A DNA stretch of 64,000 bases from an uncultured SAR86 cluster bacterium (GTDB lineage Bacteria > Pseudomonadota > Gammaproteobacteria > Magnimaribacterales > TMED112): assembly GCA_902610995.1 (NCBI GenBank), contig CACLXU010000003.1, positions 1 to 64,000 of the forward strand, given 5' to 3'. A model generated the notes under the pieces. It saw only the letters and a list, made by a program, of their open reading frames with translations. It was not told the origin of the DNA and did not search any database. Both the position numbers and the translations under genes were made by a program. Below, one piece after another: positions 1 through 64,000 of the stretch (position 1 is the first letter of the stretch; each line of letters starts with the position of its first letter).

Positions 1-128
1 GGCTCTTTAATAAAGTTAGCAGTAACAATAAAGAAAATGAGCATGATAAACACCACGTCTAGCATAGGTGTTAAATTAATTTCGCTTTCTTCTTCTCTCG
101 ATGCTGCTGATATTGCAGTTCTTCTCAT
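1..128 (-). CDS. exbD: ExbD/TolR family biopolymer transport protein (partial, truncated at window edge)
   Basis: Reverse strand reads MRRTAISAASREEESEINLTPMLDVVFIMLIFFIVTANFIKEP, the canonical ExbD N-terminus (INLTPMLDVVFIMLIFF). Start codon at 126-128 is adjacent to the exbB stop. Confidence 0.92.
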   Translation of the reverse strand, partial: MRRTAISAASREEESEINLTPMLDVVFIMLIFFIVTANFIKE

Positions 129-670
129 TATTTATCTCCTTTTGTATAACTGTGAGTTACATACTCACCCATTAATAATTCGTTTTCTTCAACTTTGTTT
201 TTAATCCAAATCATAACTAAGACTCCAGATAGAGAAGAAACCATTCCTGCCATTGTGGGGAGTGTTGCCTTTGAAACACCTCCAGCCATTGAACGTGCAT
301 CTCCTCCTCCTGTAAAAGCCATAACCTGAAAAACCTCAATCATTCCTGTAACTGTTCCCATTAATCCAAATAATGGACAAAGAGCAATGCAAACTTGAAT
401 TAATTGAACGTTCTTGTTAATTGAGATCTTGCCCTCTGAAATTAGCCTGCTTTTTGCTTGATACTTATGCCAAGGGGTTTTAAATGACATTTTTAAATAT
501 CTACCTCTGATAGAGTCAGCTAATTCTTCATGCACAAACAGGAAGTAATATATTCTCTCCAAAATAAGAGCCCACATAAATGTCACCAAAATGGCAATGT
601 ACCAAAGTACAGGTCCACCAGACTCCATGAAGTCCCTAAGAGCAATATATACTTCCGTTAGAAAATACAT
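128..670 (-). CDS. exbB: MotA/TolQ/ExbB proton channel family protein (TonB2-type ExbB)
   Basis: 180 aa; motif CPLFGLMGTVTGMIEVFQ...GGVSKATLPTMAGMV typical of ExbB; adjacent to exbD. Confidence 0.92.
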   Translation of the reverse strand: MYFLTEVYIALRDFMESGGPVLWYIAILVTFMWALILERIYYFLFVHEELADSIRGRYLKMSFKTPWHKYQAKSRLISEGKISINKNVQLIQVCIALCPLFGLMGTVTGMIEVFQVMAFTGGGDARSMAGGVSKATLPTMAGMVSSLSGVLVMIWIKNKVEENELLMGEYVTHSYTKGDK

Positions 671-672
671 AA

Positions 673-2046
673 TTATTTTGCTTTTTCAGCAACAATACCT
701 GTAGCCTGCTCTTCAAGAACATCCACAACTGATCTTGCAGACGATTGCAAGAAGGAATGAGCTAAAGTTGTTGGTATTGCAACTACCAGACCTAACACTG
801 TTGTTACAAGAGCTTGAGAAATACCGCCAGCCATGATTTTTGGATCACCTGTACCAAACAACGTAATTTGTTGGAAGGTGATTATCATTCCCGTAACTGT
901 ACCAAGCAATCCTGCTAATGGAGCAACCACAGAAACAATTTTTACGAAGCTTATACCTCTCTCGATACTTGGCCTCTCTGCCATAATGGCTTCTGCTAAT
1001 TTAAGTTCAAGTCTGTCTATTTCGTCCTTCATGTGAGTTTGACCTACACTTAGGACTCGTCCAAGAGGATTGTCGCCAGCTTGGTCTGTACCTAGCTGAT
1101 CGTTAACTTCTCTATTCATTAAGTAAAGAATAACGTACTTATAAATGGCAAAAACTAAAGTAATGCCACCAATGGCTAAAATTATGTAACCAATTATTCC
1201 ACCTTGATCTATCCTTTCAAGCAAAGATGGGTTTTGAATTAGGTTTGCAAGTAAAGCTCCGCCTGAAGGTCCACTTGGATCTATAGAAAAACTTACATAT
1301 CCACTTGAAGCATCAGCATTAGATACTCTTCCAGCTGAGCTTGTATATCTGCTTGCTGGCTGTCTTGCAAGAAATTGATATTGTCCTTTAGTTGGAACAT
1401 ATTCAAGATACTTATTGCCACAAACAGCATTATAAACCCCAACCCTTACAACCTCACAATCAACAGAGGTGCCGTCGACATTTATCACACTCGTATTGAA
1501 CTTTACAACCTCACCTGTTGCTTTCATCTCACGCATGATTTCATACCAAACTCTCTCAATTTCGGTAATTGTTGGCAGAGAAGTTGCATCTCCCATTTTT
1601 GCAGTAAGTTCTCCCAAGAATGATTCACGATCTTTTCCAAACTCGGCAGCAGTCAATGAAGTTTCAAATGTAACTCTAGAGTCAGTGCTTATACTTTGCA
1701 TATGCCCAAACAGCTCATTAAGAGAACCAAGCTGCTTTAAATAAGCTTCTTCAGCCACTCTTAAAAGTTCTTGATTTGCTCTAAAGATTTCTTCAAGCTC
1801 ATCAGCAATTCTTTCCTGTCTGGCAAGCTCTCTTTGCTCAGCACTTAAAATTTCTTGCTGTCTATTCCTTGAGTTTTTAAATTCTTCTTCTCTTAGGTCA
1901 TTTTCAGATTGCTCTTGATCTTTGCCCTCTTTTACAAGCTCAAGCAACTTATCGAGATTAGTCGGTGCCGGTTCATCTGATTCTTGTGCAAATGAACTAA
2001 AACTGACTAACAGAAGCAGAGTTAATAAATATTTAATGTTATTCAT
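673..2046 (-). CDS. Long ExbB-like protein with N-terminal periplasmic coiled coil (TtpC-like TonB2 component)
   Basis: 457 aa; signal peptide, coiled coil, then C-terminal MotA/TolQ/ExbB domain (VAPLAGLLGTVTGMIITFQQI...GGISQALVTTVLGLVVAIP). Confidence 0.88.
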   Translation of the reverse strand: MNNIKYLLTLLLLVSFSSFAQESDEPAPTNLDKLLELVKEGKDQEQSENDLREEEFKNSRNRQQEILSAEQRELARQERIADELEEIFRANQELLRVAEEAYLKQLGSLNELFGHMQSISTDSRVTFETSLTAAEFGKDRESFLGELTAKMGDATSLPTITEIERVWYEIMREMKATGEVVKFNTSVINVDGTSVDCEVVRVGVYNAVCGNKYLEYVPTKGQYQFLARQPASRYTSSAGRVSNADASSGYVSFSIDPSGPSGGALLANLIQNPSLLERIDQGGIIGYIILAIGGITLVFAIYKYVILYLMNREVNDQLGTDQAGDNPLGRVLSVGQTHMKDEIDRLELKLAEAIMAERPSIERGISFVKIVSVVAPLAGLLGTVTGMIITFQQITLFGTGDPKIMAGGISQALVTTVLGLVVAIPTTLAHSFLQSSARSVVDVLEEQATGIVAEKAK

Positions 2047-2795
2047 TACTCACCTCCTTTTATTTTTACTGGGACTGGTAATAAATCTAATGGAGCAGTT
2101 TTACTTGCCATTCTAATACCATCTCTGACTGGAATTCTGTATCCACTTACCTCTTCCCATGAATTGCTGTTAGCGTTCCAAATGCCTGCTTCACTTTGAT
2201 CTTTAAGTTGATATAAAAGTGCAAGTCTTCCAATTCTAAGGATATTTACAACCTTTTCTTCCCCATCAAGAACAATTGAGTCTTCATAAGTTTCAATAGT
2301 CCGACCATACTCTCTTTCAATGTTATAAGCCTCTAATACTTGTCTTACTTGCTCAGAGGCTGTGACTCTTGGGTCTGACAGTGTTGCTCTTACCTGATTG
2401 ATTCTTTTAACTCTTTCATTTAATGAAAAGGGCACATCCAGGTTTACAAATTGCTCAAGACTGTCGGCCATTCTCTGCATAAGTGGCGGAATCTGTCTTT
2501 GAATAACAATAACTTGTCTTGTCTGTTCTTCTAAAGTTACAAGTCTTTCTTCTTGAGCTTTTATTTGTCTTCTCTTTTGTGCATTATAGATTTTTAAGCC
2601 TTCAACTTGTTTAACAACAACTTTCCACTCTGCTAAGAGCGAATCTTTTTCCGTTGCTAGTGAGTCAACCTCTTGTTGAGATTCTTCAGAGAGATTGATA
2701 TTGTCCGTGTTCTCATTCAGGATCTGATCTAACTCAGAATCCTCTGCGAAAAACAGAGCAGATATTAACGCTAATAAAGCTACGTAATTCTTCAT
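2046..2795 (-). CDS. DUF3450 family periplasmic coiled-coil protein (TonB system-associated)
   Basis: 249 aa; signal peptide; coiled coil followed by VPFSLNERVKRI..., as in DUF3450 proteins encoded upstream of TtpC/ExbB2. Confidence 0.8.
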   Translation of the reverse strand: MKNYVALLALISALFFAEDSELDQILNENTDNINLSEESQQEVDSLATEKDSLLAEWKVVVKQVEGLKIYNAQKRRQIKAQEERLVTLEEQTRQVIVIQRQIPPLMQRMADSLEQFVNLDVPFSLNERVKRINQVRATLSDPRVTASEQVRQVLEAYNIEREYGRTIETYEDSIVLDGEEKVVNILRIGRLALLYQLKDQSEAGIWNANSNSWEEVSGYRIPVRDGIRMASKTAPLDLLPVPVKIKGGE

Positions 2796-2914
2796 TTTTA
2801 CTATACCCCTTTAAAAACTTGATCGTAAAATATAACCCATATTCATTATACAACAAAGACTAAAAAAACGTTTCAAATAGTTTTTTACTAAAAATTGGCT
2901 AAATTTTTCTCTTT

Positions 2915-3796
2915 TTACAGCTTTGGGACAAAAATTGGGGTGTTTTTCTTATATTTTTGATATTGAGAATCCTTGCCCCATTTTTTATTTGCTTTGTCTT
3001 CAAGCATTCTCACTCCACTCACAAAATAGATCAACAGAAATGCAAAAACTGGTGAAATTAAGGCTACATATTGAAAGCCTGACATGTATGGTATGCAAAT
3101 TATTGTAAGCCCTGCCCAAAGAACAATTTCTCCAAAATAGTTTGGATGTCTTGATTTGCTCCAAAGTCCCTCTGTAATAAATTTGCCTTCATTAGCAGGA
3201 TTCATTTTAAATTTTGTTTTTTGATTATCTGCGACTACTTGAAAAATAAATCCAAATAACCAGAGTGTAAGCCCAAGAGTATGAACCCATGTCCATACGC
3301 CAGATTCAAAAAACCCTCCAGTAAGAACAACCATTAGGGGCAAAGTTTGTATGACTACCCAAGTTGCCGAAAGATTCCAGGTCATAAAGAGCTGTGAAAA
3401 ACTTGGCAAAATTTTTCTGAACCTCTTATCTTCACCATCCCTTAAAACCCTAAGAAATAGGAAAATGCCAAGCCTTAACGTCCATATCATCACACATAAA
3501 TATGCAACATATGCTGAGGGTGAACTTGATTCAAGTAGCTCACTATTGCTCATCAATAAATATGTCATTGAAGATAAATACGTTATTGAGCCTGTTAGAT
3601 CATAAAATTTTTCTGTTTGGAAAATATAGGATGGAATAAACATAATCCAGTGAATAACAAAGATAATTACTACCGCATCGATTGGGCTAACAGTTGTATT
3701 GTTGTTCACTAATAAATTCGCTAAAAAAAACGAAGCTATGATTATTAAAGCTGAGATGAAATAGTGAATTAATTGTTGAGTTAGTTTGACTACCAT
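2915..3796 (-). CDS. DUF1295 / steroid 5-alpha-reductase-like membrane protein
   Basis: 293 aa multi-TM; C-terminal GLWSKSRHPNYFGEIVLWAGL motif typical of DUF1295/ICMT-like proteins. Confidence 0.82.
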   Translation of the reverse strand: MVVKLTQQLIHYFISALIIIASFFLANLLVNNNTTVSPIDAVVIIFVIHWIMFIPSYIFQTEKFYDLTGSITYLSSMTYLLMSNSELLESSSPSAYVAYLCVMIWTLRLGIFLFLRVLRDGEDKRFRKILPSFSQLFMTWNLSATWVVIQTLPLMVVLTGGFFESGVWTWVHTLGLTLWLFGFIFQVVADNQKTKFKMNPANEGKFITEGLWSKSRHPNYFGEIVLWAGLTIICIPYMSGFQYVALISPVFAFLLIYFVSGVRMLEDKANKKWGKDSQYQKYKKNTPIFVPKL

Positions 3797-3844
3797 AACG
3801 AATTCCTCCTATATAATGATACTAAAATTTATTGATATTTATTC

Positions 3845-4411
3845 ATGAAGTATATTACAAATCAATTTAAACAGGGCTTAAAAATTCTAATTGAAGGTGA
3901 ACCCTGTTCAATTATCTCTTATGAGTTCCATAAGCCAGGCAAAGGGCAAGCAGTTATGAGAACAAAGCTGTATAACCTTAGAACTGAGAAGGTATGGGAA
4001 AGAACATTTAAAACTGGTGAGAGCGTTGAAGCTGCAGACATCTCTGAAAAAGAGTATCAATATTTGTATAACGAAGGAGATACTTTTATCTTTATGGACC
4101 AAAGCTCATTTGAGCAGATTGATGTAGGAAAAGATGTGCTTCAAGGAACTGAATGCTGGTTGCAAGGGGAAGAAGTTTGCAAGATGTTGTTTTGGAATGG
4201 AGAGGTTCTAAAAATGGAACCTCCAACATTTGTTGAAATCGAAATAAATAGCACCGAACCGGGCCTTAAAGGTGATACCGTATCGAATACACTAAAACCT
4301 GCAACACTGACTACTGGGAAAGAAATAAATGTTCCTTTATTTATTAACGAAGGTGATATTATAAAAATTGATACTAGAGATGGTTCTTACGTAGGTAGAG
4401 CTAACAAGTGA
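3845..4411 (+). CDS. efp: Elongation factor P
   Basis: 188 aa; GLKILIEGEPCSIISYEFHKPGKGQAVMRTKLYNL...DTRDGSYVGRA; modified-loop lysine (PGKGQA) conserved. Confidence 0.97.
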   Translation: MKYITNQFKQGLKILIEGEPCSIISYEFHKPGKGQAVMRTKLYNLRTEKVWERTFKTGESVEAADISEKEYQYLYNEGDTFIFMDQSSFEQIDVGKDVLQGTECWLQGEEVCKMLFWNGEVLKMEPPTFVEIEINSTEPGLKGDTVSNTLKPATLTTGKEINVPLFINEGDIIKIDTRDGSYVGRANK

Positions 4412-6111
4412 AACTAATTGATTTGTTAAATAATAGTCTTTTTGATTCTATCAAAAATGCATATTCATTAGAAAAGGAGGACTTTCAAAAGCTTGATCTA
4501 GGCTTTGTTTCAAGCACATCAGAGGATCATGGGGACTACTCATCCTCAGCATCATTAAAACTAGCAAAAAAATTAGATTCATCGCCAAGAGATATCGCAA
4601 AAAAAATTTCGGATGGTTTGCTTTCTGAATTAATAGAAGAGATTAGTGTTGATGGCCCAGGTTTTATAAATATTTATTTAACAAGATCTGCGAAGGTTAA
4701 TGAATTAAAAAATGCAATTGAGCTCAAGGAACAGTGGGCTTTCAAAAAGAATAACAGGAAAAAAGCATTAGTTGAGTTTGTTTCTTCAAACCCAACAGGA
4801 CCCTTACATGTTGGGCATGGTAGAGGTGCTGTTCTTGGTATTGCTATCTCAAACTTGCTTCAAAGTCAGGGCTATCAGGTAGATAAGGAATACTATGTAA
4901 ACGATGCAGGAAGACAGATAAATATATTAGCTTTGAGCATTATCTTAGAAACAATCAATCACAGCTTTAATAGAGATGGCTTATATCAAGGGGGCTACAT
5001 AAATGATTTAGCTAAAAAATTTACAAAGAAAACAAATTTAAAAGAAGTTGCACAACCTGAAATGAGTCTATCTGATGATGCGGATCAAAAACTCGATGAG
5101 CTTATTGCCTTTTATCAATCAGAATCACCAAAAATTTGGAATGAATTAAGAACATTTGCGATTAATGAAATGATAGACATAATCAAGGCAGACTTAAAAA
5201 ATATGGGAATAATTCATGATAAGTGGTTCTACGAGAGTAGTGTAGGCGACTTTAATGATGAGAGTTCAGTATTATTTCAAGCAGTAAAAGGTATTACCAA
5301 GAAAAAACTTACATTCAAAAAAGATGGTGCATTATGGTTTAAATCCACTGACTTTGGAGATGATAAAGATAGAGTGCTTTTAAGAGAAAATGGGGAGCCA
5401 ACCTACTACCTAACCGATGTTGGTTATCATAAAGATAAAATAGATAGGAAGTACGAACACTATATAAATATCTTTGGTGCTGACCATCACGGTTATGTGA
5501 AAAGAATAACCTCAGCTTTCGATACATTGAAAAATGATTACCAATCTTTAGAGATTGTCTTATACCAGTTGGTAAATCTTTTTGAGAATGGAAAAAAGAA
5601 GCAAATGTCGACAAGAAAAGGTGACTTTTATTCCCTTGAGGAGCTAAGAGAAGAAATTGGATCTGATGTCATAAAATTTTTCTTCCTTGAAAAGAAATCT
5701 GATCACACTATTGATTTTGATGTCTTGAAGGCGAAAGAAGAGAGCAAAACTAATCCTTACTTCTATACACAATATGCTCATGTTAGGTGTTGCTCCATAC
5801 TTCAGAATAAAGCTCCAGATTTTAAGTGTATGTATGACGAAAAAGAAATTACAAAAAACTTTGATCTACTAAATAAAATTATTAACTATCCAAAGCATCT
5901 TGAGGACTTTGCTAACGAGAGGTCGCCACATTCACTGGTTCACTTTTTAAAAGAGTTGGCAGCTGATTTCCACTCATTTTATGAGACTAATCCTGTTCTA
6001 GTTGAAAACGATACAGTTGCAAATTCAAGGCTTATTATTACCAAGGCAACGCAGATAGTATTGCAAAACGGATTGGAGCTACTTAGTGTCAAGCCTCTTT
6101 CAAAAATGTAA
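4408..6111 (+). CDS. argS: Arginine--tRNA ligase
   Basis: 567 aa; FVSSNPTGPLHVGHGRGAVLG (HIGH-type), MSTRKGDFYSLEEL; 4-nt overlap with efp. Confidence 0.97.
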   Translation: MKLIDLLNNSLFDSIKNAYSLEKEDFQKLDLGFVSSTSEDHGDYSSSASLKLAKKLDSSPRDIAKKISDGLLSELIEEISVDGPGFINIYLTRSAKVNELKNAIELKEQWAFKKNNRKKALVEFVSSNPTGPLHVGHGRGAVLGIAISNLLQSQGYQVDKEYYVNDAGRQINILALSIILETINHSFNRDGLYQGGYINDLAKKFTKKTNLKEVAQPEMSLSDDADQKLDELIAFYQSESPKIWNELRTFAINEMIDIIKADLKNMGIIHDKWFYESSVGDFNDESSVLFQAVKGITKKKLTFKKDGALWFKSTDFGDDKDRVLLRENGEPTYYLTDVGYHKDKIDRKYEHYINIFGADHHGYVKRITSAFDTLKNDYQSLEIVLYQLVNLFENGKKKQMSTRKGDFYSLEELREEIGSDVIKFFFLEKKSDHTIDFDVLKAKEESKTNPYFYTQYAHVRCCSILQNKAPDFKCMYDEKEITKNFDLLNKIINYPKHLEDFANERSPHSLVHFLKELAADFHSFYETNPVLVENDTVANSRLIITKATQIVLQNGLELLSVKPLSKM

Positions 6112-6602
6112 TGGCGAATATTTCCTTTAAAAATAAAAAGTTTCCAATTAAAGCTGTACCTACAGTAGGAATTGCTCTATTAGTTGCATTTGCAATAGTA
6201 TTTTTGTCTGAATTCTTCCTGCGTGATAGCGTTAGACAACTCAACTTAAGTGATTTTGAGCTCAATGAAATAGACTATGAGTTTCAAAAAATCCTAGAAA
6301 GTGAAAATTATGAGATACAGGAGTTTGGCCTAGAAGCAATATCTCAAAAATGTAAATATTATGCTCAATCCGGAAGTTTTAGAACAGAGAAGGCTGCACA
6401 AAGTCAAGTTGATCAACTATTAAAAGTTGGTTATCAAGGTTCGATTGAAAATGTGAATAGCTCAAATGGTTATAACTTTATTGTAATTGTTGGGCCCTTA
6501 GAAAATAGATCGCAAACAAATAATGCAAGAGAGGTTTTTCGGAAGCAAAACATGGATTCTATTGAGATAACGGAATGCGAGAGCGATAAAAATGAATCTT
6601 GA
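6111..6602 (+). CDS. SPOR domain-containing protein (FtsN-like position after argS)
   Basis: 163 aa; one TM plus C-terminal SPOR-like YYAQSGSFRTEKAAQSQVDQLLKVGYQG...VIVGPLENRSQTNNAREVFRKQ; TAATG junction with argS. Confidence 0.85.
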   Translation: MANISFKNKKFPIKAVPTVGIALLVAFAIVFLSEFFLRDSVRQLNLSDFELNEIDYEFQKILESENYEIQEFGLEAISQKCKYYAQSGSFRTEKAAQSQVDQLLKVGYQGSIENVNSSNGYNFIVIVGPLENRSQTNNAREVFRKQNMDSIEITECESDKNES

Positions 6603-7230
6603 GAACTATAAGAAGATTTCTTCCTCCCTAGATAAAAATATAAAGTTAGTTGCTGTTTCTAAAGGGCAGCCAATTGAAAAAATTCATGAAATTTATCAAC
6701 TTGGACAGAGAGATTTTGGAGAAAATTATCTGCAGGAATTAATTACAAAAAAACAACACCTTCCAAAAGATATAGTTTGGCACTTTATGGGAAATATTCA
6801 GACTAATAAGGTTAAAGAAATATGTATCAACTCCGATTATATTCACTCAGTATCTAGGGAAAAAGTTTTACAAAAGCTAACTAATATTAATGTTAAAAAT
6901 ATGCCGAAAATCCTATTGCAACTTAAGCTTGGCGATGAAACTTCAAAGTCTGGTTTTTTGCCAGAGGAAATCTCCCGGATTTCATACGATAAACCCTTAG
7001 TTAAGCAACTGAATATTGTGGGTCTGATGGGTATCTCTCAAAATACAGCTGATCAGTCCAAAATCAGGAAGCAATTTTCTCAAATATCCAAATTGTTCAA
7101 TGAGCTATCCGAAGAGAATCAAGCATTCAAATTCTTATCGCTTGGAATGTCACAAGACTATAATATAGCATTAGATTGCGGCTCCAATATGATCAGGCTG
7201 GGGTCAATAGTTTTTGGAGAGAGAAAGTGA
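6592..7230 (+). CDS. yggS: YggS family pyridoxal-5'-phosphate homeostasis protein
   Basis: 212 aa; LVAVSKGQPIEKI...FGENYLQEL...WHFMGNIQTNKV...LSLGMSQDYNIALDCGSNMIRLGSIVFGER. Confidence 0.95.
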   Translation: MNLENYKKISSSLDKNIKLVAVSKGQPIEKIHEIYQLGQRDFGENYLQELITKKQHLPKDIVWHFMGNIQTNKVKEICINSDYIHSVSREKVLQKLTNINVKNMPKILLQLKLGDETSKSGFLPEEISRISYDKPLVKQLNIVGLMGISQNTADQSKIRKQFSQISKLFNELSEENQAFKFLSLGMSQDYNIALDCGSNMIRLGSIVFGERK

Positions 7231-7772
7231 TTTCACAAGCAGTAAATATAGTCATATATCTAATTCTGGTTCTGTTTTTAGTAGATCTCACAAAATCCGA
7301 TTCTTACAATAAAGTTGCGAGAGTTATAAAGATAATTCTTTACCCAATTCTTTTAATATTCAATATCTACTATAAAAAAATAAATGTTGGGCTCTTAATT
7401 GCTGCAGTAGTTATATATTACATATATGCATTTTTGATGCTGCCAGATTTGGGTTTTCTGGGGCTACTAAACCTTGCCATATTTAAAATTTCAATGAGCC
7501 TCATAGGCATATTAAAATTCGTAATAATCGCTGGCGTTATCTTGAGCTGGGTTTATATGTTTGGGATGTATATAAATAATTCATTTACAGTCCTTATACA
7601 GCAGCTTTATGAATCAACAGTTTCTGTATTTAGAAACATAATACCTCCATCAGCTGGTTTTGATCTTAGCCCGTTAATAGCTTTTTTTGTATTACAGCTT
7701 TCAGAAAGAGCACTAAATGTATTGCTTCTTGAAATTCTTCCAAGAATATCGCTTGCTTATTTTAATTTCTAG
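7227..7772 (+). CDS. yggT: YggT family membrane protein
   Basis: ORF track begins at 7176; most likely start is GTG at 7227 (GTGA overlap with yggS stop). Multi-TM; GVILSWVYMFGMYINN... and FRNIIPPSAGFDLSPLIAFFVLQ motifs. Confidence 0.85.
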   Translation: MISQAVNIVIYLILVLFLVDLTKSDSYNKVARVIKIILYPILLIFNIYYKKINVGLLIAAVVIYYIYAFLMLPDLGFLGLLNLAIFKISMSLIGILKFVIIAGVILSWVYMFGMYINNSFTVLIQQLYESTVSVFRNIIPPSAGFDLSPLIAFFVLQLSERALNVLLLEILPRISLAYFNF

Positions 7773-8385
7773 ATAATTTCAAATTGTATTCTTTTATATT
7801 ATGTTTTTTTTCTAACCCCTTTTTATGGAAGGTTGAAACTGCATACCCTATTGGGTAATTAGAAATAATTTCAAAGAATTTTTGCTGAACAATGACCTCT
7901 TGAATGTGTTCTTGGTAAATGTATGAATCCGTTACTATTTGCATCAGCCCTTCAGGCTTTAAGATGTTTGTAATTAGATTAAAAAAATTTAAGTTAATAA
8001 GTCTGCGTTTAGCATGTTTTTTCTTAGGCCAGGGGTCAGGAAAATGAATCCTGATGTACTTAACTTTGCATTCTAAGGATTTAATAAAATCTTTGGCACA
8101 ACCATTATATAGAAGCAAATTATTCGGATGATTTTTTTCATAAAATTCTACCATTCGTGCAAAACCTTTTTTATATGGCTCAATACCAATGAACAAAATA
8201 TCTTTGTATTTTTCAATATCTTCAGAAAGAGATATGCCATCACCAAAACCTATATCTAGCAAAATTTCCTTTGAATTTTCCTTCAGTTTATAGTCTTGGC
8301 TCAACACGCAACTTGAATTTAAATTTAGATAATGTTTATTTGTTGCAGATAGTCTTCCTGCACGCGAACTAAAAGTTCTTATCAC
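7762..8385 (-). CDS. trmB: tRNA (guanine-N7-)-methyltransferase
   Basis: 207 aa; LLDIGFGDGISL, RIHFPDPWPKKKHAKRRLIN motif diagnostic of TrmB. Confidence 0.95.
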   Translation of the reverse strand: MIRTFSSRAGRLSATNKHYLNLNSSCVLSQDYKLKENSKEILLDIGFGDGISLSEDIEKYKDILFIGIEPYKKGFARMVEFYEKNHPNNLLLYNGCAKDFIKSLECKVKYIRIHFPDPWPKKKHAKRRLINLNFFNLITNILKPEGLMQIVTDSYIYQEHIQEVIVQQKFFEIISNYPIGYAVSTFHKKGLEKKHNIKEYNLKLSRN

Positions 8386-9179
8386 GATAAAAATTTTGTT
8401 GGTGAACTTGGGTTTCCTGCTTCTGAGCGTTGAATTCTGCCAGCAAAATAAGCTGCACGCCCAGATTCAACAGCATGCTTAAATGCCTCTGCCATAAGAG
8501 GTGGATTGTCTGCTTTTGCAATAGCTGTATTTACTAACACTGCATCAAATCCCATTTCCATACAAAGCCCCGCTTCAGAGGGTGCCCCTAATCCAGCATC
8601 AACAATAAGTATTTGTTTAATTTTTTTTCTAAGAGCTTCGAGTTCATTTATGCTGTCAAATCCTCTTCCTGAACCAATAGAGGCACCAAGTGGCATAATG
8701 GCTACACAGCCAAAATCCTCTAATGCAAGACAATGATTAACATCTCTATCGCAATATACATATACTTCGAAACCATCTTGAACCAGTTTTTTTGCAGCAA
8801 TTAAAGTTTCTTCCATATTTGGATCAAGATTTTGCGATGAACTAATTATCTCAAGTTTTATGAGATTGGTTTGAAATAGTTCTTGTGAAATTTTTGACGA
8901 TCTTATTGCCTCATCAGCTGTTAGCACACCAGCTGTATTTGGCAGTAATTTTTTTGTTCCAATAGGTCTTAAGATGTTATTAGAGTCATTTCTGTCGTAT
9001 CTTTTTAGGGCAAGAGTTACTAATTCAGAGCCTGAGTTAATTATTGATTCTTTTGCAATGTTTTCGGAGGGATATTTTCCAGTGCCAACAATTAGCCTAG
9101 ATTTATATACGGATGTTCCTATATGGAGATCATCCTCCTCCAACTGCTGATATGATTTCAATTCTGTCATCGTTAGCAA
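8382..9179 (-). CDS. thiG: Thiazole synthase
   Basis: 265 aa; SRLIVGTGKYPS...TAGVLTADEAIRSSKI...MPLGASIGSGRGF...VDAGLGAPSEAGLCMEMGFDAVLVNTAIAKADNPPLMAEAFK. Exact start uncertain (overlaps thiS). Confidence 0.96.
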   Translation of the reverse strand: MLTMTELKSYQQLEEDDLHIGTSVYKSRLIVGTGKYPSENIAKESIINSGSELVTLALKRYDRNDSNNILRPIGTKKLLPNTAGVLTADEAIRSSKISQELFQTNLIKLEIISSSQNLDPNMEETLIAAKKLVQDGFEVYVYCDRDVNHCLALEDFGCVAIMPLGASIGSGRGFDSINELEALRKKIKQILIVDAGLGAPSEAGLCMEMGFDAVLVNTAIAKADNPPLMAEAFKHAVESGRAAYFAGRIQRSEAGNPSSPTKFLS

Positions 9180-9336
9180 TATTAGTTTTAATGTGCTCTG
9201 ATCTTGGAATTATAATTCCATTAACCTCAATGGCATAGGGTCTATCAGTGGGAGCATGCTCAGCAGCAAGCTCAGAAAGTGATGTTTTATTTGTTTCTAG
9301 GATCTTTCCGTTAAGTAATAACCTAACTTTAGACAT
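9130..9336 (-). CDS. thiS: Sulfur carrier protein ThiS
   Basis: 68 aa; ubiquitin-like, ends in ...EIISAVGGG (C-terminal GG). Confidence 0.93.
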   Translation of the reverse strand: MSKVRLLLNGKILETNKTSLSELAAEHAPTDRPYAIEVNGIIIPRSEHIKTNIANDDRIEIISAVGGG

Positions 9337-10177
9337 TTACTAGTGAAGTTTTTAATTTTTTAAATGCCGTTGCTTCAATTTGCCTAATCCTTTCGGCGGA
9401 TATCTTATATTTTTCAGCAAGTTCATTAAGTGTGAGCTTTTCGTCGTCTAGCCACCTTGTTCTAATGATGTCCTGAGAGCGCTTATCAAGGTTTGATATT
9501 CCCTTAAATAAGGCGCCATGATTTACTTTTTCATAGTTATCTTGCTCAGCTATGATTTCTGGACTAAATGAATGATCTTCAATATATTGACTTGGAGAAA
9601 ACGCTTTTTCGTCATCTTCATCATCAGAGGAAAGGTCAAAAGCAGCATCATTTGAGTTAAGCCTATTCTCCATGTGCATTACCTCCTTAACACTAACATC
9701 TAAATCCTTTGCGATTTTCTTAGCTTCCTCGTCTGTTAACCATCCAGTATTTTGCTTTTTACTTCTAAGATTGAAAAATAATTTTCTTTGAGCTTTTGTT
9801 GTAGCGATTTTGACTATACGCCAATTTTTAAGAATAAATTCATGGATTTCTGCTCTTATCCAGTGCACTGCAAATGATACTAGTCTTACTCCTTTTTCTG
9901 GATCAAATTTCTTAACCGCTTTCAAAAGACCAACATTTCCCTCTTGTATTACATCAGCAAGTGGTAGCCCGTAACCTGCATAGGACTTGGCTATGTGTAC
10001 CACAAACCTTAAATGAGATATAACGAGTTTGTGGGCAACTTTAACATCTTCGGTTTGATAAAACTCTTGGGTGAGTTCGAGCTCCTCTTCTCTGGTGAGA
10101 ACAGGTATTGAATAAACCTGTGAGAGATACTTATCTATATCTGACCCAGGATTTGCTAAAGCTAATGCGTAACTCAT
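9329..10177 (-). CDS. rpoH: RNA polymerase sigma-32 factor RpoH
   Basis: 282 aa; LPLADVIQEGNVGLLKAVKKFDPEKGVRLVSFAVHWIRAEIHEFILKNWRIVKIATTKAQRKLFFNLR is RpoH-specific. Confidence 0.97.
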   Translation of the reverse strand: MSYALALANPGSDIDKYLSQVYSIPVLTREEELELTQEFYQTEDVKVAHKLVISHLRFVVHIAKSYAGYGLPLADVIQEGNVGLLKAVKKFDPEKGVRLVSFAVHWIRAEIHEFILKNWRIVKIATTKAQRKLFFNLRSKKQNTGWLTDEEAKKIAKDLDVSVKEVMHMENRLNSNDAAFDLSSDDEDDEKAFSPSQYIEDHSFSPEIIAEQDNYEKVNHGALFKGISNLDKRSQDIIRTRWLDDEKLTLNELAEKYKISAERIRQIEATAFKKLKTSLVNV

Positions 10178-10313
10178 AACAACTATCTATATTATAATAT
10201 AACCATTATTTATTTTGCAACAATGGATGCTTATGTTACCACTACTCTGTATATTTTTTCAAATTAATTTGATGTTGATTTGAGTCTAAAGTTCACTAGA
10301 ATAACTGCATAAT

Positions 10314-10469
10314 ATGAGCAACTTAAAAAATTTAAAAAAGCTTCGTGAAGGACTTGTGCTTTTAAGTAGAGACAGGCAAGTTGTTTACTCTTTTCACGAA
10401 ACCTTTGAAATGGTAGATGAGATGTTAGAACTTGTCGATCAACTTATAGAGAAAGAGTCTGAAAATTAA
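10314..10469 (+). CDS. Small hypothetical protein (51 aa), not in supplied ORF track
   Basis: ATG at 10314 to TAA at 10467-10469: MSNLKNLKKLREGLVLLSRDRQVVYSFHETFEMVDEMLELVDQLIEKESEN. Fills the rpoH-yaaA gap and overlaps the convergent yaaA stop by 4 nt. Confidence 0.5.
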   Translation: MSNLKNLKKLREGLVLLSRDRQVVYSFHETFEMVDEMLELVDQLIEKESEN

Positions 10470-11212
10470 GATTTTTGGACAAACACAAATTCATTGCCAG
10501 TAAGTTCCAGAAAATTAAAGCCCATAGCATTAAATTTTTTGATAGGGTCTAAAGTTTTAATTCTTTGTGAAATTAAAAATCTTGCCATTTCTCCCCTCAC
10601 TCTTTTAGCAATGACTCCTATGATTTTTCTTGAGCCATTCTTTTCCGTGTAGAATTTGAAATCCACTACCTTTGTGCTATCAAGATAATTTTTAACAACA
10701 CTAAAATACTCGTCAGATGCTAGGTTAAATATAAGATCATCGCCAGCATCTTTTTTTATTCTGTTTGCAACTTTGTCTCCCCAAAAATCATAAAGGCTAG
10801 ATATATTTTCTGGCAATGATTTGGTTCCCATTTCTAGTCTGTAGGGATTCATGCTGTCAGATGGTTTCAGAAAGCCATAAATTCCTGACAGAATTCTCAA
10901 ATTCTCGTTCATGTATTCAAGATCGTTATCATCTAAGCTTTGAACATCAAGGTTTTTAAATACATCTCCCTCAAATTGGAAAATTGCCCTTCTCTCCTTT
11001 TGAGTTGATGCATTCCAGTTGTTGTATCTTTCATGATTAAGCCTTGCAATTTCTTCACTAACGTTCATTAAGCTTTGAATGTCTTTTGGCGAGAGTTTTG
11101 ACAGACTTTTTGCAAGCTTATCTGCATCACCCTTAAACGCAGGCTCTGTAAGAGCAAGGTTTCTGTTAACTGTTTGCTCTGAAAGTCTTTTTGCTGGTGA
11201 AATCAAAATCAT
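10466..11212 (-). CDS. yaaA: Peroxide stress protein YaaA (DUF328)
   Basis: 248 aa; MILISPAKRL...FEGDVFKNLD...ILSGIYGFLKPSD...YRLEMGTKL-like. Confidence 0.95.
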   Translation of the reverse strand: MILISPAKRLSEQTVNRNLALTEPAFKGDADKLAKSLSKLSPKDIQSLMNVSEEIARLNHERYNNWNASTQKERRAIFQFEGDVFKNLDVQSLDDNDLEYMNENLRILSGIYGFLKPSDSMNPYRLEMGTKSLPENISSLYDFWGDKVANRIKKDAGDDLIFNLASDEYFSVVKNYLDSTKVVDFKFYTEKNGSRKIIGVIAKRVRGEMARFLISQRIKTLDPIKKFNAMGFNFLELTGNEFVFVQKS

Positions 11213-11213
11213 A

Positions 11214-12182
11214 TTATAGTCCGGCGTTATTTAATTCTAATGCTCTCTCTGCTCTATAACTAGACCTTACCATAGGTCCAGATACCACTTCAAGAAAGCC
11301 ATATTCTAAACCCTTCTCTCTATACATTTCAAATTCCTCTGGTGTTACCCACCTATCTATTGGATGGTGATTTAATGTTGGCCTTAGGTACTGGCCCAAT
11401 GTAACAATATCTACGTTGTGGTTTCTAAGGTCTTCAAAAGTTTTATATATTTCTCTATCATTCTCCCCTAAGCCAACAATGATGCTTGATTTTGTAATAA
11501 TTTGCTTGTTGATTTCCTTGGCATGCTTCAGAACTTCCATAGTTTTCAGATAACCTGCTCTGGGATCTCTTATGGGATGAGTAAGCCTTTCAACTGTTTC
11601 GATATTTTGAGCAAATACTTTAATTGGTGAATTTACAATTGTTCTTATAGCGCTTTGATCTCCATTAAAATCAGAAGTTAGCACTTCAACTTCTATGTTT
11701 TTGTCAACCGATTTGATAGCTTTAACTGTTTCTGCAAAATGCTGTGCTCCTCCATCAGATAAGTCATCTCTGGTAACACATGTTAGAACAACGTACCTTA
11801 TGCCCATTTCTTGAACTGTTTTTGCAATTTTTTCCGGTTCATCTTTATCAAGCCAACCTTTCGGATTTCCAGTATTGACAGAACAAAATTGGCAAGCTCT
11901 TGTGCATGTATCTCCCATAACCATAAATGTTGCAGTTCCCCTGCTCCAACATTCAGAAAGATTTGGGCACTTGGCTTCCTCACAAACAGTACTTAGCTTT
12001 AAATTTTTTGTCCTCTCTTTAATTAATTCAAAACTTTTATTATTTTGATTTGCAGATATTCTTATCCACTTTGGTTTCTTCTCGCGAATTATCTCTGAAT
12101 AAGCATTAGACTTCATGCCATCTTTGATAGAGCTCACTCCGGCATGATTTACTATTTTTACTGTTTGAATAATGTCTTTCAT
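11214..12182 (-). CDS. lipA: Lipoyl synthase
   Basis: 322 aa; CEEAKCPNLSECWSRGTATFMVMGDTCTRACQFCSV (both FeS cluster motifs). Confidence 0.97.
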   Translation of the reverse strand: MKDIIQTVKIVNHAGVSSIKDGMKSNAYSEIIREKKPKWIRISANQNNKSFELIKERTKNLKLSTVCEEAKCPNLSECWSRGTATFMVMGDTCTRACQFCSVNTGNPKGWLDKDEPEKIAKTVQEMGIRYVVLTCVTRDDLSDGGAQHFAETVKAIKSVDKNIEVEVLTSDFNGDQSAIRTIVNSPIKVFAQNIETVERLTHPIRDPRAGYLKTMEVLKHAKEINKQIITKSSIIVGLGENDREIYKTFEDLRNHNVDIVTLGQYLRPTLNHHPIDRWVTPEEFEMYREKGLEYGFLEVVSGPMVRSSYRAERALELNNAGL

Positions 12183-12778
12183 TTATTTTTAAGCATGTTT
12201 TGGTACGTTTCTTTAAGTACGCTTACTAGCCTACTCTGTTCTATATCTATATATTTACTCAAATTACAAGCCTTTACGTCAAGCCCACAAGGATTAATAC
12301 TATTAAATTCTTTTAGATTTACATCGTGATTTAGACTTAGCCCATGATAAGAATAATTGCTCTTAATTCTCATTCCAATCGAGGCTAACTTTTCACCATT
12401 CACATAAAGTCCTGGGTCAGACTCACTAATGTTGTTTTTTACACCAAGATCTTCAATAGCAACTGAGGTTGAAGCTAATATCTTTTTTGTTAATTCAGAG
12501 GGCTTAAAAGGAGTCTGCTTTAAATTCAACATAAAGTAAAAGACAATTTGCCCAATGCCATGATAAGTAATTTTGCCGCCCCTATCTGTTTTGTAGATAG
12601 GTGGATCAGAATTGGGGTCCTCTTTTATTTCCTTTTCGCTTATACCTACAGTAAATACAGAGGGATGCTCTAGATACCAAATTTCATGTCCCTCAGGACT
12701 TGTCTTTATCAGAGACAACATCTCATTCAAACAATCTCTATAATCAATAACCCCTTTATCTATAAATTTTAATTTCAT
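12179..12778 (-). CDS. lipB: Octanoyltransferase LipB
   Basis: TDRGGKITYHGIGQIVFYFMLNLK, SIGMRIKSNYSYHGLSLNHDVNL...INPCG. ORF track starts at 12817; MKLKFIDKG at 12778 (TAATG junction with uvrD) is the likelier start. Confidence 0.94.
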   Translation of the reverse strand: MKLKFIDKGVIDYRDCLNEMLSLIKTSPEGHEIWYLEHPSVFTVGISEKEIKEDPNSDPPIYKTDRGGKITYHGIGQIVFYFMLNLKQTPFKPSELTKKILASTSVAIEDLGVKNNISESDPGLYVNGEKLASIGMRIKSNYSYHGLSLNHDVNLKEFNSINPCGLDVKACNLSKYIDIEQSRLVSVLKETYQNMLKNK

Positions 12779-14949
12779 TAAATTTTTTCCAGCTGAGCGT
12801 ATCCCACTACTAGCCATTTTGTACCGGCTTCACCAAAATTTATTTGCAACCTGCTAGCTTCTCCACTTCCCTCCATATTTAAAATGATGCCCTCTCCAAA
12901 TGTTTTATGTTTTACAGCATCGCCAAGGTTAAGTTCGCTCTCAGAAACTTCTGCAGCATTAGAGCTTACAGTTGCGTAATAACTTGTAGTATAAGACTGT
13001 TTTGGCCTAACAAATTCAATATGCTCATTTGGGATTTCATTGATAAACCTTGAAGGAGGATTATAAGAATCCTGTCCATATAGCCTCCTAAATTCCGTAT
13101 AAGTTAAATATAATTTTGACCTTGCTCTCGTAATTCCAACATAACACAGCCTTCTTTCTTCCTCTAATTCAGAAATATTTTCTGAAGATCTCGAATGAGG
13201 AAAAAGTGATTCCTCCATACCTACCATAAAAACATATTTGAACTCTAAGCCTTTTGCAGAGTGTAGTGTCATTAATTGAACTGCGTCATCATTCACATTA
13301 GCTTGAGTTTCTCCCATGTCTAACGACACAGAGCTCAAAAAAGCCCCAAGCACAGAACCAAAGTCTGATAAGTCTTCATTTTTATTTGCTAAATCAAAAG
13401 ATTTTACAGCTGATATGAGTTCGTTAATATTTTCTATTCTAATTTTTCCTTTTTCACCTCGTTCTTTAAGGTGGTGTTCAATAAGTCCGCTTTGATTAAT
13501 TATCATTTCAACAAATTCATCAGCTGGAAGTTCATGAATTTGTTTAGCTGCATTCTCAATAAATTCTAGAAAAAAACGAATTGAATTTGCGGCTTTACCT
13601 TTGATGATTTCTTGTGCTGTTAATTTTTTAGCTGCTTTAAATAGAGAGACATTTTCAGTTGCCGCCCATTCTCTTATTAAAGCTAATGTTTTTTCACCAA
13701 CACCCCTTGTTGGCGCACCAATTGCTCTCTCAAAAGCTGTATTATCCGCTTGATTGATACAAAGCCTCAAATAGCTGATTACATTTTTTATCTCAAGTCT
13801 TTCATAGAACCTTACTCCACCATAGATGACATAAGGAATAGTTTGTCTCAATAGAAATTCTTCTATAACCCGTGACTGCGCATTAGATCTATATAAAACT
13901 GCTATATCCTTATATTGATCTCCACCTTGAGTAATTTGGTGAACATTTTCAGCAACAAAATTTGCTTCTTCTTGTTCGCTATATGCCTCATATACATCAA
14001 TTGGATCTCCTTTCGCCCCATCCGTCCAAAGCTTCTTGCCAAGTCTCTGCGAGTTTTTCCCAATTACTGCATTTGCAGCATTTAAGATATTTTCTGTTGA
14101 TCTGTAGTTTTGCTCTAGTCTTACTATTTCTGTGTTCTTCCCTTTAGAGAATTCATTAATGTTTTCTACTTTAGCGCCCCTCCAACCATAGATTGACTGA
14201 TCATCATCACCTACCGCTACTACAGAAGTATTTTCACCCGTTAAGTTATTAATCCATTTAAACTGAATTGAGTTTGTATCTTGAAACTCATCAACAAGTA
14301 TGTGTGTAAATTTTTTTCTGTAAAGATTCCTTAAATCTTCATTATCTCTAATTAATTCGTAGGATTTTAAAATAAGCTCAGCAAAATCAACTAGATTCTC
14401 CTTCTGTAAATAATCTTCATATTCGGTGTATATTTTTCTAAGAACCTCAACATTGAAATCTCCATTATCGTCAATATCCTTTGGTCTGAGACCTTCATCT
14501 TTCCAAGAATTGATTTGCCATCTCACTTTTTCAGCAGGCCACTGATCATCATCTATATCGAGGAACTTTAAAACCCTTTTAATGACTCTTAGTTGGTCGT
14601 CACTATCTAATATAGAAAATTCTCTATCAAGCCCTGCTTCTTTATGATGTCTTCGCAAAATTTTATTTGAAATTGAATGAAAGGTTCCACACCACAACTC
14701 TGGTATTGGTTGATCTAGAATATTTTCTATTCTTCCAGTCATTTCATTTGCCGCTTTATTGGTAAATGTAACTGCAAGTACACTATGAGTTGAATTATTG
14801 AGTGCTTTAATAAGCCACGCAATTCTGTGAACTAAGACTTTTGTTTTACCAGAACCTGCACCTGCAAGAACCAACAAATTTTTTGATTCAGATGTTACCG
14901 CAGAACGCTGAGCTTCATTTAGATCGTCTAAAATAAAAGATACATCCAT
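12778..14949 (-). CDS. uvrD: ATP-dependent DNA helicase UvrD/Rep family
   Basis: 723 aa; LNEAQRSAVTSESKNLLVLAGAGSGKTKVLVHRIAWL, QDTNSIQFKWI, GDDDQSIYGWRGA, TLHSAKGLEFKYVFMVGMEE. Confidence 0.95.
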   Translation of the reverse strand: MDVSFILDDLNEAQRSAVTSESKNLLVLAGAGSGKTKVLVHRIAWLIKALNNSTHSVLAVTFTNKAANEMTGRIENILDQPIPELWCGTFHSISNKILRRHHKEAGLDREFSILDSDDQLRVIKRVLKFLDIDDDQWPAEKVRWQINSWKDEGLRPKDIDDNGDFNVEVLRKIYTEYEDYLQKENLVDFAELILKSYELIRDNEDLRNLYRKKFTHILVDEFQDTNSIQFKWINNLTGENTSVVAVGDDDQSIYGWRGAKVENINEFSKGKNTEIVRLEQNYRSTENILNAANAVIGKNSQRLGKKLWTDGAKGDPIDVYEAYSEQEEANFVAENVHQITQGGDQYKDIAVLYRSNAQSRVIEEFLLRQTIPYVIYGGVRFYERLEIKNVISYLRLCINQADNTAFERAIGAPTRGVGEKTLALIREWAATENVSLFKAAKKLTAQEIIKGKAANSIRFFLEFIENAAKQIHELPADEFVEMIINQSGLIEHHLKERGEKGKIRIENINELISAVKSFDLANKNEDLSDFGSVLGAFLSSVSLDMGETQANVNDDAVQLMTLHSAKGLEFKYVFMVGMEESLFPHSRSSENISELEEERRLCYVGITRARSKLYLTYTEFRRLYGQDSYNPPSRFINEIPNEHIEFVRPKQSYTTSYYATVSSNAAEVSESELNLGDAVKHKTFGEGIILNMEGSGEASRLQINFGEAGTKWLVVGYAQLEKI

Positions 14950-14952
14950 TAT

Positions 14953-15738
14953 TTAGACGAATTTATTTTCTCTAAACCATAAATTAAAAGCGTATTTTTC
15001 GCCTTTGGTAACTGGTCGCCCTGCATGCAATGAGGCAGGATGAACTTTTGTTGTGCCTGGTAGGATATTCTTCCAAACCAACAAGCTCCCCTTTTTAGGT
15101 GGGATAGATATATTTAGATCTCTAAATTCTGTTGCTCCTCCCTCCTCAACATCATTCAAATAACCTAGAGCCGTATATATTCTTTGGCCCCCTCTTGTAA
15201 GGTGCTTTCTTCCCTCTTCAGTTTCGTGATCAAAAGCATCATGATGATCGTTATATTCAGTTCCACCTGTGTAGTAAACAACTTGATATGATTCTGCATT
15301 TCGAAGAGGAAAGCCAATAAGCTCAGCGACTCTATCGCCGATAGCTTTTGATGTCTCTGAGTGTGCATGTGGTATCCAGCAATTCATACCGGTTCGTTTT
15401 TCATGATAGATCCCATCCTTGCCACCAATAGTTTTTGCTCTCTCAAGCTTATCTTTAGACTGATTTACAAAATGATCACATTCCTCTTCAGAAATAAAGT
15501 TCTCAATAACATAAACCAGAGGGTCCTCGTTATAAATAATCTTGTCTCCATCAACTCTTATAGGTTTCTTTGGCTCAGCTTGGGTTTGTTTGGGTGGTGA
15601 CTTTGTTTTTATAGTAGGTTTTTTATTTGCAAGGCCTGCATTTACACCAATTATATAAATAGCTCTCAGTGCAAGCCCCAAGGCTAGCAGAGAAAATATC
15701 AATGCAATAATTGCAATTACAAAACCAGCGACATCCAT
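14953..15738 (-). CDS. 2OG-Fe(II) oxygenase, prolyl 4-hydroxylase alpha-like, N-terminal TM anchor
   Basis: 261 aa; YQVVYYTGGTEYNDHHDAFDHETEEG...GGQRIYTALGYLNDVEEGGATEFRDLNISIPPKKGSLLVWKN...HPASLHAGRPVTKGEKYAFNLWFRE (HxD...H and R/K 2OG-binding pattern). Confidence 0.9.
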   Translation of the reverse strand: MDVAGFVIAIIALIFSLLALGLALRAIYIIGVNAGLANKKPTIKTKSPPKQTQAEPKKPIRVDGDKIIYNEDPLVYVIENFISEEECDHFVNQSKDKLERAKTIGGKDGIYHEKRTGMNCWIPHAHSETSKAIGDRVAELIGFPLRNAESYQVVYYTGGTEYNDHHDAFDHETEEGRKHLTRGGQRIYTALGYLNDVEEGGATEFRDLNISIPPKKGSLLVWKNILPGTTKVHPASLHAGRPVTKGEKYAFNLWFRENKFV

Positions 15739-15821
15739 GGAAGTAATTATACTTTAATACATGCATAGTTTTAATCCTTCTAAAGCTTTGATAATGAAAT
15801 TCTAATCATTACAATCAATTT

Positions 15822-16550
15822 ATGAGCTTTAAGAATCTTGGTCTATTGATGTTAATAGCCCTTAGTCTATCTTTGCATTCAAAAGAGGGAAGGCTAGGAA
15901 AAGAGCCTAACAATTATTCTTATGCAAATCTTGGTATAGCATTCTCGTATTCCGAAGGAGATAATCTTGGTCTCTATGCTAGTATTCCTCTCCCAGGGCC
16001 GCTCTATGTAACAGTCTCAAGAACTGCATATGATACGAATGTCAGGCGCCTTGATAATGAAGAGGCAAGTTTTGAGAAATCGGTAACTGATGCAAGGCTT
16101 GGTGCTCACATTGGGATAGGAGACTTGTTAAATTCAATATCGGTTGGTTCTGTTTCTTTAAATTTTGATAATTTTGTTGATATCTATATTGAAGGAGGTA
16201 TGAGGAGTTTTTCTTTTGATACCAAATTTGATAATGACAAATCTTTTGGAAATGTTGTGCTTGGGACCAGGTATGGTGATGCAAATCATTGGGAAGGGAA
16301 ATTATACTTAGATTTTTCAAAAGAAGTTCTAGATAGTGATGCCTATGTTGATTACTTTTGCACTGGAAACCAACCGGATGAATTTTGTTTAAATGAAGAT
16401 CTGGCTGTAAGGTTCTCTGATCATATGGATATTAAGCTCGGCATGGATGTTGCTTATAATGTAAATAATTTTTTTGGGATCGTCTTAAATTTTAAAACTT
16501 CTGAATATCAAGACTCTGAACTTGGGCTTAGTTTTCAGCTGCAGCTTTAA
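15822..16550 (+). CDS. Hypothetical exported, putative outer-membrane beta-barrel protein
   Basis: 242 aa; signal peptide, alternating amphipathic strands, ends ...SELGLSFQLQL. Confidence 0.6.
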   Translation: MSFKNLGLLMLIALSLSLHSKEGRLGKEPNNYSYANLGIAFSYSEGDNLGLYASIPLPGPLYVTVSRTAYDTNVRRLDNEEASFEKSVTDARLGAHIGIGDLLNSISVGSVSLNFDNFVDIYIEGGMRSFSFDTKFDNDKSFGNVVLGTRYGDANHWEGKLYLDFSKEVLDSDAYVDYFCTGNQPDEFCLNEDLAVRFSDHMDIKLGMDVAYNVNNFFGIVLNFKTSEYQDSELGLSFQLQL

Positions 16551-17521
16551 TAGTTCTTCAATTTTTCTGAAAAGCTTTCTTTTGCTTCATCAAATTCACT
16601 CTTCATTTGCTGCACTAGTTCTGCAACTGACGGTGAGTTCTTGATTGAACTGATACCCTGACCAGAACCATATATATCTTTCCATACTTTCTTTGATGCG
16701 TTTCCGCCAGAGTTGAAATTCATCTTTGTTTTATCTGCTTCTGGTAAATTTTCTGGATCCATGCCAGCTCTTGCAACTGAAGGAGATAAATAATTGCCTT
16801 TGACTCCACTGAAATAGTTTGTATAAACCACGTCCTTGGCCGCACTCTCGATTAACATATTTTTATAATCATCGTCAGCTTCTGATTCCTTAGTTGCAAT
16901 AAATCGGGTACCGATATAAGCAAGATCAGCACCCATCGCCAATGCACTGGCAACTGAGAAGCCATCTGATATTGCCCCGGCAAGAAGAATGGTGCCATCA
17001 TACCACTCCCGTGTTTCTCTTAATAAAGCAAAAGGAGAAAGTGCTCCAGCATGACCCCCCGCACCTGCACACACTAAAATTAGACCATCTACACCCTCTG
17101 AAACCGCTTTTTGTGCATGTCTTGTATTAATTACATCGTGGTATACAAGGCCGCCATAAGAATGAATTGCTTTTACCAGATCTGCTGGTGGTCTTAAAGA
17201 TGTGATTATAATTGGTACTTCGTGTTTGACGCAGGTTTCTACATCAGCGAACAATCTGTCGTTTGATAAGTGGCAAATCTGGTTTACGGCAAAGGGTGCA
17301 ACTTTTTTCTCAGGATTTTTGTCTTTAAATTCGCCCAACTCATCTTTTATTTCTTTAATCCAATCGGAAAGCAGCTCCTGAGGTCGTGCATTTAAAGCAG
17401 GGAAAGATCCAACTACCCCTGCTTTGCATTGAGCTATAACCAAACCTGGTCGAGAGATAATAAACAAAGGTGAACCTATAACAGGAATGGACAAATTGTT
17501 CTTTAAGATTTCTGGCAACAT
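16547..17521 (-). CDS. Nitronate monooxygenase family protein (FMN-binding TIM barrel)
   Basis: 324 aa; GLILVCAGAGGHAG...LLAGAISDGFSVASALAMGADLAYIGTRFIATKES typical of NMO/2-nitropropane dioxygenase. Confidence 0.9.
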   Translation of the reverse strand: MLPEILKNNLSIPVIGSPLFIISRPGLVIAQCKAGVVGSFPALNARPQELLSDWIKEIKDELGEFKDKNPEKKVAPFAVNQICHLSNDRLFADVETCVKHEVPIIITSLRPPADLVKAIHSYGGLVYHDVINTRHAQKAVSEGVDGLILVCAGAGGHAGALSPFALLRETREWYDGTILLAGAISDGFSVASALAMGADLAYIGTRFIATKESEADDDYKNMLIESAAKDVVYTNYFSGVKGNYLSPSVARAGMDPENLPEADKTKMNFNSGGNASKKVWKDIYGSGQGISSIKNSPSVAELVQQMKSEFDEAKESFSEKLKNY

Positions 17522-17573
17522 TTGTATGAATAAAAGTAATTTTAGATTCTAACACCAAACATAAAAAATAAAA

Positions 17574-18281
17574 TTATCTTTTGGAAATTTCATCGGCTAC
17601 CCAACTAATTGACCAATTGTGCCCCAACTTATTTTCTTTATATCTCTCTGGGAGTCTTGTTGCAATACTACCTTTAATATCGACAACCTGTGGATCAAAA
17701 GGCAGTGCCAAAAATACTCCATCTAATCTTTTGATCGTTCTCCATTCGTATAATTCTATATTTTCTTGGATTGCTTTAGGTGGCTGATACTCACAAATCT
17801 TATTTGTAGGGGCTATTCCAGCAAGAGGCGATGCAATAATATGAGCCACAATAGGGACTTTGGTGTTTACACTTTCTAAGACTTTACCCAACAAAACTCC
17901 TCCCAGACTATGTCCCAATATTGTGATAGTTTCATAACTTTGGCCATGTGTTTCTAGAAAATTTATTAAAAATTCCGTATCCTCGGCTAAACAATTTAGA
18001 ACAAGTGGGCTCCATTTAAAGTAAGTCACTAGATTTGAGGGGCTGTCTAAAGTAGATAGAGGGTAGACCCATTCATAACCAAGTGATCCTCCACCATGAA
18101 TGCCCAGAAGTAAGTGCCTTTGCATATCATCTTCTGGTTCTAAAAAATGTATTCCATTATCCAGACCAGATAATAATAGACCTGCCTCAAATACATTTTC
18201 CTTTTCTTTAAGATCTTTAAGGGTAGCTGACTCAAGGTGGAAAGTTACCAACAAGAATAAAATGAAGGCCTTTAATTTCAT
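17574..18281 (-). CDS. Alpha/beta hydrolase-like exported protein
   Basis: Likely start MKLKAFILFLLVTFHLESA (18281); GHSLGGVLLGKVLE nucleophile elbow. Confidence 0.68.
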   Translation of the reverse strand: MKLKAFILFLLVTFHLESATLKDLKEKENVFEAGLLLSGLDNGIHFLEPEDDMQRHLLLGIHGGGSLGYEWVYPLSTLDSPSNLVTYFKWSPLVLNCLAEDTEFLINFLETHGQSYETITILGHSLGGVLLGKVLESVNTKVPIVAHIIASPLAGIAPTNKICEYQPPKAIQENIELYEWRTIKRLDGVFLALPFDPQVVDIKGSIATRLPERYKENKLGHNWSISWVADEISKR

Positions 18282-18673
18282 TACTTTAGCTTCTTCAAAA
18301 GCCACAGGCCAAACCATGTACTTATAGCGAGCTTAAGTGAAGCCATAATGATTAACGGAAATTGGTACCAAAAATCTAAGTACGCTTTCCAGATTTCAGA
18401 TCCCCAAAATAGTGAGTATGCAAAATCATGTAGTATCAAAAGGTTTTCATATAGAAATTCTTTGCTAGAAAGTCCAAGAAATGTGTAATCTGAGGTAGAA
18501 ATAATCCAAAGACCCCACAAAATAATAGCGACTTGGATGGGTGAGGAATAAACCATCAAATAAGCAAAACCAATTCCGACACCTCTCATGCTTAGATTAT
18601 ACCCAATCTTTATTGCTTGCTGTGAGATCAGATGGATTGTCCCCAGTATTAACAATGCCACTTTTTTCAACAA
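18281..18673 (-). CDS. Hypothetical membrane protein
   Basis: Up to 130 aa, multi-TM. Start uncertain; internal MRGVGIGFAYL (about 18589) would avoid overlapping the cupin gene. Confidence 0.5.
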   Translation of the reverse strand: MLKKVALLILGTIHLISQQAIKIGYNLSMRGVGIGFAYLMVYSSPIQVAIILWGLWIISTSDYTFLGLSSKEFLYENLLILHDFAYSLFWGSEIWKAYLDFWYQFPLIIMASLKLAISTWFGLWLLKKLK

Positions 18674-18959
18674 GCATAATTTTTGTAAGGTCTTTGGCGT
18701 ACGGACGGTGTTTTACCCCTTTTGGCACCACTATCATTTCTCCAGCATTTAACTCTGCAGTCTCTTCTTCAAACTCTATGAATAACCTTCCCTCCATAAC
18801 TATAAATACTTCGTCGGTTTCATCATGTTTGTGCCACACGAAATCATCTTTTACTTTAACAAGCTTGAATTCATAATCATTCATTACAGAAATAATTTTT
18901 GGTGACCAAAGGTCGTCAAATTTACCAAACTTTTCTTTTATGTTAATTACTTTTTTCAA
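18597..18959 (-). CDS. Cupin domain-containing protein
   Basis: 120 aa; WHKHDETDEVFIVMEGRLFIEFEEETAELNAGEMIVVPKGVKHRPYA (both cupin motifs). Confidence 0.88.
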   Translation of the reverse strand: MKKVINIKEKFGKFDDLWSPKIISVMNDYEFKLVKVKDDFVWHKHDETDEVFIVMEGRLFIEFEEETAELNAGEMIVVPKGVKHRPYAKDLTKIMLVEKSGIVNTGDNPSDLTASNKDWV

Positions 18960-19837
18960 ATTTTTACTTTTGTTTGTGGGGTTCCAAAAAATATTTTAAT
19001 CTTCTCTGAAACTTTTTCCTTTTCTTTTATTTCTCTTAACATTGCTTGCCAGTCCATCAAGGTAATTTTAATAGGGTTAAAAGTATTTACGTTGTTTACT
19101 AGTCCATACGTTACTTTGGCTTTTTCTGGCTCAAAGGTTCCAAACAGCCTATCCCAGATTATTAGTAAATTTCCATAATTCTTATCAATATATTCAGGGT
19201 TTGACCCGTGATGCACTCGGTGGTGAGAGGGTGTATTTAAAATCCATTCCAATGGTCCGAGTTTTCCAACCATTTGTGTGTGACCGACAACTCCCCAAAG
19301 CGTACTAATTACTCCAGCCACTGCAATTACTGTTGGGTCAAAGCCAATCAATGGAAGAATAGCAAAGAATGGTATTTTAGACACTGGCCCTAACCAAGCT
19401 TGCCTAAGTGAGACTCCAAAATTCATTTCTTCACTTGAATGATGGCTCATATGAATAGCCCATAAGAATCTAATTTTATGGGAGCACCGATGATAAATAT
19501 AAAATACAAAATCAATTAAAACAAAGGTCAAAACCCATAAAAGCCAAACTGGAATGCTGTTGGAAATATCGAAGACTCTAAACTGATAAAGATAAAAATG
19601 TAGCGCCAATGTTGCCCCTTTGATTGTAAGACTCATAAGGATATTTCCCACCACCAATCCACTTGTGCAAAGGGTATCTTTGTTTTTGTAATACTTTTTA
19701 TTTTGGTATTGAGATACTGTTGCTTCTGCCATCATGAGCATAAATATAATAGGGAGACCAATTATATAAACATCTGTAACAGTAAGATTTGTCATGTAGC
19801 AATTTTGACAAAATATTGTTCCTTTGTGTAGTAACAT
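18956..19837 (-). CDS. Sterol desaturase / fatty acid hydroxylase superfamily protein
   Basis: Histidine boxes HRCSH, HMSHHS, HRVHH...GNLLIIWDRLFGTF. True start may be MTNLTVTDVY (about 19795). Confidence 0.9.
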   Translation of the reverse strand: MLLHKGTIFCQNCYMTNLTVTDVYIIGLPIIFMLMMAEATVSQYQNKKYYKNKDTLCTSGLVVGNILMSLTIKGATLALHFYLYQFRVFDISNSIPVWLLWVLTFVLIDFVFYIYHRCSHKIRFLWAIHMSHHSSEEMNFGVSLRQAWLGPVSKIPFFAILPLIGFDPTVIAVAGVISTLWGVVGHTQMVGKLGPLEWILNTPSHHRVHHGSNPEYIDKNYGNLLIIWDRLFGTFEPEKAKVTYGLVNNVNTFNPIKITLMDWQAMLREIKEKEKVSEKIKIFFGTPQTKVKI

Positions 19838-19843
19838 TGCCTA

Positions 19844-20443
19844 ATGAGTCCAGAAGAGCTCAGGATAATTATTATCGTTTACGCAAGTGCGATCATCCCA
19901 CTGATCTTGCTCTGTGCTTTATGGACAAAAATTCCTAAATGGATCTTAAAGCTCTATGTAATATTTTTTTTAGTCTGTGCCTTCGGATGGGAGGTTTGGT
20001 TTAATTATGGTTTATTTAATGGAGATTCTGTAAATTTGAGAAGATCTGATGTGCTGAATCAATGGTTGCCTCAGAGTATAAACTGGATTCTAAATTCTAT
20101 GGCAGATGCCGGAACTATAAGTCTTGGAGGTCTGTATTTAGTTTGGGTGGCTTCTAAAAAGAATCCCAATGTATTCAAAAAATGGTCGTGGGGCTCCTTC
20201 ATAATTTTACTAATCTGGTGTGTCGGTCAAAATTTATTTGTTGAGATGTTTCTTTATCATGATCAACTTTCTATTGGGAAAAAATTATCATGGGCACCCC
20301 TGTCCCCCTTAGGTGATTTCTATAATCCAATGTTGTTTGAATTTAAAAGCAGAACCGTAATGCTCCAAACGCAACTTCCATGGTTGTTCACATCATTAAT
20401 AATCTATTATTTTTCTATAAAAATTAATAAGAAGTCAGGCTAG
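19844..20443 (+). CDS. Hypothetical multi-pass membrane protein
   Basis: 199 aa, several TM helices; convergent 4-nt overlap with FTR1 gene. Confidence 0.6.
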   Translation: MSPEELRIIIIVYASAIIPLILLCALWTKIPKWILKLYVIFFLVCAFGWEVWFNYGLFNGDSVNLRRSDVLNQWLPQSINWILNSMADAGTISLGGLYLVWVASKKNPNVFKKWSWGSFIILLIWCVGQNLFVEMFLYHDQLSIGKKLSWAPLSPLGDFYNPMLFEFKSRTVMLQTQLPWLFTSLIIYYFSIKINKKSG

Positions 20444-21318
20444 TAATAAAATCTTCTCCAAAGATTTAACCCAAAGATTAGTGACAAAAACCACATAATA
20501 AGCTCTATGTAATTTGGGTTTGAATTGTAGCCAAAAAAACCTTTCAGAAATACACCCACACTTCCACTGTCATGCAGTAAATGTGTATATACATTTTTAG
20601 ACTCGTCATAAGAATAAAAGAATTTATTTTCTCCATCAGATAGTTCTAACTTTGGTTGAAGGATATCCCAAGGGCGTGAGATCGTTTCTTTTTCTAATTG
20701 ATCTGACTTAACTAAATATGATTCAACCTCATGTGTTCCATAAGCAACCATACCTGAAGCTAAAAAGACAAGCAGCAATGTTGTTCCTTGGAAAAACTTC
20801 TTTAAGTTTATTCTTCTGCCCTGAACCACTACCAAATAACCCAGCAAGATTGCCAAAACTGCCCCAAGAAAAAAGCCGACATAAGAGAATGATTCAGTTA
20901 TTGAGAAACTTGTTATAAGAAAGACTACTGTTTCAAAACCCTCTCTGAGGATTGCAAAAAATATAACAAAAAATACTCCCCAAGAGGATATTTTTGCTGC
21001 AGTCATTGCTTTCCCCTCCAGCTCCTTTCTATCACTGACATGCTTTGAGAGCCAAAAAACGACATACCAAATTAAGCCAGCTGTGATATACATAAATATT
21101 GCTTCAAAAAGTGCCATTGATGAGTTATTGCCTAAAAGGTCTTTTAACGAAACAACGATATAAGCAACTATAAGACTGGCAATAATTGAGGCAGCCACAC
21201 CATACCAGAGCTTTTGAATCGCATCAGTAAAGTTTGACTTAGATAAAATTGTATAAATAATGCCAACGATAAGTGAGGCTTCAAGAACTTCACGAAAAAC
21301 AATAATGAACTCATTCAT
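20440..21318 (-). CDS. FTR1 family high-affinity iron permease
   Basis: 292 aa, multi-TM; two REXXE motifs (FREVLEASLIVGII and ILREGFETVVFL); Fur-type palindrome immediately upstream. Confidence 0.93.
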   Translation of the reverse strand: MNEFIIVFREVLEASLIVGIIYTILSKSNFTDAIQKLWYGVAASIIASLIVAYIVVSLKDLLGNNSSMALFEAIFMYITAGLIWYVVFWLSKHVSDRKELEGKAMTAAKISSWGVFFVIFFAILREGFETVVFLITSFSITESFSYVGFFLGAVLAILLGYLVVVQGRRINLKKFFQGTTLLLVFLASGMVAYGTHEVESYLVKSDQLEKETISRPWDILQPKLELSDGENKFFYSYDESKNVYTHLLHDSGSVGVFLKGFFGYNSNPNYIELIMWFLSLIFGLNLWRRFYY

Positions 21319-21330
21319 ATGGCAATATTG

Positions 21331-21351
21331 TAATGAGAATGATTCTCATTA
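21331..21351. promoter_or_regulatory. Fur box (iron regulator binding site) upstream of FTR1 permease
   Basis: taatgagaat-g-attctcatta: perfect 10-1-10 palindrome; its core TGAgAATgATTcTCA matches 12 of 14 fixed positions of the 7-1-7 Fur consensus TGATAATNATTATCA. Confidence 0.85.
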
Positions 21352-21368
21352 ACAACATAAATTGAAAA

Positions 21369-22280
21369 TTAACCCTCTATTATATTGAGTAAAATTTTAT
21401 TAAATTCTTCAGGATTTTCCATATGTGGAAGATGACCTGTTTCGTCTATGAAAAACTCATTGCGTCTAGAAAAAATAACTTCTATTTTTTCTTTAAAAGT
21501 ATCATATGGAACAACCTCGTCACTTTCACCCCATATTGTAAATATGGGAATGTCGGACTGATTTATTTTTTTATGAATGCCATCAAGTGAGGTGTGGTTA
21601 TTTCTTGTTGAAAGCAAAGCTTTTGCAAACCCTTTATATTTTGTAAGTTCAGCATATTTTGTTATCCAGTCCGGATACTTTTCTGGATATTTAAAGTCAG
21701 AAAGTTGGCTTTCTATTAAAGATGGGTACTGACCAATAAGATCATCAATCTCCTTTTGACTTACGCTTTTATCATCTCTTTCTTCAGCTTCAAGAAATCC
21801 ACTTGATGCTATGTATATTAGAGCATTAACTGCTTGAGGTTTAATATCAGCTATCTTGCTAATCACTCTGCCCCCATTAGATAAGCCAAGAAATGTAGCT
21901 GTCTTAATATTTAAATAATCAAGCAACTGAAGCGTCTGCTTGGCAAATAATCTATCAGTATAAGGCTTGTTAATGTTTTCAGAGAACCCTCTTCCGTATA
22001 GGTCTAATGCCACAACACAATAAGATTTTTCTGAGAGTAAATTATAGACAGGGTCAAGAATATAAGAGGGAACAGAGAAGCCATGTACCAAAATATAATA
22101 TTCTGGACATTCTTGACTTATATTAGTTTTGAAATAAGTGAAACCTTCAGCCAGATCAACAAAATTTTCTTCAGGGCCTAAATTAAAATTGTCCCTAAAT
22201 TTTTCATCCTTTATAACGGTTTCAAAATTTGCTGAAGCGGTTATAGATAAGAACAAAAAAATAGTCAGAAAAGGTCTCAT
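21369..22280 (-). CDS. Alpha/beta hydrolase, exported
   Basis: 303 aa; signal peptide; LVHGFSVPSYILDPVY, LGLSNGGRVISK, GESDEVVPYD, GHLPHMENPEEF. Confidence 0.85.
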   Translation of the reverse strand: MRPFLTIFLFLSITASANFETVIKDEKFRDNFNLGPEENFVDLAEGFTYFKTNISQECPEYYILVHGFSVPSYILDPVYNLLSEKSYCVVALDLYGRGFSENINKPYTDRLFAKQTLQLLDYLNIKTATFLGLSNGGRVISKIADIKPQAVNALIYIASSGFLEAEERDDKSVSQKEIDDLIGQYPSLIESQLSDFKYPEKYPDWITKYAELTKYKGFAKALLSTRNNHTSLDGIHKKINQSDIPIFTIWGESDEVVPYDTFKEKIEVIFSRRNEFFIDETGHLPHMENPEEFNKILLNIIEG

Positions 22281-22295
22281 ATGAATTAGTATAGC

Positions 22296-23237
22296 TTAGA
22301 TTTTTTGTGTACTTCTAAAGAAGAAAAAGAAAGATAATGTCGCACATGCGGAAAGAATGTGCCAAATCCCATGCGGCTGAAATATTGAATCTGGATTACA
22401 GAGTGCTGTACCTGGATAGCCTTGAAGCCAAATTGCAAATGCTGCGATATAAAAACCCACTCCTGCCCAATACCATGGAAAATAATTTTTTTTAACTGGG
22501 CTTTTTTCATCAAGTATTAGAGCAGGCAGCCAAAAAAGAACCACCCACCAGTATTCACTAAAATTCAGAATTACTTGATCTGGAAATATTCCAAAAACTG
22601 ACATCACAGCAATACCAACAAACCCAGAAAGATACCTTATTATTTTTGAGTTATAGTTTTGCAGTACTTCAGTTATTACCCAAAGGGCAATTGAAAGTGC
22701 CCAGAAGTTAAAATTAATGCCAAGACCTGTCCCGAAAAGCCAACTCAATAGGCCATAAACCCCAACAATATATAAATAAACTTTTACAAAAGAACTTTCT
22801 TTATAGTTTTTAATAACAAAGACATTTACTAACCAAGGAATAGATATATACATAATCATGCTCAACCAATCTGCCCACTGTCCCCATGTAGTATGTGTTC
22901 CATGCATAAGCAAAGAACCAGGTCCAAGAAATAATGCTGCCGAGGCGTACAGTAATGCAGTAGGAGTGGGTCCATGAAACCTACTATCTTTACGCTTTTT
23001 TTCGTTAGCTAGAATCCAGAACATGATCAATCCAGTAGTTATGAATCCCAAATTACTTAAGGCGTTGGCAGGCTCTCTAAAGTAGCCACCACTTATTCTT
23101 TCACACCATCTTGATACCTCTCCAATAGCATAACCAGCCTCAACAGATAAAAAGTTTGTTGTAGCCGCAAGCAAAATGTATACAAAAAAGAATAAGCCTG
23201 TCGCAAGCAGCGGTATAAGGAAAATTTTTATGTTCAT
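22296..23237 (-). CDS. Ceramidase-domain (alkaline ceramidase-like / CREST) membrane protein
   Basis: 313 aa, multi-TM; WCERISGGYFREPANALSNLGFI, GSLLMHGTHTTWGQWADWLSM, HGIWHILSACATLS. Confidence 0.75.
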   Translation of the reverse strand: MNIKIFLIPLLATGLFFFVYILLAATTNFLSVEAGYAIGEVSRWCERISGGYFREPANALSNLGFITTGLIMFWILANEKKRKDSRFHGPTPTALLYASAALFLGPGSLLMHGTHTTWGQWADWLSMIMYISIPWLVNVFVIKNYKESSFVKVYLYIVGVYGLLSWLFGTGLGINFNFWALSIALWVITEVLQNYNSKIIRYLSGFVGIAVMSVFGIFPDQVILNFSEYWWVVLFWLPALILDEKSPVKKNYFPWYWAGVGFYIAAFAIWLQGYPGTALCNPDSIFQPHGIWHILSACATLSFFFFFRSTQKI

Positions 23238-23801
23238 CTAGCTGTCCCACCTGACGACAAAATCGTCAATATTGAATTCGGGTAAACGCTTTGGAGCTCC
23301 CTTGGGAGTACCAACATAAAGATAACCAACTACATTTTGACCTTCTCCAAGATCCAAGAACTTACCAATTTTTTTGTTAAATGCAAAGCTACCTGTTCTC
23401 CAAATTCCTCCATAACCTAAAGCATGTAATGCCAATAAAATGTTTTCAGCTGCAGCTGCAGTAGACATAATTTGTTCAACTTCCGGAACCTTAGGGTGCT
23501 CTTTAGGAGTATTCACAAGAACTATAACCATAGGTGCTCTGAACGGTGCGTTTTTATATTTTTCAAGCTTTTCTGGCAGCAGGTTAGTTATGTTTTCCTC
23601 TGCAAAATCTACAAAGGCTTTGGATAATTTATCTAGGCCTTTGCCTTGAATCTCGATGAAGCTTGAAGGTCGCAACCATGCATGATCAGGCGCCCTTAAG
23701 GCTGCTTGATAAACTTTCTGCATTTCCTCTGTAGAGGGTGCTGGCAAATCTAGCTGTCTGTGAGAGTTTCTTTCGAGGATATTTTTTAAAGCTTCATTCA
23801 T
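23238..23801 (-). CDS. Nitroreductase family protein
   Basis: 187 aa; LERNSHRQLDLPAPSTEEM...ALRAPDHAWLRPS...AAENILLALHALGYGGIWRTG...VVGYLYVGTP. Confidence 0.88.
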   Translation of the reverse strand: MNEALKNILERNSHRQLDLPAPSTEEMQKVYQAALRAPDHAWLRPSSFIEIQGKGLDKLSKAFVDFAEENITNLLPEKLEKYKNAPFRAPMVIVLVNTPKEHPKVPEVEQIMSTAAAAENILLALHALGYGGIWRTGSFAFNKKIGKFLDLGEGQNVVGYLYVGTPKGAPKRLPEFNIDDFVVRWDS

Positions 23802-23806
23802 TAATA

Positions 23807-25180
23807 CTATCTAAGTTGTGCGCGTTTTAATTCAATCTCTTTAATGATTATTTGCGCTTGTTCTACTGCCAGACCAATGTATGTTTCTGGATCCAAAATC
23901 AGTTTAAGCTCGCTTTTGGAAATATGTTTTGAGATTATTTCGTTTTCCAGAGATACCTCATAAAGGGTGAGGTTATTTTCTAAAGCATATTTTGCAACAT
24001 CATGCATAAGGTCATTGGCCGTATCTTTGCCAATTTTTTCTGCCAGATAAAATGTCAGTCTTTGTGAAAGTATAAGTCCATTAGTAAGGTCTAAGTTTTC
24101 TCTCATTTTTTCTTTATTAACTTTTAGTTGAGCTAAAAGTGGTTTTGCTCTTTCAATCATTTCCTCAGCGGCTATTGAGATGGCTTTCAATTCATCGTCA
24201 CTTTTTTGACCATCTCTTTCAAAGCTATTTACCATATCATCTAAAACTATTTCTGAGAGTCTCGGAATAATTCGAGAATATTCAATTAAAGCCCCAGGGC
24301 CTCTAGGATTTTTTTTCTGTGGCATTGTGCTGCTTCCGACCGCATCAGAGCCTAAATCCTCCTCTGTTTCACCCAACTCTGTCATTTGAAGCAATGTAAG
24401 TTCATTGCCAATGCGTCCGAATGATTTAGATATAATTGCAAGCGTCACAGCATACTCAGCAAAAACGTCACGAATTCCATGCCAATCATCTTTTGAGGGT
24501 TCAGCAAGGCCAAGCTTTTTCATCATAATAGCCTCGGTTTCAATTGCTTGCTTTCCAAGACCAAGGTACGAACCAACTGCCCCTTTTAAAATTCCTGATC
24601 TTTGGACCTTAGATCTTACGTGCTCTAGTCTTTCAATATTTCTTCTATTTTCTGCAAGCCAAGTGCCTGTTTTTTTTCCAAAAGTAATTGGCAGTGCATG
24701 CTGTCCAAGCGTTCTTCCTGCCATGTAGGTGTTTAGATGCTCTTTTGTAAGTTTTAGCAAATGAGTCTCTACTTCCAAAAGATCTTTTATTAAATAATCT
24801 AATGAGTTATCAATTTGTAGTACAAGGACTGTATCCATAATATCAACAGTCGTTGCGCCATAGTGTAGAAACTCGGATGCTTCATCGTTCAAAGACCTTT
24901 TCCAGACATTTAATCTGGCTACAAGGCCATGCCTTACTTTGCTGTTTTCTTTGACAACCTCTTTATGCTCCAAGTACTTAATGTCTGCTTTTTGCCTAAA
25001 CTCTTTCGCAGCCCAGTCAGGAATAATTCCAAGCTCACTTTGAGCTTCAGCTAAGGCAACCTCTACGTTCATAAACAGTTGATTTTTGTTGTCGTTACTA
25101 AAAATATTTTCTACTTCACTTTCTGTGAAGACAAAAAGTGCTGGAAACAGTAGATTTAATAAAAGGATTTTTCTTATCAT
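23807..25180 (-). CDS. Fumarate lyase superfamily protein (adenylosuccinate lyase / 3-carboxy-muconate cycloisomerase-like)
   Basis: 457 aa; FLHYGATTVDIMDT, RTLGQHALPITFGKKTGTW, GSSTMPQKKNPRGPGALIEYSR signature. Exact substrate unresolved. Confidence 0.78.
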   Translation of the reverse strand: MIRKILLLNLLFPALFVFTESEVENIFSNDNKNQLFMNVEVALAEAQSELGIIPDWAAKEFRQKADIKYLEHKEVVKENSKVRHGLVARLNVWKRSLNDEASEFLHYGATTVDIMDTVLVLQIDNSLDYLIKDLLEVETHLLKLTKEHLNTYMAGRTLGQHALPITFGKKTGTWLAENRRNIERLEHVRSKVQRSGILKGAVGSYLGLGKQAIETEAIMMKKLGLAEPSKDDWHGIRDVFAEYAVTLAIISKSFGRIGNELTLLQMTELGETEEDLGSDAVGSSTMPQKKNPRGPGALIEYSRIIPRLSEIVLDDMVNSFERDGQKSDDELKAISIAAEEMIERAKPLLAQLKVNKEKMRENLDLTNGLILSQRLTFYLAEKIGKDTANDLMHDVAKYALENNLTLYEVSLENEIISKHISKSELKLILDPETYIGLAVEQAQIIIKEIELKRAQLR

Positions 25181-25803
25181 TGGTCTTGGCCCAAAATTTC
25201 TATACCTACTTTATTTTGATTCAATAAATAGAATACTGGAAATGAGCTATCAGTAATAGATTTTTCCAAAACCTTAAATTTCTCTTGGTTGGATACAAGC
25301 AAATATATTTTTAACGACCTCAGAATCATTGATAGATTCATGCTAATTCTTTCATGACAGGGCTGGCCCATTGGCTTTGTATAGATAATGTTTGGTTTAG
25401 ATTTATTATTAATATCATCAGGGTTTTGCATAATATGTTCAGAAAAAAGTGAGGCAAAATGACCATCTTCACCCATACCTAATAAGACAATATCGAATGG
25501 TTTTCCAATCTTTGCGACTCTCTCAGGGTCTTGGGATATGGAAATATAATTCGCTTCAGCCGCCTTATTGATTAGAAGTTCGTTTTTAACCATTTTTTCA
25601 TTTGAATCTTGGTGATTTGTATCCACTCTTCTCTCATCTACTAATGCAATATCAATCCTTGCCCAATCAAGATCGCAAGAACTTAGTTCGTTGAAAATAC
25701 CAATAGGACTAGAACCACCACTGACAATAAGTGAGGCTCTTTGTTTTGTTTTTAATGCTTGCTGTAATTCTTGAAAGATTTTATTGGCATGGGGATGTAG
25801 CAT
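25177..25803 (-). CDS. pgl: 6-phosphogluconolactonase
   Basis: 208 aa; LIVSGGSSPIGIFNEL, DIALVDERRV, DIVLLGMGEDGHFASLFS. Confidence 0.88.
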   Translation of the reverse strand: MLHPHANKIFQELQQALKTKQRASLIVSGGSSPIGIFNELSSCDLDWARIDIALVDERRVDTNHQDSNEKMVKNELLINKAAEANYISISQDPERVAKIGKPFDIVLLGMGEDGHFASLFSEHIMQNPDDINNKSKPNIIYTKPMGQPCHERISMNLSMILRSLKIYLLVSNQEKFKVLEKSITDSSFPVFYLLNQNKVGIEILGQDQ

Positions 25804-25832
25804 ATTTAAAAATTAAATTGGAAAATTTGATT

Positions 25833-26237
25833 CTACCTGCTGTGACATGAGTCACATTCAATTGCCTTGCACTCTTGATGATTTCGAAAGTGGGAGTACG
25901 CCACTAATAAAGAACCTAGTAGTGTAAGTGCTCGCTCGCCCATCTCTCCTAGGGCTGCCTCTCCTAAAAGCACTGCGCTAATAAGTATGAACAAGCCAAT
26001 AATACCGAAAGGCAGGAATGATAGGTTTTTATGGTTTTTATAGCCCAGATATAAAGCAAAGATACTTACTGGAACAGCTGCTAAAAGAATGAGGTAGTGC
26101 ACAAATTCATTATCAATTGAGATTGAAAGAATACCTGATGTCAAAATAATAAATGAAGGCGCGAAGAAGCAATGGATTACGCATGCGGCTGAAAGAGTTA
26201 CAGCTACCTTGTCTGAATTCATTTGGGTTTTCAACAT
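25833..26237 (-). CDS. MerC domain-containing membrane protein
   Basis: 134 aa; SAACVIHCFFAPSFIILTSG, several TM, C-terminal Cys/His tail (HQECKAIECDSCH). Confidence 0.8.
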   Translation of the reverse strand: MLKTQMNSDKVAVTLSAACVIHCFFAPSFIILTSGILSISIDNEFVHYLILLAAVPVSIFALYLGYKNHKNLSFLPFGIIGLFILISAVLLGEAALGEMGERALTLLGSLLVAYSHFRNHQECKAIECDSCHSR

Positions 26238-26282
26238 CGCTATATCTTACTTTCCTATGTTGCTAATTACTACTATACCTAA

Positions 26283-26564
26283 CTAAATAGTGTTTAACTT
26301 TTCCATTTTGAGCAACTTAATTTTTTGCTTAACTCCACCTGGTGCACTATATCCCCCTATATTGCCGTCTGACCTTATTGCTCTGTGACAAGGGATTGTT
26401 ACGGGCAATGGATTTTTTCCACATGCATTTGCTACTGCTCTTGCAGAGTTAGGCCTTCCAATCAAGATGGCAATTTCTTTGTAAGTTCTTGTTTGTCCTG
26501 AGGGAATTTTTCTTAACTGTTCCCAAACGGCCTTCTGAAAATTGGTGCCTTCAATTTGACTCAT
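26283..26564 (-). CDS. MGMT family protein (methylated-DNA--cysteine S-methyltransferase-like)
   Basis: QKAVWEQLRKIPSGQTRTYKEIAILIGRPNSARAVANACGKNPLPVTIPCHRAIRSDGNIGGYSAPGG (PCHR active site). Start MSQIEGTNF at 26564 rather than the 26609 ORF start. Confidence 0.9.
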   Translation of the reverse strand: MSQIEGTNFQKAVWEQLRKIPSGQTRTYKEIAILIGRPNSARAVANACGKNPLPVTIPCHRAIRSDGNIGGYSAPGGVKQKIKLLKMEKLNTI

Positions 26565-26817
26565 ACATCTCAATCGTAGATAAGTAGATATTTCCAGAAA
26601 TAAAATCACCTAGATACGTAACGGTAATAATGAACAATCCTATAATGAAATAAAACAATGCAATCTTTGGTTGATTTGTTTTCTCTTGCCAACCCATAAT
26701 TACATACAAAACCCCAAGTGAAAAAAACGCCAAAGATGAAAGATAATTATCAATAATCATTAAATATACAGCAGCAATCAATAGAATCGTCGTGAGGCCG
26801 TAGTAAAGTTTATTCAT
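26551..26817 (-). CDS. Small hypothetical membrane protein
   Basis: 88 aa with three predicted TM stretches; overlaps MGMT start by about 14 nt. Confidence 0.6.
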   Translation of the reverse strand: MNKLYYGLTTILLIAAVYLMIIDNYLSSLAFFSLGVLYVIMGWQEKTNQPKIALFYFIIGLFIITVTYLGDFISGNIYLSTIEMYESN

Positions 26818-26844
26818 AAAAACTTCCGACTATTAAAAATCTCA

Positions 26845-27645
26845 TTACTCTATTGGTTTTTTAAACAACAATGTCATCCTATCACTTTCGCCAATAGCAA
26901 GATACTTATCTCTATCAACATCTTTAAGTCTCAGGCTTGGTGGAAGCGTCCAAACTCCATCTTTATAGTCTTTAGTGTCTTTAGGATTTGCATTTATTTC
27001 AGAGCGTGCAATAAGTTTAAATCCATGCTTATTTGCAATCTTGATAGCATGCTCCTCTGATACGTACCCACTACTTTTCATAACTTCCATGGTTGTGCCC
27101 TTATTTGCTCGATGCTCAACTACACCAAATATCCCGCCTGGTTTTAGAGCTTTGAATGTATTGGCAAAAATTGTATCCATATTTGGGCCAAGCCAGTTAT
27201 GTAGATTTCTAAAAGTAATGGCTGCATCAATTGAGTTGGGTTGAGCCAACTCTTCATAAAGATCAACCACCTCAACATGCTTATACATTTCTGAACTTGC
27301 TAATTTTTTATCGTATGCAGCTCTGCTGCGTCTGAAGTATGCCCTTTCAGATTTTGGATTGTAGTGAGCTGCAATCAACCTGCCTGGTTTATGAATATAG
27401 TTAGCAAGAATCTCTGTATACCAACCACCACCAGGTGAAAGCTCAATCACTGACATGTCTGGCTCAATCCCAAAAAAGGTTAAGGTCTCATAAGGATTTC
27501 TAAATTGATCTCTTAAAACATATTCGGGAGAGCGCTCTGTGCTTTGGATAGCTTCTTTTAAAGCATGCGAATTTAGTGTAGACGGTAGAAGCAAACAAGC
27601 AGTTAGCAGAATTTTAAAAAAATTTAATTGTTTAGTGATATTCAT
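26845..27645 (-). CDS. Exported class I SAM-dependent methyltransferase-like protein
   Basis: 266 aa; signal peptide; SVIELSPGGGWYTEILANYI...DAAITFRNLHNWLG...TFKALKPGGIFGVVEHRA. Confidence 0.82.
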   Translation of the reverse strand: MNITKQLNFFKILLTACLLLPSTLNSHALKEAIQSTERSPEYVLRDQFRNPYETLTFFGIEPDMSVIELSPGGGWYTEILANYIHKPGRLIAAHYNPKSERAYFRRSRAAYDKKLASSEMYKHVEVVDLYEELAQPNSIDAAITFRNLHNWLGPNMDTIFANTFKALKPGGIFGVVEHRANKGTTMEVMKSSGYVSEEHAIKIANKHGFKLIARSEINANPKDTKDYKDGVWTLPPSLRLKDVDRDKYLAIGESDRMTLLFKKPIE

Positions 27646-27700
27646 GATTGAGCTTTCTCCTTTTTGTTCATTATAAATTAAAATTAGATATCAAAATTCT

Positions 27701-27946
27701 TCATTTAAAGATTGCAATTATTTTTTGTTTGCAACTAAACCAAAAATCTTTGCTCTTTTGGATAATCTCTGGGCCTAAGAGTGCGAGCCCAGGGTACCAG
27801 GTCACTTGGCTAGCAACATAGATACCGCCCCCATAATGAAACTCGCCCATGGATGCCATTACAATACTTACCACAGTTAAAATAATTGAAATTATCAATA
27901 AGGACCACCCTAAAATTTTTCTCATTCTTGTAAAAATTGGCGCCAT
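27701..27946 (-). CDS. Small hypothetical membrane protein
   Basis: 81 aa with two TM helices. Confidence 0.5.
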   Translation of the reverse strand: MAPIFTRMRKILGWSLLIISIILTVVSIVMASMGEFHYGGGIYVASQVTWYPGLALLGPEIIQKSKDFWFSCKQKIIAIFK

Positions 27947-27960
27947 AGAAAAATGTTGAT

Positions 27961-28338
27961 TTAATTGATACCGCCTGCGTAAGACTTCAACACAGGATTC
28001 ATGGCTTGTAGTTTCTCTTTAAGATTATCCGTAGCTTCACCGAGTATTGTCATTTTTTCGATCTTAAATAATTGGCCAAATTTAATGTTAACTGGAGTGC
28101 CAATTACTTTATTAGCAAGATCTTCCCAAGCTTCTGCGTTAGAAAACACCTCTAGCAGAGTCGCTGTATTTGTTGCCTCATCGAAAAACCATTCAAATTT
28201 TATGAGGCCTTGATCTGTTTGGTTGTCAATAAATGGACATTGTTCGTTTAGGATGAAATCTTTTACCTCATCAATTGGAGCTGAGTAAGAGACATCTATT
28301 ACTACTGTGACTTCGCCACTGTCTTGGTGTAGTTTCAT
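27961..28338 (-). CDS. Small alpha+beta barrel-like protein (antibiotic biosynthesis monooxygenase-like fold suspected)
   Basis: 125 aa; IKFEWFFDEATNTATLLEVFSNAEAWEDL pattern. Confidence 0.6.
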   Translation of the reverse strand: MKLHQDSGEVTVVIDVSYSAPIDEVKDFILNEQCPFIDNQTDQGLIKFEWFFDEATNTATLLEVFSNAEAWEDLANKVIGTPVNIKFGQLFKIEKMTILGEATDNLKEKLQAMNPVLKSYAGGIN

Positions 28339-28383
28339 TTTAATATTTTTCTAAATTTATTATTTATAACTGTATTAGATCTC

Positions 28384-28854
28384 TTACTCTTTGTCAGCTT
28401 CTTTAGTTTGGGTGCCAACCTCTTCAGCTATTTCATTTGGTACTAGCATGGTCAAAGCGTAGTGCAGTATTTTCCACTCGTTATTAATTTTCTTCACAAC
28501 ACCAGTTCCCCGACAATGCCCAAGCCGTTCATTAAAAAGTATTTCATCAAACCAACGAATATCTCCTTTTCCTTCCCAGTTCCTTTCAACAACTGAATAA
28601 GTCCAACCATTGCCGTCCGCAAATGCCGGCTCAGCATAAGCCTTAAATTCTTCAATGGTCCATCGCTCAGTTTTGTCTGTACCTAAAAAGATTGCGTCAG
28701 GAGTATATCGGTCAAAGTACGTCTCGAAATTCCCTTCATGCGCATCCTGATGAAGTCCATCTAGAAGAGCATCTATGGCCCCACGCTGATCATCAGCGTT
28801 GCTATTGAGAGGCAATGATGCCATCAATATAAAAATTAAATTTTTGATTTTCAT
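28384..28854 (-). CDS. Exported SnoaL/NTF2-like protein
   Basis: 156 aa; signal peptide; LHQDAHEGNFETYFDRYTPDAIFLGTDKTERWTIEEFKAYAEPAFA...WKILHYALTM. Confidence 0.82.
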   Translation of the reverse strand: MKIKNLIFILMASLPLNSNADDQRGAIDALLDGLHQDAHEGNFETYFDRYTPDAIFLGTDKTERWTIEEFKAYAEPAFADGNGWTYSVVERNWEGKGDIRWFDEILFNERLGHCRGTGVVKKINNEWKILHYALTMLVPNEIAEEVGTQTKEADKE

Positions 28855-28867
28855 CTCACTTATTATA

Positions 28868-29155
28868 TTAACTTATTATTTTAGGTATGATTCCCAGTTG
28901 AGAAAGGATGCCGAAGATAATTATTAATATGATGCTTGAGAGTATTTTAAGGTTCTTCTTTAGAATCCATTCAATTGATAACTCTATAAAGTCTCTTATC
29001 CATAGATCAACTTTTTCCATCAATTTAAGAGATTTTCTTATCCATTTATCAGTCACATCAATCAATGACAGACCAAGAACTGCGATAACAAGCCACATAA
29101 ACCCATTTAAGATCATGTCAATAATCCAGCCAACTACTACCCAATTTATTTCCAT
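28868..29155 (-). CDS. Small hypothetical membrane protein
   Basis: 95 aa; two hydrophobic segments. Confidence 0.5.
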   Translation of the reverse strand: MEINWVVVGWIIDMILNGFMWLVIAVLGLSLIDVTDKWIRKSLKLMEKVDLWIRDFIELSIEWILKKNLKILSSIILIIIFGILSQLGIIPKIIS

Positions 29156-29200
29156 AACAATCTAAGAGAATAAGATAACCATAGTTTTTTGACCAAAATA

Positions 29201-29512
29201 TTATTTTCTTGGAGGAAGTCCTTTAATAAGTTGAATCGTTGCATCAGTTGCGGCCCTTCGGTGTTTGCTTAATTCTTGATAATCCACATCATTCCACCAA
29301 TTATTTGCGTCTTCTTCACTAGGAAAAGAAAATATAATTGCCCTTCCAGGCAATGGTCTTGGTCCTTCAAGCACTTCTGGTGAATCGTCAAATGTAATAA
29401 ATGTTCCATTATGTTTTTTTAAAAGTGGGAAAAAACCTTTTTCATAAGTTCTATATTCATCTGCATCATTTATGGTTAAATTTACTACTACATATACACT
29501 AATTTTTGTCAT
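29201..29512 (-). CDS. DUF1330 domain-containing protein
   Basis: 103 aa; YVVVNLTINDADEYRTYEKGFFPLLKKHNG...PGRAIIFSFPSEEDANNWWNDVDYQEL. Confidence 0.85.
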   Translation of the reverse strand: MTKISVYVVVNLTINDADEYRTYEKGFFPLLKKHNGTFITFDDSPEVLEGPRPLPGRAIIFSFPSEEDANNWWNDVDYQELSKHRRAATDATIQLIKGLPPRK

Positions 29513-29599
29513 TTTTACTCCTTAAACACTAATTAAGACTTATTCCTCGGTCACTGTTTAAAACTACTCCACTGTTACTGAGCGTTTTACAACAATCAA

Positions 29600-29719
29600 T
29601 TAGTTTTCGAGGGATTGTTGTTTCGTATCTTTTTTCTTCTTCCATTTTGCGATCAAAATCCAAGAATATGCTGTCACCGCAATCGTCAGAATTAACCAAA
29701 TGTAAAAATTTATTTCCAT
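29600..29719 (-). CDS. 39-aa single-TM small protein, not in supplied ORF track
   Basis: MEINFYIWLILTIAVTAYSWILIAKWKKKKDTKQQSLEN; preceded on its strand by aacaggagataatt (SD-like AGGAG with good spacing); one TM followed by a KWKKKK tail. Confidence 0.62.
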   Translation of the reverse strand: MEINFYIWLILTIAVTAYSWILIAKWKKKKDTKQQSLEN

Positions 29720-29780
29720 AATTATCTCCTGTTAATTTGCTGTTTTGTATTAGTCCACTATAACAGAGCCCATAACCAAA

Positions 29781-29981
29781 TTATATTGACTCATAATTAT
29801 CTGAATAATGTTTTTCTCTCTGCTCTTTGTTCATGCCAACAGTATCGTTCATAAAATTATTTCTTTCTTCTCTAGATTTGAAAACCCAAATGCAAACTGT
29901 ATCATGTGAATGATAAATTGCTTTTAACTCGTCATCTATTTCACAAATTTCTTTTGGTATTTCTGTTTTAATACAAATCAT
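29781..29981 (-). CDS. Small hypothetical protein
   Basis: 66 aa; 4-nt overlap with the upstream gene. Confidence 0.5.
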   Translation of the reverse strand: MICIKTEIPKEICEIDDELKAIYHSHDTVCIWVFKSREERNNFMNDTVGMNKEQREKHYSDNYESI

Positions 29982-30364
29982 GACTCAAATCTTAACTTTC
30001 TGTGTATCAATATAAACAAACCTGCTCCAATTATAGTCCATAGAATATCATTCCAATCGAAGACACCTCTTCCGGGTGTAAAAATTGTAATGAACTCATT
30101 GGCAATTAATCCCGATATGGAGATTCCTACTGACCAATAGAGTCGATTTTTAAATAAAGATGAATTAGGTTTGGATACTTCTGGAATTACTACATATAAC
30201 AGAGCAGGCAATCCAATTCCTGGGAAGAAATTTGGAGCAACACCTAGAAGATAAATTATTGTTTCATTAGCACCATCATAATTTGGTCTTATGTAATCCT
30301 GGGCTATAGAAAAAAGCAAAAAAGAAATAGCAAAAATAATGTAATAAACGAACTTTCTATTCAT
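29978..30364 (-). CDS. Hypothetical VanZ-like membrane protein
   Basis: 128 aa, four TM-like segments. Confidence 0.5.
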   Translation of the reverse strand: MNRKFVYYIIFAISFLLFSIAQDYIRPNYDGANETIIYLLGVAPNFFPGIGLPALLYVVIPEVSKPNSSLFKNRLYWSVGISISGLIANEFITIFTPGRGVFDWNDILWTIIGAGLFILIHRKLRFES

Positions 30365-30444
30365 TTTTATGTTTTATCACTAATATTTAATATCCACAAT
30401 CTTGTAAAAGTGGACAGTTCTATCTACTCAACAGTGGTGGATTT

Positions 30445-30707
30445 ATTTTGTATGTAACAATTTTTATATTCATTATTTTTTTAGTCTTTGATACAAAGAA
30501 ATTGAACCATTTAAAAACCAAACAACAACCAAACCCCACCAAAGAATAAAGAACCAGTCATTCTTATTTGTACCATTCCATTCCAACCACTCAAATACAA
30601 AACCTTCTACAAATAAATCAAATGATAGGAGAACAAAAAAACCAAAAACCCAGATTAAAAAGAAATTGAGATTGGTTAATTTATTCATAAACTGTTACAT
30701 ACAAAAT
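30445..30707. repeat. 15-bp perfect inverted repeat pair flanking one small ORF at the glmS 3' end
   Basis: attttgtatgtaaca at 30445-30459 and its exact reverse complement tgttacatacaaaat at 30693-30707. Confidence 0.75.
30473..30688 (-). CDS. Small hypothetical membrane protein inside the inverted-repeat unit
   Basis: 71 aa: MNKLTNLNFFLIWVFGFFVLLSFDLFVEGFVFEWLEWNGTNKNDWFFILWWGLVVVWFLNGSISLYQRLKK. Confidence 0.5.
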   Translation of the reverse strand: MNKLTNLNFFLIWVFGFFVLLSFDLFVEGFVFEWLEWNGTNKNDWFFILWWGLVVVWFLNGSISLYQRLKK

Positions 30708-32530
30708 TATTCGACCGTAACACTTTTCGCAAGGTTACGAGGTTTATCTACATCGGTCCCTTTTAGGAGCGCGGTGTAGTAGGAGATTAATTGCATCGGT
30801 ACAACAGAAATTATTGGATTGTGCAGATCAAGCGTCTTGGGTATTTTTATATGGCCGCCATTTTTGCCGATCTTTGTTTTACCCAATGGTCCAATAGTTA
30901 TTACCCTGCCTTTTCTTGCTGCGACTTCTTGGATATTGGATTGAATCTTATCCAAATGTTCATTGTCAGGCACTAAAGCCAAAACTGGCATATCCTTATC
31001 AATAAGTGCAAGTGGCCCATGTTTTAACTCACCAGCAGGATAGGCTTCTGCATGAATGTAAGAGATTTCTTTTAATTTAAGTGCGCCCTCTCGAGCGATT
31101 GGAAAGTACATTCCTCTACCTAAAAATAAGGCACTGTTTTTATTAAATAGTAGTTTTGCAACGTCTTTATAAACCTTGAGCATATCAAACGTTTTGTTAA
31201 TTTTTTTAGGGAGCTGAAGTAAAGAGCTGGAAATATTTTGTATGGCTTTTTTTGGTTGCTTCTTGAGCTGCATCATTGTGAGCAGCAATAAATTTAAACA
31301 AGCCAGTTGTGTTACAAACGCTTTAGTTGAAGCCACACCAATTTCAGGTCCAGCATTGGTTAGTAATGAGAAGTCAGATTCGCGACACATTGAGCTATTC
31401 GCAACATTACATATGGTCAGAGTTACAGGCTTGCCTGTTTTTTTTGCAAACTTTAGTGAGGATAACGTATCTGCCGTTTCCCCGGACTGAGAGATGGTAA
31501 CTAAGAGAGTTTTATCAGTTTTTATTGGTTCTTGATACTGGTATTCAGAGCCATAATCTACTCGGCAATTAACTCCTAGAAATTTATGTGACCAAAATTC
31601 AAATATCCTGCCAGCGTGGAAGCTTGTGCCACAAGCAACAATCTGAATATTGGTTACATCTTTAACTTGATCTTCAAAACCCGCACCAAAAATACCTTCT
31701 TGGGTTCCTTCACTAGTAACTCTTCCTTGAAGAGCATCTTGAAGAGCCTTTGGTTGCTCAAAAATTTCCTTTTCCATAAAATGGCTGTAGCCAGCCAAAT
31801 CGTTTGTAAAGCTATTTGAATCAATCTCTTGGGTTGGAATTTTCTTAGCGGTGCCATTCTTTGACATTATTTGAATTTTGTCGCTTCCAATTAAAGCGAT
31901 CTGCCCGTCTTGAAGAAATTTAAATTTATTCGTTACTTGTGATAAAGCCATAACATCTGAAGCGATAAAGTTTTCCTCTATACCTTCACCAACCACTAAA
32001 GGACTGTGTTCTCTTGCTCCGATCACTAAATCAGGATTGTCCAAATCAATTATACCCAATGCATAGGCACCTTTGAGTTCAGCTATTGTTCGCATTACTG
32101 CAGAGTCAAAATCATAACCTTTTGTTTTGTACAGATTTACTAGGTGTGATATCACTTCCGTATCTGTGTCAGATTTGAATTTAAATCCCTCTTTTGTAAG
32201 TTTTTTTCGTAAATTTTCGTGGTTTTCAATAATTCCGTTATGCACTACAAAAATGGAATTGCCTGAGTCTTGCGGATGGGCATTTTTTGTAGAGGGCACA
32301 CCATGTGTTGCCCATCGAGTGTGTGCAATTCCTTGTAAAGATTTTAAACTACCATCAAGCTGACTTTCCAAATCAGCCACCCTGCCTTGAGTCTTAACTA
32401 AAGATACTTTTTTATTATTTCTAAATGCCACCCCTGCTGAGTCGTAACCACGATATTCTAACCGCTTAAGACCTTCAAGTAATATTGGCAATACATTTCT
32501 TTTTGATACTCCACCAACAATGCCGCACAT
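30707..32530 (-). CDS. glmS: Glutamine--fructose-6-phosphate aminotransferase
   Basis: 607 aa; MCGIVGGVSKR N-terminus, SIS domains, C-terminal DVDKPRNLAKSVTVE. Confidence 0.98.
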   Translation of the reverse strand: MCGIVGGVSKRNVLPILLEGLKRLEYRGYDSAGVAFRNNKKVSLVKTQGRVADLESQLDGSLKSLQGIAHTRWATHGVPSTKNAHPQDSGNSIFVVHNGIIENHENLRKKLTKEGFKFKSDTDTEVISHLVNLYKTKGYDFDSAVMRTIAELKGAYALGIIDLDNPDLVIGAREHSPLVVGEGIEENFIASDVMALSQVTNKFKFLQDGQIALIGSDKIQIMSKNGTAKKIPTQEIDSNSFTNDLAGYSHFMEKEIFEQPKALQDALQGRVTSEGTQEGIFGAGFEDQVKDVTNIQIVACGTSFHAGRIFEFWSHKFLGVNCRVDYGSEYQYQEPIKTDKTLLVTISQSGETADTLSSLKFAKKTGKPVTLTICNVANSSMCRESDFSLLTNAGPEIGVASTKAFVTQLACLNLLLLTMMQLKKQPKKAIQNISSSLLQLPKKINKTFDMLKVYKDVAKLLFNKNSALFLGRGMYFPIAREGALKLKEISYIHAEAYPAGELKHGPLALIDKDMPVLALVPDNEHLDKIQSNIQEVAARKGRVITIGPLGKTKIGKNGGHIKIPKTLDLHNPIISVVPMQLISYYTALLKGTDVDKPRNLAKSVTVE

Positions 32531-33888
32531 TATTTCTTCTTCCAGTTCTTTTTGGTGGTTTGTTTTGATCTGCCAAAAGCTAAAGAATTTGATGGCACAT
32601 CTTGAGTAATAACAGAACCCGCAGCAATGTATGATTTTTTTCCTATTTTCACTGGAGCCACTAATGAGCTATTCGTGCCAACAAAAACATTGTCCGAAAT
32701 ATTGGTTTTGTGTTTCTTTTTGCCATCGTAGTTGCAGGTTATCGTCCCTGCACCAATGTTTGATTTTTTTCCAATCTGGGCATCACCTAAGTAGGCATGA
32801 TGATTCGCTTTTGAGCCCTCGCCAATTTTTGAATTCTTAATTTCGACAAAATTTCCAACTTTGCTTGAACTCTCAAGTATTGCTCCTGATCTTAATCTTG
32901 CAAATGGGCCGACCTCAACATTGGATGCAATTTTGCTATCTTCAATAGAGCAAAAATCTTTGATGATGCTTCCCTTAAGAATCTTGGAGTTGCTTATCAA
33001 GCAATTCGACTCAATAACAACACTGTCGCCCAGCTGAACATTACCTTTAAGGGTTACATTGTTTCCAATTTTTACATCTTTACCAACCTTCAATTGGCCT
33101 TCGACATAACAGGTGTCTTCATCTTTAAAAATAGTTCCTTTTTGTTTAGCAGCACGAATATTTAGAGCAACCATAGCTTTGTAAAGATCGCTTAATTCAT
33201 TTTTGTTGTTTGCTCCCAGAACCTCCTCTTGTTCAATAGAGTACGAGCCGACTTTATTTTTTGTTCTTTGTGCATACGAAACCAAATCTGTTAAGTAATA
33301 TTCACCCGCAGCATTATTACGTACTAATGTCTTTAGCCCTTTTTTCAAAAAAGCATTATCGACAACCATGATGCCACTAAAAATTTCTTGGATTTGTTTC
33401 TCTTTGCTGTTTGCATCAGCTTCTTCTCTTATGGCTTCAATATCTTGTTTTTCTGTTCTTACCACACGACCATAACCCTTCGGATTTTTGAGATTAGTTG
33501 TAAGTATCGAGATTTTTTTTCTTAAAGAAGATCTAATAAGTTTTTTAAGGGTTTTAGCTGACACCAATGGCACATCAGAATAGAGCACAATAGTTTTTCC
33601 ATTAACTGGAATGTACGGAGCAGCCTGTCGGACGGCATGGCCGGTCCCTAACCGTTCTTTTTGTTCACAAAAAATAAAATCGCCTGAATTGTTTGAAAGT
33701 ACATATTTTTTGACCTCATCTTTTTTGAAACCAGTAACCAAAATTGTCTTTTCCGGGTTCATGATTTTTATTGTGTTAAGCGAATGTTGGACAAGAGGAT
33801 CGGATCCTAACATTACTAAGGGTTTTGGCAGATCTGTTTTCATGCGCTTGCCTTCACCTGCGGCAAGCAAAACTATACTTAAACTCAT
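32530..33888 (-). CDS. glmU: Bifunctional UDP-N-acetylglucosamine pyrophosphorylase / glucosamine-1-phosphate acetyltransferase
   Basis: 452 aa; VLLAAGEGKRMKTDLPKPL; C-terminal left-handed beta-helix repeats; NHHAYLGDAQIGKKSNIGAGTITCNYDG. Confidence 0.97.
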   Translation of the reverse strand: MSLSIVLLAAGEGKRMKTDLPKPLVMLGSDPLVQHSLNTIKIMNPEKTILVTGFKKDEVKKYVLSNNSGDFIFCEQKERLGTGHAVRQAAPYIPVNGKTIVLYSDVPLVSAKTLKKLIRSSLRKKISILTTNLKNPKGYGRVVRTEKQDIEAIREEADANSKEKQIQEIFSGIMVVDNAFLKKGLKTLVRNNAAGEYYLTDLVSYAQRTKNKVGSYSIEQEEVLGANNKNELSDLYKAMVALNIRAAKQKGTIFKDEDTCYVEGQLKVGKDVKIGNNVTLKGNVQLGDSVVIESNCLISNSKILKGSIIKDFCSIEDSKIASNVEVGPFARLRSGAILESSSKVGNFVEIKNSKIGEGSKANHHAYLGDAQIGKKSNIGAGTITCNYDGKKKHKTNISDNVFVGTNSSLVAPVKIGKKSYIAAGSVITQDVPSNSLAFGRSKQTTKKNWKKK

Positions 33889-33910
33889 AATTTAAATGGT
33901 TATTTTAGTG

Positions 33911-36597
<2,687 letters not shown>

Positions 36598-36598
<1 letters not shown>

Positions 36599-38145
36599 TA
36601 AAAGGAACCCTCTTTCATAAATCCATCTAGAATTTTTTTGTACTTTTTCTCAAGATCATCATTCCAATCTCCAGAAGCATTTACTTCTGTCCATACATCT
36701 GTGTATTTGGTTTTGAAATAATCTCGCAGGTTTTCTTCAAATGATTGCATCTTCTCTTTATCAACTTCCTTAAGGTATTTGTATTCAATAGCAAACAATA
36801 CTATTGAAATACAAGCTATAGATCTTGGTGAAAATTGAGTTTGTTTGAATAGTTCGGTAATCCGTTGTCCATTTTCTAATTGCTCTTTTGTTGCATCATC
36901 AAGGTCTGAAGCAAATTGTGAAAATGATTCCAGCTCTCTAAATTGTGCAAGTGCTAATTTAACACCCCCACCTAATTTTTTGATTATTTTTGTTTGTGCT
37001 GCTCCACCAACCCTTGATACCGAAATACCAACATTAATAGCTGGCCTAATTCCAGAGTTAAAAAGGTCAGTTTCCAGGAATATTTGCCCATCAGTTATAG
37101 AAATAACATTAGTCGGAATGAAGGCTGAAACATCACTAGCTTGAGTTTCTATTATTGGTAAGGCTGTTAAAGATCCTGTTTTTCCTTTCACCTTCCCATT
37201 AGTCAATCTCTCTACGTAGTCAGGATTAACTCTTGCTGCTCTTTCAAGAAGTCTTGAGTGAAGGTAAAAAATATCTCCTGGAAATGCTTCTCTTCCAGGG
37301 GGTCTTTTTAAGAGGAGTGAAATCTGTCTATATGCGACAGCGTGTTTTGATAGATCATCATAAATAATTAATGCATCTTCTCCCCTATCCCTAAAGTATT
37401 CTCCCATAGTGCAACCAGAATAAGGCGCAATAAATTGTAAGGACGCGCTTTCAGCGGCACTAGCTGAAACAATAATTGTATTCTCAAGAGCACCTGCTTC
37501 TTCTAATTGTCTAACTACAGTGGCAACTGTGGACTGCTTCTGTCCAATAGCTACATAAACACAAGTTATGTCAGAGTCTTTTTGGTTAATAATTGTGTCA
37601 ACTGCAATAGCTGTTTTTCCTGTCTGTCTATCACCAATAATAAGTTCCCTTTGGCCCCTGCCGATAGGCACCATCACATCGATAGATTTAAGCCCTGTTT
37701 GTACAGGCTGATCAACTGATTGGCGATCAATTACGCCAGGCGCTACAACTTCTATTGGGGAATAGCCATCACCTTTAACTTCACCCTTTCCATCAATAGG
37801 TCTCCCTAAAGCGTCTATAACCCTGCCCTTTAAACCTTCTCCAACTGGAACCTCTAAAATTCTTCCTGTGGTTTTGACTTTTTGCCCCTCTTTAATGTGG
37901 CCGGCATCACCAAGAACAACTGCCCCCACAGAATCAGTTTCAAGGTTGAGGGCCATACCTAAAGTTCCTTCGCCAAAATCTAGAAGCTCACCATACATTG
38001 CATCCTCAAGACCATGTATTTGTACAATACCGTCAGCAGTCGATAAGACCTCGCCAACATTAGATTCAGTTTGAGCTCCTTGAAAGCCTTCAATTTTCTT
38101 TTTGATTATATTTGAAATCTCTGATGGGTTTATTTTAGTTGTCAT
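36598..38145 (-). CDS. atpA: ATP synthase F1 alpha subunit
   Basis: 515 aa; [47 protein letters not shown]. Confidence 0.99.
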
Positions 38146-38154
38146 TTGTACTCC

Positions 38155-38673
38155 TTATGTGGCCAACATTATTTTTAATTCGTTATATTTGTTGTTGATG
38201 CTTAAATCAATCTCGTTATCTTTGTACTTTAAAATTATTCCGCCTAGGATATTTTTCTTAACTTGATAATTTATTGGTGTTGAGGGGCCGATATTTTCTT
38301 TTACAAACTCTGATACCTTCTCCTTAATCTCGTCAGATGGTGGGCTGCTTACCGAAACTTTAACTGGGATGTTGTTTTGTTTTTTTTGAGCGAATTCAAC
38401 AAAATGTCTGAAAATATCTGGAATAAGTTCAAACCTATTGTTATTAAATAGGGTTTTTGCGAAGGCTTGTAATGCTTTATTCTCTCCAAAAAGATCCAAA
38501 GCAAAATTAAGCTTTTCTGTCTTGCTTATTGTTTTGTTTTTAAAAAGGTTTTGCATTTCTTCTTTATGCTCTTTTGAATCAAGGCTTTCAAATAAACTTA
38601 ATACCTCTTCACACAGAACCTCATCAATCGAACTGTATAAGCCTTTAGAATAGATTTCTAACAATTTTTTCAT
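38155..38673 (-). CDS. atpH: ATP synthase F1 delta subunit
   Basis: 172 aa; C-terminal [33 protein letters not shown]; position in operon. Confidence 0.92.
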
Positions 38674-39146
38674 TTTCTAAAATCTTCCAAGCTTTTGTTG
38701 ATGGTCTCCTCGTGATTTGAAGATGAGATTTCTTTCGAGATAATTTTTTTTGCAGCCGCCATTACGTTTGTTGCAAAATCTTTCTCTAATGATTTTTTTG
38801 CATTTACCACTTCTTTTTCTATCTCTGACTGAGCAGACCCCACAATTCTATCTTTTTCTTCATTAGCTTTGTTTTTTGCATCGTCAACAATCTTTTCAGC
38901 CTGTGATTTTGCATTATCAAGAACCTTTTTTGCTTCACTTTTTGCTTTTGTGATCATTTTTTTTGATTCGGCTTCGGCTTCAACAATCTTCTTGGCGCTG
39001 TCTTCAGAATCTTTAAGGCCTTGTTCAATTTTTGCAGCTCTTTCTTCCATAGCTGCTAATAAAGGTGGCCAAACAAACTTCCAACAAAACCAAACAAACA
39101 GCCCAAAGGCTATCATTTGCCCTAAAAGTGTAGCGTTGATATTCAT
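38670..39146 (-). CDS. atpF: ATP synthase F0 b subunit
   Basis: 158 aa; [44 protein letters not shown] then coiled coil. Confidence 0.96.
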
Positions 39147-39149
39147 TTT

Positions 39150-41204
<2,055 letters not shown>

Positions 41205-41233
<29 letters not shown>

Positions 41234-41981
41234 ACCTTCTTATAAATTCCCCTGAGAGGCTTAAAAATGCCTCTCCTCCTATAGACTTTATATCATAATC
41301 AACTATAGATTGGCCATAGCTTGGCGCTTCGGCTAACCTTACATTTCTGGGTATTATTGTGTTAAGGACTTTTGATTTAAAGTGCTTTTCAAGCTGACCT
41401 GAAACTTCTCTTGTAAGCCTGTTTCGCCAATCTGCCATTGTTCTAAGAATTGCGGCAATTTCAATTTTTAACCCCCTTGAGTCGTTGAGCTGCTCTATTG
41501 TTGATTTTAATGTTACCAGCCCTTCAAGCGCATAGTATTCACATTGCACCGGCACCAACACAGAACCACAATACTCCATTGCATTTATTGTAAGCAGGTT
41601 AAGTGATGGTGGGCAGTCAACCAGAATGTAGTCATAATCTTTGGCGAGTTTGAGGTTTTTGGAAAAAAACTTTTCTCTCTCTTTGGTGTTTTCAATAATT
41701 TTTTCAGTTGCAACAAGGTTGGGGTTTGCTGGAATGATTTTATATCCACCCGAGGCATCAAGGATGTACTTATCAATCTTGTCTTTGAGCTCAAAATGTT
41801 CATATAACGATTCGCAGTCATTTTTTGAAATGCCCGCTGCTGATGTGGCGTTGCTTTGTGCATCTATATCAATTAGTAGAACTTTTCTCTTGGCCTTAGA
41901 GAGCGCTGCTGCAAGATTAACTGCTGTTGTTGTTTTGCCGACACCTCCCTTCTGGTTGGTAATTGCTATTTTAATTGTCAT
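41205..41981 (-). CDS. parA: Chromosome partitioning ATPase ParA/Soj
   Basis: 258 aa; IAITNQKGGVGKTTTAVNLAAAL deviant Walker A, DYILVDCPPSLNLLT. Confidence 0.97.
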
Positions 41982-42564
41982 AAATTTCTACAACACACAT
42001 ATCACCAAGATTAGATTTATATGTGTGTATCTTGTAATCATATAACAAAGGCTTTATTTCTAATATCTCTTCTTGGGTTTTTTCGTTGTTCTTTTTGAAA
42101 AAAAGGAGGTTCGCTCTTTTTTTGTTAGGCTTAGATTTTTGAATGGCGGTTTTCAGTGTTGAAAATGCCTTAAAAACAGCTGTATGCTCATTTGAGAAGT
42201 TATGTTCTTCAAGTCTCGTGTGTTTACAGGCCGCGTTCTGAAGTTCTAGTTTTCTTATAAGTGTTTTTTGAAATTCTATTTTTTTCTGACTGGAATCAAT
42301 GCTGAGGACTTTTATTTTTTCGTTAAGAATGGCCCAAACAAGCCCAGGTATACCAGAGCCAGAACCATAGTCAATTAGGTTTTCTTTAACGGACTGTGCA
42401 CAAATGTTATATGCTTGCACACAATCATCAATTTGCTCAAAAAAGAATTTATCTCCATGTTTGTAGGAGGTAAGGTTGTGTTTTTCGTTTCCCTCCACAA
42501 TAAGTTTCGAGAGGGTTTTTAGTTTTTTTATTTTAGCTTCTGATAGCATCAATCTTTTTGGCAT
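41971..42564 (-). CDS. rsmG: 16S rRNA (guanine-527-N7)-methyltransferase RsmG
   Basis: 197 aa; NLIDYGSGSGIPGLVWAI...SIDSSQKKIEF; position between parA and mnmG. Start may be MLSEAKIKK (42549). Confidence 0.92.
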   Translation of the reverse strand: MPKRLMLSEAKIKKLKTLSKLIVEGNEKHNLTSYKHGDKFFFEQIDDCVQAYNICAQSVKENLIDYGSGSGIPGLVWAILNEKIKVLSIDSSQKKIEFQKTLIRKLELQNAACKHTRLEEHNFSNEHTAVFKAFSTLKTAIQKSKPNKKRANLLFFKKNNEKTQEEILEIKPLLYDYKIHTYKSNLGDMCVVEIYDN

Positions 42565-44341
42565 GTATTGTAATCACATTCAGTGCAGCTGGTGTGATGC
42601 CTTCAATTTTGCTTGCATCTAAAAGGGTTTGGGGTTTGTGGTAATTGAGTTTTTCTTTCAGCTCTCCAGAAAGGCCTACAACTTCTTGGTAGTCAAAAAT
42701 TAAACCTAGAGAAAAATCGTCTAATGTTTTCATTTTCTCTATTTCTCTTTCTTGCTTCTTAACATAACCGGAATATTTTGCATCATAATAAACTGCCGTG
42801 AATTCAGAGGTGTTGTCTGGATTAAGTTTAAACACATCTTGTTCTGAAAAGTCGCTTCTCTTGCATAGGTCATAAAGTGTTACTTTTTTGCCGGTGAGGT
42901 TTATTGAATTGCCTCTTAAAGAAACCAGAACTTTTTGTTTTTTTCTTTGTTTTTGATGAAAGGCCTCTATTCTTTCTTCACTCAAAAGATTAAGTTTTTT
43001 TGCAGACTCAAAGAGTCTTTCGTCAGCATTCTCCTGCCTAAGAAGCAGCCTATGTTCTGCCCGTGATGTGAACATTCTGTAGGGTTCGCTTACTCCAAAT
43101 TTTGTTAAATCATCAACCAAAACACCAAGGTAAGAGCTTGATCTTTGTGGCACCCATTTTTCTTTCCCCAGCACATTTAGTGAAGCGTTTATTCCAGCAA
43201 TAATTCCTTGTGCACCTGCTTCCTCATATCCTGTGGTACCATTAATCTGACCGGCCAGATAAAGGTTGTCGGACTTTTTAAATAGCAGGTCTTTGCTCAT
43301 GTTTCTTGGGTCAATATAGTCGTACTCCACTGCATATCCATATTGGAGTATTTTTGCATTCTCAAACCCCTTTATTGATTGAACGTATTCTTCTTGTGTC
43401 TCTTTTGGCAAACTTGTAGATATGCCATTAGGGTACATCCAATCAGAATCAATTCCCTCTGGCTCTAAAAAAATTTGATGGTCTTTTTTTTCTGAAAACC
43501 TGACAATCTTGTCTTCAATGGAGGGGCAATATCTGGGGCCCACCCCACTTATCAAACCGGAATACATTGCTGACTTCTTTATGTCTCTATTGATAATTTT
43601 ATGAGTTTCAGGATTCGTTCTGGTTATATGACATATTGTTTGTTGAGGATGTTGATTTTTTTGTCCCAAAAATGACATGTACAACCCGCTTTCACCTGGT
43701 TGCTCCTCGAGACCCCTAAAATTAATTGTCTTCTTTGAAAGTCTTGGGGGTGTTCCTGTCTTAAGCCTACCAAGTGTTACATCTTTTGAAAGAAAATACC
43801 TTTCTAAGCCAGTTGATTTTTTTTCATCAATTCTACCACCATCGACTTTTTTTGATCCAATCAAAATTGACCCGTTTAGAAATGTACCGGTTGTTAGCAC
43901 AAATGATTTTCCAAAATATTCACCCCTCTTTCCTCTTGCTGAAATGATTTTATTGTTTTTTTCACAAAAATCCTCGACTTCGTCCTCTATAACATGAATA
44001 CCAAACTCATTAATAAAACTTTGAATAGTTTTCTCATATAAATTTTTGTCTGTCTGTGCTCTTAATGCTTGTACTGCTGGCCCCTTTTTTTTGTTAAGTG
44101 TTTTAAACTGAATTCCAGAAAGATCGGTTGCTTCGGCAATGACTCCTCCAAGCGCATCTATTTCTCTGGCTAAATGTGTTTTACCTATACCCCCAACAGC
44201 AGGATTACATGACATTCTTCCAATCTTTTCCTGATCTAATGTAATGAGAGCAACGTCAAGCTTCATCCTCCTGCCTGCAACAGCAGCTTCAACACCAGCA
44301 TGCCCTCCTCCTATTACTATTAAATCAAACTTATTATTCAT
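42533..44341 (-). CDS. mnmG: tRNA uridine-5-carboxymethylaminomethyl modification enzyme MnmG (GidA)
   Basis: 602 aa; FDLIVIGGGHAGVEAA, GRMSCNPAVGGIGKTHLAREIDALGG, FTSRAEHRLLLRQENAD. Confidence 0.98.
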   Translation of the reverse strand: MNNKFDLIVIGGGHAGVEAAVAGRRMKLDVALITLDQEKIGRMSCNPAVGGIGKTHLAREIDALGGVIAEATDLSGIQFKTLNKKKGPAVQALRAQTDKNLYEKTIQSFINEFGIHVIEDEVEDFCEKNNKIISARGKRGEYFGKSFVLTTGTFLNGSILIGSKKVDGGRIDEKKSTGLERYFLSKDVTLGRLKTGTPPRLSKKTINFRGLEEQPGESGLYMSFLGQKNQHPQQTICHITRTNPETHKIINRDIKKSAMYSGLISGVGPRYCPSIEDKIVRFSEKKDHQIFLEPEGIDSDWMYPNGISTSLPKETQEEYVQSIKGFENAKILQYGYAVEYDYIDPRNMSKDLLFKKSDNLYLAGQINGTTGYEEAGAQGIIAGINASLNVLGKEKWVPQRSSSYLGVLVDDLTKFGVSEPYRMFTSRAEHRLLLRQENADERLFESAKKLNLLSEERIEAFHQKQRKKQKVLVSLRGNSINLTGKKVTLYDLCKRSDFSEQDVFKLNPDNTSEFTAVYYDAKYSGYVKKQEREIEKMKTLDDFSLGLIFDYQEVVGLSGELKEKLNYHKPQTLLDASKIEGITPAALNVITIHAKKIDAIRS

Positions 44342-44526
44342 CTTTTGTTTATTGTTATTATTTAGCTTGTAGCTTTATGTTAATAAGTGTGAATTATATA
44401 TTTAAAATAAGGTGTGCATCAAAACCAAACTACATAAGATTTTTGTTTAAAACCTTTTAGAATTATATGTTTTTACTGTGCACACATTGTTAATAAATAA
44501 TTACCAACAATTTAAGCACAAGAAAT
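44342..44526. other. oriC: Candidate chromosomal replication origin (oriC) between mnmG and mnmE
   Basis: Largest intergenic gap in the 30.7-62 kb block (185 bp), very AT-rich, upstream of mnmG/gidA as for E. coli oriC. Near-consensus DnaA boxes (8/9): tgtgaatta 44388-44396, tgtgcatca 44413-44421, ttaagcaca 44512-44520; weaker palindromic tgtgcaca at 44477-44484. Confidence 0.45.
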
Positions 44527-45831
44527 CTATTTGCCTATGCAGAACTTTTGAAATATTTGATCTAATATTTTTTCGTTATCAAAATCGCCATATATTTCTT
44601 TCAGAAGAATTAATGCGTCCCTTGCATTCTGTGCATTAATTTCATAAAAATCCTTTTCGTTACTGGAAGCAGATAGTGTTTTAACTGTTTTTTCAATATT
44701 TCCATAAACCCTTTCCGAGGTGTAAAAAACACTTTCCTCAACGTTTAGTTTTTTTATTAACTCTTCCACTAAAACATTCATCCCCTCACCAGTTTTTGCT
44801 GAAAGAGGGATCCAACCCTTTGGTATAGTGCGCCCTTCAAAAAGATCTATCTTGTTCATAACTAAAAGATCGGTTTTTGGTTTATTTTTAAAATTACTTT
44901 CTTGATCACTAACCCAAATAGATATTTCAGCACCATCTAGAGCTTTGTAAGATTTTTCAATACCTTCTTGCTCAACAAGGGTTTCACCGTTTCTTATTCC
45001 TGCAGTGTCATTTACCTCAAGCTCAATCCCTTCCATCACAATCGTTTTCCTCACCACATCCCTTGTTGTCCCAGGAGTATTAGAAACTATGGCTATATCT
45101 TCTTTAAGCAACCGATTAAACAAAGATGATTTACCAACATTTGGCGGACCTATTATTACTGCCCTTTGTCTAGCTTCTAGATCTCTAATCGGCCTGTAAT
45201 TTTTTAACAATCTTTTAAGATCATGTAAGATTTGCTCAATATTTTTAGCAATTTCATTTCTTTCTAAATCCGAAACCCCATCTTCGTCAGAAAAATCAAG
45301 CTGAGACTCTAATGCAACCAATAAGCTTTCTAACGAATTAGATATGTTGAATATTTTTTGACCTAAATCCCCTGATCTAAATTTTTCTAAAGAAATAAGG
45401 TCATTCTTGTTTTGTGCTTGTATTCCTAACATAAGGCTCTCAGCCTCGTCCAAACTAACCTTTCCATTTAAATACGCTCTTTTGCTGAAGTCTCCTGGTG
45501 AAGCTTCTTCAACACCATACCCATCCAGCAAGGTGAACACATCAGCTATAATCACTGGGTTGCCATGACAATGTATTTCTATCAAATGCTCCCCCGTGTA
45601 TGATTCAGGCGCTGGGAAATTTAAAACCAGGCATTTATCAGAATAATCACCCAGATCGATTTTTCTTACAAAACACCCCCTTGAGTTTTTTTGCAAGGAA
45701 AGCTTCTCAAGAAGTTTTTTTGGGATTGAGGTGCCAGTAACTCTTATTACGGCGATAGCTGATCGACCTGAAGGGGTTGCTAAAGCATATATTGTGTCAA
45801 TTTTATCAGCCACCTCCACCACTGCCATCAC
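44527..45831 (-). CDS. mnmE: tRNA modification GTPase MnmE (TrmE)
   Basis: 434 aa; IYALATPSGRSAIAVIRVTG, GPPNVGKSSLFNRLL...TPGTTRDV, C-terminal FCIGK. Confidence 0.97.
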   Translation of the reverse strand: MMAVVEVADKIDTIYALATPSGRSAIAVIRVTGTSIPKKLLEKLSLQKNSRGCFVRKIDLGDYSDKCLVLNFPAPESYTGEHLIEIHCHGNPVIIADVFTLLDGYGVEEASPGDFSKRAYLNGKVSLDEAESLMLGIQAQNKNDLISLEKFRSGDLGQKIFNISNSLESLLVALESQLDFSDEDGVSDLERNEIAKNIEQILHDLKRLLKNYRPIRDLEARQRAVIIGPPNVGKSSLFNRLLKEDIAIVSNTPGTTRDVVRKTIVMEGIELEVNDTAGIRNGETLVEQEGIEKSYKALDGAEISIWVSDQESNFKNKPKTDLLVMNKIDLFEGRTIPKGWIPLSAKTGEGMNVLVEELIKKLNVEESVFYTSERVYGNIEKTVKTLSASSNEKDFYEINAQNARDALILLKEIYGDFDNEKILDQIFQKFCIGK

Positions 45832-47323
45832 TAAACTGAACTCTACCCATTATTATCACCTGAGGGATTATGGATAACACCATATTAATGACTGAATAAA
45901 TTACAACCCCAGCCGGCATGAACAAAAAGATAACAGTTATCATTGGTGGAAATACAACCATCATTTGTTGGGCTATTTGTGCTTGCATCCCCTGGGTCTG
46001 TGGTGGTTTTGGCATCATTTTTTGTGAACCATACATCATTAACCCCATAAGAATCGGAGTAATTAAAAATGGATCAGATTCAGCAAGATCAGGGATCCAT
46101 AGAAACGAAGCACCCCTGAACTCAAACGCTTCTCTAGTAACCCAAAACATAGCAATAAAAATCGGCAGCTGTGCAAACAATGGCAAACACCCAGCCGCTG
46201 GATTAAACTTTTCTTTTCTGTAAAGCTGTGTCATCTCCATTGCAAGTTTTTGTTGGTCGTTCTTATATTCTTGTTGTATTTCTGCAAGCCTTGGAGAAAG
46301 CCGTCTCATTTTTACCATGGAATTAATTTGCATTATCTGAAGTGGAGACAAAACAATTTTAAAAAGAACGGTCAAAAGAACTATCGCAACTCCCCAGTTT
46401 TGCACAAACCCATATAAAAAATTCATGACAACTATGAAAAATTCACCTATCCCAAAAACAAAACCAAGATCTAGGTTGTATTTAAAGTGAGGCGCAATTT
46501 TTTCGAGAACTTCTTTCTTTTTGGGTCCCAGATAGAGGTTGGTTGTGCTTTCGAGAACCCCTTCTGAACTTACCATTTGCTCTTCAAACCCAAACCTAAA
46601 TAAACCATTAGCATCTTCGGGGTACAGGGTGATTTTCTGATTATCCAAACTATCAAAAACTGCAACCACAAAATGCTTTTGTGAATGTCCAACCCAATGT
46701 CCTAAATAATCCTCTCTCGATTTTACAGAGGACAGCTGCTCATCATTAAAAACATCTTCAGTGGTGCTATAAGCCAAATGGTCTCTAGAGAATGCTGTTC
46801 CATAATCCACAGACTTGTTTCTGTTTCTATAAAAGGTTTTAAAAATATTTACTGAACCATATGCAGGCACCGACAAAAATAACTTATCCTTAATATCTAC
46901 AACATGCCCACCTGAAAGCTTAAATGTTTTCTCAAGCCTGTTGCCAGCCCCATCAACGGATGAAATTATTAGGGTGTCTGAAAGCCGCTCTTGAACCACA
47001 AAGTCTTTACCAGAAAACCCAGATACGTTTGTTCTAAAATAAAACCGTAGCAAATCGTCATCTGAAAGGAGCCTTGTTTTATATAGGCCATCTCGCTCCG
47101 CTGTTTCCATAATAAATGCATTTTTAATTGACCCATCTCTTAGGTCGACGTAAATCTCAAGTTCATTGTTTGATATTTTTTCCTGGCTAGCATTTACAGC
47201 CAGATTCTGAACATAGACAGAGGTGTTTGTTTTTTCATCTTTGTTGATGTTGCCCCAATCAAAAACCAACAACAACACAAAAACCATTGTTAAAATTAAA
47301 AAAACACTTCTTGGATTAACCAT
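45806..47323 (-). CDS. yidC: Membrane protein insertase YidC
   Basis: 505 aa; periplasmic domain plus NWGVAIVLLTVLFKIVLSPLQ...YRKEKFNPAAGCLPLFAQLPIFIAMFW. Confidence 0.97.
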   Translation of the reverse strand: MVNPRSVFLILTMVFVLLLVFDWGNINKDEKTNTSVYVQNLAVNASQEKISNNELEIYVDLRDGSIKNAFIMETAERDGLYKTRLLSDDDLLRFYFRTNVSGFSGKDFVVQERLSDTLIISSVDGAGNRLEKTFKLSGGHVVDIKDKLFLSVPAYGSVNIFKTFYRNRNKSVDYGTAFSRDHLAYSTTEDVFNDEQLSSVKSREDYLGHWVGHSQKHFVVAVFDSLDNQKITLYPEDANGLFRFGFEEQMVSSEGVLESTTNLYLGPKKKEVLEKIAPHFKYNLDLGFVFGIGEFFIVVMNFLYGFVQNWGVAIVLLTVLFKIVLSPLQIMQINSMVKMRRLSPRLAEIQQEYKNDQQKLAMEMTQLYRKEKFNPAAGCLPLFAQLPIFIAMFWVTREAFEFRGASFLWIPDLAESDPFLITPILMGLMMYGSQKMMPKPPQTQGMQAQIAQQMMVVFPPMITVIFLFMPAGVVIYSVINMVLSIIPQVIIMGRVQFSDGSGGGG

Positions 47324-47729
47324 TTTTTAAGTAGCTTAAAAACTCCTCCACTTTAGGGTCACAGTCAGCTTTAAATTTTACCAGAAAATTATAACCATCA
47401 CTTAAAGATTTATTTTTCCTAAAAATTTCCTTAGTTTTTCTTCTAATTTCATTTCTTCTAACCGCACTCTTTACAACCCTTTTTGGTATTGATACAAGAA
47501 CTGCGCTCCCCTCTCCTGTTTTTTGCTTATAGATAAAAATTTGATTTGAAATTTTAGAAGAATCCCAAGAAAACATTTCTTTTGATATTTTTTTCAATTT
47601 ACTTTTCTTGTTTAGGGGGGGAATTGTTTTCAAACCGTAGTCACACAGAGAGCGATTTTCTTCCTTTTGATCTTCTGTTGGACAATATCGACCTTCCTGC
47701 CTTTGAAGACATTCTTTCACGAAAACCAT
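47316..47729 (-). CDS. rnpA: Ribonuclease P protein component (start uncertain)
   Basis: C-terminal [26 protein letters not shown] is the RnpA signature (cf. VSKK..KAVVRNRIKR..RE.FR). The only in-frame ATG giving a full-length N-terminus lies inside rpmH; TTG at 47633 or 47597 are alternatives. Confidence 0.85.
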
Positions 47730-47775
47730 GTGTTCGTTTTCTTTTTAAGTTTGTTACTTTTAGTGTTCTTTTCAT
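47641..47775 (-). CDS. rpmH: 50S ribosomal protein L34 (missed by ORF track)
   Basis: Translated from reverse strand: [44 protein letters not shown] (44 aa), canonical L34. Confidence 0.97.
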
Positions 47776-47777
47776 TT

Positions 47778-47786
47778 TTATCCACA
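47778..47786. promoter_or_regulatory. Perfect DnaA box TTATCCACA in the rpmH/dnaA divergent region
   Basis: ttatccaca matches consensus TTATNCACA 9/9; 2 bp upstream of rpmH start codon, about 70 bp from dnaA start. Confidence 0.8.
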
Positions 47787-47855
47787 GTTTTTTAACAAAT
47801 TAACAATATAGTTGTTACATGTTTTTAAAAGCTTTTGTATTATAAACTTATCGCG

Positions 47856-49154
47856 ATGTCTAACAAGGTTTCTACAATAAATATTTTTAATAAAGGTGTT
47901 CAACATCTTGAAAAACAACTCAACCAAACCGAATATAATTCTTGGGTAAAGCCATTACATTTCGAAATCAAAGAAAATAATTTCAACATATATGCACCAA
48001 ACTCCTTTATAGGTGACTTTTTTAGAGAAAAATACCTCCCAGTCATAACAGAGTTTTTAGAAAATCATATTGGACGAAATAAATTTATTCTCAATGTATC
48101 TGTTGAAGATAAAACAAGTGAAAACAAAAATGTTACAGGCTTAAATCCGGGTTATGTGTTTGAAAATTTTGTTGAAGGCAAGTCAAACCAGGTTGCACTG
48201 GCTGCAGCCAAACAAATTGCTGCTCAAGCAGACCTCACCGAATATAATCCAATGTTTTTGTATGGTGGAGTTGGGCTTGGCAAAACACACTTAATGCATG
48301 CTATTGGCAACAAACTTCTCCAGGAAAGGCCAAATGCAAAAATCTGTTATGTACATTCTGAAAGATTTGTAAGCGATATGGTTAAAGCCCTTCAACTTGG
48401 AGCAATTAATGAATTTAAAAAATTCTACAGAAACCTAAATGCGTTGTTGATAGACGATATACAGTTTTTTGCTGGCAAAGAACAATCACAAGAAGAGCTT
48501 TTTCACACCTTCAATAGCCTAATTGAGGGCGGCAACCTTATGATCTTTTCGTGTGATCGATATCCAAAAGAAATTGAAGGTCTTGAGGAGAGATTAAAAT
48601 CTCGTTTTGGTTGGGGCCTGTCTGTTGTTATTGATCCTCCAGCCCTTGAAACTAGAGCAGCAATTCTGTTAAAGAAAGCTGATGCAATGGATCTTGAGCT
48701 TCCAGATGATTGTGCATTCTTTATAGCACAACAGGTTAAATCAAATGTTAGAGAGCTTGAAGGAGCATTGAAAAGGGTTGCTGCAAATGCAAAGTTTGCT
48801 AAAACAAACATTGATATAAATCTAATTAAGGATTCATTAAGAGATGTGTTGGCTATCCAGGCAAAGATGGTGTCTATATCAAATATACAGCGGGTTGTTG
48901 CTGACTATTTCAATATAAAAATGAGCGAACTTCTTTCAAAAAGAAGAAACAGATCTATAACAAGACCAAGGCAAATTGCAATGGCTCTTTCAAAAGAGCT
49001 TACAAATCACAGCCTCCCAGAGATTGGTGAAGCTTTTGGTGGCAGAGATCACACAACTGTTATTCATGCATGTGAAAAAACGAAAGAATTGATACAAACT
49101 AATTTAGAAATCGAAGAAGATTATAAAAAACTCAGAAGAACACTTTCAGCATAA
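47856..49154 (+). CDS. dnaA: Chromosomal replication initiator protein DnaA
   Basis: [46 protein letters not shown]-terminal [18 protein letters not shown] track starts at TTG 47835; ATG 47856 (MSNKVST) preferred. Confidence 0.98.
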
Positions 49155-49156
49155 TT

Positions 49157-50250
49157 ATGAGGTTTTCAGTTCAAAAAGAAGACATAATTCATCAACTTCA
49201 ATCTTTGGCAGCAGTTGCAGACAAAAAACAAACTCTACCAATATTAAGTAATGTTTACATAAGGTGCGAAGATAATGAGCTTGTGCTCAAAAGCACTGAT
49301 TTAGAGGTTGAGCTTGAATTTAAATGTGCAGCGACCATCCAGCAAGATGGAGAAACAACAATTCCGGCCAAAAAAGTTGCTGATATTGTAAGAGAACTAC
49401 CTGACGGCCAAATTAATTTTGAATTAAATGATGACTCTAGCAAAATGCAAGTACAATCTTCAACAGGAAAATATAATCTTGCTACACAAGAAGCAGGAGA
49501 CTTTCCTGACTTTGATACTGTTCCATCAGACAACACATTTAATATAAATTCAGATAATCTAATTTCACTTATACAAAAAACATCTTTTGCTATGGCCAAT
49601 CAAGACTGGAGACATTACCTAAATGGCTGCTTAATTCAAAAAAATATGAATGAATTAAATATGGTTGCAACTGATGCACACAGACTAGCAGTTTATAAAT
49701 TAGAACAAGTTGATGAAGGAGATTTCTCTGGAATTATTCCGAGAAAAACAATAATTGAATTAACAAAAATTCTTCCCAAAAGTGATGAGCAAATACAGTT
49801 CTACATTAATGCAAATAATATAGTATTTATGTATAAAAATTTTACATTTAAATCTAAACTTGTAGATGGAAACTACCCAGACTACACAAAAGTCATACCG
49901 TCTGGAAATGGCCTTGAAATCAGCCTTGACAGAAAAAGTTTAATTGAAACATTGTCAAGAGTATCAGTGCTTTCTAGTGAAAAGTTTAAAGGTGTGAAAC
50001 TAAAAACCAATGAGGGAAAATTGGAGGTATCTGCTCATAATCCTGACCAAGAATCAGCAGAAGAATTATTAGAATTAGATTCATCATCTGATGGTTTTGA
50101 TGTTGCTTTTAACGTAAATTATCTTAGAGAAGTTTTGTCTACAATTGAGGATGAAAAGATTAAATTAATTAGTTTTGGGACTGATAAAAGTGCTCTTATT
50201 GAAAGTTCTGACGAGAAACAAACATTGGTTTTGATGCCTTTGTTACTTTA

Positions 50251-50251
<1 letters not shown>
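49157..50251 (+). CDS. dnaN: DNA polymerase III subunit beta (sliding clamp)
   Basis: 364 aa; LPILSNVYIRCEDNELVLKSTDLEVEL..., VATDAHRLAVYKLE; downstream of dnaA. Confidence 0.98.
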
Positions 50252-54582
<4,331 letters not shown>

Positions 54583-54629
54583 AATATATTCCTTAAATAT
54601 CTAATAAAAGCTATTCTATAACTTTAAGA

Positions 54630-55442
54630 ATGTTTCTCATACTCTTCAAATTAATTTCGATTCTGCCAATACCTGTTTTAAATCTATTCTCAAAATTACT
54701 TTCATTTTTATTTAATACACTAAATCTTGAGCAAAAGAGATCTACAATAAAGAATCTTAAGCACACAAATATGCTTAGTGCTGTCTCGATAAATGACAGC
54801 ATACAGCTTACGAGTGAGACATTTTTAGAGTATCCCTATCTTTGGGGGCACCCAGACAACTATAAAAAACTGCTTGAGGTTCCAGAAAAAAAAATATTCG
54901 CAGACTCCTCTAATCCGAAGTTAATCTTCACTCTTCATATGGGTTGTGTTGATGTAATGTTATTTTATGTTTCTGATATCCTAAAAAACCTTAACATTAT
55001 TTTTACTGCAACAAAAAATAAGGATTTAGATAACTTTGTTAAAGAAATTAGAGAGAGCAGGGGGGCCTCACTTCATACTGCGAATCCAACAGGTATGGCC
55101 AAATTTTTCAAAAATTTTTTGAGGGGAGAAAATACAATTATTGCTACTGATTTGGTTCCGCACAGTACGGGCAAATATTCAAAATTTTTTGGCCAAGAAT
55201 GTTACTCATTAGATATAATCGAAAAACTTTCAAATAAAAAAACTCATGATTTATACTTTGTTTATCTAACACCCGGTACAACAAAAAAATATAAATTAAA
55301 TATTGAATATATTGCAAACCCAATAAATACAGATGAAATGAATAAGTGTTTTGAAAGAGCAATTCTTCAGAATCCAGAAATGTATGGTTGGGAATACAAA
55401 AAATTTAAGAAACTATCTGGAAAACCCAGGGCTATATATTAA
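54630..55442 (+). CDS. Lysophospholipid acyltransferase LpxL/HtrB family
   Basis: 270 aa; N-terminal TM, HMGCVDVMLFYV, short LpxL-like pattern; HtrB-type architecture. Confidence 0.75.
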   Translation: MFLILFKLISILPIPVLNLFSKLLSFLFNTLNLEQKRSTIKNLKHTNMLSAVSINDSIQLTSETFLEYPYLWGHPDNYKKLLEVPEKKIFADSSNPKLIFTLHMGCVDVMLFYVSDILKNLNIIFTATKNKDLDNFVKEIRESRGASLHTANPTGMAKFFKNFLRGENTIIATDLVPHSTGKYSKFFGQECYSLDIIEKLSNKKTHDLYFVYLTPGTTKKYKLNIEYIANPINTDEMNKCFERAILQNPEMYGWEYKKFKKLSGKPRAIY

Positions 55443-56875
55443 TTTTTCCAAAATGATGGAAAAAACAAGATCAGCACTCCAAAGAGCTCCAGCCTTCCAA
55501 CTATCATCGCAAATGCAAGAGTACACTTCCCCAAATCCGTAAGAGAAGAATAATTTTCAGAAAAAACCCCCAAACCAGGGCCTAAATTATTTATTGCTGC
55601 TGTTGTCGCAGAGAATGCAGAATAAAAATCAATGTCTTGAAAAATCAAAATAAATAAAAACAATAAAAAGAAAGCAATATAAAATGCTATGAAAGCAAAA
55701 ACTGATTCTATCTGACTACTCTCAATTTTAACCCCATTTATCTTAGAGGTGCTTACAGCGTTTGGATGCATCAATTTAGTTATACTGTCAACAGCAACCC
55801 TCAGCAAAATCAGAATTCTCCATGCTTTCATGCCTCCCCCCACCGATCCAGAGCAAGCACCAATAAAGGCAACAATAAAAATAAAAAATGGCACTGCTTG
55901 ACCAAAACCATCAAGAGGAATCAGAGTAAAACCTGAAGTTGTAACAATCGAAATAGTTTGGAAAAGACCATAACGTAGTGCATCAGACAATACAAACTCT
56001 TCTTTTAGAAGCAACAAGAGAATAGAAACAACTATGGCAGAGATAAGAATAATTAAGAAGAATATAAATTCGTCATTTTTTAGATAGCTTGTAAATCTAA
56101 ACTTAGTTACTGCTAGAAAATGAAGTCCGAAGTTGGTTGAAGATATAATCATAAAACCAATAGCCACTAGCTCAATACCTGTGTTTTGAAAATGACCAAA
56201 ATTTTGATCATAAGTTGAGAATCCTCCTATAGAGACTGTACTAAAACTATGTGCAAATGCATCAAATAGCGACATACCAGCAAACCAGTAAGCGCTCACA
56301 CACAGGAAAGTGATTATCAAATAAAACATCAAAAGTGATCTTGCTGTCTCTCTTAAACGTGGTGAGAAACTTTTTTCTGCAAAACCAGATGTTTCAGCTT
56401 GCAAAACCTTAACTCCTCCAGAAACCGCAGGGATTATTGCCAATACAACAATTACTAAACCAACACCCCCTGCCCATTGAAGCAATTGTCTGTACATCAA
56501 CAAATAATTTGGCAACTCAGATAAACTTGATATTGAAGTAGAACCAGTTGTTGTAAGTCCTGATACTGCTTCAAAAAATGAATCAACATAACTCATTCCA
56601 AATGAGTAAAAAGGCAAAGCTGCTATCAAAGAAACTAAAACCCAACTAACAAATGTAATTAGAAAACCATCTCTTGGCGTGTAAATAAATTTCTGTTTTC
56701 TGAGAGTAAACCTTATTACAAGTGAGTAAAAAATACTTAAAAGCAGAATTATTAACAGACCATTGTCTGCAATATTGTCAAAATAACTAATCATATAAGA
56801 GGGCAGAACAACCAACATAGAGAAAAATAGAAAAATAGGCCCTAAAAACCTAAGTACTTTTAGGAGTGTTGTCAT
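55439..56875 (-). CDS. trkH: Trk potassium uptake protein TrkH
   Basis: 478 aa; FEAVSGLTTTGSTSI...QWAGGVGLVIVVLAIIP...FSTVSIGGFSTYD...GACSGSVGGGMKAWRIL. Confidence 0.96.
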   Translation of the reverse strand: MTTLLKVLRFLGPIFLFFSMLVVLPSYMISYFDNIADNGLLIILLLSIFYSLVIRFTLRKQKFIYTPRDGFLITFVSWVLVSLIAALPFYSFGMSYVDSFFEAVSGLTTTGSTSISSLSELPNYLLMYRQLLQWAGGVGLVIVVLAIIPAVSGGVKVLQAETSGFAEKSFSPRLRETARSLLMFYLIITFLCVSAYWFAGMSLFDAFAHSFSTVSIGGFSTYDQNFGHFQNTGIELVAIGFMIISSTNFGLHFLAVTKFRFTSYLKNDEFIFFLIILISAIVVSILLLLLKEEFVLSDALRYGLFQTISIVTTSGFTLIPLDGFGQAVPFFIFIVAFIGACSGSVGGGMKAWRILILLRVAVDSITKLMHPNAVSTSKINGVKIESSQIESVFAFIAFYIAFFLLFLFILIFQDIDFYSAFSATTAAINNLGPGLGVFSENYSSLTDLGKCTLAFAMIVGRLELFGVLILFFPSFWKN

Positions 56876-58212
56876 TTGTACTTATTATAGAACGAATCAA
56901 ATGCAGATTTATCTTTATAAAATATTAAAAGATGGTCTCCCTCTTTTATTTCTGTGACACCATGAGCCATCAAAACCTTATCTTCTCTACAAATAGCAGG
57001 GATATTCATGGATCCGTTTAAACCTAAATCAACAATCCTCTTTCCAATTATTTTTTTTATCGAGTCATCAACATTCATTTCAATAACTTCTGCAGCTCCT
57101 TTCTTCACTTTGTGAGCATTAAATACCAGCCCTTTCCTGATGTATTTTAAAATATGTGAAACTGTTATTTGAACTGGAGATATAATTATATCCAAATCGT
57201 TTCGATCCATTAGGTCAAAATAAGCTTCTTTATTAATAATGGTTATTGTTTTCTTTGCTCCAAGCTTTTTAGCCATAAGAGAACATATAACATTAGTTTC
57301 GTCATCCTGAGTAACTGCAATAAAAACATCGCAATCGTTTATCCCTTCGCTGGACAAAAATTCTTTATCAGCTGCGTCTGCATTAAGAATCAATATATTG
57401 TCTAATTCTTCAGCAGCTTCTTCACATTGCTCTTGATCCTTTTCTATAACCTTTACATTAAAATCTTCATAAATTTTAGTTGCTAATGATTTACCAATAT
57501 TTCCACAACCAGCAATATCAATATTTTTATACTTCTCTTCTAGTTTTTGTAATTCTCTTGTGACTTGTTCGATGTGTTTTTCGTCAGCTACGAAATAAAC
57601 CTCATCATCCTTCTGAATAATAGTTTCTCCGTTTGGAATAATTAGCTCTTCATCTCTATAAATAGCAGGAATTCTTGTTTCGTAATCGGGCAAATGATCT
57701 CTAAGTTCTCTAATTTGTTTGCCAACCAACAAACCAGACTCTTTGGCATATACACTCACCAACTTCAATCTATTATCAACAAAGTCCAAAATTTCTAGAG
57801 ATCCAGGGTGGTGAAGTAATTCTTTTATTTCCTCCGTAATCAAATTCTCTGGATTAATAAAATAATCAACACCACTTGCAATATCTTGGGATATCTTTTC
57901 ATAATCTGATCCAATCAACCTACAAACAACTTTGCCAACATTAAATTTTGATTTAGCAACTATTGAAGCTAAAAGATTTACTTCCTCTGAGTCTGTCAGA
58001 CACAAAAGCAATGTATCGTCGTCAAGATTTGCTTTTTTTAATGTTGATGGAGAAGAAGCATTACCATTTATTGTCAAGATGCCTTCTTTAGAACTTAAAG
58101 AATCAAGATTTTCTTGATTGTTATCAATAACAATCACATCATTTTCTTCAGTAGATAGCTCATTGGCTACACTGCCACCAATCGAACCGCCACCAAGAAT
58201 AACTATTTTCAA
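56872..58212 (-). CDS. trkA: Trk potassium uptake protein TrkA
   Basis: 446 aa; two RCK units: MKIVILGGGSIGGSVANELS, DIAGCGNIGKSLATKI; adjacent to trkH. Confidence 0.96.
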   Translation of the reverse strand: MKIVILGGGSIGGSVANELSTEENDVIVIDNNQENLDSLSSKEGILTINGNASSPSTLKKANLDDDTLLLCLTDSEEVNLLASIVAKSKFNVGKVVCRLIGSDYEKISQDIASGVDYFINPENLITEEIKELLHHPGSLEILDFVDNRLKLVSVYAKESGLLVGKQIRELRDHLPDYETRIPAIYRDEELIIPNGETIIQKDDEVYFVADEKHIEQVTRELQKLEEKYKNIDIAGCGNIGKSLATKIYEDFNVKVIEKDQEQCEEAAEELDNILILNADAADKEFLSSEGINDCDVFIAVTQDDETNVICSLMAKKLGAKKTITIINKEAYFDLMDRNDLDIIISPVQITVSHILKYIRKGLVFNAHKVKKGAAEVIEMNVDDSIKKIIGKRIVDLGLNGSMNIPAICREDKVLMAHGVTEIKEGDHLLIFYKDKSAFDSFYNKYK

Positions 58213-59150
58213 TTCAAACTATCCCCTACAGAAATTATATCCCTTTTTGAATTAAAGAAATCTTTAGCGCTAATTATTTTCTTCCCAGGAAATTGTAAAT
58301 CAGTTATTAATATGCAGCCATTATTGCAAAAAACGCCTATAGAGTCTTTATTAACATGCGCTATTGTCCCAGCATGGCCTCTTTTGTTAGGGTCTATTAG
58401 CATGTCATGGATTTTTATTTTTTGGTTTTGAAATATAAAAAAAGTTTGTGGCCAATTCTTAAAAGCTTTAAATTTTCTATGGATATCCTGATAATTATTT
58501 TTCCAATTTACTTCGCCTTCTTCTTTAGTGATTTTATTTGCAGTTGAAGCAAGGGCATGGTTTTGTTCTTTAGGTTTAAGGCTTTCAAAAACTATCTTTT
58601 TGATTACCGAATTCAGATTTTCTAGGGACAGATTAATTAATTTCTTCTCTACCTCGTAAAAATCAAGGTCTTTAATTGTAGCTTTGCTTTGAAAATATAG
58701 GGGCCCAGCATCCATTTGTTCATTTAATTTCATAAAACTTACACCAGATTCATAATCCCCCTTCTCAATGCACCTTTGGATAGGGGAGGCGCCCCTGTAG
58801 AGTGGCAAAAGTGAAAAGTGAACATTTAAACAACCGAACTTTGGATAATCTAAGATCCATTTAGGCAAAATTTGACCGTAAGCCACAACTACCAGTAAAT
58901 CAATTTCATATTTCATCACCTCATCTACAAACTTTTTTTGTTTTAGATTGCTAGGTGTAAAAGTTTTAACACTTAGAGATTGATCTTGAAGAGAATAATT
59001 GCTTTTAAGCATTCCTCTTCCTGACTTTGATACTGGTTGAGTCAAAATATACTGAATATCAAACTCCTTATCTTGAGCCAATTCTTGATAATGATAAAAA
59101 GCTAATTCCGGTGTCCCGGCAAAACCAATTTTAATTTTTGGGGCTGTCAT
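58209..59150 (-). CDS. fmt: Methionyl-tRNA formyltransferase
   Basis: 313 aa; KIGFAGTPELAFYHYQEL, CLNVHFSLLPLYRGASPIQRCIEKGDYESGVSFMKLNEQMDAGPLY. Confidence 0.97.
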   Translation of the reverse strand: MTAPKIKIGFAGTPELAFYHYQELAQDKEFDIQYILTQPVSKSGRGMLKSNYSLQDQSLSVKTFTPSNLKQKKFVDEVMKYEIDLLVVVAYGQILPKWILDYPKFGCLNVHFSLLPLYRGASPIQRCIEKGDYESGVSFMKLNEQMDAGPLYFQSKATIKDLDFYEVEKKLINLSLENLNSVIKKIVFESLKPKEQNHALASTANKITKEEGEVNWKNNYQDIHRKFKAFKNWPQTFFIFQNQKIKIHDMLIDPNKRGHAGTIAHVNKDSIGVFCNNGCILITDLQFPGKKIISAKDFFNSKRDIISVGDSLN

Positions 59151-59643
59151 CCTTTTTTCTTTGAAGCTTGCTCTTAATTCTGTCTCTTTTCAAAGGAGAT
59201 AGATAGTCAACCATAAGCTTGCCCTCTAGATGATCAATTTCATGTTGAACGCACACACTTAAGACACCCTCGGCAATCTCAACATGTTGTTTGCCTTCAA
59301 GGTCTTGGAATGTAAGCTCTATTTTTTTAGGTCTGTAAATATCCTCAAAAAAAGAGGGAACTGATAAGCAACCTTCTTTAAAATGTTCAATAGTATCGTC
59401 CAAAACCTTAAAGGTTGGGTTTACTAAAAAATATGGATCATTTTGTTCATCAGAAACATCAATAACGATAAGTCTTTTATGGAAATCAACTTGTGTTGCT
59501 GCTAAACCTATTCCATTTGATTCATACATCGTAAAAAGCATATCTTCTGCAAAATTTTTTAAATTTTCATCAAAAACTGTGATTGGTGAAGCTTTTTTTC
59601 TTAACCTTGGGTCAGGAAATGTTAGTATGTTTAGCTTATTCAT
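59131..59643 (-). CDS. def: Peptide deformylase
   Basis: 170 aa; ESNGIGLAATQVDFHKR, EGCLSVPSF, QHEIDHLEGKLMVDYLSPLKR. Confidence 0.97.
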   Translation of the reverse strand: MNKLNILTFPDPRLRKKASPITVFDENLKNFAEDMLFTMYESNGIGLAATQVDFHKRLIVIDVSDEQNDPYFLVNPTFKVLDDTIEHFKEGCLSVPSFFEDIYRPKKIELTFQDLEGKQHVEIAEGVLSVCVQHEIDHLEGKLMVDYLSPLKRDRIKSKLQRKKDDSPKN

Positions 59644-59666
59644 TATTTAATTATAATTTTATATAT

Positions 59667-60164
59667 ATGGACAAAATAGATGTTGCAGTAATTTTAGGGT
59701 CTGATTCTGACCTAGAGCTTGGAAAAGCAGCAATTGAATCGTTGAAATCATTCGGATTAGCATGTGAGTTAAAAGTAATTTCTGCTCACAGATCTCCAGA
59801 TGTCTTGGTTGAGTTTTTAAAAACCTCACAAGCTAGTGGCTGTAGAGCCTATATAGCAATAGCTGGTATGGCAGCCCATCTTGCAGGAGCTGTAGCTGCT
59901 CATTCAACAAAACCAGTCTTGGGTGTTCCTTCAGACAACAGCTCTTTAAATGGGCTTGATGCAATACTTTCGACACTCCAGATGCCAGCTGGTGTTCCAG
60001 TTGCAACTTTTGCTGCAGGCAAAGCAGGAGCTACAAATGCAGGAATATTTGCCGCTCAAATGATTGCAACAACAGATGAAAGTCTTGCTCAGAAGATGAG
60101 TAGTTTTAAAGCAGATTTAAGAGAAAAAACAATTCTCAAAGATAAAAACCTTGATAGAAGTTAA
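59667..60164 (+). CDS. purE: 5-(carboxyamino)imidazole ribonucleotide mutase
   Basis: MDKIDVAVILGSDSDLELGKAAIESL, VISAHRSPDVLVEF, IAIAGMAAHLAGAVAAHSTKPVLGVP. ORF start 59583 is too early; start at 59667. Confidence 0.97.
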   Translation: MDKIDVAVILGSDSDLELGKAAIESLKSFGLACELKVISAHRSPDVLVEFLKTSQASGCRAYIAIAGMAAHLAGAVAAHSTKPVLGVPSDNSSLNGLDAILSTLQMPAGVPVATFAAGKAGATNAGIFAAQMIATTDESLAQKMSSFKADLREKTILKDKNLDRS

Positions 60165-60669
60165 GAGTCCTTCTACTGCTGCTGGATGGATAAAACATGA
60201 AAAAATTATTGCCTATCCAACTGAGGGAGTTTGGGGATTAGGAAGTTTAAACAAAAAGCATTTAATCGAAGAACTTAACAAGATCAAAGGCAGAGATAAA
60301 GAAAAAAAATATATCCTCCTTTTCCAGAGCATCGAACATGCATTTAATAGGCTCGAAATTAACCACAAGTTCAAAGACAAAATTAATAAGCTTTCAAAAT
60401 CTTTCACAACAATTATCGTTCCAACACACGATGAAACTGTGGCTATTAGAATCCCAAAATATAAAGTGCTCATAGATCTTCTCGATAATGTTGGTAGTGA
60501 AATCATTTCAACTTCAGCAAATATTTCAGGTCAACCTGCCTGTAAAAATACTTCTGAAGTAAAAAAGGTTTTTTCGAATAAAATTTTTGGTATATTAGCT
60601 CTTCCGTTAGGTGGTGAAAAAGGTCCCTCAAGAATTTTTGATGTAAAAAATAATAGTTATGTTAGATAA
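60151..60669 (+). CDS. tsaC: L-threonylcarbamoyladenylate synthase (TsaC/YrdC family)
   Basis: 172 aa, TTG start; IAYPTEGVWGLG, KGRDKEKKYILLFQS, VAIRIPKYKVLIDLLDNVGSEIISTSANISGQPACKNTSEV. Confidence 0.93.
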   Translation: MIEVKSPSTAAGWIKHEKIIAYPTEGVWGLGSLNKKHLIEELNKIKGRDKEKKYILLFQSIEHAFNRLEINHKFKDKINKLSKSFTTIIVPTHDETVAIRIPKYKVLIDLLDNVGSEIISTSANISGQPACKNTSEVKKVFSNKIFGILALPLGGEKGPSRIFDVKNNSYVR

Positions 60670-61549
60670 AAATAATAAGGCTGCACGAAGGTTTAAAGCT
60701 TTACATAAATCCGTGATGGATAAATTTTTGCAATTTGAGACATCATTAAAACCTATCCATGATAAATGGGAAAAACCTGAACTGGGCGAGGGATATTCTG
60801 TAGTCATAGATGGGGGTGAGTTTTTTGATAAAGCTGGCATAAATTTTTCCCAAATATCAGGTGAATCATTGCCAAGATCCTCAGTTGGCTCAGAGAACTT
60901 CCAAGAGGCACCATATTTTGCAACTGGAGTATCAGTGGTTTTTCACCCTAAAAACCCCAATATCCCAACTTCACACCTTAATGTAAGGTACTTCTGCACT
61001 TTTAAAGATGGAGATGTTCTTGAAGAGTGGTTTGGGGGCGGATTCGATTTAACACCATATATTCTATTTGAAGAGGATTGCTCTCTTTGGCATAAAAATG
61101 CAAAAAAAGCATCCAGTCATAACTATGAAGAATGGAAAAAAAATTGTGATGATTATTTTTATCTAAAGCATAGAGATGAGCACCGAGGGATAGGGGGTGT
61201 TTTTTATGAAAAACAAAAATACGAAGATATTGGTGAGGGCTTAAACTTATCAGAAAAAATTGTGAATGCATTCATCAATTCATATCTAGAAATTATTTCC
61301 AAGAGAAAGGACTTTAAATTTTCTGAAAGACAGAAAGAGTTTCAAAGATTTAGGAGAGGCAGATATGTTGAATTTAATCTAATTTATGATCGAGGAACGC
61401 TTTTTGGTCTTCAGTCTGGAGGAAGAATTGAATCTATACTGATGTCTCTTCCAAATGAAGTTTCTTGGAGATATAAGTTTGATGAGCAATTAACAGATGA
61501 AGAGAAAGAGCTCTATATGGCCATCAAGAAATCAAAAAAATGGGCATGA
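60659..61549 (+). CDS. hemF: Oxygen-dependent coproporphyrinogen-III oxidase
   Basis: 296 aa; GVSVVFHPKNPNIPTSHLNVRYF, WFGGGFDLTPYI, HRGIGGVFYE, YVEFNLIYDRGTLFGLQSGGRIESILMSLPNEVSW. Confidence 0.98.
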   Translation: MLDKNNKAARRFKALHKSVMDKFLQFETSLKPIHDKWEKPELGEGYSVVIDGGEFFDKAGINFSQISGESLPRSSVGSENFQEAPYFATGVSVVFHPKNPNIPTSHLNVRYFCTFKDGDVLEEWFGGGFDLTPYILFEEDCSLWHKNAKKASSHNYEEWKKNCDDYFYLKHRDEHRGIGGVFYEKQKYEDIGEGLNLSEKIVNAFINSYLEIISKRKDFKFSERQKEFQRFRRGRYVEFNLIYDRGTLFGLQSGGRIESILMSLPNEVSWRYKFDEQLTDEEKELYMAIKKSKKWA

Positions 61550-62337
61550 AATATAAGCTTGGAATTGTTGGCAAAGATATTGCTTATTCCCTTTCCCCCT
61601 ACATACATTCATCATTTGGCAAAGAAGCTGATATTCAGCTAACCTATGATATTTTTGATTTAGATGCTGGCCCCTTAGAGTTCATTGAAAAATTTTTTGA
61701 AGAAGGCGGCACAGGGCTAAATATTACAAAACCTTTCAAGGAAATAGTAGCTGAAAGGTACTCCTCTTTAGGGGATGTTTCTATTAATACGCTTAGTCTT
61801 GAAACTAAAGCTGATCTAAACAATAACACTGTTATCAAAGGCACCTCAACTGATGGAGCAGGCCTTCTTGAAGACTTAATTTCAAGAGGCATAAATGTGA
61901 AAAACAAAGATGTTTTACTTCTTGGATTGGGTGGTGCTGGTTATGCAATTGCAAATTTTCTATCCCATATATGTTCTTTACATGTTTGGAATAGAAGCAA
62001 AAACAAATATAACCGACTGGATCCCTCTCAGAATTTAAAAATATTTGAAGAAAATAAAACTAGCTATGATTTAGTAATTAGTTGCGTTTCATCTTTAGAC
62101 GAGGCTTATTTAGAATTGATTTCAGATATTAAATTTAATGCAGAAGCACATTTTGTAGATATTAATTATAGAAATTTAAGCAATGAAAGGCTGTACGCTT
62201 TAGCTAAGACCAAAAATATTAACTTTCTTGATGGTCGGGGGATGCTTGTAGAGCAGGCTGCACTGTCTTTTAAGGAGTGGTTTGGAATTATTCCAACCAA
62301 AGAAATCAAAAATAAGATTAAAAATGAAAGGTTATAA
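61540..62337 (+). CDS. aroE: Shikimate dehydrogenase
   Basis: 265 aa; GIVGKDIAYSLSPYIHSSFGKEADI, TGLNITKPFKE, GTSTDGAGLLEDL, LLGLGGAGYAIANFL. Confidence 0.95.
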   Translation: MGMKYKLGIVGKDIAYSLSPYIHSSFGKEADIQLTYDIFDLDAGPLEFIEKFFEEGGTGLNITKPFKEIVAERYSSLGDVSINTLSLETKADLNNNTVIKGTSTDGAGLLEDLISRGINVKNKDVLLLGLGGAGYAIANFLSHICSLHVWNRSKNKYNRLDPSQNLKIFEENKTSYDLVISCVSSLDEAYLELISDIKFNAEAHFVDINYRNLSNERLYALAKTKNINFLDGRGMLVEQAALSFKEWFGIIPTKEIKNKIKNERL

Positions 62338-62488
62338 ATTTATTGCTGGAGCTGTGTGTCCAAGCTGTGGAGATATAGACTCAATTGTTTTAAAAAACGA
62401 CGACTCAATAGTTAAATGTATTTCCTGTAATTATTTTGAAAAGAAAGACAATAACGGCGAAGAATCAATTAGAATAATAAACGATTAA
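62324..62488 (+). CDS. YheV-like putative zinc ribbon protein
   Basis: 54 aa: MKGYKFIAGAVCPSCGDIDSIVLKNDDSIVKCISCNYFEKKDNNGEESIRIIND; CxxC...CxxC zinc ribbon. Start inside the 62282 ORF. Confidence 0.85.
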   Translation: MKGYKFIAGAVCPSCGDIDSIVLKNDDSIVKCISCNYFEKKDNNGEESIRIIND

Positions 62489-62552
62489 ATCTATAACTAT
62501 TGATGGTATTTATTACTCGACATTAGCAATATTTATAGTACTATATGCGTAC

Positions 62553-63704
62553 ATGAAAAAAGAGCTGGGGCTAATTACACTTTTATCTATTTCTTTGTTT
62601 TCATCTGCTGATTGGCTTGATGTCAATATGCCTATGGGTGTCACTGATATAAGCCAAGATGTTTTTGGCTTACATATGCTTATGTTTTGGATTATGGTAG
62701 CCATTGGTGTAGTAGTTTTTGGCGTATTGTTCTATGCAATGTGGAAGTATAGAAGATCTAATAATAAGAAACCTGCAAAATTTGAAGAAAATCATAAGCT
62801 TGAAATGGCATGGACTATCGTTCCAACAATTATACTCGTACTGATGGCTCTTCCAGCATCCAGCCTTCTCAAAAAAATGTATGACCATGATGCTGAAGAG
62901 GGAGGAATTGATATACAGGTAATAGGATGGCAGTGGAAATGGCAATACAAATACTTAGATGAAAAAGTAGGCGAAAAGCCTTTAAGCTTTTTCTCAAACT
63001 TAACAACACCCGCTGATCAATATGAAACCAATCAAGCAGAGAAAGGAGCGCATTATTTATTAGAAGTTGATGAAGAAGTTGTGGTTCCAATAAACACTCC
63101 AATCAGATTTTTAATCACTAGTAACGATGTTATCCATTCCTGGTACATGAGTGATTTTGCAGTTAAGCAAGACGCCATTCCTGGTTTTATTAATGTTGCA
63201 AAAACAACAATAAACGTACCAGGTACTTATAGAGGAAATTGTACAGAACTTTGCGGTGAGAGACATGCATACATGCCCATTGTTGTAAGGGCTGTAACAG
63301 AAGAAGAATATCAAGATTGGATTCAGCAAAAGAGAGATGCAGCAGAACAGCTAGCTTTTCTTACAGAAAAAGAATGGACTGTTGATGAACTGCTTTCGCA
63401 GGGCGAAGAAATTTATAACACTAGATGTGCAGCATGCCATCAAATTAATGGTGCAGGAATTCCAGGTTTTTACCCAGCTCTAGCTGGAAGCGCAGTTGTA
63501 ATGAATGATAAATCTGCTCAAATAGAAATACTGATGGAAGGCATTAGGGGAAGTCAAATGCAATCTTTTGCGGAGCAACTTAATGAGGTAGAGATGGCGT
63601 CAGTAATAACTTTTACAAGAATGTCTTGGAATAATGATAAAAACGGTGACGGAACAGTAGTTGTTCCAAAGGACATAGTGGATTATAAAAATATTAATTT
63701 ATAG
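62553..63704 (+). CDS. coxB: Cytochrome c oxidase subunit II with C-terminal cytochrome c domain
   Basis: 383 aa; CuA site CTELCGERHAYM; heme-binding TRCAACHQINGAGIPGFYPALAGS. Confidence 0.97.
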   Translation: MKKELGLITLLSISLFSSADWLDVNMPMGVTDISQDVFGLHMLMFWIMVAIGVVVFGVLFYAMWKYRRSNNKKPAKFEENHKLEMAWTIVPTIILVLMALPASSLLKKMYDHDAEEGGIDIQVIGWQWKWQYKYLDEKVGEKPLSFFSNLTTPADQYETNQAEKGAHYLLEVDEEVVVPINTPIRFLITSNDVIHSWYMSDFAVKQDAIPGFINVAKTTINVPGTYRGNCTELCGERHAYMPIVVRAVTEEEYQDWIQQKRDAAEQLAFLTEKEWTVDELLSQGEEIYNTRCAACHQINGAGIPGFYPALAGSAVVMNDKSAQIEILMEGIRGSQMQSFAEQLNEVEMASVITFTRMSWNNDKNGDGTVVVPKDIVDYKNINL

Positions 63705-63712
63705 GAGATAAA

Positions 63713-64000
63713 ATGAGTGCAGTAGTTGAACATCACGACCACGACCACGGGCCAAAAAAAGGTTTAACAAGGTGGTTATTTACAACCAATCATAAGGATA
63801 TTGGAACACTTTATCTGTGGTTTAGCTTTTTAATGTTTTTAACTGGTGGTGCCATGGCTATGGGCATCAGAGCAGAATTATTTGAACCAGGATTACAGCT
63901 CCTAGACCCCATTAAATATAACCAACTTGTGACTATGCATGGCTTGATTATGATTTTTGGAGGCGTTATGCCTGCCTTTGTTGGCCTCGCTAACTGGTTG
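63713..64000 (+). CDS. coxA: Cytochrome c oxidase subunit I (partial, truncated at window edge)
   Basis: MSAVVEHHDHDHGPKKGLTRWLFTTNHKDIGTLYLWFSFLMFLTGGAMAMGIRAELFEPGLQLL...NQLVTMHGLIMIFGGVMPAFVGLANWL; SD ataggagataaaATG. Confidence 0.97.
   Translation, partial: MSAVVEHHDHDHGPKKGLTRWLFTTNHKDIGTLYLWFSFLMFLTGGAMAMGIRAELFEPGLQLLDPIKYNQLVTMHGLIMIFGGVMPAFVGLANWL

Follow-up and report, generated by a model that had tools for sequence, protein, structure and literature searches.

The 185-bp intergenic gap between the tRNA-modification genes mnmE and mnmG in this marine SAR86 genome is probably an origin of replication of the E. coli type, placed directly upstream of mnmG and unusually compact. We favour this reading because the E. 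coli layout of DnaA sites together with an easily melted stretch recurs in every SAR86 relative checked. The gap matches E. coli oriC in the order, polarity and spacing of its parts, and its anatomy is conserved in length and phase. The window (the whole stretch of DNA analysed, 64 kb of contig C3) comes from an 861-kb genome that is 80% complete and probably belongs to the family CHAB-I-7 (GTDB TMED112), whose members have fast-evolving genomes of ~1 Mb (PMC11582366). Relatives were taken from whole-genome searches and comprised 20 genomes of the same genus (0.7–1.2 Mb) and 20 from the other families of the order (1.2–1.8 Mb); stretches reading N in some of them were ignored. A literature search found no study of a SAR86 replication origin.

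From the mnmE stop (44527) to the mnmG start (44341), the DNA is non-coding and has a GC content of 23%, in line with the very AT-rich gap noted in a preliminary description of this sequence. That description also took it for the main non-coding gap of an otherwise gapless stretch. Spaces above 50 bp are indeed few, the only others between glmS and coxB being the rpmH–dnaA spacer (83 bp) and positions 62338–62552 (215 bp). The latter was rejected as a second origin candidate because part of it looks coding in relatives, where it resembles a conserved cysteine-rich reading frame before coxB that is missed by the ORF listing. An Rfam scan of the region gave no match above threshold, and scans for terminators and promoters returned counts equal to those in shuffles.

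Coordinates of the candidate origin, its parts and neighbouring features in the window
Feature	Position	Strand	Remarks
Candidate oriC, whole mnmE–mnmG intergenic region	44342..44526	- (read mnmE to mnmG)	185 bp; one profile match per genome
mnmG (gidA)	42533..44341	-	Translation P0002; E. coli MnmG hits the corresponding gene at SAR86 loci L214 and L215
mnmE (trmE)	44527..45831	-	Translation P0003
DnaA-trio-like array / putative DNA unwinding element TAAATAATAACAATAAACAAAAG	44342..44364	-	Abuts mnmG ATG; 85% pairwise identity in genus
13-nt spacer	44365..44377	-	Sequence variable (46% pairwise identity), length nearly constant
R1-like DnaA box TTATTAACA	44378..44386	-	Closest box to unwinding element; near-invariant in genus
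TATAAT hexamer, putative -10 of mnmG promoter inside candidate origin	44393..44398	-	16/16 genus genomes
DnaA-box-like site TTTTAAACA	44444..44452	-	Gap columns 75–83; ACA kept in most genus members
DnaA-box-like site GTGTGCACA (CTATCAACA in relatives)	44477..44485	-	Gap columns 42–50; ACA invariant
DnaA box TTATTAACA	44488..44496	-	Gap columns 31–39; ACA invariant; 11 bp from neighbouring box
DnaA box TTACCAACA, opposite orientation, R4-like	44501..44509	+	Gap columns 18–27
Outermost box-like site TTAAGCACA	44512..44520	+	Gap columns 7–15; only TGT (ACA) core invariant
rpmH–dnaA spacer, apparent divergent promoters	47773..47855	.	Two tandem DnaA boxes; dnaA autoregulation or second origin module
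parS-like site TGTTCTACGTGGAACA	50660..50675	.	Inside recF
Second parS-like site TGTTCCACGTAGAACA	51284..51299	.	At end of recF, inside gene

Read from mnmE towards mnmG, the modules of the gap are a box in opposite orientation close to the mnmE edge, a pair of boxes separated by 11 bp, another box-like site (the fourth), TATAAT, the R1-like box TTATTAACA, a 13-nt spacer and the array. Four relaxed DnaA boxes cluster within this one intergenic region (dinucleotide-shuffled versions of the gap give 0.49; P 0.007), with phased box-like columns across 16 genomes, and the AT-rich trio array lies beside a DnaA box, 13–15 nt after TTATTAACA. The combination of a box, 14 nt and WAATAAYAA occurs once in the 64-kb window, where 0.04 would be expected. 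Three sites put forward earlier as 8/9 boxes, tgtgaatta (44388), tgtgcatca (44413) and ttaagcaca (44512), each carry two mismatches to TTATCCACA and are thus 7/9 matches, and the first two are not kept in relatives. The palindrome tgtgcaca reported at 44477 is present and is included in the site GTGTGCACA at 44477–44485. The best-conserved sites, TTATTAACA at 44378–44386 and again at 44488–44496 (both on the minus strand), had been overlooked. Within the genus, most boxes in the gap differ from TTATCCACA at two positions; the R1-like box reads TTATTAACA, TTATCAACA or TTATGCACA there and TTATCCACA or TTTTCCACA in other SAR86 families, and the counterpart of the TTACCAACA box in relatives is TGTGGATAA or TGTTGATAA on the other strand.

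In the genus alignment, every third position of the array is an invariant A as far as the mnmG start, and the spacer before the array is 1 nt shorter in one genome alone (G007). The window has seven consecutive NAN trios, and none of the 16 genus genomes has fewer than seven. An N-terminal extension of mnmG in place of the trios was rejected for the window, where an in-frame TAA precedes the array and no ATG, GTG or TTG lies between. Under the published rule for a DnaA-box plus DnaA-trio system (BUS), which allows a box with up to two mismatches and a spacer of up to 16 nt and calls for at least three NAN trios (PMC8287927), the window's gap shows TTATTAACA, a spacer of 15 and seven trios. The commonest spacer length among predicted origins with this system is 13 nt (PMC8287927). 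The SAR86 element differs from that system (PMC8287927) in having a single R1-type box beside the trios, with no obvious tandem pair, and trios of AAT/TAA type, where the commonest published trio is TAG.

Comparison across species gives these features their weight. The gap measures 183–185 bp in 16 same-genus genomes, while MnmE identity among them is only 42–53%. The preliminary description had let its proposal depend on conservation of the gap in related genomes, and on this point the proposal stands. Pairwise identity of the gap within the genus is 0.62, versus 0.31 expected from composition and 0.37–0.43 at four-fold synonymous sites of mnmG, mnmE, dnaA and dnaN. By module, identity is 0.59–0.72 in the boxes, 0.75 in the -10 region, 0.85 in the trio array and 0.39–0.46 in the spacers. 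In other SAR86 families, the gap is 208–266 bp long with the same core, and lies between mnmE and mnmG in every family sampled; the best named hit, an uncultured SAR86 contig (L031), shares its 208-bp gap and core with genome G034 of family f3, which identifies the order as SAR86 (Magnimaribacterales). A profile of the gap matched each of the 16 genus genomes strongly at a single place (E 1e-21 to 1e-34) and gave weaker single matches in other families, located in the mnmE–mnmG gap wherever coordinates were comparable. At stricter filters, 102 of 151 genomes had no match, including incomplete genus members and distant families; in the distant families without a match, the gap is nevertheless present by synteny.

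These data bear on the alternative in which the gap is an ordinary AT-rich spacer with boxes arising by chance. Relaxed boxes are common in AT-rich DNA, and several single genomes do not rise above their shuffles. The argument from boxes in a single sequence is weak because the counts in most relatives are mildly, or not significantly, above shuffles. A chance origin of the boxes is, however, contradicted by the cross-species phase, by the constant length, by identity well above that of four-fold sites and by the single strong profile match per genome, and we give it a negligible probability. The comparison across species is the strongest evidence against chance, above any single-sequence count.

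The core of the gap resembles that of E. coli oriC (mnmG/gidA–mioC, NC_000913 3925744–3925975), which likewise lies directly upstream of mnmG. In E. coli K-12, read from mioC to gidA, TTATCCACA is followed by GGGCAGTGCGATC (13 nt) and then by CTAATAAGAGATCACAATAG, giving a core of TTATCCACA, 13 nt and CTAATAAG on the mnmG side. In SAR86, the core is TTATTAACA, 13 nt and (C/T)TAATAATAACAATAAACA, with polarity towards mnmG as in E. coli, and the window's own element (TAAATAA) has one substitution relative to CTAATAA/TTAATAA. The gap thus combines an R1 box, a 13-nt spacer and a CTAATAA-type element with mnmG polarity. The likeness extends to the orientation of the R1-type box, to the length of the spacer between R1 and CTAATAA, to the position of that element on the mnmG side and to an outer box on the far side in opposite, R4-like orientation. 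The earlier proposal of an E. coli-like oriC in the mnmG–mnmE gap, apart from rpmH–dnaA, is supported by this R1-like box, 13-nt spacer and trio element in all SAR86 families sampled.

Several features set the SAR86 gap apart from E. coli oriC. Its whole spacer is only 185 bp, the unwinding element runs right up to the mnmG ATG, the candidate origin includes a TATAAT, the neighbour is mnmE instead of mioC, dnaA is only 3.4 kb away and the boxes are weaker. GATC sites are few or absent (the window's gap has none, and no gap examined has more than one), and SeqA was found in none of 21 genus genomes. GATC/SeqA sequestration is a regulatory feature of E. coli and is not defining for oriC. For an IHF site between R1 and the distal boxes, matches to the consensus in the gaps had one mismatch at best and differed in position between genomes, giving no consistent site. 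An Hda-like protein separate from DnaA (e.g. in G000:C11) scores above DnaA on the Hda model and below the model cut-off, and SAR86 may keep DnaA inactivation after initiation, though not sequestration. In Vibrio cholerae, mnmE-yidC-rnpA-rpmH lies beyond mioC. The V. cholerae ori1, a 474-bp gidA–mioC intergenic region (PMC6284228), can be likened to the SAR86 gap by its position upstream of gidA/mnmG, but mioC is present there and the region is much longer.

A motif derived from the core (TTATNMACA-13-YTAATA) was also searched in 185 genomes of the class. Outside SAR86, it gave 28 readable loci, of which eleven were at dnaA, dnaN or mnmG: eight in the dnaA–dnaN spacer next to dnaN, two near dnaA and one upstream of mnmG (named examples at dnaA–dnaN are L049, L058 and L109). 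The motif thus follows the loci of origins. Beyond the sampled SAR86 genomes, box-13-trio motifs resembling an origin also occur in the mnmE–mnmG gap of Pseudohaliea rubra (L104, a related motif) and of Gammaproteobacteria MED-G141 (L083); given the former, SAR86 is not alone in having the motif at this position. Within SAR86, dnaA and dnaN are separated by at most 7 bp in all 34 genomes measured, and this closed spacer holds no box cluster.

The conserved TATAAT hexamer raises the alternative that the gap is a DnaA-regulated promoter and leader of mnmG, with no origin. The hexamer is present in all 16 genus genomes, 6–7 bp from the R1-like box, which would then overlap the transcription start, and DnaA regulates the trmE operon in B. 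subtilis (PMC8203912). The -35 partner of the hexamer at 44393–44398 is weak, and the promoter count of the region equals chance. A promoter would need neither a fixed length of 183–185 bp, nor outlying box pairs in two orientations, nor an array resembling the E. coli DUE, with A at every third position, that reaches the start codon; moreover, the order-wide alignment shows the box-13-trio core, whereas TATAAT is not evident in it. We consider a promoter without an origin quite improbable.

A more serious competitor lies at the rpmH–dnaA spacer, the location of the Pseudomonas-type oriC. The gene-orientation switch that the preliminary description placed there is real, 3.4 kb from the gap. 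PMC4285127 cites Yee and Smith 1990 for a class of origin separate from the E. coli type. The SAR86 replication origin might lie in, or need, the rpmH–dnaA spacer, either by itself or as the second half of a two-part origin that loops across mnmE-yidC-rnpA-rpmH; the gap would then be an auxiliary DnaA cluster. The one perfect box of the region, TTATCCACA (47778–47786), is in this spacer, 2 bp from a second box, TTTTTAACA (47789–47797); under the loose published rule it is followed in the window by four NAN trios, identity within the genus reaches 88.6% over the 80 bp upstream of dnaA, and box pairs are present in other SAR86 families too. A point against an origin in the gap is that mnmE, yidC, rnpA and rpmH would be head-on to a rightward fork. 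The spacer is, however, only 83 bp long (~80–160 bp in SAR86, with the proposed origin 3.4 kb off, as distinct from a Pseudomonas-type oriC), and is apparently filled by divergent promoters, which would explain much of its conservation. Its trios are short (three to four after the tandem boxes in the genus) and, judged by eye in the order-wide spacers, show no consistent conservation outside the genus, in contrast to the box-13-trio of the gap. It also has no E. coli-like unwinding element of the form R1-13-CTAATAA, and a two-part origin would span 3.4 kb, versus a maximum of about 2 kb for known two-part origins (PMC4285127). We therefore regard an origin in, or dependent on, the rpmH–dnaA spacer as unlikely.

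Divergent rpmH and dnaA promoters together with dnaA autoregulation can explain the conservation of this spacer, and under the favoured reading of the gap as oriC its boxes probably serve mainly to control dnaA. As an observation in its own right, identity there (88.6%, against 0.62 in the gap and near 40% at synonymous sites) exceeds the obvious needs of two promoters and two DnaA boxes. The strength of this conservation is the main reason why we call the mnmE–mnmG origin probable and go no further.

Strand composition did not separate the two sites. The cumulative GC-skew minimum of the window is near 59–60 kb, and the complete genomes of two relatives (G007 and G012) start at dnaA, with the skew changing sign around dnaA/mnmG. 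In sampled stretches of these two genomes (L111–L150), leading and lagging genes hardly differ in GC or TA skew at four-fold sites. GC skew therefore reflects mainly gene orientation, such that 44.4 and 47.8 kb are not separable, and it was rejected as an arbiter of the origin site; the position of its minimum, named in the preliminary description as a possible refutation, was uninformative. Across the co-directional genes of 42533–47323, synonymous-site composition flips, the mnmG coding strand being A-rich and those of mnmE and yidC T-rich (pooled genus). This local jump between mnmG and mnmE was set aside as an origin signal, since it goes with operon blocks and its sign is opposite to that expected of a simple origin effect.

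The surroundings also speak for an origin at the gap: the genes rsmG, parA and parB follow mnmG, and two parS-like sites, about 620–630 bp apart, lie 6–7 kb away. Of 21 genus genomes, 17 have this variant parS, GTTCYACGTRGAAC, at two positions and no more, one has it once and three lack it.

From the sequence, we infer DnaA binding, melting and initiation at the gap as follows. DnaA would bind the phased mnmE-side boxes as well as TTATTAACA, the R1-like box, which would direct it across the 13-nt spacer and on to the strand that carries the DnaA trios in the AT-rich array by mnmG; the array would then melt, allowing the helicase to be loaded. The same 185 bp would also carry the mnmG promoter. 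The location of TATAAT, with the boxes on one side and R1 on the other, suggests that transcription of mnmG passes through the unwinding element, and, more speculatively, DnaA occupancy and mnmG transcription may interfere with each other.

This is probably an oriC of a known kind in a new lineage. At 185 bp, the SAR86 element falls below the ~250–950 bp quoted for continuous origins (PMC4285127). Metagenome growth-rate tools based on peak-to-trough ratios can place the origin by dnaA (PMC7852909), and a defined SAR86 origin would for that reason be a useful anchor. The finding also bears on the relocation of oriC, within Gammaproteobacteria, between mnmG and the dnaA locus, as the two loci here are 3.4 kb apart and an unwinding element like that of E. 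coli is present on the mnmG side alone. There is a small chance that the origin is divided or transitional, with a 185-bp unwinding module of E. coli type at mnmG and a nearly invariant DnaA-binding module at rpmH–dnaA, 3.4 kb and four genes away. If so, SAR86 would represent a living intermediate between Pseudomonas-type and enterobacterial-type origins, in which origin and mnmG promoter are fused within a very short spacer.
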